Shown one piece after another: positions 1 to 35,335 of a stretch of DNA of 35,335 nt. The stretch comes from Anaerolineae bacterium (GTDB lineage Bacteria > Chloroflexota > Anaerolineae > Aggregatilineales > Ch27). Position numbers and translations under genes: made by a program. A model generated the notes under the pieces. It saw only the letters and a list, made by a program, of their open reading frames with translations. It ran no database searches and was not told the origin of the DNA. Every line of letters starts with the position of its first letter. Positions within the stretch are counted from its first letter, which is position 1. Location of the stretch: NCBI GenBank assembly GCA_013178165.1, contig JABLXG010000033.1:1-35335 (forward strand), read 5' to 3'.

Positions 1-114
1 CAACTGGCGCTCAACATTATCAAAAAGGACTCTTCCAAGGGAAGTATCCGCACCAAACGCTTCAAGGCCGGCCTTGATATCACCTTCCTTGAACGGTTAC
101 TGGAACAAATTTGA
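1..114 (+). CDS. C-terminal end of an ISAs1-like transposase (partial)
   Basis: An open frame enters from outside the window and stops with TGA at 112-114. The 37 visible residues begin QLALNIIKKDSSKG, include KRFKAGLD, and end LLEQI. This resembles the C-terminal tail of ISAs1-family DDE transposases, in which an (I/A)LN(L/I)(I/L)xK stretch is followed by a basic KxKRxKAG segment and a short helix. The catalytic residues would lie upstream and cannot be seen, so I cannot tell whether the element is intact. No terminal inverted repeat could be recognised in the 200 bases that follow, so the right end of the element is not defined here. Confidence 0.7.
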   Translation, partial: QLALNIIKKDSSKGSIRTKRFKAGLDITFLERLLEQI

Positions 115-252
115 TGCAATCGCCCTGCGGGGGGTGTGCTACCAGTGCCGCTCTGCTGGCAGCAAGGCGTGGCATAGAGCAGTCCTGCTGTCAGATGGTC
201 TGCAGGCAGGCTGTGACCAGAGGAATAAAGCACTCCGGCTGAGGGAAGGAGA

Positions 253-284
253 ATACCCCGCCTGAGGTGTTATGCCGGGGGTAT
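253..284 (-). terminator. possible terminator of the sigma-factor operon
   Basis: ATACCCC at 253-259 pairs with GGGGTAT at 278-284 around an 18-base loop. Read on the minus strand the hairpin is followed by a pyrimidine-rich TTCTCCTTCCC. It lies 28 bases past the end of the membrane-protein gene at 313-729, where a terminator would be expected. The loop is long and the T-run imperfect. Confidence 0.35.
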
Positions 285-312
285 GAGGCTGGCCCAGGGG
301 ATGACCGCTGGA

Positions 313-729
313 TCAGGCCACCATTTCGCGGGTGGTCTCGTCCCGCTGACGATTGCTGAGCAGATGCGACAGGGAGCGTGCTGTCAGGTAGAACAGGGTC
401 AGTCCGCCAATGCCGGCGGCGATCTTGGTGCGGTTTGACATGGGTGGGATGCGTCTGGGTACGGAGAGCGCCACCCGGCTCCACCAGCCCCGACCGGTCT
501 GGCGGCGTTGCAGCACCAGTTCGTTATAGAGACTCTTGACAAAGGCCTCTGATGGCGTGACCTCGACCAGCGCAGCCCGGAGCCGATCGCTCAGAGCGAC
601 CAGATCGGCGATCTCAGCGTAGGTGAGGTTGTAGCGGCGCAGCAGGGCGGACAGTGACGCCGTGCCCTCGACGTAGTCCATCAGAAAGTTGGCAATTTGC
701 GCGTCCTGCGGTGCGGAGGATATAGCCAT
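313..729 (-). CDS. hypothetical one-helix membrane protein, possible ECF sigma partner
   Basis: This 138-residue protein was not assigned to a family. The N-terminal 80 residues are predicted helical and polar, with no signal peptide and no zinc-binding HxxxCxxC motif of the ZAS anti-sigma type. A single hydrophobic segment lies near residues 101-118 (IAAGIGGLTLFYLTARSL), preceded by a basic stretch, so the N-terminus is probably cytoplasmic. The gene starts 43 bases downstream of the ECF sigma gene on the same strand. The layout cytoplasmic domain, one helix, short tail, directly after an ECF gene, is that of many anti-sigma factors, but this role is inferred from position and topology only. 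The ATG at 729 has a GAAGG about 10 bases upstream. Confidence 0.6.
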   Translation of the reverse strand: MAISSAPQDAQIANFLMDYVEGTASLSALLRRYNLTYAEIADLVALSDRLRAALVEVTPSEAFVKSLYNELVLQRRQTGRGWWSRVALSVPRRIPPMSNRTKIAAGIGGLTLFYLTARSLSHLLSNRQRDETTREMVA

Positions 730-772
730 AATCCGTGATACCTTCCTGCGAATGACGTGCGGATCGATCCGG

Positions 773-1366
773 TCAGGTTTCCGTTTCAGATTGCTGGTGA
801 AGGCCCCTGGATAGCTCCTTGCGCAACGCCAGCAGTGTCCGGTGATACAGCGATTTCACAGCGCCTTCGGTGCGGTCCATGATCTGGCCGATCTCGGCGT
901 TGGAGAGACGTTCCACGTATTTCAGGATGATCAGCTGCTGGCGTTCCTCCGGCAAGGCCCGGAGGGCATTCAGCAGCGCTTCCTTTTCTTCATCGGTTTC
1001 GTACTGGTCATCGGGCGGTTCCTCATGCAGGCCGGAGCCAAAATAATCCTCCAGCGAGATGATCTGCCGCCGCCCACGATCTCGATGCCAGTTGGCGACA
1101 AGGTTATGCGCAATCCGGTACAGCCAGGCTGAGAACGGGATTCCCCGGTCGGTATACGAGTCGATATGTCCATAGGCCCGGTAGAAAACCCGCGCCGTCA
1201 GATCTTCGGCGTCATGGTGGTTGTTGGTGCGGTAGTAGATGTAGCTGTAGATTTTTCTGACGTACCGCCTGTATAATTCGCCAAACGCCTCGGAATCGTC
1301 TCGCGCCCAGCGCACCAGTTGAGCATCATCGGCATGCTCGTAGTCTCTGGTAACGGGCTTTTCCAT
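773..1366 (-). CDS. ECF-type RNA polymerase sigma factor
   Basis: The 197-residue product directs RNA polymerase to a small set of promoters. Sigma-70 region 2 is visible at roughly residues 25-95, with the DAEDLT segment followed by FSAWLYRIAHNLVANWHRD, the usual region 2.3-2.4 pattern. An acidic linker (residues about 105-130) leads to region 4, where LPEERQQLIILKYVE and the helix-turn-helix SNAEIGQIMDRTEGAVKSL are clear. The length is normal for a minimal ECF sigma. I chose the ATG at 1366, with a GAGAGAG 11 bases upstream; the GTG four codons earlier directly abuts that element. A one-helix membrane protein follows and may be its regulator. A 25-bp palindrome lies about 75 bases upstream and may be an operator. 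Confidence 0.88.
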   Translation of the reverse strand: MEKPVTRDYEHADDAQLVRWARDDSEAFGELYRRYVRKIYSYIYYRTNNHHDAEDLTARVFYRAYGHIDSYTDRGIPFSAWLYRIAHNLVANWHRDRGRRQIISLEDYFGSGLHEEPPDDQYETDEEKEALLNALRALPEERQQLIILKYVERLSNAEIGQIMDRTEGAVKSLYHRTLLALRKELSRGLHQQSETET

Positions 1367-1441
1367 AGTGAAGAACACTCTCTCTGCTACAAGGTTACGC
1401 CAGCAGCGATGACCGAGGCTTCGCGCGTTTTGCCTGCAGGC

Positions 1442-1466
1442 CCAGTATACCGCGCGGTCATACTGG
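1442..1466. promoter_or_regulatory. 25-bp palindrome, candidate operator of the ECF sigma gene
   Basis: CCAGTAT at 1442-1448 and ATACTGG at 1460-1466 are perfect inverted arms. Between them, ACCGCGCGGT (1449-1458) is itself a perfect 10-bp palindrome, with one unpaired base (C1459). The element sits in the 158-base region between the divergent ECF sigma gene (-) and the gene at 1525 (+) and covers a possible -10 box for the sigma gene. A dimeric regulator site is the natural reading; a hairpin in either leader RNA is the alternative. Confidence 0.5.
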
Positions 1467-1472
1467 CGGCTA
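1444..1472 (-). promoter_or_regulatory. weak candidate promoter for the ECF sigma gene
   Basis: On the minus strand TAGCCG (1467-1472) and TATACT (1444-1449) are separated by 17 bases. The -10 is good (5/6), the -35 poor (3/6). The palindrome at 1442-1466 covers the spacer and -10, so any bound protein would block it. The leader would be about 70 bases. Confidence 0.35.
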
Positions 1473-1524
1473 CCGGCGCCTGGAGAGGGTCAAGGGAGCG
1501 ACCAAGTCCTGCTAAGGAGTATCG

Positions 1525-2313
1525 ATGATGAAGCGTCTATTCAGCGCACTGCTGCTTGCAGTGGTGATTCTGTCGTGCCTGCCGGCCAGCTTACAGGCGC
1601 AGAGCGATCTGCGGCTGGCTTCCCTGCGGGTGGGACTCTGGCCAGAGTATGATCAGCCAGCGTTGCTGGTCATTTACTGGGGCCAACTGGCTCCGGAAAC
1701 ATCCTACCCTGCTACGGTGCGGCTGCGCATGCCAGCGCGGGTGGCCGTTCCGCACGTGGTGGCCGCCCAGAATGGTCCCGACCAGGCTATCGATGAAGTG
1801 GACTACACAAGCGTGGTCGAAGGGGACTGGCGCGTGATCACGTTCCAGGCAGGCGGGCCGCAATTCCAGTTTGAGTACTACGATACGTTGACGCGCCAGG
1901 GGACGCGCCGGACAGGGGAATTTACCTGGCCCGGCGATTATGCCGTCGATAGCCTGTCAGTGGAGTTGCAGGAGCCGCCGGGGGCGCAGGAGGTGACCAC
2001 GCAGCCGGCCCTGCAGATCATGCAGACCAGCCCTGAGGATGGGCTGGTCTACCGTGGCGGCGGTTTTGGTGCGCTTCAGGCCGGGCAATCGCTGACAATC
2101 CAGGTCGGCTACACCCGTACCCGCGAGGAACTAACGACAGCGCTGCTGACCGCAAACCGGACAACCGCGGCTACACCCTCGACGGCGGCGGCCCCTAGTG
2201 GGACGGACGTCATCCTGCTGGTGATGGTGGCAGTGGTGTTTTTCCTGTTGGGGGCGGCGGCTATGCGGGTGGCGATCAACCTGCAAGCGCTAAACCGGCA
2301 GCGCCGGCGTTAG
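1525..2313 (+). CDS. hypothetical secreted protein with C-terminal membrane anchor
   Basis: This 262-residue protein was not assigned to a known family. A signal peptide is evident (residues 1-25, basic MMKR, hydrophobic core, likely signal peptidase I site after LQA). The body (26-205) is rich in beta-type and aromatic residues, like an extracellular sandwich domain, followed by a Thr/Ala/Ser-rich linker (about 206-225). A hydrophobic helix follows (LLVMVAVVFFLLGAAAMRVA) with a short basic tail. The expected topology is an outside domain tethered to the membrane. The start has an AAGGAG five bases before ATG 1525; a second ATG follows directly. The gene ends by overlapping comEC tail to tail by four bases. 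Its role is unknown. Confidence 0.75.
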   Translation: MMKRLFSALLLAVVILSCLPASLQAQSDLRLASLRVGLWPEYDQPALLVIYWGQLAPETSYPATVRLRMPARVAVPHVVAAQNGPDQAIDEVDYTSVVEGDWRVITFQAGGPQFQFEYYDTLTRQGTRRTGEFTWPGDYAVDSLSVELQEPPGAQEVTTQPALQIMQTSPEDGLVYRGGGFGALQAGQSLTIQVGYTRTREELTTALLTANRTTAATPSTAAAPSGTDVILLVMVAVVFFLLGAAAMRVAINLQALNRQRRR

Positions 2314-4712
2314 CCAGTAGTTGAACTCAGGGGCACATCCCGGTCATGTTCCGGGGTAATCCACAACGTCTGACCGTCGGTGACGATGCTGATGACTCCG
2401 TGCACGTCGGTACGGTAGAGCGGGGTCACGCCCAGCCGGTCAAGCACCGCTGCTGCCGGGTGGCCGTAGCGGTTGCCGGGATCGACCTGGACGACGGCGA
2501 CCTGTGGCGCAACAGCCTGCAGAAAGCCCGCGCTGGATACGCGGTCAGAGCCGTGCGAGGGCAACTGCAGTACTGTCGAGGCCAGTCGGTGGCTGCTGTC
2601 AAGCAGCCTTGCCTCGGCTTCCGCGCTGAGATCGGGCGTCAGCAGGAAGGAGGCTGCGCCGTAAGTCAGGCGCAACACCAGTCCTGCGTCATCCGGGTCG
2701 CTGGTGGGGGCAGGTGGCCGGGGTGGATGCAATACTTCCAGCGTGACGCCGTCGCTGGTTTCAAGCCGGTAACCCGTATGGACAGGCAGGACGGGTATCT
2801 GGCGCCCCGCCAGCATGGTCTTCAGCGCAAGATAGCTGTCAGTGCTGCCGTCCTGGCCATTGGTCAGCACCTGGCCGACATGATACCGTTGCAGCAGGGC
2901 AGGGAGGGCAGCTGACTGATTGTCCTTGGGCTGTGTAAGGATTAATACGGCAATCTCTCGATCCCAGAATGGCAGACGGTCGCCAAGCGCTGTGAGCAGC
3001 CGGGTAGGGTACTGCCCGCCGTCGATCAGGATGTGCGCTCCTGCAGGCGTCTGGATCAGGACGCCGTTGCTGTGGCCGGTGTCCAGGAAATGCACATGCA
3101 AACGGCCATCGGGCAGCGCCAGCGCTCCCAGCCACAACAGGCCGGCTGCCGTAGCTCCGCTGCCAAGCAGCAACAGGGCAGGCGCGCGCCCCTTCAGGAA
3201 GCGGCTCAGCGATCTGGGCCAGCCGGGGCGTATCCCCTGCAGGATGAGCGCAATCAGCAGCGCGAGGAAGAAAGCTCCAACTACGCCGTCGCTGATTTGC
3301 AGGTTGATGCTGGCTCCCGGAAGATCGCCCAGGAAGCGCACCACCAGCGTTGTCCAGCGCAGCAGTAGCCAGGCTCCCCAGAACAAGGGTTGACCCAGCA
3401 GGGGCGCGACCAGCCCGATCAGCGTTGCCAGCCCGCCCAGGATCAGCAGCAGCGGCTGAACAGGCAGGATCAACAGGTTAGCCAGCGGTGAGACCAGCGA
3501 CAGGCGTCCGAAGTACAGGGCGATGAGCGGCAGCGTCGTGATCTGGGCGGCCAGGGTGACGATCAGCGGTTCGCTGAGCAGACGCAACAGCCGGCTGACC
3601 GTTTCGGTGGGGAAGAGTGGCGTCAATAGCTGCCGGAAGCCATTCTCCAGCGGCGTTGCCAGTAGAGTCAGGCCGAGGATAGCCGCCAGACTGAGTTGAA
3701 AACCCACATCCCATAGCACATACGGCTCGAACAGACTCATGACCAGCGTGGCAAATGCCAGCGACGCCGGCACATAGACGCGCCGGTTGAATAGAGGGGC
3801 CAGGATCAGCAGGCCGCTCATCACCGCTGCCCGCAGAACAGCGGGGTCCGCCCCAACGAATGCCGTATACGCTCCAACAGCCAGCAGGCTGAGCGTGGCG
3901 TTCAGGCGGCGGCGAGCCGGCCACAACAGCGTCAGCCCGCGGCTGAGCAGGCCGGCGATCAGGGTCATGTTGAAGCCGGAGATAGCGATGATGTGCGCGC
4001 TGCCAGTGGCGTTGAACGCTTCCCGCACTTCTGTCGCAATGCCGGTTTCTACCCCCAGTAGAATCCCGGTCAGGAGGGAAGCCTCCGGTTCCGGGACGGC
4101 ACTGGCAATGAGGGTTTGCGCCCGGCTCTTCAGGGCAAAGAGCGCACTCAGCAAAGGGCTGCCCTGGCCGCTGGCCATGACGATCACGCGGGCGTTGGGG
4201 ACAAGGGTGAAAATGCCCCGCCGGGCCAGATAGTCCTGGTAGGAGAAGTCATCGAATTCGGGGGGAGTGAGTGGCGCCCCGGAAAAGCGGATGCGATCGC
4301 CGTAAGCATAAGCTCCGTAGCGTGGCGCCTGCACCAGCGCGATGCCTGTCACCGGTTCTGCCATACTGGAGGTCAGACGCGCTTCCACATCGACGCGCAG
4401 ATTCACGTGCCGGTCGCGGATATCTGGCTCATCGGTGATGACGCCGATGAAGGTCTGCCAGCCCTGTCCGTTGTAATGGACCAGCGCATCGGGGCCGGGC
4501 GGGGTTATGACAGCCGTCATTCGCAGCATCCCCAGCAAGGCGGCCAGGACACATAGCAGGAACAGGCGCAGCCCGCGATCACGCCGCAACAGCACTGTGC
4601 CGGCAGCGCTTCCCAGGGTTAGCAGCAGGAGAAGATCTGGATTCAGTCCGGCTGATGAGCTGGCCAGGAGCAGTCCGGTCGCCCAGGCCAGAGTCAGGTA
4701 GATTAGCGTCAT
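2310..4712 (-). CDS. comEC: ComEC/Rec2-family DNA uptake channel with altered hydrolase domain
   Basis: ComEC carries single-stranded DNA across the membrane during natural transformation. This 800-residue protein has the full family order: N-terminal helices and a DUF4131-type soluble domain (about 1-190), the polytopic Competence domain (about 200-480, including the AISGFNMTLIAGLL segment), and a C-terminal metallo-beta-lactamase-like domain (about 540-790). That domain is unusual. Where the family has DVGQGDA it reads DTGHSNG, and where the metal-binding HxHxDH belongs (about residues 594-603) it reads TQPKDNQ, with no histidine. The downstream SHGSD and NRYGHP elements remain. The nuclease activity proposed for this domain is therefore doubtful. 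dprA, another transformation gene, lies at 16768-17883. A TATACT at 4762-4767 (minus) may be its -10, but no -35 was found. Confidence 0.9.
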   Translation of the reverse strand: MTLIYLTLAWATGLLLASSSAGLNPDLLLLLTLGSAAGTVLLRRDRGLRLFLLCVLAALLGMLRMTAVITPPGPDALVHYNGQGWQTFIGVITDEPDIRDRHVNLRVDVEARLTSSMAEPVTGIALVQAPRYGAYAYGDRIRFSGAPLTPPEFDDFSYQDYLARRGIFTLVPNARVIVMASGQGSPLLSALFALKSRAQTLIASAVPEPEASLLTGILLGVETGIATEVREAFNATGSAHIIAISGFNMTLIAGLLSRGLTLLWPARRRLNATLSLLAVGAYTAFVGADPAVLRAAVMSGLLILAPLFNRRVYVPASLAFATLVMSLFEPYVLWDVGFQLSLAAILGLTLLATPLENGFRQLLTPLFPTETVSRLLRLLSEPLIVTLAAQITTLPLIALYFGRLSLVSPLANLLILPVQPLLLILGGLATLIGLVAPLLGQPLFWGAWLLLRWTTLVVRFLGDLPGASINLQISDGVVGAFFLALLIALILQGIRPGWPRSLSRFLKGRAPALLLLGSGATAAGLLWLGALALPDGRLHVHFLDTGHSNGVLIQTPAGAHILIDGGQYPTRLLTALGDRLPFWDREIAVLILTQPKDNQSAALPALLQRYHVGQVLTNGQDGSTDSYLALKTMLAGRQIPVLPVHTGYRLETSDGVTLEVLHPPRPPAPTSDPDDAGLVLRLTYGAASFLLTPDLSAEAEARLLDSSHRLASTVLQLPSHGSDRVSSAGFLQAVAPQVAVVQVDPGNRYGHPAAAVLDRLGVTPLYRTDVHGVISIVTDGQTLWITPEHDRDVPLSSTTG

Positions 4713-4823
4713 GGTCTGAACGGGAAAACAGACTTACGTGCCGAACGCCATTCGGGGCAGAAGTATACCCCGGCCCGATGTTTCTTGCTGAGTTTCGGTC
4801 GGCTTGCCGCTACTCTACGGCGC

Positions 4824-4852
4824 TTGAATGGGCGGGTGGCGGGCGCTATACT
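4824..4852 (+). promoter_or_regulatory. sigma-70-type promoter of sucCD
   Basis: TTGAAT (4824-4829) and TATACT (4847-4852) are separated by exactly 17 bases. Transcription should start near 4859, about 65 bases before the GTG of sucC. The position excludes the longer upstream in-frame ATG at 4828, which would lie inside the promoter. Confidence 0.75.
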
Positions 4853-4923
4853 CTGACTTGATTTGTGTTTTTTGGAACAGCCTGCAACAGTGCCCGTACG
4901 CTTCAAGACTGGAGACGCGGTCC

Positions 4924-6081
4924 GTGAATTTGCACGAGTACCAATCCAAGCGACGCTTTGAGGAATTTGGCATCCCGGTTCCTCACGGAAGGCTGGCTGA
5001 AACACCCCTGGAGGCGCGGCTCATCGCGCAGGAACTGGGCAGCCCGGTTGTTGTCAAGGCGCAAGTGCTCACCGGCGGGCGGGGGAAGGCCGGTGGGGTC
5101 AAGCTGGCCCGGACGCTCGAAGAGGCGGAAACCGTTGCGGGCCAGATTCTAGGGATGAACATCCGGGGGCACACTGTTCGCAAGGTGCTGGTCGATCCCG
5201 CCGTAACGATCAGGCAGGAGATTTATCTGGGCATTACCAATGATCGCCTGGCGCGGATGCCGGTGATCATGTGCAGTGCGGAAGGCGGTATGGACATCGA
5301 ACAGGTCAACCGCGAACGGCCGGAGGCGATCATCCGCGAACACATCAATCCGCTGCTTGGACTGCGCGGGTACCAGATCAACGCCCTGGCTGCCGGGATT
5401 GAACTGCCATACGATCTGTGGCGGCAGTTCCAGCGTGTCGCGCAGGGGCTGTATCGCTGCTACACCGCCAGCGACGCGACCCTCTGCGAGATTAACCCGC
5501 TGGTGATCACTGGAGACGGCAACCTGTTGGCGCTGGACGGTAAGATGTCGATCGACGACAACAGCCTCTTTCGTCATCCCGATCTGGCGGCGCTGCGCGA
5601 TACGGAGGCCGAGCCACCGGAGGAGACCAAAGCCCGCGAGGCCGGTCTGAGTTATGTCAAGCTGGATGGGCAGATCGGCTGTCTGGTTAATGGGGCGGGG
5701 CTGGCCATGGCCACGATGGATATGACCAGCATCTATGGCGAGGCCGATGGCATTGGCCCGGCCAATTTCCTGGATATTGGCGGTGGAGCTGACGCGAAAA
5801 CAGTGGCCGCAGCCCTGCGTATCATCCTGGCCGATCCCAATGTTAAGGCGATCCTGCTCAACATCTTCGGCGGGATCACACGGGCGGATGAAGTCGCCAG
5901 GGGAGTCATCCAGGCGTTTTCCGAATTCGAGACCGATATTCCCAAGGTGGTTCGGCTGGTAGGGACGAATGAACAGCTGGGGCGCCAGCTGCTGGAGGAG
6001 GCGCACATCCCCAACATGATCACGGCAACGACGCTATCCGAAGCGGCCCAGAAAGCCGTTGCGGCAGTGAAGGGGGCATAG
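4924..6081 (+). CDS. sucC: succinyl-CoA synthetase beta subunit (ADP/GDP-forming)
   Basis: Together with SucD this subunit interconverts succinyl-CoA and succinate in the TCA cycle, making one nucleoside triphosphate. The product is 385 residues, close to the usual 388. It opens with MNLHEYQSK, the hallmark start, followed by the ATP-grasp domain with [20 protein letters not shown] near residues 41-60 and EINPLV near 192. The C-terminal ligase domain has [17 protein letters not shown] and NIFGGI. The start is a GTG at 4924 with GGAG nine bases upstream; the frame is open 32 codons further up, but that stretch contains the promoter. sucD begins one base after the stop, so the two are translated together. 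Confidence 0.96.
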
Positions 6082-6082
6082 C

Positions 6083-6943
6083 ATGGCCATTCTGATTGAC
6101 CGCAATACGCGGCTGCTGGTGCAGGGCATTACAGGGCAGCAGGGACTGTTCCATACCCGCCAGATGATCGCCTATGGCACGAATGTAGTGGGTGGTGTTA
6201 CGCCGGGCAAGGGTGGCCAGTGGGTGGAAGGCAAGCCCGTTTTTGATACTGTGCGAACGGCCAGGGAAGCCACCGGAGCCAATACCAGTGTGATCTATGT
6301 TCCTGCCCCTGCCGCAGCGGATGCCATCCTGGAAGCAATCGATGCCGGGATCGAGTTGATTGTTGCCATTACAGAGGGGATTCCCATCCAGGACATGATG
6401 ATGGTGCGCCGGGTGCTGGAGCAGTCGTCGTCCCGCCTGGTAGGTCCTAACTGTCCCGGCCTGCTCACCCCCGGTCAGTCCAAGGTCGGCATTATGCCGG
6501 GCCATATTGCCATGCCCGGTTCGGTGGGGGTAGTGTCGCGCAGCGGTACCCTGACGTATGAAGCAATCTATGCCCTGACCCGGCGAGGAATCGGGCAGAG
6601 CACCTGCGTGGGCATCGGCGGCGATCCGATCAATGGCACGAATTTCATCGATGTGCTCCAGATGTTTGAAGAGGATCCCGACACGGATAAGGTTGTGCTG
6701 ATCGGCGAGATCGGTGGCACTGACGAACAGAAGGCAGCAGCTTACATTGCCCAGCACATGACCAAGCCGGTAGTGGCGTTCATCGCAGGCCGCAAAGCAC
6801 CTGAAGGCCGGACGATGGGCCATGCCGGGGCGATTGTGGAAGGCGGGGTTGGGACGGCGGCGGAGAAGATCGCCCGCTTCAACGAAGTCGGGGTGCCAGT
6901 GGCGGAGACACCGGATCAGATCGCTGATCTGGTGTATGCCTGA
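6083..6943 (+). CDS. sucD: succinyl-CoA synthetase alpha subunit
   Basis: This is the catalytic partner of SucC. It binds CoA and carries the phosphorylated histidine. At 286 residues it has normal length. The N-terminal CoA-binding Rossmann domain starts [19 protein letters not shown], with [15 protein letters not shown] following. [11 protein letters not shown] lies near residue 126, and the active-site histidine is in [10 protein letters not shown] near residue 247. The ligase-CoA domain runs to the end. ATG 6083 has AGGGGG six bases before it, placed inside the 3' end of sucC. No convincing terminator was found in the 100 bases downstream before the next promoter. Confidence 0.96.
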
Positions 6944-7026
6944 TAGCAGGCAAAAGGCCACACTCCCGCCAGATTGCACGATGGTATGCGTTGCGGAGTC
7001 GGGCCTAGGAAGTGCATAGCGTGGCT

Positions 7027-7055
7027 TTGGCAGGGTGCTGCTGGCAGGCTATAAT
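7027..7055 (+). promoter_or_regulatory. sigma-70-type promoter of the TPR/UroD-like/rsmD operon
   Basis: TTGGCA (7027-7032) and a perfect TATAAT (7050-7055) are separated by 17 bases. The expected start is near 7062, 45 bases before ATG 7107. Confidence 0.78.
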
Positions 7056-7106
7056 CCTGCCAGTGCTGCCTTGTGTCCTTAGGGCATGTTTTCATGGAGG
7101 TTGTCC

Positions 7107-7406
7107 ATGTCAGACAGAGGGAACAGTCCCATGGGCCGCGCCTGGCGTTCGCATTCGGTAGGCCGCGACGACACTGCAATCGAGGAATTCCGCAAGCTGG
7201 TCGCCGCTGCACCGGATGACATTGATGCGCTGTACGGGTTGGGCATGGCGCTGCGCAGTGCCGGGCAGGGGCAGGAAGCCCGCGAGATTTTCAATAAGGT
7301 GTTGGCGTTGCTTTCCAAGCAGGAAGCCAGCACTGACGATGACGCTAACCGACTTCAGATGTTGCGCCGGATGACTCAGCAGCAACTTTCCCTGATCAAA
7401 GGCTGA
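7107..7406 (+). CDS. small tetratricopeptide-repeat protein
   Basis: The 99-residue soluble protein has about one and a half TPR units. The helix pair DTAIEEFRKLVAAAPDDIDALYG / LGMALRSAGQGQEAREIFNK follows the TPR pattern, with conserved Ala, Gly and Pro positions. No signal peptide or membrane segment is present. It probably acts as a small cytoplasmic protein-binding module; no partner can be named. I chose ATG 7107 because GGAGG stands six bases before it; the in-frame ATG seven codons upstream has no such site. It is the first gene of a three-gene unit and its stop is seven bases before the next start. Confidence 0.8.
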   Translation: MSDRGNSPMGRAWRSHSVGRDDTAIEEFRKLVAAAPDDIDALYGLGMALRSAGQGQEAREIFNKVLALLSKQEASTDDDANRLQMLRRMTQQQLSLIKG

Positions 7407-7413
7407 TTGGGCG

Positions 7414-8409
7414 ATGCTTTCCAAGCGCGAAAGGCTGGAAAGAACCTTCGCCGGAGAGGAAACGGACCGCGTGCCGGTGGCCCTATGGCGACACTGGCCC
7501 GGTGACGACCAGCGAGCGGCTGATCTGGCGGCCTCGACGCTGGAGTTCCAGCGGCGCTATGACTGGGATTTTGTCAAGATCTCTCCAGCCAGTAGCTTTT
7601 GCCTGACGGATTACGGCGTGCAGGATCGCTGGGTTGGCAACCTGGAAGGGACCCGCGAGTACACCCGGCATGTGGTGAACCGTACGCTGGACTGGACGGC
7701 GCTGCGCGTGCTGGATCCGCGGCGGGGGGCGCTGGGCCGGCAACTGGAGGCAACGCGCCTGATCCTGGATGGCCTGCCGGAAGATGTCCCGGCTATCCAC
7801 ACAATCTTCAGCCCGCTGGCCCAGGCGCGGCATCTGGTGGGCGCGCAGGAGATGCTGATTGAGCATATCCGCACTGCCCCGGAACGGGTGCACACCGGCC
7901 TGAATATTATCACGGAAAGCACGCTGCGCTTCCTCAGCGAACTGGGTCGCACGCGCCTGGCCGGGATCTATTACGCAGTGCAGCTGGCGAACTACGCCTT
8001 CCTGACTGAAGAGGAATACCGTACCTTTGGCCGCCCGTACGATTTGCGCATCCTGGAAGCACTGAGCAGCAAATGGTGGTTTAACATGCTCCATTTGCAC
8101 GGCGACGAGCTGCCGATGTTCGACCTGTTTGTGGATTACCCGGTGCAGGCAATCAACTGGCACGATTGCGACGCCGGGCCTGATCTGGCTACCGCCAAGA
8201 CCAGGTTCTCCGGCGCGGTATGCGGAGGGTTATCTCACTGGAATCCTGTCCACAATGGCACACCGGCTGAAATTCGAGAGCAGGTGCTCAGGGCGCTGGA
8301 GCAAACCGGCCGGCGGCGCTTTATCCTCTCAACTGGCTGTGTGATGATGATCACCACACCCTGGTCGAATATCCGCGCCATCCGGGAATCTGTCGAAGCC
8401 TCTGCCTGA
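7414..8409 (+). CDS. uroporphyrinogen decarboxylase-fold protein, possibly a corrinoid methyltransferase
   Basis: At 331 residues this belongs to the URO-D superfamily of TIM barrels. It starts with the family pattern RERLERTFAGEETDRVPVA and ends with STGCVMMITTPWSNIRAIRE. True UroD enzymes lack the pattern seen here: a histidine in LHLHGDE near residue 229 and a cysteine in STGC near residue 305 correspond to the zinc ligands of MtaA/CmuA-type methylcobamide:thiol methyltransferases. I therefore favour a methyl-transfer role over haem synthesis, but the substrate is unknown and no corrinoid protein gene is nearby. It lies between the TPR gene and rsmD with short gaps of 7 and 12 bases. The ribosome site before ATG 7414 is weak, so coupling to the upstream gene is likely. 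Confidence 0.8.
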   Translation: MLSKRERLERTFAGEETDRVPVALWRHWPGDDQRAADLAASTLEFQRRYDWDFVKISPASSFCLTDYGVQDRWVGNLEGTREYTRHVVNRTLDWTALRVLDPRRGALGRQLEATRLILDGLPEDVPAIHTIFSPLAQARHLVGAQEMLIEHIRTAPERVHTGLNIITESTLRFLSELGRTRLAGIYYAVQLANYAFLTEEEYRTFGRPYDLRILEALSSKWWFNMLHLHGDELPMFDLFVDYPVQAINWHDCDAGPDLATAKTRFSGAVCGGLSHWNPVHNGTPAEIREQVLRALEQTGRRRFILSTGCVMMITTPWSNIRAIRESVEASA

Positions 8410-8421
8410 GGGAAGCCAATC

Positions 8422-8982
8422 GTGTCCATGCGGGTGATTGCTGGGAAGGCTAAAGGGCGTTCGCTGAAGATGGTGCCCGGCACAGGGACGCGCCCGATCA
8501 TGGATCGGGTCAAAGAGGCGCTGTTCAACATCCTGTGGGCCGAAGTACCCGGTAGCGCCTGGCTGGACCTTTTCGCCGGGACCGGGGCGGTGGGCATCGA
8601 AGCGCTCAGCCGCGGGGCAGCCAGGGTGGTTTTTGTCGACAGCGCAGGGTTGGCAATCAGAACGATCCAGGAGAATCTGGCCCGCACAGGGTTGGCAGAG
8701 GGCGCCCAGGTGATCCAGGCCGATGCTTTCAGCTACCTGAGCCGTCCGGCTGCCCAGCAGTTTGATGTGGTCTACATCGCCCCGCCACAGTACCAGGGGC
8801 TGTGGCAGAAGGCGCTGCTCAAGCTGGACGAACGCCCGGACTGGCTGAATCCGGAAGCGATAGTGGTGGTGCAAATCGACCCTCGCGAACAGGAAACTAT
8901 CACCCTCAGGACGCTGGAAGCCTACGATGAACGTCGCTACGGGCAGACGCTGCTGTGGTTCTTCGAGCATCCGGGGCAATGA
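8422..8982 (+). CDS. rsmD: 16S rRNA guanine-966 N2-methyltransferase
   Basis: RsmD methylates G966 of 16S rRNA in the small ribosomal subunit. The 186-residue product has the family start MRVIAGKAKGRSLK, then TRPIMDRVKEALFNIL, and the SAM-binding motif DLFAGTGAVGIEALSRGA near residues 50-67. Motif IV, usually (D/N)PPY in this family, reads APPQY near residue 115, which changes the residue expected to contact the target base. GTG 8422 has GAGGGA eight bases upstream and is preferred to the ATG two codons later. It is the last gene of the operon; a strong hairpin follows at 9004-9030. Confidence 0.88.
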   Translation: MSMRVIAGKAKGRSLKMVPGTGTRPIMDRVKEALFNILWAEVPGSAWLDLFAGTGAVGIEALSRGAARVVFVDSAGLAIRTIQENLARTGLAEGAQVIQADAFSYLSRPAAQQFDVVYIAPPQYQGLWQKALLKLDERPDWLNPEAIVVVQIDPREQETITLRTLEAYDERRYGQTLLWFFEHPGQ

Positions 8983-9003
8983 GCAGTAGAGCATAGCACC
9001 GGC

Positions 9004-9030
9004 AACAGCCCCGCGCCTAGCGGGGCTGTT
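9004..9030 (+). terminator. rho-independent terminator between rsmD and cca
   Basis: An 11-bp perfect stem (9004-9014 with 9020-9030) closes a 5-base loop and is followed by TGTTGG. It lies 21 bases past the rsmD stop and overlaps the last codons of the convergent cca gene. It may act for both, though the minus-strand side has few Ts. Confidence 0.75.
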
Positions 9031-10483
9031 TGTTGGCCCGGATTTGCCTGGCCAGGGTGAGCGCCTCGGGGGTCGTTGAAATCTCGCCTGCCGCCTGCGC
9101 TTCACGAATTTGCTCCAGCAGGTCGCCGACTTCCGGCCCGGCCTGAAGGCCCAGCCGGCGCATAAGATCGCGGCCAGTGACGAGCGTCGGCAGGTCGGTG
9201 ATGCGCGGGGTTCCGTCAGGGGGGAAGTACCCTTCCAGCAGCACGCTGATGCTTTCCAGATAGTGGCTCCAGTCGGCAGTGGCAAGCGTTGGACCAGCGG
9301 CGGCCAGATAGCTGGCCAGACCCAGCAGACAGGCGTCTACCCCTGCCGGGCCGCAATCCCGCCAGAAGCGGTAGATCTCCCGCCGCGTGATCGCTGGCTG
9401 GGCCGCCAGTTGATCCGGCCACCATGTGCAACGAACAACGGCCTGTAACCGTTCGATCTCATGCCGGCTCAGGCGCAAGGCCTCGCCACGCATCGCAACG
9501 GCTTCCGCCGGAGATGCCAGCAACAGGGCGGCCAGCATCAGCAGGGCGGCATGGGCGCGCTCGTTGGGCCACTGCTGGCGCAGGTGTTCTTGCAACGCGG
9601 CGCGGAAGCGATCCAGGTAGTAGACGATCATCCCCAGGCCGACCTGAGCAGCTGTGCTATCCGTCCGGGCCGGGCTGATCGTCTGCAGGATAGCTTCCAG
9701 CCGGTCAATGATCTGGAGGGTGTGGGTCCAGGCATCAGCCGGGAGGGCCGACGGGCAGGATGCGCCGCGGAGCGCTTCCACCTCCGGGATCACCAGCCTC
9801 AACAGTCCCAGGGTGTCCAGCGAGCGCAGGGCGGCAGCCGGACGCTGCCCACCAAGCAAAGCCATGAACTCGTCGCGTACCCGTTCCGGGGAAACGCGGG
9901 TGAGGCCCGGCCCTTCCCGGCGGATGTCGGCCAGGGTTTCAGGCTCGATATGCAGCCTGAAACGGACGCTCAGGCGGATGGCGCGCAGCGCCCGTACGGG
10001 ATCGCTGGCGATCGCGTGCGGGCTGCAACGGCGCAGAAGGCGATTCTGGGCGTCGTGCAGGCCCTGCAGTGGATCGATCACGTCATCGCCAATGGCACGC
10101 AGCGGAGCAGCTGCGGCGTTCAGGGTGAAGTCGCGTCCGGTCAGGTCATCCAGCAGACTGCCGCCGCGGAAGTTAGCAACGTCGACGATGACCTGCTGTC
10201 CTTCAGCCTGGACGAGTGCCCGCCCGGTCTCGCGTTCCGGGTCAAGACGGTAGAACGCGCCGTTGAGGGCGTTGGCAATGCGGCGGGCAATGCGAAAAGC
10301 ATCCTGAGCGGCCACCAGATCAATGTCGTGTGCCGGTAGTCCCCAGAAGGCGTCACGGACGACGCCGCCGACCAGGTAAATCTCCTGCGGGTCATCAGCG
10401 AGGATGCGCTGCAGGGTATAGACAATGGCGGGCCAGTGAAGGGGGCGTGGGGACGGCCGGGGTGCCAGAAGCAAATCAGTCAT
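9017..10483 (-). CDS. cca: tRNA nucleotidyltransferase / poly(A) polymerase family protein
   Basis: This class II nucleotidyltransferase adds or repairs the CCA end of tRNA, or adds A tails; the sequence alone does not separate these. The 488-residue product shows YLVGGVVRD near residues 36-44, the metal-binding DID in HDIDLV near residue 53, RDFTLNA near residue 120 and the DPVRALRAIRLSVRF segment near residue 165. The C-terminal half is the helical tRNA-binding region. Its start overlaps the hpt stop by four bases (ATGA), so it is translationally coupled to hpt. Confidence 0.88.
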   Translation of the reverse strand: MTDLLLAPRPSPRPLHWPAIVYTLQRILADDPQEIYLVGGVVRDAFWGLPAHDIDLVAAQDAFRIARRIANALNGAFYRLDPERETGRALVQAEGQQVIVDVANFRGGSLLDDLTGRDFTLNAAAAPLRAIGDDVIDPLQGLHDAQNRLLRRCSPHAIASDPVRALRAIRLSVRFRLHIEPETLADIRREGPGLTRVSPERVRDEFMALLGGQRPAAALRSLDTLGLLRLVIPEVEALRGASCPSALPADAWTHTLQIIDRLEAILQTISPARTDSTAAQVGLGMIVYYLDRFRAALQEHLRQQWPNERAHAALLMLAALLLASPAEAVAMRGEALRLSRHEIERLQAVVRCTWWPDQLAAQPAITRREIYRFWRDCGPAGVDACLLGLASYLAAAGPTLATADWSHYLESISVLLEGYFPPDGTPRITDLPTLVTGRDLMRRLGLQAGPEVGDLLEQIREAQAAGEISTTPEALTLARQIRANKQPR

Positions 10484-11052
10484 GCGTCTGCCGATTGGCT
10501 CGCGTATGCCTCCGCACGGACAACGCCGATGAAAGGCAGGTTGCGGTAGTATTCGTCGAGGTCCAGGCCGTAGCCGAACACGAATTTATTGGGAATCTCG
10601 AAGCCAATGTAATCCACCTTGATATCGATCTCGCGGCGCTCGCGCTTGCTGAGCAGGGTGCAAATCTTCACATCCGCCGGCTGGCGTGCTTCCAGCGTGC
10701 GCAGGATGTAGCTGAGGGTATGGCCGCTGTCGATGATGTCTTCGACGATCAGCAGGTGGCGGTTGGCAATATCCGTATGAAGGTCCATCTCGATGCGGAC
10801 GGCGCCGGAGGATTGCCGCGCCTGGGCGCCATAGCTGGAGACGGCCATGAAGTCAATGTGATGCGGTATGTCAATATGGCGCATCAAATCCGTGAGAAAC
10901 AGAACACCGCCTTTGAGGATGCAGATCAGCAGCAGGTCAGTCATCCCGGCATAGTCACGGGAGATTTGCTGGCCAAGTTCGGCGATGCGTTTTTGCAGCG
11001 TTGCTTCGTCAATCAGAATTTCCTGCAGATATTCCTGGTAAGGTCTGGGCAT
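10480..11052 (-). CDS. hpt: hypoxanthine phosphoribosyltransferase
   Basis: Hpt salvages hypoxanthine and guanine by joining them to PRPP. The 190-residue product contains LLLICILKGGVLFLTDL near residues 41-57 and the PRPP-binding signature LLIVEDIIDSGHTL near residues 99-112. DYIGFEIPNKFVFGYGLDLDE, here split as DYIGFEIPN then KFVFGYGLD, is the C-terminal purine-binding part. Length is close to the usual 180. A GAGG five bases before ATG 11052 serves as ribosome site. It is the first gene of hpt-cca and divergent from greA. Confidence 0.93.
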   Translation of the reverse strand: MPRPYQEYLQEILIDEATLQKRIAELGQQISRDYAGMTDLLLICILKGGVLFLTDLMRHIDIPHHIDFMAVSSYGAQARQSSGAVRIEMDLHTDIANRHLLIVEDIIDSGHTLSYILRTLEARQPADVKICTLLSKRERREIDIKVDYIGFEIPNKFVFGYGLDLDEYYRNLPFIGVVRAEAYASQSADA

Positions 11053-11101
11053 GCGAGCCTCACTGCCGGGTTGGTATGGACAGGATAGCCAGATAGCAGG
11101 T

Positions 11102-11107
11102 ATTATA
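11102..11107 (-). promoter_or_regulatory. possible -10 box of hpt
   Basis: A perfect TATAAT on the minus strand lies 49 bases before the hpt start. The -35 region at normal spacing is poor, so activity would need help or an unusual contact. It lies within 40 bases of the greA promoter. Confidence 0.35.
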
Positions 11108-11144
11108 CCCAGATTATCAGGGGCGGCGGACAGTTTTGTGCATC

Positions 11145-11173
11145 TTGACCTGCCTCTTCAAAGGATGTACCCT
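11145..11173 (+). promoter_or_regulatory. candidate promoter of greA
   Basis: TTGACC (11145-11150) and TACCCT (11168-11173) are separated by 17 bases. The -35 is strong and the -10 matches only three of six. The start would be near 11180, giving a leader of about 30 bases. Confidence 0.55.
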
Positions 11174-11210
11174 ATCCCATCATTATCACAGTGCTGCAGA
11201 GGGAACGGAT

Positions 11211-11681
11211 ATGGTAGAGGAAATGTACCTGACTGAAGAAGGCGCGGCCAGGCTGCGGATGGAACTGGAAGAGCTGATCAATGTCAAACGTCCGGAGCTA
11301 GCCCGCCGGCTCAGAGAGGCCAAGGAAATGGGAGACCTCTCCGAGAATGCTGACTACATTGATGCCAAAGAACAGCAGGGATTCCTGGAGGGCCGCATCC
11401 GTTACATCGAGCATGTGCTGCGCACGGCGGTCATTGTTTCTGACGACGAAGCGGCTGCCGATGTGGTGCGAATCGGTTCTACGGTGACGATCCAGACGCC
11501 GGGCGAGTCGCCGGAGACCTATACCATCGTTGGCGCGGCTGAGGCCAGCCCTCGTGATGGGAAGATTTCCCATGAAAGCCCCCTGGGGGCAGCGCTACTG
11601 GGGGCCAGAGTGGGGCAGAAGATCACCTACCGTGCTCCGGCAGGCGTCATGAAGTACCACGTGCTGGAGATCCATCAGTAG
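11211..11681 (+). CDS. greA: transcription elongation factor GreA
   Basis: GreA enters the secondary channel of backtracked RNA polymerase and triggers cleavage of the RNA 3' end. The product has 156 residues, against about 158 in the family. The N-terminal coiled coil carries YLTEEGAARLRMELEEL and the tip region GDLSENADYIDAKEQQG, with the acidic residues needed for metal binding. The C-terminal FKBP-like domain includes ISHESPLGAALLGARVGQ. ATG 11211 has GAGGGA six bases upstream; the frame is open further up, but that region holds the promoter. A terminator follows at 11713-11736. Confidence 0.95.
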   Translation: MVEEMYLTEEGAARLRMELEELINVKRPELARRLREAKEMGDLSENADYIDAKEQQGFLEGRIRYIEHVLRTAVIVSDDEAAADVVRIGSTVTIQTPGESPETYTIVGAAEASPRDGKISHESPLGAALLGARVGQKITYRAPAGVMKYHVLEIHQ

Positions 11682-11712
11682 CCCCGGCTGGAAGGCCTTC
11701 TGGACAACACAA

Positions 11713-11736
11713 AAGCCCTGCGCTCTAGCAGGGCTT
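11713..11736. terminator. bidirectional terminator between greA and the membrane-protein gene
   Basis: A perfect 9-bp stem (AAGCCCTGC, 11713-11721; GCAGGGCTT, 11728-11736) closes a 6-base loop. It is followed by CTTGTTGTTTG on the plus strand and by TTGTGTTG on the minus strand, so it can end both convergent genes. Confidence 0.8.
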
Positions 11737-11762
11737 CTTGTTGTTTGTAGGCGACGCGAAAC

Positions 11763-12944
11763 CTACATTGCGCCGTAGCGGTCGCCAATGGCTGTCCCTG
11801 GGGCGGATGTAGCGCCTTCCTTGGCGTAGGCGGCGATATCCAGGGTCAGATTCTCAAAGTAACTGTTGGGCGCCGGGGTGGGGTCCGCGCCATACTTGAG
11901 GGCGCGGATAGTAGCCACAACGCGCAAAGTCTGGGTTTCCAGCACTACTGGGACGCCCGGTTGCGCCAGCACCGCCTCGCCCTTGGCGGCCAGCTTGGAG
12001 CGCATGGCGTCGTCGCGGTAGGCGTGCTCGCTCATCAGCACCTTGGTCACAGTGCGGATATCGTTCTTGTCAAACAGCCAGACTTCCACGGCTGCGACTT
12101 TCTTAGGTGTGCCGATCCCGACCGTCTCGGAGATGCCCGCGCCGGTTTCTCCCAGGAAGCCGCCCGACTCGTCCTCGATGCTGAATGATTCGTCGTAGTA
12201 GTCATCGCCGTGCAGGTAGGTGGAGACAAACTGGCGGATAGGTGGCGCGCCGACCTGCGGCTGTATGGCTGCCTGAGTCTGTCGCTGCTGAGTGGCTTCC
12301 TGAACGATACGGCGACGCTCATGTTCGACACGCCCGACCTCGCTGATGACGCTATCGCCGGGGGCAGCGCGGCGGCGAGAGGGCAACAGGCCGCGGACGA
12401 TCATGCCGGCGGCCAGGCCGTACATACCCCACAGGATCACACCGAGCGCGCCCACAACCAGCACGACCAGCACCAGCACAACCGGGTTAAGCGTTTGCAG
12501 CACGCCATACTGGAGCTTTTGCAGCTCCGGGTTATCCGCGCCTGGGGCAAAACTGCGGATCGCGCTCAGTCGTCCAACCAGGGCCGGGTCACTGCTGTTC
12601 TGCGCGATCAGGGTGTCGATGATCGCCTGGGCATTGCCAACACGGGCCAGCATCGCCTGGGCGTGGCTTTGCCCCTGACGACCAAAGATGCTGTACTGAT
12701 CGGCGACCATCTTGACCCATTCCTCTTTGTAGCTTTGATGCAGATGGATCGGCTCCGCATCTGTCCAGATGGTCGGCGCAATGCCATAAGCCCAGACCAG
12801 GCCGGCGACCAGCCCCAGCGTGAAAACCAGCACCCCGATGAGCTGTGGCCGAACACGCTGGATGGTCACGCGCCATTGTTCCAGCGCGGGATTTGCCCCT
12901 TTAGGTTGAGCAGGCGGCGTGACGCCCTGTTCGGTAGCTGACAT
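11763..12944 (-). CDS. hypothetical two-helix membrane protein
   Basis: The 393-residue protein was not assigned to a family. A cytoplasmic Pro/Gln-rich start leads to a first membrane segment near residues 34-56 (LIGVLVFTLGLVAGLVWAYG). An outside helical region of about 100 residues follows, then a second segment near 152-180 (VVLVLVVLVVGALGVILWGM). The basic LLPSRRRAAPG and a Gln-rich linker come next, followed by a soluble C-terminal domain (about 245-385) with a regular beta pattern, probably cytoplasmic. It has its own promoter and a terminator on its far side, so it is transcribed alone between greA and topA. No catalytic motif was seen. Confidence 0.72.
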   Translation of the reverse strand: MSATEQGVTPPAQPKGANPALEQWRVTIQRVRPQLIGVLVFTLGLVAGLVWAYGIAPTIWTDAEPIHLHQSYKEEWVKMVADQYSIFGRQGQSHAQAMLARVGNAQAIIDTLIAQNSSDPALVGRLSAIRSFAPGADNPELQKLQYGVLQTLNPVVLVLVVLVVGALGVILWGMYGLAAGMIVRGLLPSRRRAAPGDSVISEVGRVEHERRRIVQEATQQRQTQAAIQPQVGAPPIRQFVSTYLHGDDYYDESFSIEDESGGFLGETGAGISETVGIGTPKKVAAVEVWLFDKNDIRTVTKVLMSEHAYRDDAMRSKLAAKGEAVLAQPGVPVVLETQTLRVVATIRALKYGADPTPAPNSYFENLTLDIAAYAKEGATSAPGTAIGDRYGAM

Positions 12945-13027
12945 AGTCCTTGACCTTTCTCGGCAAGTGAGCAGTCTGCAGCAGCGGACTGGTGGTTCAC
13001 CAGGTTGGACGATTCTGGAATACGCTT

Positions 13028-13056
13028 ATTCTACTGGCTGGCAGGGGCCAGCACAA
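13028..13056 (-). promoter_or_regulatory. promoter of the two-helix membrane-protein gene
   Basis: On the minus strand TTGTGC (13051-13056) and TAGAAT (13028-13033) are 17 bases apart. The leader would be about 75 bases and contains a small imperfect hairpin (CAGTC/GACTG arms). Confidence 0.6.
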
Positions 13057-13103
13057 CCACGCGGACGGGCTGCTTCACACTATATACAAAACGCCTGTGA
13101 ATG

Positions 13104-13145
13104 CAAGCAAAAACGGGGCTGAGTCACCGAGCGACCCAGCCCTGT
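13104..13145 (-). terminator. rho-independent terminator of topA
   Basis: On the minus strand a 9-bp stem with one G-U pair (13137-13145 with 13113-13121) closes a 15-base loop and runs into TTTTTGC. It starts 16 bases after the topA stop. The T-tract makes this the clearest terminator in the window. Confidence 0.85.
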
Positions 13146-13161
13146 TGAACGGAAAACGGCG

Positions 13162-15573
13162 TTATTCCTGGGAGGTGGCGATGCCCTCGGTGGCCTGTTC
13201 CGGCAGGTCGTCACGCCTGTACTGCTGCCCGCAGGCAGTGCACAGGGCGTGGTTCTTGTTCTGCTCGACAAGCAGACCACCACAGTTGGGGCAGGGGGAG
13301 GGCAGGGGGCGTTTCCAGGTGGTGAAGTTGCAGGCGGGGTAGTTGGCGCAGCCGTAGAATGTGCGCCCGCCGCGTGTCTTCTTCTCGACCAAGTCGCCGC
13401 CATCTACCGGGCAGGCGACGCCGATTTTCTCCAGCCACGGCTCGGTATAGCGACATTCTGGATAGGCCGAACAGCCAATGAATTTGCCGTAGCGCCCATG
13501 GCGCAGCACCAACGGGCTGCCGCAGCGGGGGCAGTTGCGGCCAATGGCCTTCTCCTGAACCTGGTTGGGAATGCGCTGCCGCGCCTGCTCCAGTTCGTGG
13601 GCAAACGGGCCATAGAACTTGCGCAAGAAGGGAACCCAGTCTTCTTTGCCGGCGGCGATGTGGTCGAGCTGGCTTTCCAGCTTCGCGGTGAAGTTGATAT
13701 CCATTATCTCCGGGAAGTGCTTGACCAGCAGATCATTGACCAGTTCACCGGTCTCCGTTGGCACCAGGTAGCGACCATCGCGGGTGACGTAATCGCGGTT
13801 CTGGATGACAGCGACTGTCGGGGCGTAGGTGCTGGGCCGCCCGATGCCGTTTTCCTCCAGCGCTTTGACCAGGGTGGCCTCAGTATAGCGTGGAGGTGGT
13901 TGAGTGAAGTGCTGGGCCGGGAGCAGGCGCAGCAGGCGCAGCAACTCCCCGGTGGCAAGTTCCGGAAGTACCTTACCGATATCATTATCAGGATCGGCCT
14001 CCTGATCGGAGGCTTCCTCGTATACGCGCAGGAAGCCGGGGAATTTGAGCTGGCTGCCTGAGGCCCGGAACAGATACGGACGGTCCGGTTGATCTACCGG
14101 GCCGGCCAGGATGTCAACACGCTGGGTTGTGTAGACGGCGTTGGCCATCTGACTGGCCACGAATCGCTGCCAGATCAGATTGTAAAGCTGATATTGATCC
14201 CGGCTGAGATAGGCTTTCAGACTATCCGGCGTCCGTTCGACGCTGGTCGGGCGGATGGCTTCGTGCGCTTCCTGGGCGCTCTTGGCCCTAGTACGGTAAG
14301 TGGGCGGGTGCTTTGGCGCGAAGGATTCGCCGAAGTTCGCCACGATGTAGGCGCGGGCTTCCTGCTGGGCTTCGGCAGCAATGGTGGTGCTGTCCGTGCG
14401 CATGTAGGTGATCAACCCGACCTGCAGCGTGCCCAGATCGATGCCCTCGTAAAGCTGCTGGGCGACGCTCATAGTCCGGCGAGCGTTGAAATTCAGGCGG
14501 CGGGACGCTTCCTGCTGCAGGGTGCTGGTGGTGAAAGGTGGGGCGGGGCGGCGCTGGCGTGTGCCATGGACGACTTCTTGCACCACGTAAGCACTCTGCT
14601 GCAGAACCTCCAGGTGTGGTTTGACCTCTTCCTCAACCCGGAAAGCTGCATCCTGATCGTTGATCTTGATCAACCGTGCTACGAAGCTCTGCGGCTTGTT
14701 GCGAGCGCCATTGTTAGCTTTCTGTTTGGCCAGTTCGACATCCAGCGTCCAGTATTCCTCGGGGACGAAGTTCCGGATCTCCCGCTCGCGGTCGACTACC
14801 AGCCGGGAGGCGATGCTCTGCACGCGCCCGGCGGAGAGACGGTTACGCACCTTTTGCCACAGCAGTTCGGTGATGTTGTAACCGACCAGCCGATCCAGGA
14901 TGCGCCGGGCCTGCTGGGCATTCACCAGGTTGGTGTTGATTTTGTGCGGGTGGGCGAAGGCCTCCGCGATGGCCCGCTCGGTGATTTCATGGAAGACCAC
15001 ACGATGGGCGCGGCTTTCGTCGATGTCCGCCGCCGCCATCAGGTGCCAGGCGATGGCTTCGCCTTCGCGGTCAGGGTCGGTAGCCAGATAGATCTCTTTT
15101 GCCCTGGCTGCGGCTTCTTTCAGCTCTTTGACCACCTGGCGCTTTTCATTGGGGACGCGATATTCCGGCGCAAAGTCATTCTCCACGTCGACCGACAGAC
15201 GCGAGCGCAGCAGATCGCGCACATGGCCGACAGAGGCTTTGACCGTGTATCTCTTGCCCAGAAAACGCTGGATGGTACGGGCCTTGGCCGGCGATTCCAC
15301 GATCACCAGCCGACCATGAAGCGAAACTGGATCGCCAGCAGGCCGGGCATTCTTGTGCCTGGCAGGCTTCTTTCGTCCGTCGCTGGCGGTTGGCTCCGGT
15401 TTCGGGAGGTGCGCATGCGCGTCAGTCCTGCCCATGCGAAAGAGTGTCGTCCCGCAGACGGGGCACTTTCCTCGCGTGGCGGGCTTGCCAGCCGCTGTGT
15501 ATACAGCTTCTGCTCCGGCAAGCTCGCGTTTGGTCTTACACTTCATGCAATATGCCTGCATTGCCTCAGTCAT
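13162..15573 (-). CDS. topA: DNA topoisomerase I with N-terminal DUF5679-like domain
   Basis: This type IA topoisomerase relaxes negative supercoils by single-strand passage. The 803-residue product has the Toprim domain from about residue 88 (RLVIVESPAKARTIQRFLG), with DPDREGEAIAWHL, and the catalytic tyrosine in GLITYMRTDS near residue 400. Three C-terminal zinc-finger-like segments follow (CPRCGSPLV, CPVDGGDLV, CPNCGGLLV). Ahead of Toprim lies an added domain of about 85 residues with YCMKCKTKREL and KCPVCGTTLFRMG, a four-cysteine pattern like DUF5679. The start is ATG 15573, six bases after GGGA; GTG 15576 is too close to it. The gene is last in dprA-manC-topA, 29 bases after its neighbour. 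Confidence 0.94.
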   Translation of the reverse strand: MTEAMQAYCMKCKTKRELAGAEAVYTAAGKPATRGKCPVCGTTLFRMGRTDAHAHLPKPEPTASDGRKKPARHKNARPAGDPVSLHGRLVIVESPAKARTIQRFLGKRYTVKASVGHVRDLLRSRLSVDVENDFAPEYRVPNEKRQVVKELKEAAARAKEIYLATDPDREGEAIAWHLMAAADIDESRAHRVVFHEITERAIAEAFAHPHKINTNLVNAQQARRILDRLVGYNITELLWQKVRNRLSAGRVQSIASRLVVDREREIRNFVPEEYWTLDVELAKQKANNGARNKPQSFVARLIKINDQDAAFRVEEEVKPHLEVLQQSAYVVQEVVHGTRQRRPAPPFTTSTLQQEASRRLNFNARRTMSVAQQLYEGIDLGTLQVGLITYMRTDSTTIAAEAQQEARAYIVANFGESFAPKHPPTYRTRAKSAQEAHEAIRPTSVERTPDSLKAYLSRDQYQLYNLIWQRFVASQMANAVYTTQRVDILAGPVDQPDRPYLFRASGSQLKFPGFLRVYEEASDQEADPDNDIGKVLPELATGELLRLLRLLPAQHFTQPPPRYTEATLVKALEENGIGRPSTYAPTVAVIQNRDYVTRDGRYLVPTETGELVNDLLVKHFPEIMDINFTAKLESQLDHIAAGKEDWVPFLRKFYGPFAHELEQARQRIPNQVQEKAIGRNCPRCGSPLVLRHGRYGKFIGCSAYPECRYTEPWLEKIGVACPVDGGDLVEKKTRGGRTFYGCANYPACNFTTWKRPLPSPCPNCGGLLVEQNKNHALCTACGQQYRRDDLPEQATEGIATSQE

Positions 15574-15602
15574 CACTAATCCCAGTTACCCCCGTGTTCC
15601 CT

Positions 15603-16718
15603 TTAAAGATACGCATCAGCGCCTTTATCCCGTAGCTGCTGCACCACTTCCCGCACATCCTGGGCGCGATTGCGGTGGCAAACCAGCACTACATCGTCGG
15701 TATCTACAACGACCAGATCTTCTACGCCGATGGTTACCACCAGACGGTTGCTGATGATCAGGGTGTTGGCGGTGTCGATCTGAATGTGCCCCTTGCCCTG
15801 TCCACGCGCGACATTGCCGTTTCGATCTGCCGCCAGCACCTCGTACAGGAGTTCCCAGCTTCCCACATCACTCCAGCCAATGTCAACCGGGATCACAGCG
15901 ATGGCCGACGCCTTTTCCATGATTGCGTAGTCGAGGGAGATGTTGGGCATTTGCTCCCAGAGGGGAGTCAAGCGGGCGGTAAAATCGTCGGAACCCAGGT
16001 GCTGCCGCGCCTGTTCGATCAGATTGTAGATATCTGGCCGCTGCCGGGCGAATTCCTCCATAATGTGGCGGCCAGTCCAGATGAACATGCCGCTGTTCCA
16101 GCTATAGAGACCGGAACTGACATACCGAAGGGCGGTTTCGATGCCGGGTTTCTCGGTGAAACTGTCAGCCCGGTAGCAGTCGAATCCACTGACTTGGCCA
16201 AGCAGTTGCCCACGCTTGATGTACCCGAACTCAATGGCCGGGCGGGATGGCGAGATGCCCAGGGTAACGATCATCGTCTTGCTGGCGGCAAGCTCCGCCG
16301 CGGCGGCCAGTACCTCGCGGAAGCGTTCCGTGTTGGCGATATGGTGGTCTGCGGACAGGGCAGCGATCAGCGCATCCGGATCGCGTTCGGTGATGACCAT
16401 CGTGCCCAGGGCAGCGGCAGGGCCGCTGTTGCGACCGAATGGCTCGATCACGTAATTCTCTAACGGAATCTCCGGCACATCCGCCTGAAGCTTGGGGGCC
16501 ATCTCTGGGCCGGTGACCACATAGATTCGCTCAGGAGGCAGGAGCGGCTGCAAACGGCGCACCGTGAGCTGGAACATGCTCTGCTGGTCGTCGATGAGCG
16601 GCAGCATCTGCTTGGGATGGGATTTGCGGCTGAGCGGCCACAGGCGGGTACCGCCGCCGCCGGCCATGATCAGTGCATAGTAATGGTTGAGAAGATCAGT
16701 CATGGTGTAATCACTCAT
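15603..16718 (-). CDS. manC: mannose-1-phosphate guanylyltransferase
   Basis: The enzyme makes GDP-mannose from mannose 1-phosphate and GTP for polysaccharide or glycan synthesis. The 371-residue product has the nucleotidyltransferase signature GGGGTRLWPLSRKSHPKQ near residues 19-36, EPFGRNSGPAAAL near 92 and the FTEKP element near 185. VDIGWSDVGSWELLYEVL near 280 is also typical. The C-terminal isomerase domain of bifunctional ManC proteins is absent, as in the single-function group. ATG 16718 has GGGA six bases upstream; the frame is open further up, but that part overlaps dprA. The gene lies between dprA and topA on the same strand. Confidence 0.9.
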   Translation of the reverse strand: MSDYTMTDLLNHYYALIMAGGGGTRLWPLSRKSHPKQMLPLIDDQQSMFQLTVRRLQPLLPPERIYVVTGPEMAPKLQADVPEIPLENYVIEPFGRNSGPAAALGTMVITERDPDALIAALSADHHIANTERFREVLAAAAELAASKTMIVTLGISPSRPAIEFGYIKRGQLLGQVSGFDCYRADSFTEKPGIETALRYVSSGLYSWNSGMFIWTGRHIMEEFARQRPDIYNLIEQARQHLGSDDFTARLTPLWEQMPNISLDYAIMEKASAIAVIPVDIGWSDVGSWELLYEVLAADRNGNVARGQGKGHIQIDTANTLIISNRLVVTIGVEDLVVVDTDDVVLVCHRNRAQDVREVVQQLRDKGADAYL

Positions 16719-16731
16719 CTCGCTTCCCGTC

Positions 16732-16747
16732 ACTGCCAGATGGCAGT
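16732..16747 (-). other. intercistronic hairpin between dprA and manC
   Basis: ACTGCC and GGCAGT arms around AGAT form a compact 6-bp stem (7 bp if the loop tightens) just upstream of the manC ribosome site. There is no T-run, so it is not a terminator. It could affect message stability or the relative expression of the two genes. Confidence 0.35.
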
Positions 16748-16767
16748 TTGTGGTCGCGTAAAGGTTT

Positions 16768-17883
16768 TCAGTCCAGTATATAGGGTGCTTTAGGGCCAGC
16801 GGCAAGGATGTATTGCATATGGCCCACCTGCCGGATCATGCCTTTGAGTTCCATCAGGGCCAGCGTACTGCTGACCGCTGCCACAGGCAGATTGAGCTGG
16901 CGGCACAGATCATCGATGTGCACCGGCTCCGCGCTTAATTGTTGCAGGATCTGACGCTCCTGATCGCTGGAAGGAGCGATCTGGGCGACCTCGACACGGG
17001 TCTGGGCGGCTTCCCTCGTCAGGTTCAGTTCGGTCAGGATGTCGTCAATGCTCATGACCAGCCTGGCGCCATCCTGGATCAGGCGGTTGCTTCCTTTGCT
17101 GGTGGCGCTGGTCGCCGGGCCGGGGACGGCAAAGACCTCTCGTCCCTGTTCGGCGGCGCTTTCCGCGGTCAGCAGCGCCCCGCTTTTTTCCGGAGCTTCC
17201 ACAACAACTACCCCCAGCGATAAGCCGCTGATCAGGCGGTTGCGCGGCGGGAAGTTCTTGCTTTCCGCTCCTGTGCCGGGTGGGAATTCCGTCACCAGTG
17301 CACCTTGATCAGCGACCTGGCGGGCCAGCTGACGGTGTTCTGGCGGGTAAACCGTGTCGATCCCGCAGGGCAGCACAGCGATGGTGCGCCCGCCAGCCTC
17401 AAGCGCACCCTGATGGGCCGCGGCATCGATGCCCAGCGCCAGCCCGCTGACCACCGTCAGCCCTTCTCTGGCCAGGTCAAAAGCCAGCTGGAATGCGGTA
17501 TCACGGCCATAATGGCTGGCCTTGCGGGTACCAACAAGCGCGATCGCCCAGCGATCGCGGTCAGTCAGCGTGCCCTGGACATACAACACCGGAGGGGCGT
17601 CTGGGAGTTCCTTTAGGAGCGGTGGGTAATCGGCGTCTTCAAGGGTGAGGGCCGAGGCTCCCAGGTCGTCCAGCCGGCGCTGGATGGCGTCCAGATCAAG
17701 CTTGCGGCGCGTTTCGACCAGGCCGGCGATGGTGCGTTGGTCCAGGCCTGCCCGGGCCAGGCTGTGTTCGTCAGCATGCCAGGCGGCTTCCAGAGAGGGG
17801 AAGTACGCGGCCAGCATTTTCAGGCGTGCTGGCCCGATACCCGCGACATGGTTGAACCCGATCCAGTATTTGCGCGCGCTCAA
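16768..17883 (-). CDS. dprA: DNA-processing protein DprA (DNA recombination mediator)
   Basis: DprA protects incoming single-stranded DNA and loads RecA on it during transformation. The 371-residue product has an N-terminal helix-hairpin-helix region and the Rossmann-like core with ALVGTRKASHYG near residue 115. The core also has VVSGLALGIDAAAHQGALE near 142 and AVLPCGIDTVYPPEH. FPPRNRLISGLS and a C-terminal winged-helix domain complete it. The start is a TTG at 17883 with GGAGGGAG five bases before it. The upstream promoter at 17958-17986 rules out the longer in-frame start. With comEC in the same window, a transformation pathway is plausible. Confidence 0.93.
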   Translation of the reverse strand: MSARKYWIGFNHVAGIGPARLKMLAAYFPSLEAAWHADEHSLARAGLDQRTIAGLVETRRKLDLDAIQRRLDDLGASALTLEDADYPPLLKELPDAPPVLYVQGTLTDRDRWAIALVGTRKASHYGRDTAFQLAFDLAREGLTVVSGLALGIDAAAHQGALEAGGRTIAVLPCGIDTVYPPEHRQLARQVADQGALVTEFPPGTGAESKNFPPRNRLISGLSLGVVVVEAPEKSGALLTAESAAEQGREVFAVPGPATSATSKGSNRLIQDGARLVMSIDDILTELNLTREAAQTRVEVAQIAPSSDQERQILQQLSAEPVHIDDLCRQLNLPVAAVSSTLALMELKGMIRQVGHMQYILAAGPKAPYILD

Positions 17884-17957
17884 GCGTGCTCCCTCCGCCG
17901 GGAACCCCTTGCCGACTGGCCGGGCGCTCTCCGGCGCACAGCGATTGCCGGGCAGAC

Positions 17958-17986
17958 AGGATAGCAGGCCGGACATGGGCTGTCAA
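17958..17986 (-). promoter_or_regulatory. promoter of dprA-manC-topA
   Basis: A perfect TTGACA (17981-17986) and TATCCT (17958-17963) are 17 bases apart on the minus strand. The start near 17951 gives a leader of about 68 bases before the TTG start. It separates this unit from ffh-rpsP-khpA-rimM, which also reads into it, as no terminator was seen after rimM. Confidence 0.75.
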
Positions 17987-18007
17987 GCTGGCGACAGAAC
18001 AGGGGAT

Positions 18008-18592
18008 TCAGTCCGGCAACAGGCCAGGGAGGAGGGCGACGGTGATCCGGCCGTTCTCCACATCGACTTCGAGCACGACATCCGCGATATCGGGGATGAG
18101 CACCTCGCCGCGTAGCCCGCCGGTCACTACGAAGACATCGTTGGCTCCCGTCTCCAGGACATCGGTGACACGACCCAGGTCCTCGCCGGTTGTCGTAACG
18201 ACACGCGCTCCAAGAACCTGAAAGAGATAGTACTCATCCTCTTCCAGGGGCACGGCGTCGTCCAGGGCCACCATCAGGTACTGGTTACGGTAGGTATCAG
18301 CGTCCTCGCGTGTATCGATCCCCTTCAGTGTGATCAGGAGCTGGCCGCGATGGCGGCGTGTCCGCACCACCGTGAAGCCGATCGCTGTCTGCCGGTCGTA
18401 AGGGTCGGGGCCGATGAAGACGGTCTCCAGGTCGGCGATGCGCTCAGGGTAGTGGGTGATCACCTGCAGGAGCATCTCACCGCGCACGCCATGCGGGCGC
18501 AGGAGCCGGCCCAGTACCAGGAAGGCAGGCTGTGAGGCGGGCTGGCGGCCCGCCTCCGGACGGTTTGCAGGCTGGCGTGGATCAGGGGCCAT
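18008..18592 (-). CDS. rimM: ribosome maturation factor RimM
   Basis: RimM helps assemble the 30S subunit head and binds protein S19. The 194-residue product has a 22-residue Pro/Gln/Ala-rich lead, then the RimM N-terminal barrel (FLVLGRLLRPHGVRGEMLL near residue 24). The PRC-barrel-like C-terminal domain follows (EEDEYYLFQVLGARVV, then VFVVTGG and EVLIPDIADVV). It lies 15 bases after khpA in the ffh-rpsP-khpA-rimM order common to many bacteria; trmD, which often follows, is absent here. Confidence 0.92.
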   Translation of the reverse strand: MAPDPRQPANRPEAGRQPASQPAFLVLGRLLRPHGVRGEMLLQVITHYPERIADLETVFIGPDPYDRQTAIGFTVVRTRRHRGQLLITLKGIDTREDADTYRNQYLMVALDDAVPLEEDEYYLFQVLGARVVTTTGEDLGRVTDVLETGANDVFVVTGGLRGEVLIPDIADVVLEVDVENGRITVALLPGLLPD

Positions 18593-18607
18593 GGGTCACC
18601 ACGGGAA

Positions 18608-18835
18608 TCAGATGATTTCGAGGGTGACGCGCTTGCCCAGTTTGGCCGATTGCACGCGCAGGAGCAGGCGCAGCGCGTTCGCCACCCGGCCATTGCGACC
18701 GATGACGCGCCCCATATCTTCCGGAGCCACATGCAACTCCAGGACGACGGAATTCCCGGAGGTGGTTTCGGTGACAGTCACCTGGGAAGGATCGTCGACC
18801 AGCGATTTGGCTACGTATTCGATCAGCTCTTTCAC
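18608..18835 (-). CDS. khpA: KH-domain RNA-binding protein KhpA
   Basis: This 75-residue protein is essentially one KH domain, with the RNA-binding loop IGRNGR near residues 45-50 and the start MKELIEYVAKSLVDDP typical of the YlqC/KhpA family. In other bacteria it pairs with KhpB and binds many RNAs. The start is GTG 18835, ten bases after a perfect AGGAGG. It sits between rpsP and rimM, its standard position. The 119-base gap to rpsP contains a CCAGCG-CCCC-CGCTGG hairpin of unknown effect. Confidence 0.93.
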   Translation of the reverse strand: MKELIEYVAKSLVDDPSQVTVTETTSGNSVVLELHVAPEDMGRVIGRNGRVANALRLLLRVQSAKLGKRVTLEII

Positions 18836-18954
18836 AGCGGGTTTGCCTCCTGGCCGTTCACCGGCGCCGCTAACCAGCGCCGCCTACCAGCGCCCCCGCT
18901 GGGCGGGATCAGGCTGGGCAGGCGCGGTTACATTCCTGCGTGAATCGCCTGAAT

Positions 18955-19344
18955 CTACTCTTCTGTTGCGGCGGGCGCAGCTTGCTTCTTGGGCTTGGCC
19001 GGACGGCTGGTCTTGGGGTTGACCTTGCCGCGGGCTGCTGCTGCCGCTTCGGCCTCGGCGACCAGCGTTTCCAGAGCTTCGCCTTTCTTCAGGCGGGCCA
19101 GGCGGTCCAGCGTGCCGAGGGTTTTCAGGATGTAAGCTACCGTGTCGCTGGGCTGCGCGCCCGTGTTGAGCCAGTAGAGGGCGCGATCTTCCTTGATTTC
19201 CATCGTTGCTGGCTCGGTACGCGGATTGTAGAAGCCGATGACTTCGATGTTGCGCCCATCACGCGGGCTGCGCGAATCGGCGACCACGATGCGGTAGCTG
19301 GGCTGGCCTTTGGAACCTACACGGCGTAGACGAATGCGAACCAT
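18955..19344 (-). CDS. rpsP: 30S ribosomal protein S16 with C-terminal extension
   Basis: S16 binds 16S rRNA early in small-subunit assembly. The start [20 protein letters not shown] and the segment [13 protein letters not shown] are diagnostic, with [18 protein letters not shown] near residues 57-74. The product has 129 residues, longer than the usual 80-90. The extra 45 residues are Ala/Lys/Pro-rich (from about residue 85) and are probably disordered. The ffh stop to downstream start distance is 36 bases, so it belongs to the ffh operon. Confidence 0.95.
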
Positions 19345-19380
19345 AGTTGTGTGACTTGCTCCTTGGATAAGCGACTGCCC

Positions 19381-20703
19381 TCAGTTCAACAGACCGGGGA
19401 ACCGCGGCAGCCGTCCTTTACCGATTTGCTGCATCAGGCGCTGCATCTGACGAAATTGTTTGAGCAGCGCGTTAATGTCCTGGACTTGCGTCCCGCTGCC
19501 AGCGGCGATACGCCGCTTGCGGCTGGCGTTGAGCACCCGTGGATTGCGGCGCTCCTGAGGGGTCATTGAGCGGATGATCGCCTCGATCTTGCGGAATTCC
19601 TGATCCGCCTTGGACATGTCCAGATCTTTGGTCAGCCGACTCATGCCCGGCAACATATCCAGAATCTGGCCGAGGGGGCCGATCCGCTTGACCTGCTGCA
19701 TCTGTTGCAGGAAGTCTTCCAGCGTGAACTCATTGCGAAGCATCTTGCGTTGCAGGCGTTCAGCTTCGCGCTGGTCAAAAGCGGCCTCCGCTTTCTCGAT
19801 CAGGCTGAGCACATCGCCCATGCCCAGGATACGCGAGGCCAGACGATCCGGGTAGAAGACCTCCAGGGCATCCAGTTTTTCGCCAGTGGCCAGGAACTTG
19901 ATCGGCACGCCGGTAACAGCGCGCATAGAAATGGCTGCGCCACCGCGTGCATCGCCATCGACTTTGGTCAGGATCAGGCCGGTGATGTTCAGCCGGTTGT
20001 TAAAGCCTTCGGCGATGCGCACCGCTTCCTGGCCGGTCATGGCATCCGCCACCAGCAGGATTTCCGCCGGGTTGCTGAGGGCTTTGATCGCCTCCAGTTC
20101 GGCCATCATCTCCTCATCGATTTGCAGGCGGCCTGCGGTGTCCACGATGACGACTGTAGCGTTGGCCTCCCGTGCCTTTTGCAGGCCATGGCGGACGATC
20201 TCTGGCGGCGAGACTGTGATGCCTTCTTCCCAGTACGGGATATCGATCTGTTTGGCCAGTGTCACCAGCTGGTCAACCGCTGCCGGACGGTAGGTGTCAG
20301 CGGCGATCAGAAAGGGACGCTTCCCCTCGCGCCGAAGCATGAGGGCTAGCTTGGCGCCAGTGGTGGTTTTGCCGGAACCCTGTAACCCGACCAGCATGAT
20401 CACCCGCGGGGAAGGGCCGCTGAGATTCAGGCGGCCAGCTTCGCCGAGGGTATCGATCAGCTCTTCATGAACAATCTTGATCACCTGCTGGGCGGGGTTC
20501 AGGTTGCGGGTGACCTCAGCGCCAACAGCGCGTTCTTTGACGCGCTTGATGAAATCCTTGGCGACCTTGAGGTTGACATCGGCTTCCAGCAGGGCCAGGC
20601 GAACTTCACGCATGGCCTTGTCGACATCATCCTCGCTGAGCCTGCCCTGCCGCCCCAGTTGATCGAAGATGTCCTGAAGTTTCTCAGTCAGGTTCTCAAA
20701 CAT
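19381..20703 (-). CDS. ffh: signal recognition particle protein Ffh
   Basis: Ffh is the GTPase of the signal recognition particle that brings nascent membrane proteins to FtsY. The 440-residue product has the N domain (MFENLTEKLQDIF), then the G domain with GLQGSGKTTTGAKLA near residue 104, DTAGRLQ near 187 and TKVDGDARGGA near 245. The methionine-rich M domain occupies the last 140 residues, with GPLGQILDMLPGM and SRKRRIAAGSG. ATG 20703 has AAGGGA eight bases upstream. The frame is open to 20760, but that stretch is occupied by the promoter. It is first in ffh-rpsP-khpA-rimM. Confidence 0.96.
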   Translation of the reverse strand: MFENLTEKLQDIFDQLGRQGRLSEDDVDKAMREVRLALLEADVNLKVAKDFIKRVKERAVGAEVTRNLNPAQQVIKIVHEELIDTLGEAGRLNLSGPSPRVIMLVGLQGSGKTTTGAKLALMLRREGKRPFLIAADTYRPAAVDQLVTLAKQIDIPYWEEGITVSPPEIVRHGLQKAREANATVVIVDTAGRLQIDEEMMAELEAIKALSNPAEILLVADAMTGQEAVRIAEGFNNRLNITGLILTKVDGDARGGAAISMRAVTGVPIKFLATGEKLDALEVFYPDRLASRILGMGDVLSLIEKAEAAFDQREAERLQRKMLRNEFTLEDFLQQMQQVKRIGPLGQILDMLPGMSRLTKDLDMSKADQEFRKIEAIIRSMTPQERRNPRVLNASRKRRIAAGSGTQVQDINALLKQFRQMQRLMQQIGKGRLPRFPGLLN

Positions 20704-20731
20704 GGCTGATATCCCTTGTGGGCACGGGGCG

Positions 20732-20760
20732 ATTGTAGTGGATAGGCTGGCGTTCGTCAA
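20732..20760 (-). promoter_or_regulatory. promoter of the ffh operon
   Basis: TTGACG (20755-20760) and TACAAT (20732-20737) are 17 bases apart on the minus strand. Each matches the consensus at five of six positions. The start near 20725 gives a leader of about 22 bases. Confidence 0.78.
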
Positions 20761-20875
20761 GGATGGTGCGCGCCCCGCCGTCGTGGCGCCATGAACCCGG
20801 GCGTTGCGGGCGAAAAAGTGGGCTGGTCACTTTGTCGGAAACGTGGACAATAGAGCAGGTTTTAAGGAAGGTAAC

Positions 20876-21841
20876 ATGAGTATGCCAACGACTGTCAATG
20901 AGGACACCCGTCCCAATCCGGCTCTGGAGGCCGAGCCAAGCGCTGCTGCGCATCCGCGTCCAGCGGCAAGGCGAGGATGCCTGTGGTTATTGCTGGGCGG
21001 TGTGTTTATGGCGCTGCTGCCAGTCTTTCTGTCCGGTCTCTACATCTTGCTGTATCTGTTGTTTCCACCGCCTGCGCTGAACGTGCTGGTGCTGGGTCTG
21101 GACGCGCGCGCCGGGGAGGGGTTTGTCACCCGCACGGACAGCGTCATGGTGATGGGCGTACAGCCAGCGCGGCTTGATGTCAGTCTGCTGTCCATCCCGC
21201 GCGATCTGTTCATCGAAACGCCGGGCTACGGTTTGCAGCGGATCAATACAGTCAACGTCCTTGGTGAGCAGGATCAGCCAGGTAGTGGCGCGCGGCTGGC
21301 TGCCCAGGCGGTGGCCCAGAGTTTTCACATCCCGGTCGATCGCTACCTGCGCGTTAACTTCGACGGGTTCATTGCTCTGGTTGATGCGCTGGGCGGGATC
21401 GATGTTGAAGTGCCCTCTCTGCTGATTGATTACGCCTATCCCACCGACGATTTCGGCACAACGACCGTTCAATTTGAACCCGGCTGGCAGCATATGGACG
21501 GCTGGCAGGCCCTGGCTTACGCCCGGACCCGCCACGCCGATGATGATTACCGCCGCGCTGCCCGCCAGCAGCAGCTGATGGTGGCGCTGGCTCAGGCGGT
21601 AGTCAGGCCGGGAAACTGGCCACGTTTGCCGGCTGCTGCTGCCGCCTTCTTTCAATCGGTCGACACCGACCTGACCCCCCTGGATTTGCTGGCGCTGGCG
21701 CCAACGCTGGTGCTGGATGGCGCAGTCGGTTCGATTGACCGCCTGGTGATCGACCGGGACCTGATCCAGCGTTCACCGGAGGGCTACGCCATTCCCAATT
21801 ACGCGGCCCTGGACGGCTGGCTCAGCACCAACCTGCGCTGA
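20876..21841 (+). CDS. LytR-CpsA-Psr (LCP) family protein
   Basis: LCP enzymes transfer glycopolymers from lipid carriers to the cell wall or act in related envelope steps. The 321-residue product has a short cytoplasmic Pro/Ala-rich start, one membrane helix near residues 35-63, and the extracellular LCP domain from about residue 70. That domain has NVLVLGLDAR, then TRTDSVMVMGV, SLLSIPRDLFIETPG, GGIDVEVP, and LAYARTRHADDDYRRAARQQ, the conserved arginine-rich end. ATG 20876 has AAGGAAGG four bases upstream. It is divergent from ffh. The real substrate in an organism whose wall may be thin is unknown. Confidence 0.9.
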   Translation: MSMPTTVNEDTRPNPALEAEPSAAAHPRPAARRGCLWLLLGGVFMALLPVFLSGLYILLYLLFPPPALNVLVLGLDARAGEGFVTRTDSVMVMGVQPARLDVSLLSIPRDLFIETPGYGLQRINTVNVLGEQDQPGSGARLAAQAVAQSFHIPVDRYLRVNFDGFIALVDALGGIDVEVPSLLIDYAYPTDDFGTTTVQFEPGWQHMDGWQALAYARTRHADDDYRRAARQQQLMVALAQAVVRPGNWPRLPAAAAAFFQSVDTDLTPLDLLALAPTLVLDGAVGSIDRLVIDRDLIQRSPEGYAIPNYAALDGWLSTNLR

Positions 21842-21845
21842 CCGC

Positions 21846-22265
21846 TCATTGCAGTGTACTGAGCAGGCGTTCGTAGCAGCCATCCCACAGGTCAGATTCG
21901 CGGGTGAAGCGGGTGATCTTGATCTCAGCAAAGTGGGGCAGAAGCCTGACCATCAGTTCCGGCAGGCGATGCCAGGCTTCCTGGCGGATCAGCGCTTCAA
22001 GCTGGTCAGCGGTGTAAGAGACCCAGCCCCAGCGCTGGCGGAGTTGTTCTGCTTTCAGCCAGTAATCGCGTTTTTCCCAGACGGCAGCCGATTCGTCGAT
22101 GCCCCGGTCAATCTCGCGCAGGCTGAGGATCAGGCAGGCCATCATGTCCTTGGCTTCAGCGTCGATGCTCTGCTTGGCGCTCAGGTGGCGCAGTAACTCG
22201 GCGCAGGAGCGCATCAGACGGTTACGCTCTTTACCGGTGCTGTCGGTATGGATGACGCGGCTCAT
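21846..22265 (-). CDS. hypothetical helical protein
   Basis: The 139-residue product was not recognised. It is soluble, mainly alpha-helical and charged, with several aromatic residues in the middle (KRDYWLKAEQLRQRWGWVSY). No signal peptide, membrane helix or known catalytic motif was seen. ATG 22265 has AGGA seven bases upstream and a promoter at 22309-22337; the longer upstream frame is therefore excluded. The gene is single and convergent with the LCP gene, with four bases between the stops. Confidence 0.65.
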   Translation of the reverse strand: MSRVIHTDSTGKERNRLMRSCAELLRHLSAKQSIDAEAKDMMACLILSLREIDRGIDESAAVWEKRDYWLKAEQLRQRWGWVSYTADQLEALIRQEAWHRLPELMVRLLPHFAEIKITRFTRESDLWDGCYERLLSTLQ

Positions 22266-22308
22266 GGTTTGTTCCTGTCGGTCGATACGGTTAAGCTCAC
22301 ACGGTATC

Positions 22309-22337
22309 ACCTTACTAGGCAGGATCAGGGCTGTCAA
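22309..22337 (-). promoter_or_regulatory. promoter of the helical hypothetical protein
   Basis: A perfect TTGACA (22332-22337) is 17 bases from TAAGGT (22309-22314) on the minus strand. The -10 is weak (three of six). The leader is about 35 bases. Confidence 0.55.
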
Positions 22338-22423
22338 GGCTGTTTTTCGTGGAATCATCGGGTGCGCCATCCGGCAGATGACTTTGGTGCAGCGCCTTGC
22401 AGGTGGAGCAGCCGCGCTCCACA

Positions 22424-22468
22424 CAGGAAAGAACCGCCCACGCCAGGTTCATGGCGAGGCGCGGGCGG
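22424..22468 (-). terminator. terminator of the aminotransferase-pckA operon
   Basis: On the minus strand CCGCCC (22463-22468) pairs with GGGCGG (22434-22439), with an inner CGCC/GGCG stem and an internal asymmetric bulge. TTCTTTCCTGTG follows. It lies 36 bases past the pckA stop. A second hairpin without T-run (GTGGAGC/GCTCCAC, 22403-22422) is just beyond. Confidence 0.55.
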
Positions 22469-22504
22469 TAGTTGTTCTGTCAGATGTGTGACGTGTGCTG
22501 ATGC

Positions 22505-24148
22505 CTACAGCCTGGGGCCAGCAGCGACGACTTCCGGCGGGACGCGGGGCAGGAACTTCTTGAAGTTTTCTACATACCGGGCGGCAAGCTGACGGTACCG
22601 CTGATCGTAATCCTGCTGGTTCGACCAGGCTCTGGCGGGGTAGAGCGCGTTTTCCGGCACGCCGGGGCATTGCCTGGGAACCTGGAAGCCAAAGACAGGA
22701 TCAGTGTAGTACTCGACAGCGAGTAGATCGCCATTCAGCGCGGCGCTTAACAGCGCGCGGGTGTGGTGGATGCTGATCCGTTTGCCGACGCCATACGGTC
22801 CGCCGACCCAGCCAGTGTTGATCAGCCAGCAGTTCACACCGTAGCGCTCAATCTTGCGCCTGAGCAGATCGGCGTAGAACATGGGGTGGTGCACCATGAA
22901 CGGCGCGCCGAAGCACGCGCTAAAAGTGATCTCCGGCTCTGCTCCAAGGCCGACTTCTGTGCCGGCGATCTTGGAGGTGTAACCGGAGATGAAGTGGTAA
23001 AGCGCCTGTTCCGTGGTCAGGCGGGCGATGGGGGGCATCACGCCCTGCGCGTCGCAGGTCAGCAGGATGATGTTTCTGGGGTGGCCGCCGCGCTTTTCCG
23101 GAATGGCGTTGCTGATGTAGTCCAGGGGGTAGGAAGCACGGGTGTTCTCCGTGATGGTGTCATCGTTGAGGTCGATGATGCGGGTCACCGGATCGTAGAC
23201 CACGTTTTCCAGCACTGCGCCAAAACGATGAATCGCGCTGTAAATCTGCGGTTCGGCGGTAGCCGAAAGCTGGATCACCTTGGCATAGCAGCCATTTTCG
23301 AAGTTAAAGATGCCCTCGTCGTTCCAGCCGTGCTCATCATCGCCGATCAGGCCGCGGTGGGGGTCGGCAGAGAGGGTGGTCTTGCCGGTGCCAGACAGAC
23401 CAAAGAACAGCGCAACATCATCCTTTGATGCGCCCTGGTTGGCTGAGCAATGCATGGTCATCACGCCGTCCAGTGGCAGGAGGTAGTTCATGACGGTGAA
23501 GATCGCCTTCTTAATCTCGCCGCCGTAACCCGAATCGCCGATGATGCAAAGTTGCTGGGCAAAGTTGATGGCGATGAAGGTGCTGGTGCGCGTACTATCG
23601 ATCGACTCAAAGGCTTTGAAGGAGGGTACAACGATTACGGTGAATTCCGGAATGTGTTGCCGGTATTCCTCACGGTTGCGGGGAAGAATGAACATATTGC
23701 GCACAAAGAGGGAATGCCAGGCCAGTTCTGAAATAACGCGGATGGGCAGGCGATGAGCCGGATCGGCACCCGCGTAACAATCCTGCACGAAGACATCCCG
23801 GCCCTGCAGGTAACCCTGCAGGCGGCTAAACAGTTCATTGAATTTGTCCGGGTTCATCGGGCGGTTGTACTCACCCCACCAGATGTGTTCCTCCGTGCTG
23901 GGTTCGCGGACGATGTACTTGTCCTGGGCAGCACGGGCGGTATGCTTGCCGGAATTCACCACCAGCGGGCCGGTGCGGGCGATACGCGCTTCCCGCCGGA
24001 AGATTGCCTCTTCGTAGAGGGCTTCCGCCGGCAGATTCCAGTACACCGTATTCAGGTTGCCCAGGCCATGGTTGACCAGCCCGTAATCGCCCTTCAGTAC
24101 GCCAGCCTCGTCCTGCGCCGGGGTCTTGATGTTCAGCAGGTTGTTCAT
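22505..24148 (-). CDS. pckA: phosphoenolpyruvate carboxykinase (ATP)
   Basis: PckA converts oxaloacetate and ATP to phosphoenolpyruvate, CO2 and ADP; it starts gluconeogenesis or runs in reverse. The 547-residue product has the ATP-type features. These are RTGPLVVNSGKHTARAAQDK near residue 58, the kinase-1a loop GLSGTGKTTLSADPHR near residues 249-264, IGDDEHGW just after, and GGPYGVGKR near residue 447. Length is normal (about 530-540). ATG 24148 has AGGGGA eight bases upstream. It follows the aminotransferase gene by 12 bases, which ties aspartate/oxaloacetate conversion to PEP supply. Confidence 0.96.
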   Translation of the reverse strand: MNNLLNIKTPAQDEAGVLKGDYGLVNHGLGNLNTVYWNLPAEALYEEAIFRREARIARTGPLVVNSGKHTARAAQDKYIVREPSTEEHIWWGEYNRPMNPDKFNELFSRLQGYLQGRDVFVQDCYAGADPAHRLPIRVISELAWHSLFVRNMFILPRNREEYRQHIPEFTVIVVPSFKAFESIDSTRTSTFIAINFAQQLCIIGDSGYGGEIKKAIFTVMNYLLPLDGVMTMHCSANQGASKDDVALFFGLSGTGKTTLSADPHRGLIGDDEHGWNDEGIFNFENGCYAKVIQLSATAEPQIYSAIHRFGAVLENVVYDPVTRIIDLNDDTITENTRASYPLDYISNAIPEKRGGHPRNIILLTCDAQGVMPPIARLTTEQALYHFISGYTSKIAGTEVGLGAEPEITFSACFGAPFMVHHPMFYADLLRRKIERYGVNCWLINTGWVGGPYGVGKRISIHHTRALLSAALNGDLLAVEYYTDPVFGFQVPRQCPGVPENALYPARAWSNQQDYDQRYRQLAARYVENFKKFLPRVPPEVVAAGPRL

Positions 24149-24160
24149 CTCGGCAGTCCC

Positions 24161-25378
24161 CTACATCCAGTCACGGACCATCTTGCGGTCCCCGATATAA
24201 ATCTCGTTGGGCGCGTTTGGATCGAGCGCCCAGCGCATACGCGCGATCCCCTCCGTCAGGTCCTTGACCGACCCGGAGAAGCTCAGTCGCAGGTAGCCTT
24301 CCATGCCGAAGGTACTGCCCGGCACCGTTACCACCAGGGCCTTCTTTAGCAGGAATTGCGCCAGCTCCAGTGAGTTGTTGCTGTAGGCCCGGAAGTCCGG
24401 CAGGCAATAGAACGTGCCCTGCGGGGGGACTGTCCGAACGCCGGTGAACATCCGCAACTCCTGCATGATCACATCGCGGTTGTTCTGGATGGTCAGGCGC
24501 AGGCTTTCAACCACGCTCTGGATGCCGGTCAGGGCGCCTTCCGCTGCCGCCTGGGAGATGATCGGCGGACAGGAGGTTGTTTGGGCCTGGATGTTGGTCA
24601 TCACTTCAACCAGCGTGCGATTGGCGATTGTCCAGCCGATGCGCAGCCCGGTTAGCCCATAGAGTTTGGATACGCCGTTGATGACGATAATCTTGGAGGA
24701 GTCGACATCGCGCTGGGTGAACTGATAGATCGGCGGCGCCTGCCGACCATCAAAGACCAGCTTGTGGTAGATGTCATCGGAGAGCAGGTAAATATCGCGG
24801 CGTTCGCAGAAGTCCACGATTTCCGCCATGAACTCCGACGAGAAAACCAGGCCCGACGGGTTGTTGGGGCTGTTGACAATGATGGCTTTGGTGTAGGGGC
24901 TGACGGCGCGCTCAATATCGGCCATCCGCGGGTGGAAAGTGCCGTCTTCCGGTGTGACGATGACCGGCACACCGTAGCACATCTTGACGATTTCGGGGTA
25001 ACTCACCCAGTAGGGGGCAAGGATGATCACCTCGTCCTGTGGGTTGAGGATGGACAACATCACGTTATAGATGGCGTGCTTGGCGCCGGTGGAGACAATC
25101 ACGTTCTCCGGGGCGACCAGACGGTTGTAGTTTTCCTCGGTGTAGCGGATGATGGCTTTTTTGAGGGAAGGAGTGCCATCAGTCGGTGCGTACTTGATCT
25201 CGCCGCTCTTGAGCTGGGCTGCTGAAGACAGAATCGCCGTGATAGGGGCCTTGTTCTTTGGCTCGCCAATGCCCAGGTTGATGACCGGCTCACCCCGCTG
25301 GCGCAGGAGCCGCGCCTCTTCGTTCAGAGCAAGGGTTGGCGATGGCGCAATGGATCGGGCTAGCTGGCTAATACTCAT
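24161..25378 (-). CDS. class I pyridoxal-phosphate aminotransferase (aspartate aminotransferase-like)
   Basis: This 405-residue enzyme belongs to aminotransferase class I/II, of the prokaryotic aspartate aminotransferase group. It has INLGIGEPK near residue 33, the YAPTDGTPSLKKAI segment near 67, NSPNNPSG near 170 and the PLP-binding lysine in INGVSKLYGLTGLRIGW near 235. The C-terminal arginine segment (YLRLSFSGS) is also present. The start is ATG 25378. AGGAGGTGA, a full match to the 16S rRNA end, lies eight bases upstream; GTG 25390 lies within that site. Its partner gene pckA suggests aspartate-to-oxaloacetate use. Aspartate is the likely substrate, but other amino acids cannot be excluded. 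Confidence 0.9.
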   Translation of the reverse strand: MSISQLARSIAPSPTLALNEEARLLRQRGEPVINLGIGEPKNKAPITAILSSAAQLKSGEIKYAPTDGTPSLKKAIIRYTEENYNRLVAPENVIVSTGAKHAIYNVMLSILNPQDEVIILAPYWVSYPEIVKMCYGVPVIVTPEDGTFHPRMADIERAVSPYTKAIIVNSPNNPSGLVFSSEFMAEIVDFCERRDIYLLSDDIYHKLVFDGRQAPPIYQFTQRDVDSSKIIVINGVSKLYGLTGLRIGWTIANRTLVEVMTNIQAQTTSCPPIISQAAAEGALTGIQSVVESLRLTIQNNRDVIMQELRMFTGVRTVPPQGTFYCLPDFRAYSNNSLELAQFLLKKALVVTVPGSTFGMEGYLRLSFSGSVKDLTEGIARMRWALDPNAPNEIYIGDRKMVRDWM

Positions 25379-25544
25379 TGAAGTGCTCACCTCCTGCAGG
25401 GCGAAAAGCGTTGGCGCCTCTGGTGTTGTGCTACAAACTGGTTGTTACACTTGAACAAATGCATAGCCGAATATTGTAGCAAGCTCTGGGTTTCCTGGCC
25501 TTAAGTTCAGAGCCTTTGATCCCCGCCCGAAAGTGCAACCGGAC

Positions 25545-25577
25545 AAGCAGAAGGCCCACCCCAATGCGGGTGGGCCT
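25545..25577 (-). terminator. terminator of the Flp pilin gene
   Basis: A perfect 10-bp stem (25552-25561 with 25568-25577) closes a 6-base loop. On the minus strand it is followed by TCTGCTTG. It lies 61 bases after the pilin stop. The high expression expected for a pilin fits a strong stop signal. Confidence 0.65.
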
Positions 25578-25638
25578 CCAGGTAGCTGACTTCACTAAGG
25601 AAGCAACCCATAAAGGGTGCCTCCAGCGTGGGCAGGAA

Positions 25639-25785
25639 TTACAGAGCGGCGACGATGTTGGAGAAGATGTTGCCGATGGCCGGGCCGAGCAGGGCCAGGA
25701 TGACGATGACGACGATGGCGACCAGGACGAGAATGAGTGCGTACTCGACGAGACCCTGACCTTCTTCACGTGGCAGGTACAACAT
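25639..25785 (-). CDS. flp: Flp/Fap-type pilin subunit (48 residues)
   Basis: This gene is short but clear. The product starts MLYLPREEGQG, followed by LVEYALILVLVAIVVIVILA and ends FSNIVAAL. That is the Flp pattern: a short basic/acidic leader, a glycine cleavage site, the conserved Glu-Tyr pair five and six residues on, and one hydrophobic helix. A TadV/PilD-type peptidase would cut after Gly11, leaving about 37 residues. ATG 25785 has AGGAGG nine bases upstream, and the gene has its own promoter and terminator. No tad/cpa secretion genes lie in the window, so the export machinery must be encoded elsewhere. Confidence 0.9.
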   Translation of the reverse strand: MLYLPREEGQGLVEYALILVLVAIVVIVILALLGPAIGNIFSNIVAAL

Positions 25786-25841
25786 GGGAAAATACCTCCT
25801 GAAGATGATTAGATCGGATAACCCGTTACCAGGCTACTCGT

Positions 25842-25870
25842 AAGTTAACACAACTCCCCCGGAACGTCAA
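25842..25870 (-). promoter_or_regulatory. promoter of the Flp pilin gene
   Basis: TTGACG (25865-25870) and TAACTT (25842-25847) are 17 bases apart on the minus strand. The -10 matches three of six. The leader is about 50 bases. Confidence 0.55.
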
Positions 25871-25966
25871 CAGTGAGGCATTGTTTTTAGGAATAATTTA
25901 CTACCCGGTGGCTGGCTGATTTGGTTTGATTCTTCATTTGGGGGTTCGTTTCAGTTTTTCTCTTAT

Positions 25967-25996
25967 CTGTCATGGGTGACTCATCCATGTTAGAAT
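25967..25996 (+). promoter_or_regulatory. candidate GANTC-containing promoter of the SH3-like/ccrM unit
   Basis: CTGTCA (25967-25972, four of six) and TAGAAT (25991-25996, five of six) are 18 bases apart. GACTC lies in the spacer (25978-25982) and GAATC overlaps the -10 (25993-25997). A third site, GATTC, is at 25928-25932. The start would be near 26003. Methylation by the downstream enzyme could affect this promoter; this is inference. Confidence 0.45.
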
Positions 25997-26000
25997 CAGC

Positions 26001-26052
26001 CTGTGTCCGGGGGCATGGGTACCTGGCTGATTGGTGCAGGCTGTGTCCGGGG
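26001..26052 (+). repeat. 12-bp direct repeat in the leader of the SH3-like gene
   Basis: CTGTGTCCGGGG occurs at 26001-26012 and at 26041-26052, a 40-base period, both on the plus strand. The copies lie at and after the predicted transcription start, so they could be protein sites or RNA elements. No function is evident. Confidence 0.6.
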
Positions 26053-26145
26053 AAAGTGGAGATCGCAGCGAGCAGATACAGGTTTCTGTTTCTGGCGCTG
26101 ATAGACTTTCATCCAGATGGTGGCAGGTTTTACCGGTGAGTGATC

Positions 26146-26766
26146 ATGGGATATCGATCTTCCGGGCAGAGCGGCCCGCCGGCATGGCTGGTGATCCTGG
26201 TCGGGGCGGCGCTGGTCTTTGGGGGATATTTCATCTGGATTGGCGTGCGCAACTACATGCGCGGCACTTTTGCGGCGGTGACTCCGCTTACACCTGCCGC
26301 ACAAACGCCGGTGGCAACCGGATTGCTGCCAACGGATTTACCGCGCTTCACGCCGGTTCCTACGCGAACGCCAGTACCACCCTGCCAGGAGTTCCGGGTG
26401 GTTGTGCCGGAGGCAATCGTACGCGAATGCGCCAGCACGCGCTGCGCTGTGGCCGGCACCCGGCGCGAAGGAGAGGTCATCTGTGTGCTGGAGCGCGACT
26501 ACATGGCCAGTGACTGGTTCATTGTCGATCTGGATGACAGCCAGTTTTTTACGACTCTAGGCTATATGCACGAGAGTCTGTTGCAGCCCGTCAACCCAAC
26601 ACCGACCCCCTCGATCACCAGCACGCCTCTGCCAACGCTGACACCATTGCCATCTAATACACCGCTGCCGACACCGGCACCAAGCAATACGCCAGACCTG
26701 GCCACTCCTGCCACACCAACGCCGAGCTTCACCCCTTCGCCCACGCCGCCGTTGGTCAGCGGCTGA
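26146..26766 (+). CDS. membrane-anchored SH3-like protein with Thr/Pro-rich tail
   Basis: The 206-residue protein has one N-terminal membrane helix near residues 13-34 ([20 protein letters not shown]) and a Thr/Pro linker. A domain of about 70 residues follows (about 83-150) that resembles bacterial SH3 repeats ([20 protein letters not shown], then WFIVDL and LGYMHESLL). The last 55 residues are almost only Thr, Pro, Ser, Leu and Asn, a low-complexity stalk often seen in surface proteins of Chloroflexota. ATG 26146 has GGTGA six bases upstream. The methyltransferase gene follows 67 bases later with no terminator, so they probably share a message. The SH3 call is by pattern only. Confidence 0.72.
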
Positions 26767-26833
26767 GGTAGATGATCGCCGGATAGTCCGCGTGGGGCTT
26801 GGCAATACAGGAGCAAGGAGAATAGCCGACTGC

Positions 26834-27949
26834 ATGGGTGACGCTGGCCTGCCACTTGACCAGGTGCTTGAAGGGGACTGCATCGAGGTGCTTAACAGGC
26901 TCCCGGAGCGGTCGGTTGACCTGATCTTCGCCGATCCGCCGTACAACCTGCAGCTCCAGCGGGCGCTGTGGCGTCCCAACCTGACACAGGTTGACGCCGT
27001 AGACGATGACTGGGATCGCTTTGAGAGCTTTGCAGCGTATGACGCTTTTACCCACGACTGGTTGACAGCCTGCCGGCGTGTGCTCAAGGATACCGGTACG
27101 CTGTGGGTGATCGGCAGTTATCACAACATCTACCGGATTGGCACGATCCTCCTTGATCTGGGCTTCTGGATCCTGAATGACATTGTCTGGCTGAAGACCA
27201 ACCCCATGCCTCAGTTCCGGGGAGTGCGCTTTGCCAATGCTCACGAAACCCTGTTGTGGGTGCAGAAGCATAAAGGCGCGCGTTATACGTTCAATTACCG
27301 GGCGATGAAAGCGCTTAATGGCGACCTGCAAATGCGCAGCGACTGGGCGCTGCCCATCTGCAGCGGCAAAGAACGCCTGAAGGTGGACGGCAGAAAAGCT
27401 CATGCTACACAGAAGCCTGAAGCGCTGCTCTACCGGGTGATCCTGGCCAGTTCGAATCCCGGCGATGTGGTGCTGGATCCGTTTTTTGGTACGGGGACAA
27501 CTGGCGCAGTCGCCAAGCGGCTGGGCCGCCACTGGATCGGGATTGAGCGCGATCCGGATTATGTACGGCTGGCACGGGAACGGATCGCGGCCGTCGAGGC
27601 AGTGCGGGATTTGGAAGGTATCCTGGCCTCCCGGGAACGGCGTGCTTTACCGCGCGTGCCATTCGGCGCCCTTCTGGAGCATGGCCTGCTCACCCCGGGG
27701 CAGGAACTCTACTTCGATGGCCGGGCTGACCGGGCGGCGCTGGTGCTGGCCAGCGGCCATGTTCGCTGCGGCGAGTTGACTGGTTCGATCCACCAGGTTG
27801 CGCGGCATCTGGCAGGCGGCCCGTGCAATGGCTGGGAGCACTGGTATTATCGCCGGGCTGGCAGCGACGACCTGACCCCGATCAATGCCCTGCGGGATCA
27901 GTTGCGAACTATCAACAGCATCGAGGGTGAGGAACATAGCAGCACATAA
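26834..27949 (+). CDS. ccrM: CcrM-type DNA adenine-N6 methyltransferase (predicted GANTC)
   Basis: This beta-class N6-adenine methyltransferase of 371 residues resembles CcrM/M.HinfI closely. It has [20 protein letters not shown] and the catalytic DPPYNLQL near residue 34, then [40 protein letters not shown] and [11 protein letters not shown]. It continues with [23 protein letters not shown] and the SAM-binding [19 protein letters not shown] near residue 214. The C-terminal region (about 271-355, [14 protein letters not shown], then CNGWEHWYY) matches the RAMA domain found in CcrM. No restriction gene is adjacent, so it is an orphan enzyme here. ATG 26834 has AAGGAG 13 bases upstream, a long spacing; no better start was found. 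Confidence 0.9.
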
Positions 27950-27980
27950 CCCGTGACGCTGCGTTTGCCGATCGCTGTAC

Positions 27981-28418
27981 TCAGCCGCGGTTGGAGAGGG
28001 CAAGCGCGGCCTCGCGCAATGCGTCCCGGTTAGGAATGCCGCTGTGCTGTTGGATCAGATTACCCTGTCCATCGAACAGCAAAAAGACCGGCACAGCACG
28101 CACACCATAGCGCCGGGCAAGCTCACGCCCCGGCCCATTCAGAATATCCAGCCGCAACACTTCCACTTTTCCGCGCAGGTCGGCTTCTAGCCCATCCACG
28201 ATAGGCTTGGCGATCAGGCACTGCGTTCAAAGATTGGAATAGAGTTCCACGATCACCGGCTGACCGGCGGAAATTCGTGCCTCCAGAGCATCGATAGTCT
28301 CAATGGGCGAAGGGCGTGTGCCCAGGACAAGCTGGGCCAGGCCGAACAGGATCAGCAGGGCCAGCAGGAAGGCCAGATTAGGGTGACGGTGAATGAATCG
28401 GCGCAGACGAGCCAGCAT
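27981..28418 (-). CDS. candidate selenoprotein: membrane-anchored thioredoxin-like protein (UxxC)
   Basis: Read through one in-frame TGA (complement of 28227-28229, codon 64), this frame gives 145 residues. A basic start and one membrane helix (about residues 14-34) lead to a thioredoxin-like domain. It has PVIVELYSNL, then the TGA, then TQCLIAKPIVDGLEADL, RRYGVRAVPVFLLFDGQGN with the cis-proline, and a final helix. Thioredoxins have CxxC exactly where U-T-Q-C stands here, so TGA occupies the first redox cysteine. Codons on both sides stay in one frame. A SECIS-like hairpin follows the TGA at 28189-28207. It would reduce disulfides or peroxides outside the membrane. The alternatives are a nonsense mutation or sequencing error. 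It ends the hutI-SDR-trx run; selA/B/C/D are not in the window. Confidence 0.78.
28189..28207 (-). other. SECIS-like stem-loop downstream of the in-frame UGA
   Basis: On the minus strand AGCCTATC pairs with GATGGGCT (eight pairs, one G-U) around a GTG loop at 28197-28199. The loop begins 28 bases after the UGA. Published bacterial SECIS rules ask for a stem-loop with the apical loop 16-37 bases from UGA and a G in the first two loop bases; both are met. The element lies within the coding frame, as in other bacteria. Confidence 0.6.
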
Positions 28419-28488
28419 ATATCAGTCTTTCGTGTAGTGAGATAAAACAGGTATCCTGTAAAGTTGGATGCTACCTGGTAGCCGGATG

Positions 28489-29280
28489 TTACATCTGGTG
28501 CAGCCAGCGGCGGAAGCGGCGCAATTCAATCGCCTGCTCCAGGCGCCGGGTCAATGGAAACAGGCGGTCCGCCAGCAGCAGTGCCATAAACAGACGGGAT
28601 GGGTGTACAGCCTGTTGATCGCGCTCGATCCCGCGCAGGATGCACCGGGCGACGTGTTCGGCGTTCTGGGTAGGCCAGGGGTAGGGCGCGTCTTTGCCGC
28701 GGGCTGAACGGTGGAAAAAGCCAGTTCGGGTGCCAATCGGATACACCAGCAGCAACCGCGCCGGATCGTCCAGTTCCAGCCGGTAGCCTTCGGCGAAGCG
28801 ATCCAGCGCTGCTTTGGTGGCGCTGTAGATGGCATATCCCGGTATAGCCAGGCGAGCCATTGCTGAGGCCACCATGACGACTTTATACGGACGGTCGCGG
28901 TTAATCTCCCTCATGCGGACAGCGGCATAGATCGGCCCCAGGGTATTGACTTCAAAGATGCGCGCCAGCCGATCCCATTCCGCCTGTTCCAGCTTTTCAT
29001 AGTAGGCGAAGCCTGCACAGGCGATCAGGAGATCAATGCCCCCCAGCGCTGACAGGGCCAGGTCAAAGAGCGCATCGATATCCTGCGCGTTTCCCATGTC
29101 ACCGACGTACGGGATCACTTCTGCCTGGCCGCCTGCTGCCCGGATGGCGTCCTCCAGACGGTCAGGCTGGATATCGACGGCGATAACCCGGCAGGGGTGA
29201 TCTACCAGCAAACCCAGCAAGGCGCGGCCTATGCCGGAGGCAGCGCCAGTGAGGATGATCTGGCTCTGGTCAATCTGCAA
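28489..29280 (-). CDS. short-chain dehydrogenase/reductase
   Basis: The 263-residue product is a classical SDR with a Rossmann fold. The nucleotide-binding TGAASGIG lies near residues 11-18, and the acidic D in VIAVDIQPDR near residue 36 favours NAD(H). NTLGPIYAA lies near residue 117, and the catalytic Ser and YxxxK are in YAIYSATKAA near residue 153. The C-terminal 60 residues are longer and hydrophobic (LFMALLLADRLFPLTRRLEQ), which suggests membrane contact and a lipid-like substrate. The start is a TTG at 29280 with AAAGGG nine bases upstream. The gene lies 27 bases after hutI in the same direction. The substrate is unknown. Confidence 0.85.
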   Translation of the reverse strand: MQIDQSQIILTGAASGIGRALLGLLVDHPCRVIAVDIQPDRLEDAIRAAGGQAEVIPYVGDMGNAQDIDALFDLALSALGGIDLLIACAGFAYYEKLEQAEWDRLARIFEVNTLGPIYAAVRMREINRDRPYKVVMVASAMARLAIPGYAIYSATKAALDRFAEGYRLELDDPARLLLVYPIGTRTGFFHRSARGKDAPYPWPTQNAEHVARCILRGIERDQQAVHPSRLFMALLLADRLFPLTRRLEQAIELRRFRRWLHQM

Positions 29281-29307
29281 GGTATCTAGCCCTTTCCGTA
29301 GAGTCGC

Positions 29308-30588
29308 TCAGCGCGGCGCGGTGTAGACAGGCCGTCCAGCGACGATCACCTGCTCGACTAGGTTGACGCCAAAGTGGTAGCCCAGTTCGCGGTAGTCGCC
29401 GGTGCGCCAGATTACCACATCGGCGGCGCGGCCCGATTCCAGACTCCCGAGCTGGTCGCCCAGCGCCAGCGCCCACGCCGCATTGAGCGTGCAGGCCACG
29501 AGCGCCTGGGCCTGGGTCAGGCGCTGATAGCGGGTAGCCAGCGCCAGGACAAACTGCAGGTTCTCCGTCCAGGCCGGACCGGGATTACAGTCGGTCGCCA
29601 GGGCGAGGATCGCACCCGCGTCGAGCAGCTTTTTCACTGGCGGGTAGTGACTGCTGCCCAGCCCGAAAGGCGTGGTGGGCAGGGCAACGGCGACGGTCTG
29701 GCTGGCACCGAGTAGCGCGATCTCCTCATCGGGAGTGACGTCAAGATGATCGAGGGAGGTTACCCCCAGCTCAACACCGAGGCGCGTCCCGCCCAGCGCC
29801 ACGAACTCATCGACATGGATCTTCAGCTTCAAACCGGCTTTGAGAGCGGCTTCCAGAATGCAGCGCGTTTGCTCAAGCGTGAAAGCGCCTTCCTCGCAGA
29901 AGACATCGCAGAACATCACGCCCGGCCAGTGCTCTGCCTTCCAGGCGGCAACAGCCGGCAACATTTCCTTTATTACCAGGTCAACGTAGGCGTCAGACTG
30001 GCCGGTGTATTCCGGCGGCACTGCGTGCGCGCCCAGAAAAGTCGGGATGACGCGGATCGGATGTTCCGCGTCCAGCAGGGCGATGGCACTGAGCATCTTG
30101 ATCTCCTCAGCGGTGCTCAGACCATAGCCCGTCTTGATCTCTACAGTGGTTGTGCCGTGTTGGAGGGCCAGATCAAGGCGTTGCAGGCCGGTAGTCACCA
30201 GTTCATCCAGGCTAGCCTGACGGGTAGCCTGGACCGTCCGGTTGATCCCGCCTCCCTCCGCCATGATCTGCTGGTACGTCGCGCCCCTGATACGCCGTTC
30301 GAACTCCTCAGCCCGGTCCCCGGCCCAGACCAGATGGGTGTGCGGATCAACCAGGCCGGGCGTTACCAGCCGCCCGCCAGCATCGATGACGTCGTCGGCG
30401 CTATAGGTGGCGGTGATCGATTCGGTCAGGCCAACGGCCTGCACAAGGCCATCTTGGATGGCCAGAGCGCCATCTTCGATCAGCCCCAGATCACCCAGGG
30501 CATGCCCGCGCTGTGGGCCGTTGTTATGGGGCGGGATGGTGCACAACTGTCGCGCATGGGTGATCAGCAGATCGACGTGCTGGCGCAT
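29308..30588 (-). CDS. hutI: imidazolonepropionase
   Basis: HutI hydrolyses imidazolone-5-propionate to formiminoglutamate, the third step of histidine breakdown. The 426-residue product has the amidohydrolase metal site DPHTHLVWAGDRAEEFERR near residue 80, then GTTTVEIKTGYGL near 150. IPTFLGAHAVPPEY is near 185, KIHVDEFVALGG near 255 and LATDCNPGPAWTENLQ near 332. Length is normal (about 400-420). ATG 30588 has GGAG six bases upstream. No hutH, hutU or hutG lies in the window; the neighbours are an SDR and the candidate selenoprotein, so the hut pathway must be split over the genome. Confidence 0.94.
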   Translation of the reverse strand: MRQHVDLLITHARQLCTIPPHNNGPQRGHALGDLGLIEDGALAIQDGLVQAVGLTESITATYSADDVIDAGGRLVTPGLVDPHTHLVWAGDRAEEFERRIRGATYQQIMAEGGGINRTVQATRQASLDELVTTGLQRLDLALQHGTTTVEIKTGYGLSTAEEIKMLSAIALLDAEHPIRVIPTFLGAHAVPPEYTGQSDAYVDLVIKEMLPAVAAWKAEHWPGVMFCDVFCEEGAFTLEQTRCILEAALKAGLKLKIHVDEFVALGGTRLGVELGVTSLDHLDVTPDEEIALLGASQTVAVALPTTPFGLGSSHYPPVKKLLDAGAILALATDCNPGPAWTENLQFVLALATRYQRLTQAQALVACTLNAAWALALGDQLGSLESGRAADVVIWRTGDYRELGYHFGVNLVEQVIVAGRPVYTAPR

Positions 30589-30641
30589 ACCTGTCTCCCC
30601 CTGTCCGGGTGCTCTGGAGAACCGCAAGATCAGCGTTTGGG

Positions 30642-30670
30642 TTGATTTTAGCGCAGTTTGTCTGCAGAAT
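30642..30670 (+). promoter_or_regulatory. candidate promoter of the C39-like peptidase gene
   Basis: TTGATT (30642-30647) and CAGAAT (30665-30670) are 17 bases apart, each matching four of six. The leader would be about 73 bases. A TAAAAT on the minus strand (30645-30650) could be the -10 of hutI, so the two divergent promoters may overlap. Confidence 0.5.
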
Positions 30671-30749
30671 GGCCTTACAGCGCAACCGGTGAACCGCTGT
30701 GCAAACGTTGCTGAAACGAAGCTCACCGGGGGAAAGGCATTGTTGACCG

Positions 30750-31793
30750 ATGAAAGGGATATCTGGCCGGGTCACGCGGGGCTTGCTGGTGATACTGCTG
30801 ATGAGCCTGGCCATACCTGTCGCTGCCCAGGGCGGGGAAAGGTTGCCGCTGACGGCCCACCTGACTGGTTTCCGTCACGAGTATCAGGGCTGGAACAATT
30901 GCGGTCCGGCAACGCTGACGATGGCCCTGAGCTACTACGGCTGGGCCAACGATCAGATCGTGGCTGCCCGGTGGCTCAAACCTGACCCTGAAGATAAGAA
31001 TGTCAGCGCGGACCAGATGGCCGCGTTTGTCAACCAGTTCACGCCTGTTCGAGCGCTGGTGCGCTATGCCGGGGACCTGGATCGGCTGCGGCAGCTGGTC
31101 AACGCAGGTTACCCGGTTGTGGTGGCGGCAGGTTTTGAGCCGGGCGATGAGGACTGGATGGGGCACTATCTCCTTGTGGCGGGCTACGACGATCTCGCCG
31201 GGACGATTCTCAGCCAGGATTCCTACCTGGGGCCGGATACAATCTACCGGCAGGATGATTTCGACCGCTACTGGCGGCATTTCAACCGGGTGTACATTGT
31301 GCTCTACCCGCCGGAAGAGGAAGCTGCGGTGCTGGCGCTGCTTGGCGATGACGCCGATGTACAGTCGAATTTCGAGCGTGCGCTGGCTGTTGCCCGGCAG
31401 GAGGCCGCCGCCAGCAGCGATGATCCGTTTGCCTGGTTCAACCTGGGAACAAGCTATGTTCTACTGGGGCAATACGAACAGGCTGCGCTGGCCTTCGACC
31501 GGGCGCGGACGACGGGCCAGGGATTGCCCTGGCGGATGCTGTGGTATCAGTTCGGCCCATTTGAAGCCTACTACAGGGCAGGACGCTACTATGATATGCT
31601 TGACCTGGTGCGCTTCAACCTGGCAACCACGCCGGAAGGCGAACATGCCATTGAGGAAACGTATTACTATGCCGGGCTGGCCAGAGCCGCGCTCGGCGAG
31701 ACTGAGCGTGCTATTCTCAATTTGCGCCAGGCGCTCCTGATCAACCCGAACTTTGTTCCGGCTGCCGAAGCCCTGGCAACTCTGGAACCATAG
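30750..31793 (+). CDS. secreted C39-like cysteine peptidase domain with TPR repeats
   Basis: The 347-residue product has a signal peptide (about residues 1-26, ending PVAAQG). A C39-family papain-like domain follows, with the catalytic cysteine in NNCGPATLTMALSYYGW near residue 51 and the histidine in GHYLLVAGYDD near residue 137. The C-terminal half (about 205-347) contains TPR units (AWFNLGTSYVLLGQYEQAAL and YYYAGLARAALGETERAI). The protein should be outside the membrane and may cut peptides or bind them. ATG 30750 is fixed by an in-frame TGA two codons upstream; its ribosome site is distant (GGGGGAAAGG, 12 bases). Confidence 0.83.
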   Translation: MKGISGRVTRGLLVILLMSLAIPVAAQGGERLPLTAHLTGFRHEYQGWNNCGPATLTMALSYYGWANDQIVAARWLKPDPEDKNVSADQMAAFVNQFTPVRALVRYAGDLDRLRQLVNAGYPVVVAAGFEPGDEDWMGHYLLVAGYDDLAGTILSQDSYLGPDTIYRQDDFDRYWRHFNRVYIVLYPPEEEAAVLALLGDDADVQSNFERALAVARQEAAASSDDPFAWFNLGTSYVLLGQYEQAALAFDRARTTGQGLPWRMLWYQFGPFEAYYRAGRYYDMLDLVRFNLATTPEGEHAIEETYYYAGLARAALGETERAILNLRQALLINPNFVPAAEALATLEP

Positions 31794-31806
31794 GTTGCTG
31801 TTGCCA

Positions 31807-32676
31807 ATGTTGTTCAGCAGGTCTATCGTACCGCGTCTGGTATCCGTAGATGCCAGGCACAGCGTGTTACCGCTATTGGCGGATACGCAATTTGTCATGA
31901 CGCACCTTGACTGGCGGACGCCGGAGGAATGGCTGGCCGATCCTGCCATCACTGTCTGCGCTGGATATGACGGCAGAGAGGCGGTCGCTGTCATGGCAAC
32001 CAGCGTTCCGGAAGAAGGGGTGTGCTGGCTGCGCGTGCTGGCAGTGGGCAGGGGCATCAGCCTGGGCCGGGCGACCCGCCAGCTCTGGTCATGTCTGGCT
32101 TCACATTTGCGGGCTGAGGGTGTCCGCGAGGTCTACGTTATTGTTCTGGCGGAGTGGGCGCATTATCCCCTGCTGGAGGCCGGCTTTCGCCGGGTTGAGG
32201 ATGTCATTCTGCTGGAGCGTGCGCCGGATGCGCCGTTACCTCCTCAGGCTCCACGACCGGACGCGCTGTGCATGATCCCGGTCAATGATGGATTGCTGGG
32301 GATGGTGAAGGCCGTCGACCGGGCTACATTTGCGCCCTGCTGGCGATTAGACACTGGCGACTTGCAGGTGGCCAGCAGGCAGGCGGCAGTCTTTCTGCTG
32401 GCCGAGGTAGCCGGGAGACCGGCCGGTTACGCCCTGGTCACCGCCATAGACGGCGAAGCTCATCTGGCACGGCTGGCCACTGCCCCCGTTTTTCAGCGTT
32501 GCGGAGTCGCCACTGCCCTGCTGCATGAGGCAGTTCCGGTTCTGAGGGCGGCAGGGTTGCCCCTGACAACGGTTAATACCCAGCGCAGCAACCAGGCATC
32601 CCGGCAGCTATACGCTCGCTGGGGATTCAGGGAGACGGGTTTCTGGCTGCCTGTGCTGGCGGCTTCACCGGGGTGA
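31807..32676 (+). CDS. GNAT-family N-acetyltransferase
   Basis: The 289-residue product has a C-terminal GNAT domain with the acetyl-CoA loop LARLATAPVFQRCGVATALL near residues 220-239. It is followed by NTQRSNQASRQLYARWGFRET, the usual helix-strand end. The N-terminal 150 residues also look like a GNAT fold that has lost the loop (RAEGVREVYVIVLAEWAHYP, EAGFRRVEDVILLER), so the protein may be a tandem GNAT. The start is uncertain: ATG 31807 has only a weak ribosome site, 13 bases after the preceding stop. It probably shares the message of the C39 gene. The substrate is unknown. Confidence 0.78.
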   Translation: MLFSRSIVPRLVSVDARHSVLPLLADTQFVMTHLDWRTPEEWLADPAITVCAGYDGREAVAVMATSVPEEGVCWLRVLAVGRGISLGRATRQLWSCLASHLRAEGVREVYVIVLAEWAHYPLLEAGFRRVEDVILLERAPDAPLPPQAPRPDALCMIPVNDGLLGMVKAVDRATFAPCWRLDTGDLQVASRQAAVFLLAEVAGRPAGYALVTAIDGEAHLARLATAPVFQRCGVATALLHEAVPVLRAAGLPLTTVNTQRSNQASRQLYARWGFRETGFWLPVLAASPG

Positions 32677-32692
32677 TGGCCTGCTCGCCAGA

Positions 32693-33439
32693 TCAGCTTT
32701 CCGCGGGCGGGGCAGGGTTGTCCGCGGTGGAAGGCGGCTGAGCACCTGCGGGCAGTGTAGCATCTCCACTCGCGGCGATGGCGCCTTTGTCCGGCTGGGA
32801 ATTCTGATCGCTCGATGACACTGGTGGGGATGTGGCCGGAGCGGCAGCAGGACGGGCATCCTCGTCGGGGATGGGCAGCGGATCGGCGACAAAGTCATAC
32901 AAGGGATTGCGAAACGCCGGGGAGACGCTCCTGGAATCGCCCTGGCCTACCGGCGCCGCCTGTTCCGCCGGCGTGATAACGGCGGTGGAGGACATGGCGG
33001 CAGGCGCAGGCGTTGCGGTGGATGAAGACGGCGGAGCAAGGATCGTTAAGGTAGTTGCTGGCGTTGCCGCGAGGGCTGGCGGCGCTTCCGTGCTGACCGG
33101 TGGGGCCGGCTGTGGAGTCACGGCGGGAGTGGTAAGTGCGGTCATCTGCGCCTCAAGGCGGCTGCGCAGCACCTCCAGGTCCGCCGGAGCCGGGTTAAGA
33201 TCGCTGAGGCGCTCCAGCGCCCTGGCGGCGCGATCCCAGGCGTTGCGGGCCAGAGCGACTTCGACGACGGCGCGCCAGTAGGCGGCTGGCCGGGTTCTCT
33301 CCAGCCGGGTGAGCACCTGTTCCACATCGCGATAGGAGGGATACTCCGCCGCAATGGTCAACAGATGGTGGGCGGCGTCCTCCCAGTTGCCGTGGCGCAG
33401 GGCAACGATAGCAGTCCGGTAACGTCTTTCAGGAAGCAT
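32693..33439 (-). CDS. hypothetical protein, helical repeats plus Pro/Thr/Ala-rich tail
   Basis: The 248-residue product has an N-terminal helical region of about 95 residues (YRTAIVALRHGNWEDAAHHL, then RAVVEVALARNAWDRAARAL) that resembles two or three TPR-like hairpins. About 145 residues follow that are rich in Pro, Thr, Ala and Ser and probably disordered. No signal peptide or membrane helix was seen. I chose ATG 33439 because the candidate promoter at 33483-33510 would start transcription near 33476, past the longer in-frame ATG at 33484. Neither start has a good ribosome site, so the start is uncertain. The gene is convergent with the GNAT gene, 16 bases apart, and divergent from pepA. 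Confidence 0.6.
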   Translation of the reverse strand: MLPERRYRTAIVALRHGNWEDAAHHLLTIAAEYPSYRDVEQVLTRLERTRPAAYWRAVVEVALARNAWDRAARALERLSDLNPAPADLEVLRSRLEAQMTALTTPAVTPQPAPPVSTEAPPALAATPATTLTILAPPSSSTATPAPAAMSSTAVITPAEQAAPVGQGDSRSVSPAFRNPLYDFVADPLPIPDEDARPAAAPATSPPVSSSDQNSQPDKGAIAASGDATLPAGAQPPSTADNPAPPAES

Positions 33440-33482
33440 GAGCGTTTTCTTGCTGTTCTGGCCGCCGGTCGTAACACCTGTC

Positions 33483-33510
33483 ATTGTACTGCAACGGCGT
33501 GTTGTGTGCA
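33483..33510 (-). promoter_or_regulatory. candidate promoter of the Pro/Thr/Ala-rich protein gene
   Basis: TGCACA (33505-33510, four of six) and TACAAT (33483-33488, five of six) are 16 bases apart on the minus strand. The -10 overlaps the alternative ATG at 33484, which makes that start unlikely. Confidence 0.45.
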
Positions 33511-33695
33511 GGCCAGACGAGGCAGGGGCGCTGGCTGGTGCGGTTGCCGCCGGATAATCGTCGTCAAGTGAACGGGGGTCCGGGCACGCCGATGCCTTGA
33601 AAATAGCTCCGTTTTGCGTGACACTTGGCAACGTCTGGCTGAAGCGCGGTAGCCTATCCGCCACTGCGCATACTTGCAAGATCGAGAGGTTTGCC

Positions 33696-35192
33696 ATGGA
33701 TATTCGGGTGCTGACCGGGGCGATCCAGGAATCCGATGCTGAGGCGGTGGTGATTAGCCTGTTTGAGGGCGTAACCGCCCCGGAGGGGGCTGCACGTCTG
33801 GTTGATGAGGCGCTGAACGGTGCAGTGAGTGATTTGCTCGGTGCTGGCGATTTTACCGGAGCCAGCGGGCAGGTAGTGGTACTCTACCCGCGGGGGGCTT
33901 TGCCCGCCCGCCGGGTGATGCTGGTGGGACTGGGCAAGCAGTCCGAATTGAACGTTGAAGCTGTACGCCATGCCGCTGCACATGCTGCCCTGAAGGCCCG
34001 CGATCTCAAGGTCAAACGGCTGGCGACCATCCTGCATGGCGCGGGGCAAGAGGGACTTTCCGCAGCGGCAGCGGCCTATGCGGTGGTGGAAGGCACGCGG
34101 CTGGCGTTGTACCGCTATCAGGCTCCTCGTCAGGGTGAGAGTCTTCCGGAGGTTGAGGCGCTCGAACTGCTGGCAGGAGAGGGGGAAGCGGCGGCAGTGC
34201 AGCAGGCCGTTGAACAGGCTGAGGCGGTGGTAGCCGGGGTAACGCTGGCCCGCGATCTGGTGAACCTGCCGCCCAACATCTGCACACCGTCTTACCTGGC
34301 TGAGGCGGCGACTGCGGCTGCGGATGCTGTCGGCCTGAGGGTGCAGGTGCTGGAACGCGGGCAGATGCAGGCGCTGGGGATGAACGCGCTGCTGGCGGTG
34401 GCCCAGGGGTCAGAAACACCGCCGCGCTTCATTATCTTGGAGCACAATGCTACACGGGCAGGTGAGCTGCCGTCTATTGTTCTGGTGGGCAAAGGCATCA
34501 CGTTCGACACCGGCGGCTACAACCTGAAGCCCACGGAGAGCATGGCTACCATGAAAACGGATATGGCCGGCGGGGCCGCCGTGATCGGGGCGTTACGGGC
34601 CATCGGGGCGCTCAAAGTGCCGCTGCACGTGGTCGGGCTGGTTCCTGCCGCCGACAACATGATCAGCGGACACGCTTACCGGCCACAGGAGGTGATCCGG
34701 GCCAGCAACGGGGTGACGATCGAGATCAGCAACACTGACGCGGAAGGGCGCATGTTGCTGGCCGATGCGCTGGTGTTTGCTGCCCGCTTCAAGCCTTCAG
34801 CGGTTGTGGATATCGCCACCCTGACCGGGGCCTGTGTGGTGGCGCTGGGGGCGGTGGCTGCCGGGCTTTTCAGCACCAGCGACGCACTGCGTGATGTATT
34901 GCTGGCGGCAGCCGAGGCCACCAATGAGAAGCTGTGGCCGTTACCGCTCTATCCTGAGTACGAGAAAGCGATTGAGTCCAAAGTGGCGGATATTCAAAAC
35001 ACGGGCGGACGCACCAGCGGGGTAGGCGCTTCCGCGACCTTTCTCAAGCATTTCGTCAGCTATCCGGCCTGGGCACACATCGACATGGCCGGGCTGGCCG
35101 CCAACGCCAAGGATAACCCATACATCCCTGAGGGGGCGACGGGCTATGGCGTGCGCCTGCTGACGGAATTTGTGCGTCGCTGGACGGCGTAG
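33696..35192 (+). CDS. pepA: leucyl aminopeptidase (M17 family)
   Basis: PepA removes N-terminal amino acids from peptides in the cytoplasm; in E. coli it also binds DNA, which need not apply here. The 498-residue product has the regulatory N-terminal domain (about 1-165). The catalytic domain has VGKGITFDTGGYNLKP near residue 265, KTDMAGGAAV near 285 and the family signature NTDAEGRMLLADAL near 346. Two metal-binding aspartates, the lysine and the glutamate are all present. ATG 33696 has GAGAGG six bases upstream; the frame is open 33 codons further up without support. No strong promoter was found; TTGAAA at 33597-33602 with a weak -10 is possible. Confidence 0.95.
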   Translation: MDIRVLTGAIQESDAEAVVISLFEGVTAPEGAARLVDEALNGAVSDLLGAGDFTGASGQVVVLYPRGALPARRVMLVGLGKQSELNVEAVRHAAAHAALKARDLKVKRLATILHGAGQEGLSAAAAAYAVVEGTRLALYRYQAPRQGESLPEVEALELLAGEGEAAAVQQAVEQAEAVVAGVTLARDLVNLPPNICTPSYLAEAATAAADAVGLRVQVLERGQMQALGMNALLAVAQGSETPPRFIILEHNATRAGELPSIVLVGKGITFDTGGYNLKPTESMATMKTDMAGGAAVIGALRAIGALKVPLHVVGLVPAADNMISGHAYRPQEVIRASNGVTIEISNTDAEGRMLLADALVFAARFKPSAVVDIATLTGACVVALGAVAAGLFSTSDALRDVLLAAAEATNEKLWPLPLYPEYEKAIESKVADIQNTGGRTSGVGASATFLKHFVSYPAWAHIDMAGLAANAKDNPYIPEGATGYGVRLLTEFVRRWTA

Positions 35193-35224
35193 GGGGCAGA
35201 AATCGAGCACCTGTCAAATCAAAA

Positions 35225-35272
35225 GATAATGTTACCGAGCGGAGACGGTTCGTTCATTTGATAATGTTACCG
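35225..35272 (+). repeat. paired 13-bp direct repeats, possible IS end
   Basis: GATAATGTTACCG occurs at 35225-35237 and again at 35260-35272, a 35-base period. The DNA here is A/T-richer than its surroundings and begins 32 bases after the pepA stop. Short repeats of this sort, placed just inside an element's edge, are typical of transposase-binding ends of IS21/IS481-like elements. The transposase would lie beyond the window, so the assignment is a guess. Confidence 0.45.
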
Positions 35273-35335
35273 GGCTGTCCTCTCCTTTCTGGGAGTGTTG
35301 GGGAGCGAAAAGGGTCAAGTAGACGTTCTGGGTAT

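Follow-up and report, generated by a model that had tools for sequence, protein, structure and literature searches.

A candidate family of membrane-anchored, thioredoxin-like selenoproteins in Chloroflexota with a covarying SECIS-like hairpin downstream of the UGA codon

The minus strand of the window (the whole stretch of 35,335 nucleotides that was analysed) carries a gene of 145 codons that translates as MLARLRRF...VELYSNL*TQCLIAKP...SNRG* and is interrupted only by a TGA at codon 64 (Table 1). The strand, frame and coordinates proposed for it in an earlier sequence-only reading proved right, as did the split expected from an ordinary gene caller, given that standard ORF calling returned two products of 63 aa (28227-28418) and 72 aa (27981-28199). 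Ordinary annotation halves such genes. The gene is preceded, at 70 nt, by a short-chain dehydrogenase/reductase (SDR) gene of the same orientation, and a DNA methylase gene faces it; its neighbours, encoding the SDR, an amidohydrolase and the DNA methylase, offer no clue to its function.

Table 1 Features of the candidate selenoprotein gene, with positions numbered on the window.
Feature	Position	Strand	Details and basis
Candidate selenoprotein gene, membrane-anchored thioredoxin-like	27981-28418	-	145 codons and terminator TGA; translation, Pfam, orthologues
In-frame TGA, codon 64, predicted to be read as Sec; first position of UxxC (U-T-Q-C)	28227-28229	-	codons of homologues
Cys67, second redox residue (TGC)	28218-28220	-	Cys in every homologue
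SECIS-like hairpin AGCCUAUC-GUG-GAUGGGCU	28189-28207	-	stem of 8 bp, G at the start of the triloop, +22 to +40 relative to the U of UGA; covariation, codon shuffles
Proline of the cis-Pro loop, P110	28089-28091	-	invariant in four-sequence alignment
Predicted transmembrane helix, residues 13-33	28320-28382	-	AlphaFold2 helix; family charge count
Terminator TGA of the gene	27981-27983	-	translation

The read-through protein matched the Pfam Thioredoxin family (PF00085) over residues 46-136 with 38.1 bits (cut-off 23.5), and the thioredoxin domain therefore spans the TGA. AlphaFold2, supplied with four own and related sequences, predicted a full thioredoxin fold (pLDDT 85.9) in which residue 64 is placed just ahead of a helix formed by residues 65-80, and Foldseek retrieved thioredoxins throughout, with 571 PDB matches at E <= 0.001. 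A cis-proline is a standard feature of thioredoxins, and both this residue (P110, from the alignment) and the N-terminal helix (residues 13-33, from AlphaFold2) are in frame, as had been supposed. Each of the two fragments has its own start codon and stop, as would be expected of two separate short genes of 63 and 72 aa, but the domain crosses the TGA and the homologues with Cys are single uninterrupted proteins; the latter refute the two-gene reading, which is considered extremely improbable.

Comparison of 75 homologous loci codon by codon showed that 55 have TGA at codon 64 and the other 20 a Cys codon, TGC or TGT, with no other codon at this position, while the second redox codon specified Cys in 75/75. 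Chance is excluded as the origin of the TGA, since all homologues have either TGA or Cys there. The same comparison bears out the earlier placing of the TGA on the first redox position of a U-T-Q-C motif, and provides the alignment with Chloroflexota relatives that had been put forward as a check. An orthologue with TGA was present in all five genomes of the family, the other four being 90, 56, 50 and 47% identical, and 105 of the 396 genomes sampled from the class gave a match at E <= 1e-14. Family members were also found in other classes of the phylum, and the TGA recurs in homologues down to approximately 35% identity, in many families of class and phylum.

Relative to the orthologue from the same genus, dN/dS was 0.058/0.53 before the TGA and 0.053/0.56 after it. 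The segment after the TGA is thus a working part of the protein, being under purifying selection equal to that upstream, which rules out the degenerate downstream part that the sequence-only reading had held to speak against its own proposal. When an otherwise intact gene contains one in-frame stop, this usually points to a pseudogene, with the TGA as a nonsense mutation, or to an error in sequencing or assembly, with TGC/TGT misread as TGA. Against this stand the same TGA in 55 homologues from many families of class and phylum, the purifying selection that goes on downstream of it, and the covariation of the hairpin described below. This explanation, too, has a negligible probability, and the recurrence of only TGA or Cys at codon 64 refutes it.

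The source assembly (4.19 Mb, 98.6% complete) contains the components for selenocysteine synthesis and insertion, for which a search had also been suggested: a tRNA-Sec (73.6 bits, gathering threshold 47), reported by ARAGORN as tRNA-SeC with anticodon tca, together with selA (545 bits, cut-off 268), selB (353 bits, cut-off 242) and selD (372 bits, cut-off 125). As the terminator of the selenoprotein gene is itself a TGA, this codon is not globally reassigned in the host. UGA is the leakiest stop codon, which lends some plausibility to its being decoded as another amino acid such as Trp, by near-cognate suppression or reassignment, or serving as a leaky regulatory stop with low-level read-through. 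Homologues, however, always substitute Cys and never Trp, and the TGA terminator, the tRNA-Sec and selAB in the genome and a hairpin tied to the TGA forms also argue against such decoding, which is judged very unlikely. Reassignment of the code was rejected on these same observations.

Bacterial SECIS elements are stem-loops that lie shortly after the UGA and carry a G in their small apical loop (PMC1088965), and the hairpin predicted from sequence for the Sec forms has these features. Its sequence, CCYRUC-GUN-GAYRGG with minor variations, occupies +24 to +38 relative to the U of the UGA, and it has 6-8 bp and a triloop beginning with G in 52/52 distinct sequences. All six core pairs are present in 45 of these 52 and five pairs in the remaining seven, whereas codon shuffles that preserved the protein (500 sets) contained on average 2.6 complete hairpins and at most 9. 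The complete hairpin was found in 0/20 Cys forms, which had a mean of 2.65 pairs vs 2.45 in their own shuffles.

Pairing is maintained by compensating codons, with Pro CCC accompanied by Gly GGG (31 cases), Pro CCT by Arg AGG (18) and Pro CCG by Arg CGG (1) and, likewise, Ile ATC by Asp GAT (25) and Val GTC by Asp GAC (18). Overall, 94.2% of the cells were paired and changes on both sides numbered 51 vs 22.8 in shuffled sequences, a value reached in 0/500 shuffles; control structures slid along the alignment were paired in <=47%. The hairpin of the window, AGCCUAUC-GUG-GAUGGGCU, has a folding energy of -10.5 kcal/mol in isolation. A 54-nt RNA from the window folded alone was not unusually stable (z 0.76), and its centroid structure, but not its minimum free energy structure, was the hairpin. 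Folding of the whole 54 nt was uninformative, and it was the hairpin itself and the comparison across sequences that proved decisive. RNAalifold predicted only four of the hairpin's pairs, and no Rfam family matched the window.

The exchange of TGA and Cys, the Sec machinery, the selection downstream and the covarying hairpin all agree with the selenoprotein interpretation first advanced from the letters of the DNA, and it is therefore highly probable, as deduced from sequence, that the gene encodes a bacterial selenoprotein with UGA64 read as selenocysteine.

A quick tree of the family requires at least eight changes between Sec and Cys, four of them forced by strongly supported branches. Within the class, selA was found in 318/396 genomes; it was present in 45/50 genomes with a Sec form vs 8/20 with a Cys form (Fisher p = 3.6e-5, with related genomes treated as independent), and the nine members of family f53 that were examined are all among the Cys forms lacking selA. 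Five genomes with a Sec form gave no selA match, of which four are MAGs of 67-78% completeness. The fifth (contig G006:C146, locus L055) combines a Sec-form gene with no detected selA in a genome that is 92% complete; either the assembly is incomplete here or the machinery has truly been lost. In genus g64, one locus (L085, genome G271) has a Cys form amid close relatives bearing Sec, so that Sec has probably been lost there; its genome retains selA, and most of its hairpin pairs persist while some are gone, as would fit a recent change from Sec to Cys. The several changes between Sec and Cys, matched by presence or absence of the hairpin, provide a clean natural experiment in which to study the constraint that an RNA signal places on protein sequence, and they also inform on how Sec is lost.

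The orientation of the protein was predicted from the charges flanking the helix. Across the family, the mean number of Lys and Arg residues is 2.4 before the helix and 1.2 after it, with net charges of +1.2 vs -1.6, and this excess on the N-terminal side favours an N-in topology with the thioredoxin domain outside. In some members, however, positive charges after the helix are as many as those before it. Genes for thioredoxin or thioredoxin reductase were not found adjoining the window's own gene. A gene for a cytosolic thioredoxin, in the same orientation, immediately precedes 22 of the 75 loci, and the fetched flanks contain thioredoxin reductase in 10, OsmC in 9 and a CsoR-type metal-sensitive repressor in 13. 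The source genome has one CcdA/DsbD_TM match, on contig C13, near a second Sec-thioredoxin paralogue (L049, see below). Taken together, the neighbourhoods and the CcdA match point to a part in thiol redox reactions on the outer side of the membrane, supplied by the thioredoxin pool.

The adjacency of many relatives to cytosolic thioredoxin and thioredoxin reductase genes, and the members with balanced charges, may be taken to indicate a real selenoprotein that faces the cytosol, or one that acts as oxidant or isomerase. The charge bias of the family as a whole speaks against the cytosolic orientation, and this alternative is given appreciable weight but is thought the less probable one. An extracytoplasmic reductase role, as judged from the sequence data, is considered fairly likely.

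In the mechanism proposed, SelB would bind the putative hairpin (CCYRUC-GUS-GAYRGG core) and bring Sec-tRNA(Sec) to UGA64, with translation ending at the terminal UGA. The single N-terminal helix would anchor the product in the membrane with the thioredoxin domain outside, where the U-x-x-C pair could reduce disulfides of extracytoplasmic substrates. Electrons would most likely come from thioredoxin and thioredoxin reductase, across the membrane via a conduit of the CcdA/DsbD type; of all the steps in this mechanism, those involving the electron donor and the substrate are the least secure.

The source genome contains two paralogues, L040 (G000:C1:290915-291202) and L049 (G000:C13:54564-54842), which are thioredoxin-like with a TGA at the first redox position. 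Their motifs are UPTC and USAC, respectively, and one of the two begins like a lipoprotein. In L040 the TGA is followed, at the spacing seen in the window's gene, by a 6-bp hairpin, CCCAUG-GUU-CAUGGG, and the protein there reads PMVHG in place of PIVDG. As the hairpin is conserved despite the differing residues, some of the conserved motif that follows the active site in the protein probably owes its presence to the RNA.

Thioredoxin-fold selenoproteins with UxxC are known, and a 'Thioredoxin (Trx)' type of PF00085 with UxxC is listed as experimentally verified in the 2026 prokaryotic inventory (PMC13188914; earlier PMC1794560). The Chloroflexota protein resembles these in its thioredoxin domain, the Sec at the first catalytic position, the existence of Cys homologues and the bacterial Sec machinery, and differs from them in its predicted N-terminal membrane anchor, in an active site of the YSNxUxxC type in place of the classical WCGPC and in its wide distribution in one Chloroflexota class. 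It scored 45 bits with the classical thioredoxin equivalog TIGR01068, below the cut-off of 96.8.

Thiol-disulfide reductases of the TlpA/ResA/CcmG type have a single membrane anchor, an outward thioredoxin domain and a CcdA-type electron supply. All of these are predicted for the protein described here; on the other hand, its domain is closest to classical thioredoxin and not to TlpA/AhpC-TSA, and its redox residue is predicted to be Sec. Scores with the models for dsbE (TIGR00385, 16.9 vs a cut-off of 123 bits) and ResA (NF002854, 13.6 vs a cut-off of 170) were low.

Curated thioredoxin-like selenoproteins comprise SaoT (NF040730), the HUIPC type (NF047660) and Sec.1/Sec.2 (PF13192) (PMC13188914). 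The protein is, like them, a small thioredoxin-like selenoprotein by prediction, but none of their models matched it at E <= 1, and no curated selenoprotein model matched above its cut-off. An earlier report of a membrane-anchored Sec-thioredoxin from Chloroflexota was not found in the main text of open-licence articles, and Chloroflexota are not mentioned in the main text of the 2026 inventory (PMC13188914) or of the other selenoprotein papers searched; a survey of 2006 counted three selenoproteins in Chloroflexi (PMC1794560). Because the equivalog and selenoprotein models missed it and Chloroflexota are absent from these main texts, the protein represents a candidate new family within the known UxxC kind.

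We lean, by a modest measure, towards an undescribed and ancient Chloroflexota family of outward-facing membrane selenothioredoxins. In this family the hairpin, lying within the coding region, would dictate the K-P-I-V-D-G or K-P-V-V-D-R sequence behind the active site, a constraint that would loosen upon the change to Cys; with the lipoprotein-like UxxC paralogues that have a similar hairpin, the family would make up an extracytoplasmic system of thiol reduction based on selenium. With the gene described here, Chloroflexota gain a selenoprotein family that is widespread, well supported and apparently uncurated.

Two further genes with in-frame TGA codons were observed. The selD gene of the source genome (L018:1501-1560, on G000:C32) has one of its own at ...SCAGUASK..., which we take to be the site where known SelD proteins with Sec have UxxK. 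In another genome of the same family (G002), a thioredoxin-like gene (L052:1351-1890) has two TGAs nine bases apart, giving a UPAU motif of the UxxU type, and the hairpin that follows them, CCCAUC-GUG-GAUGGG, is identical to that found elsewhere, so that a single hairpin may serve two Sec codons.
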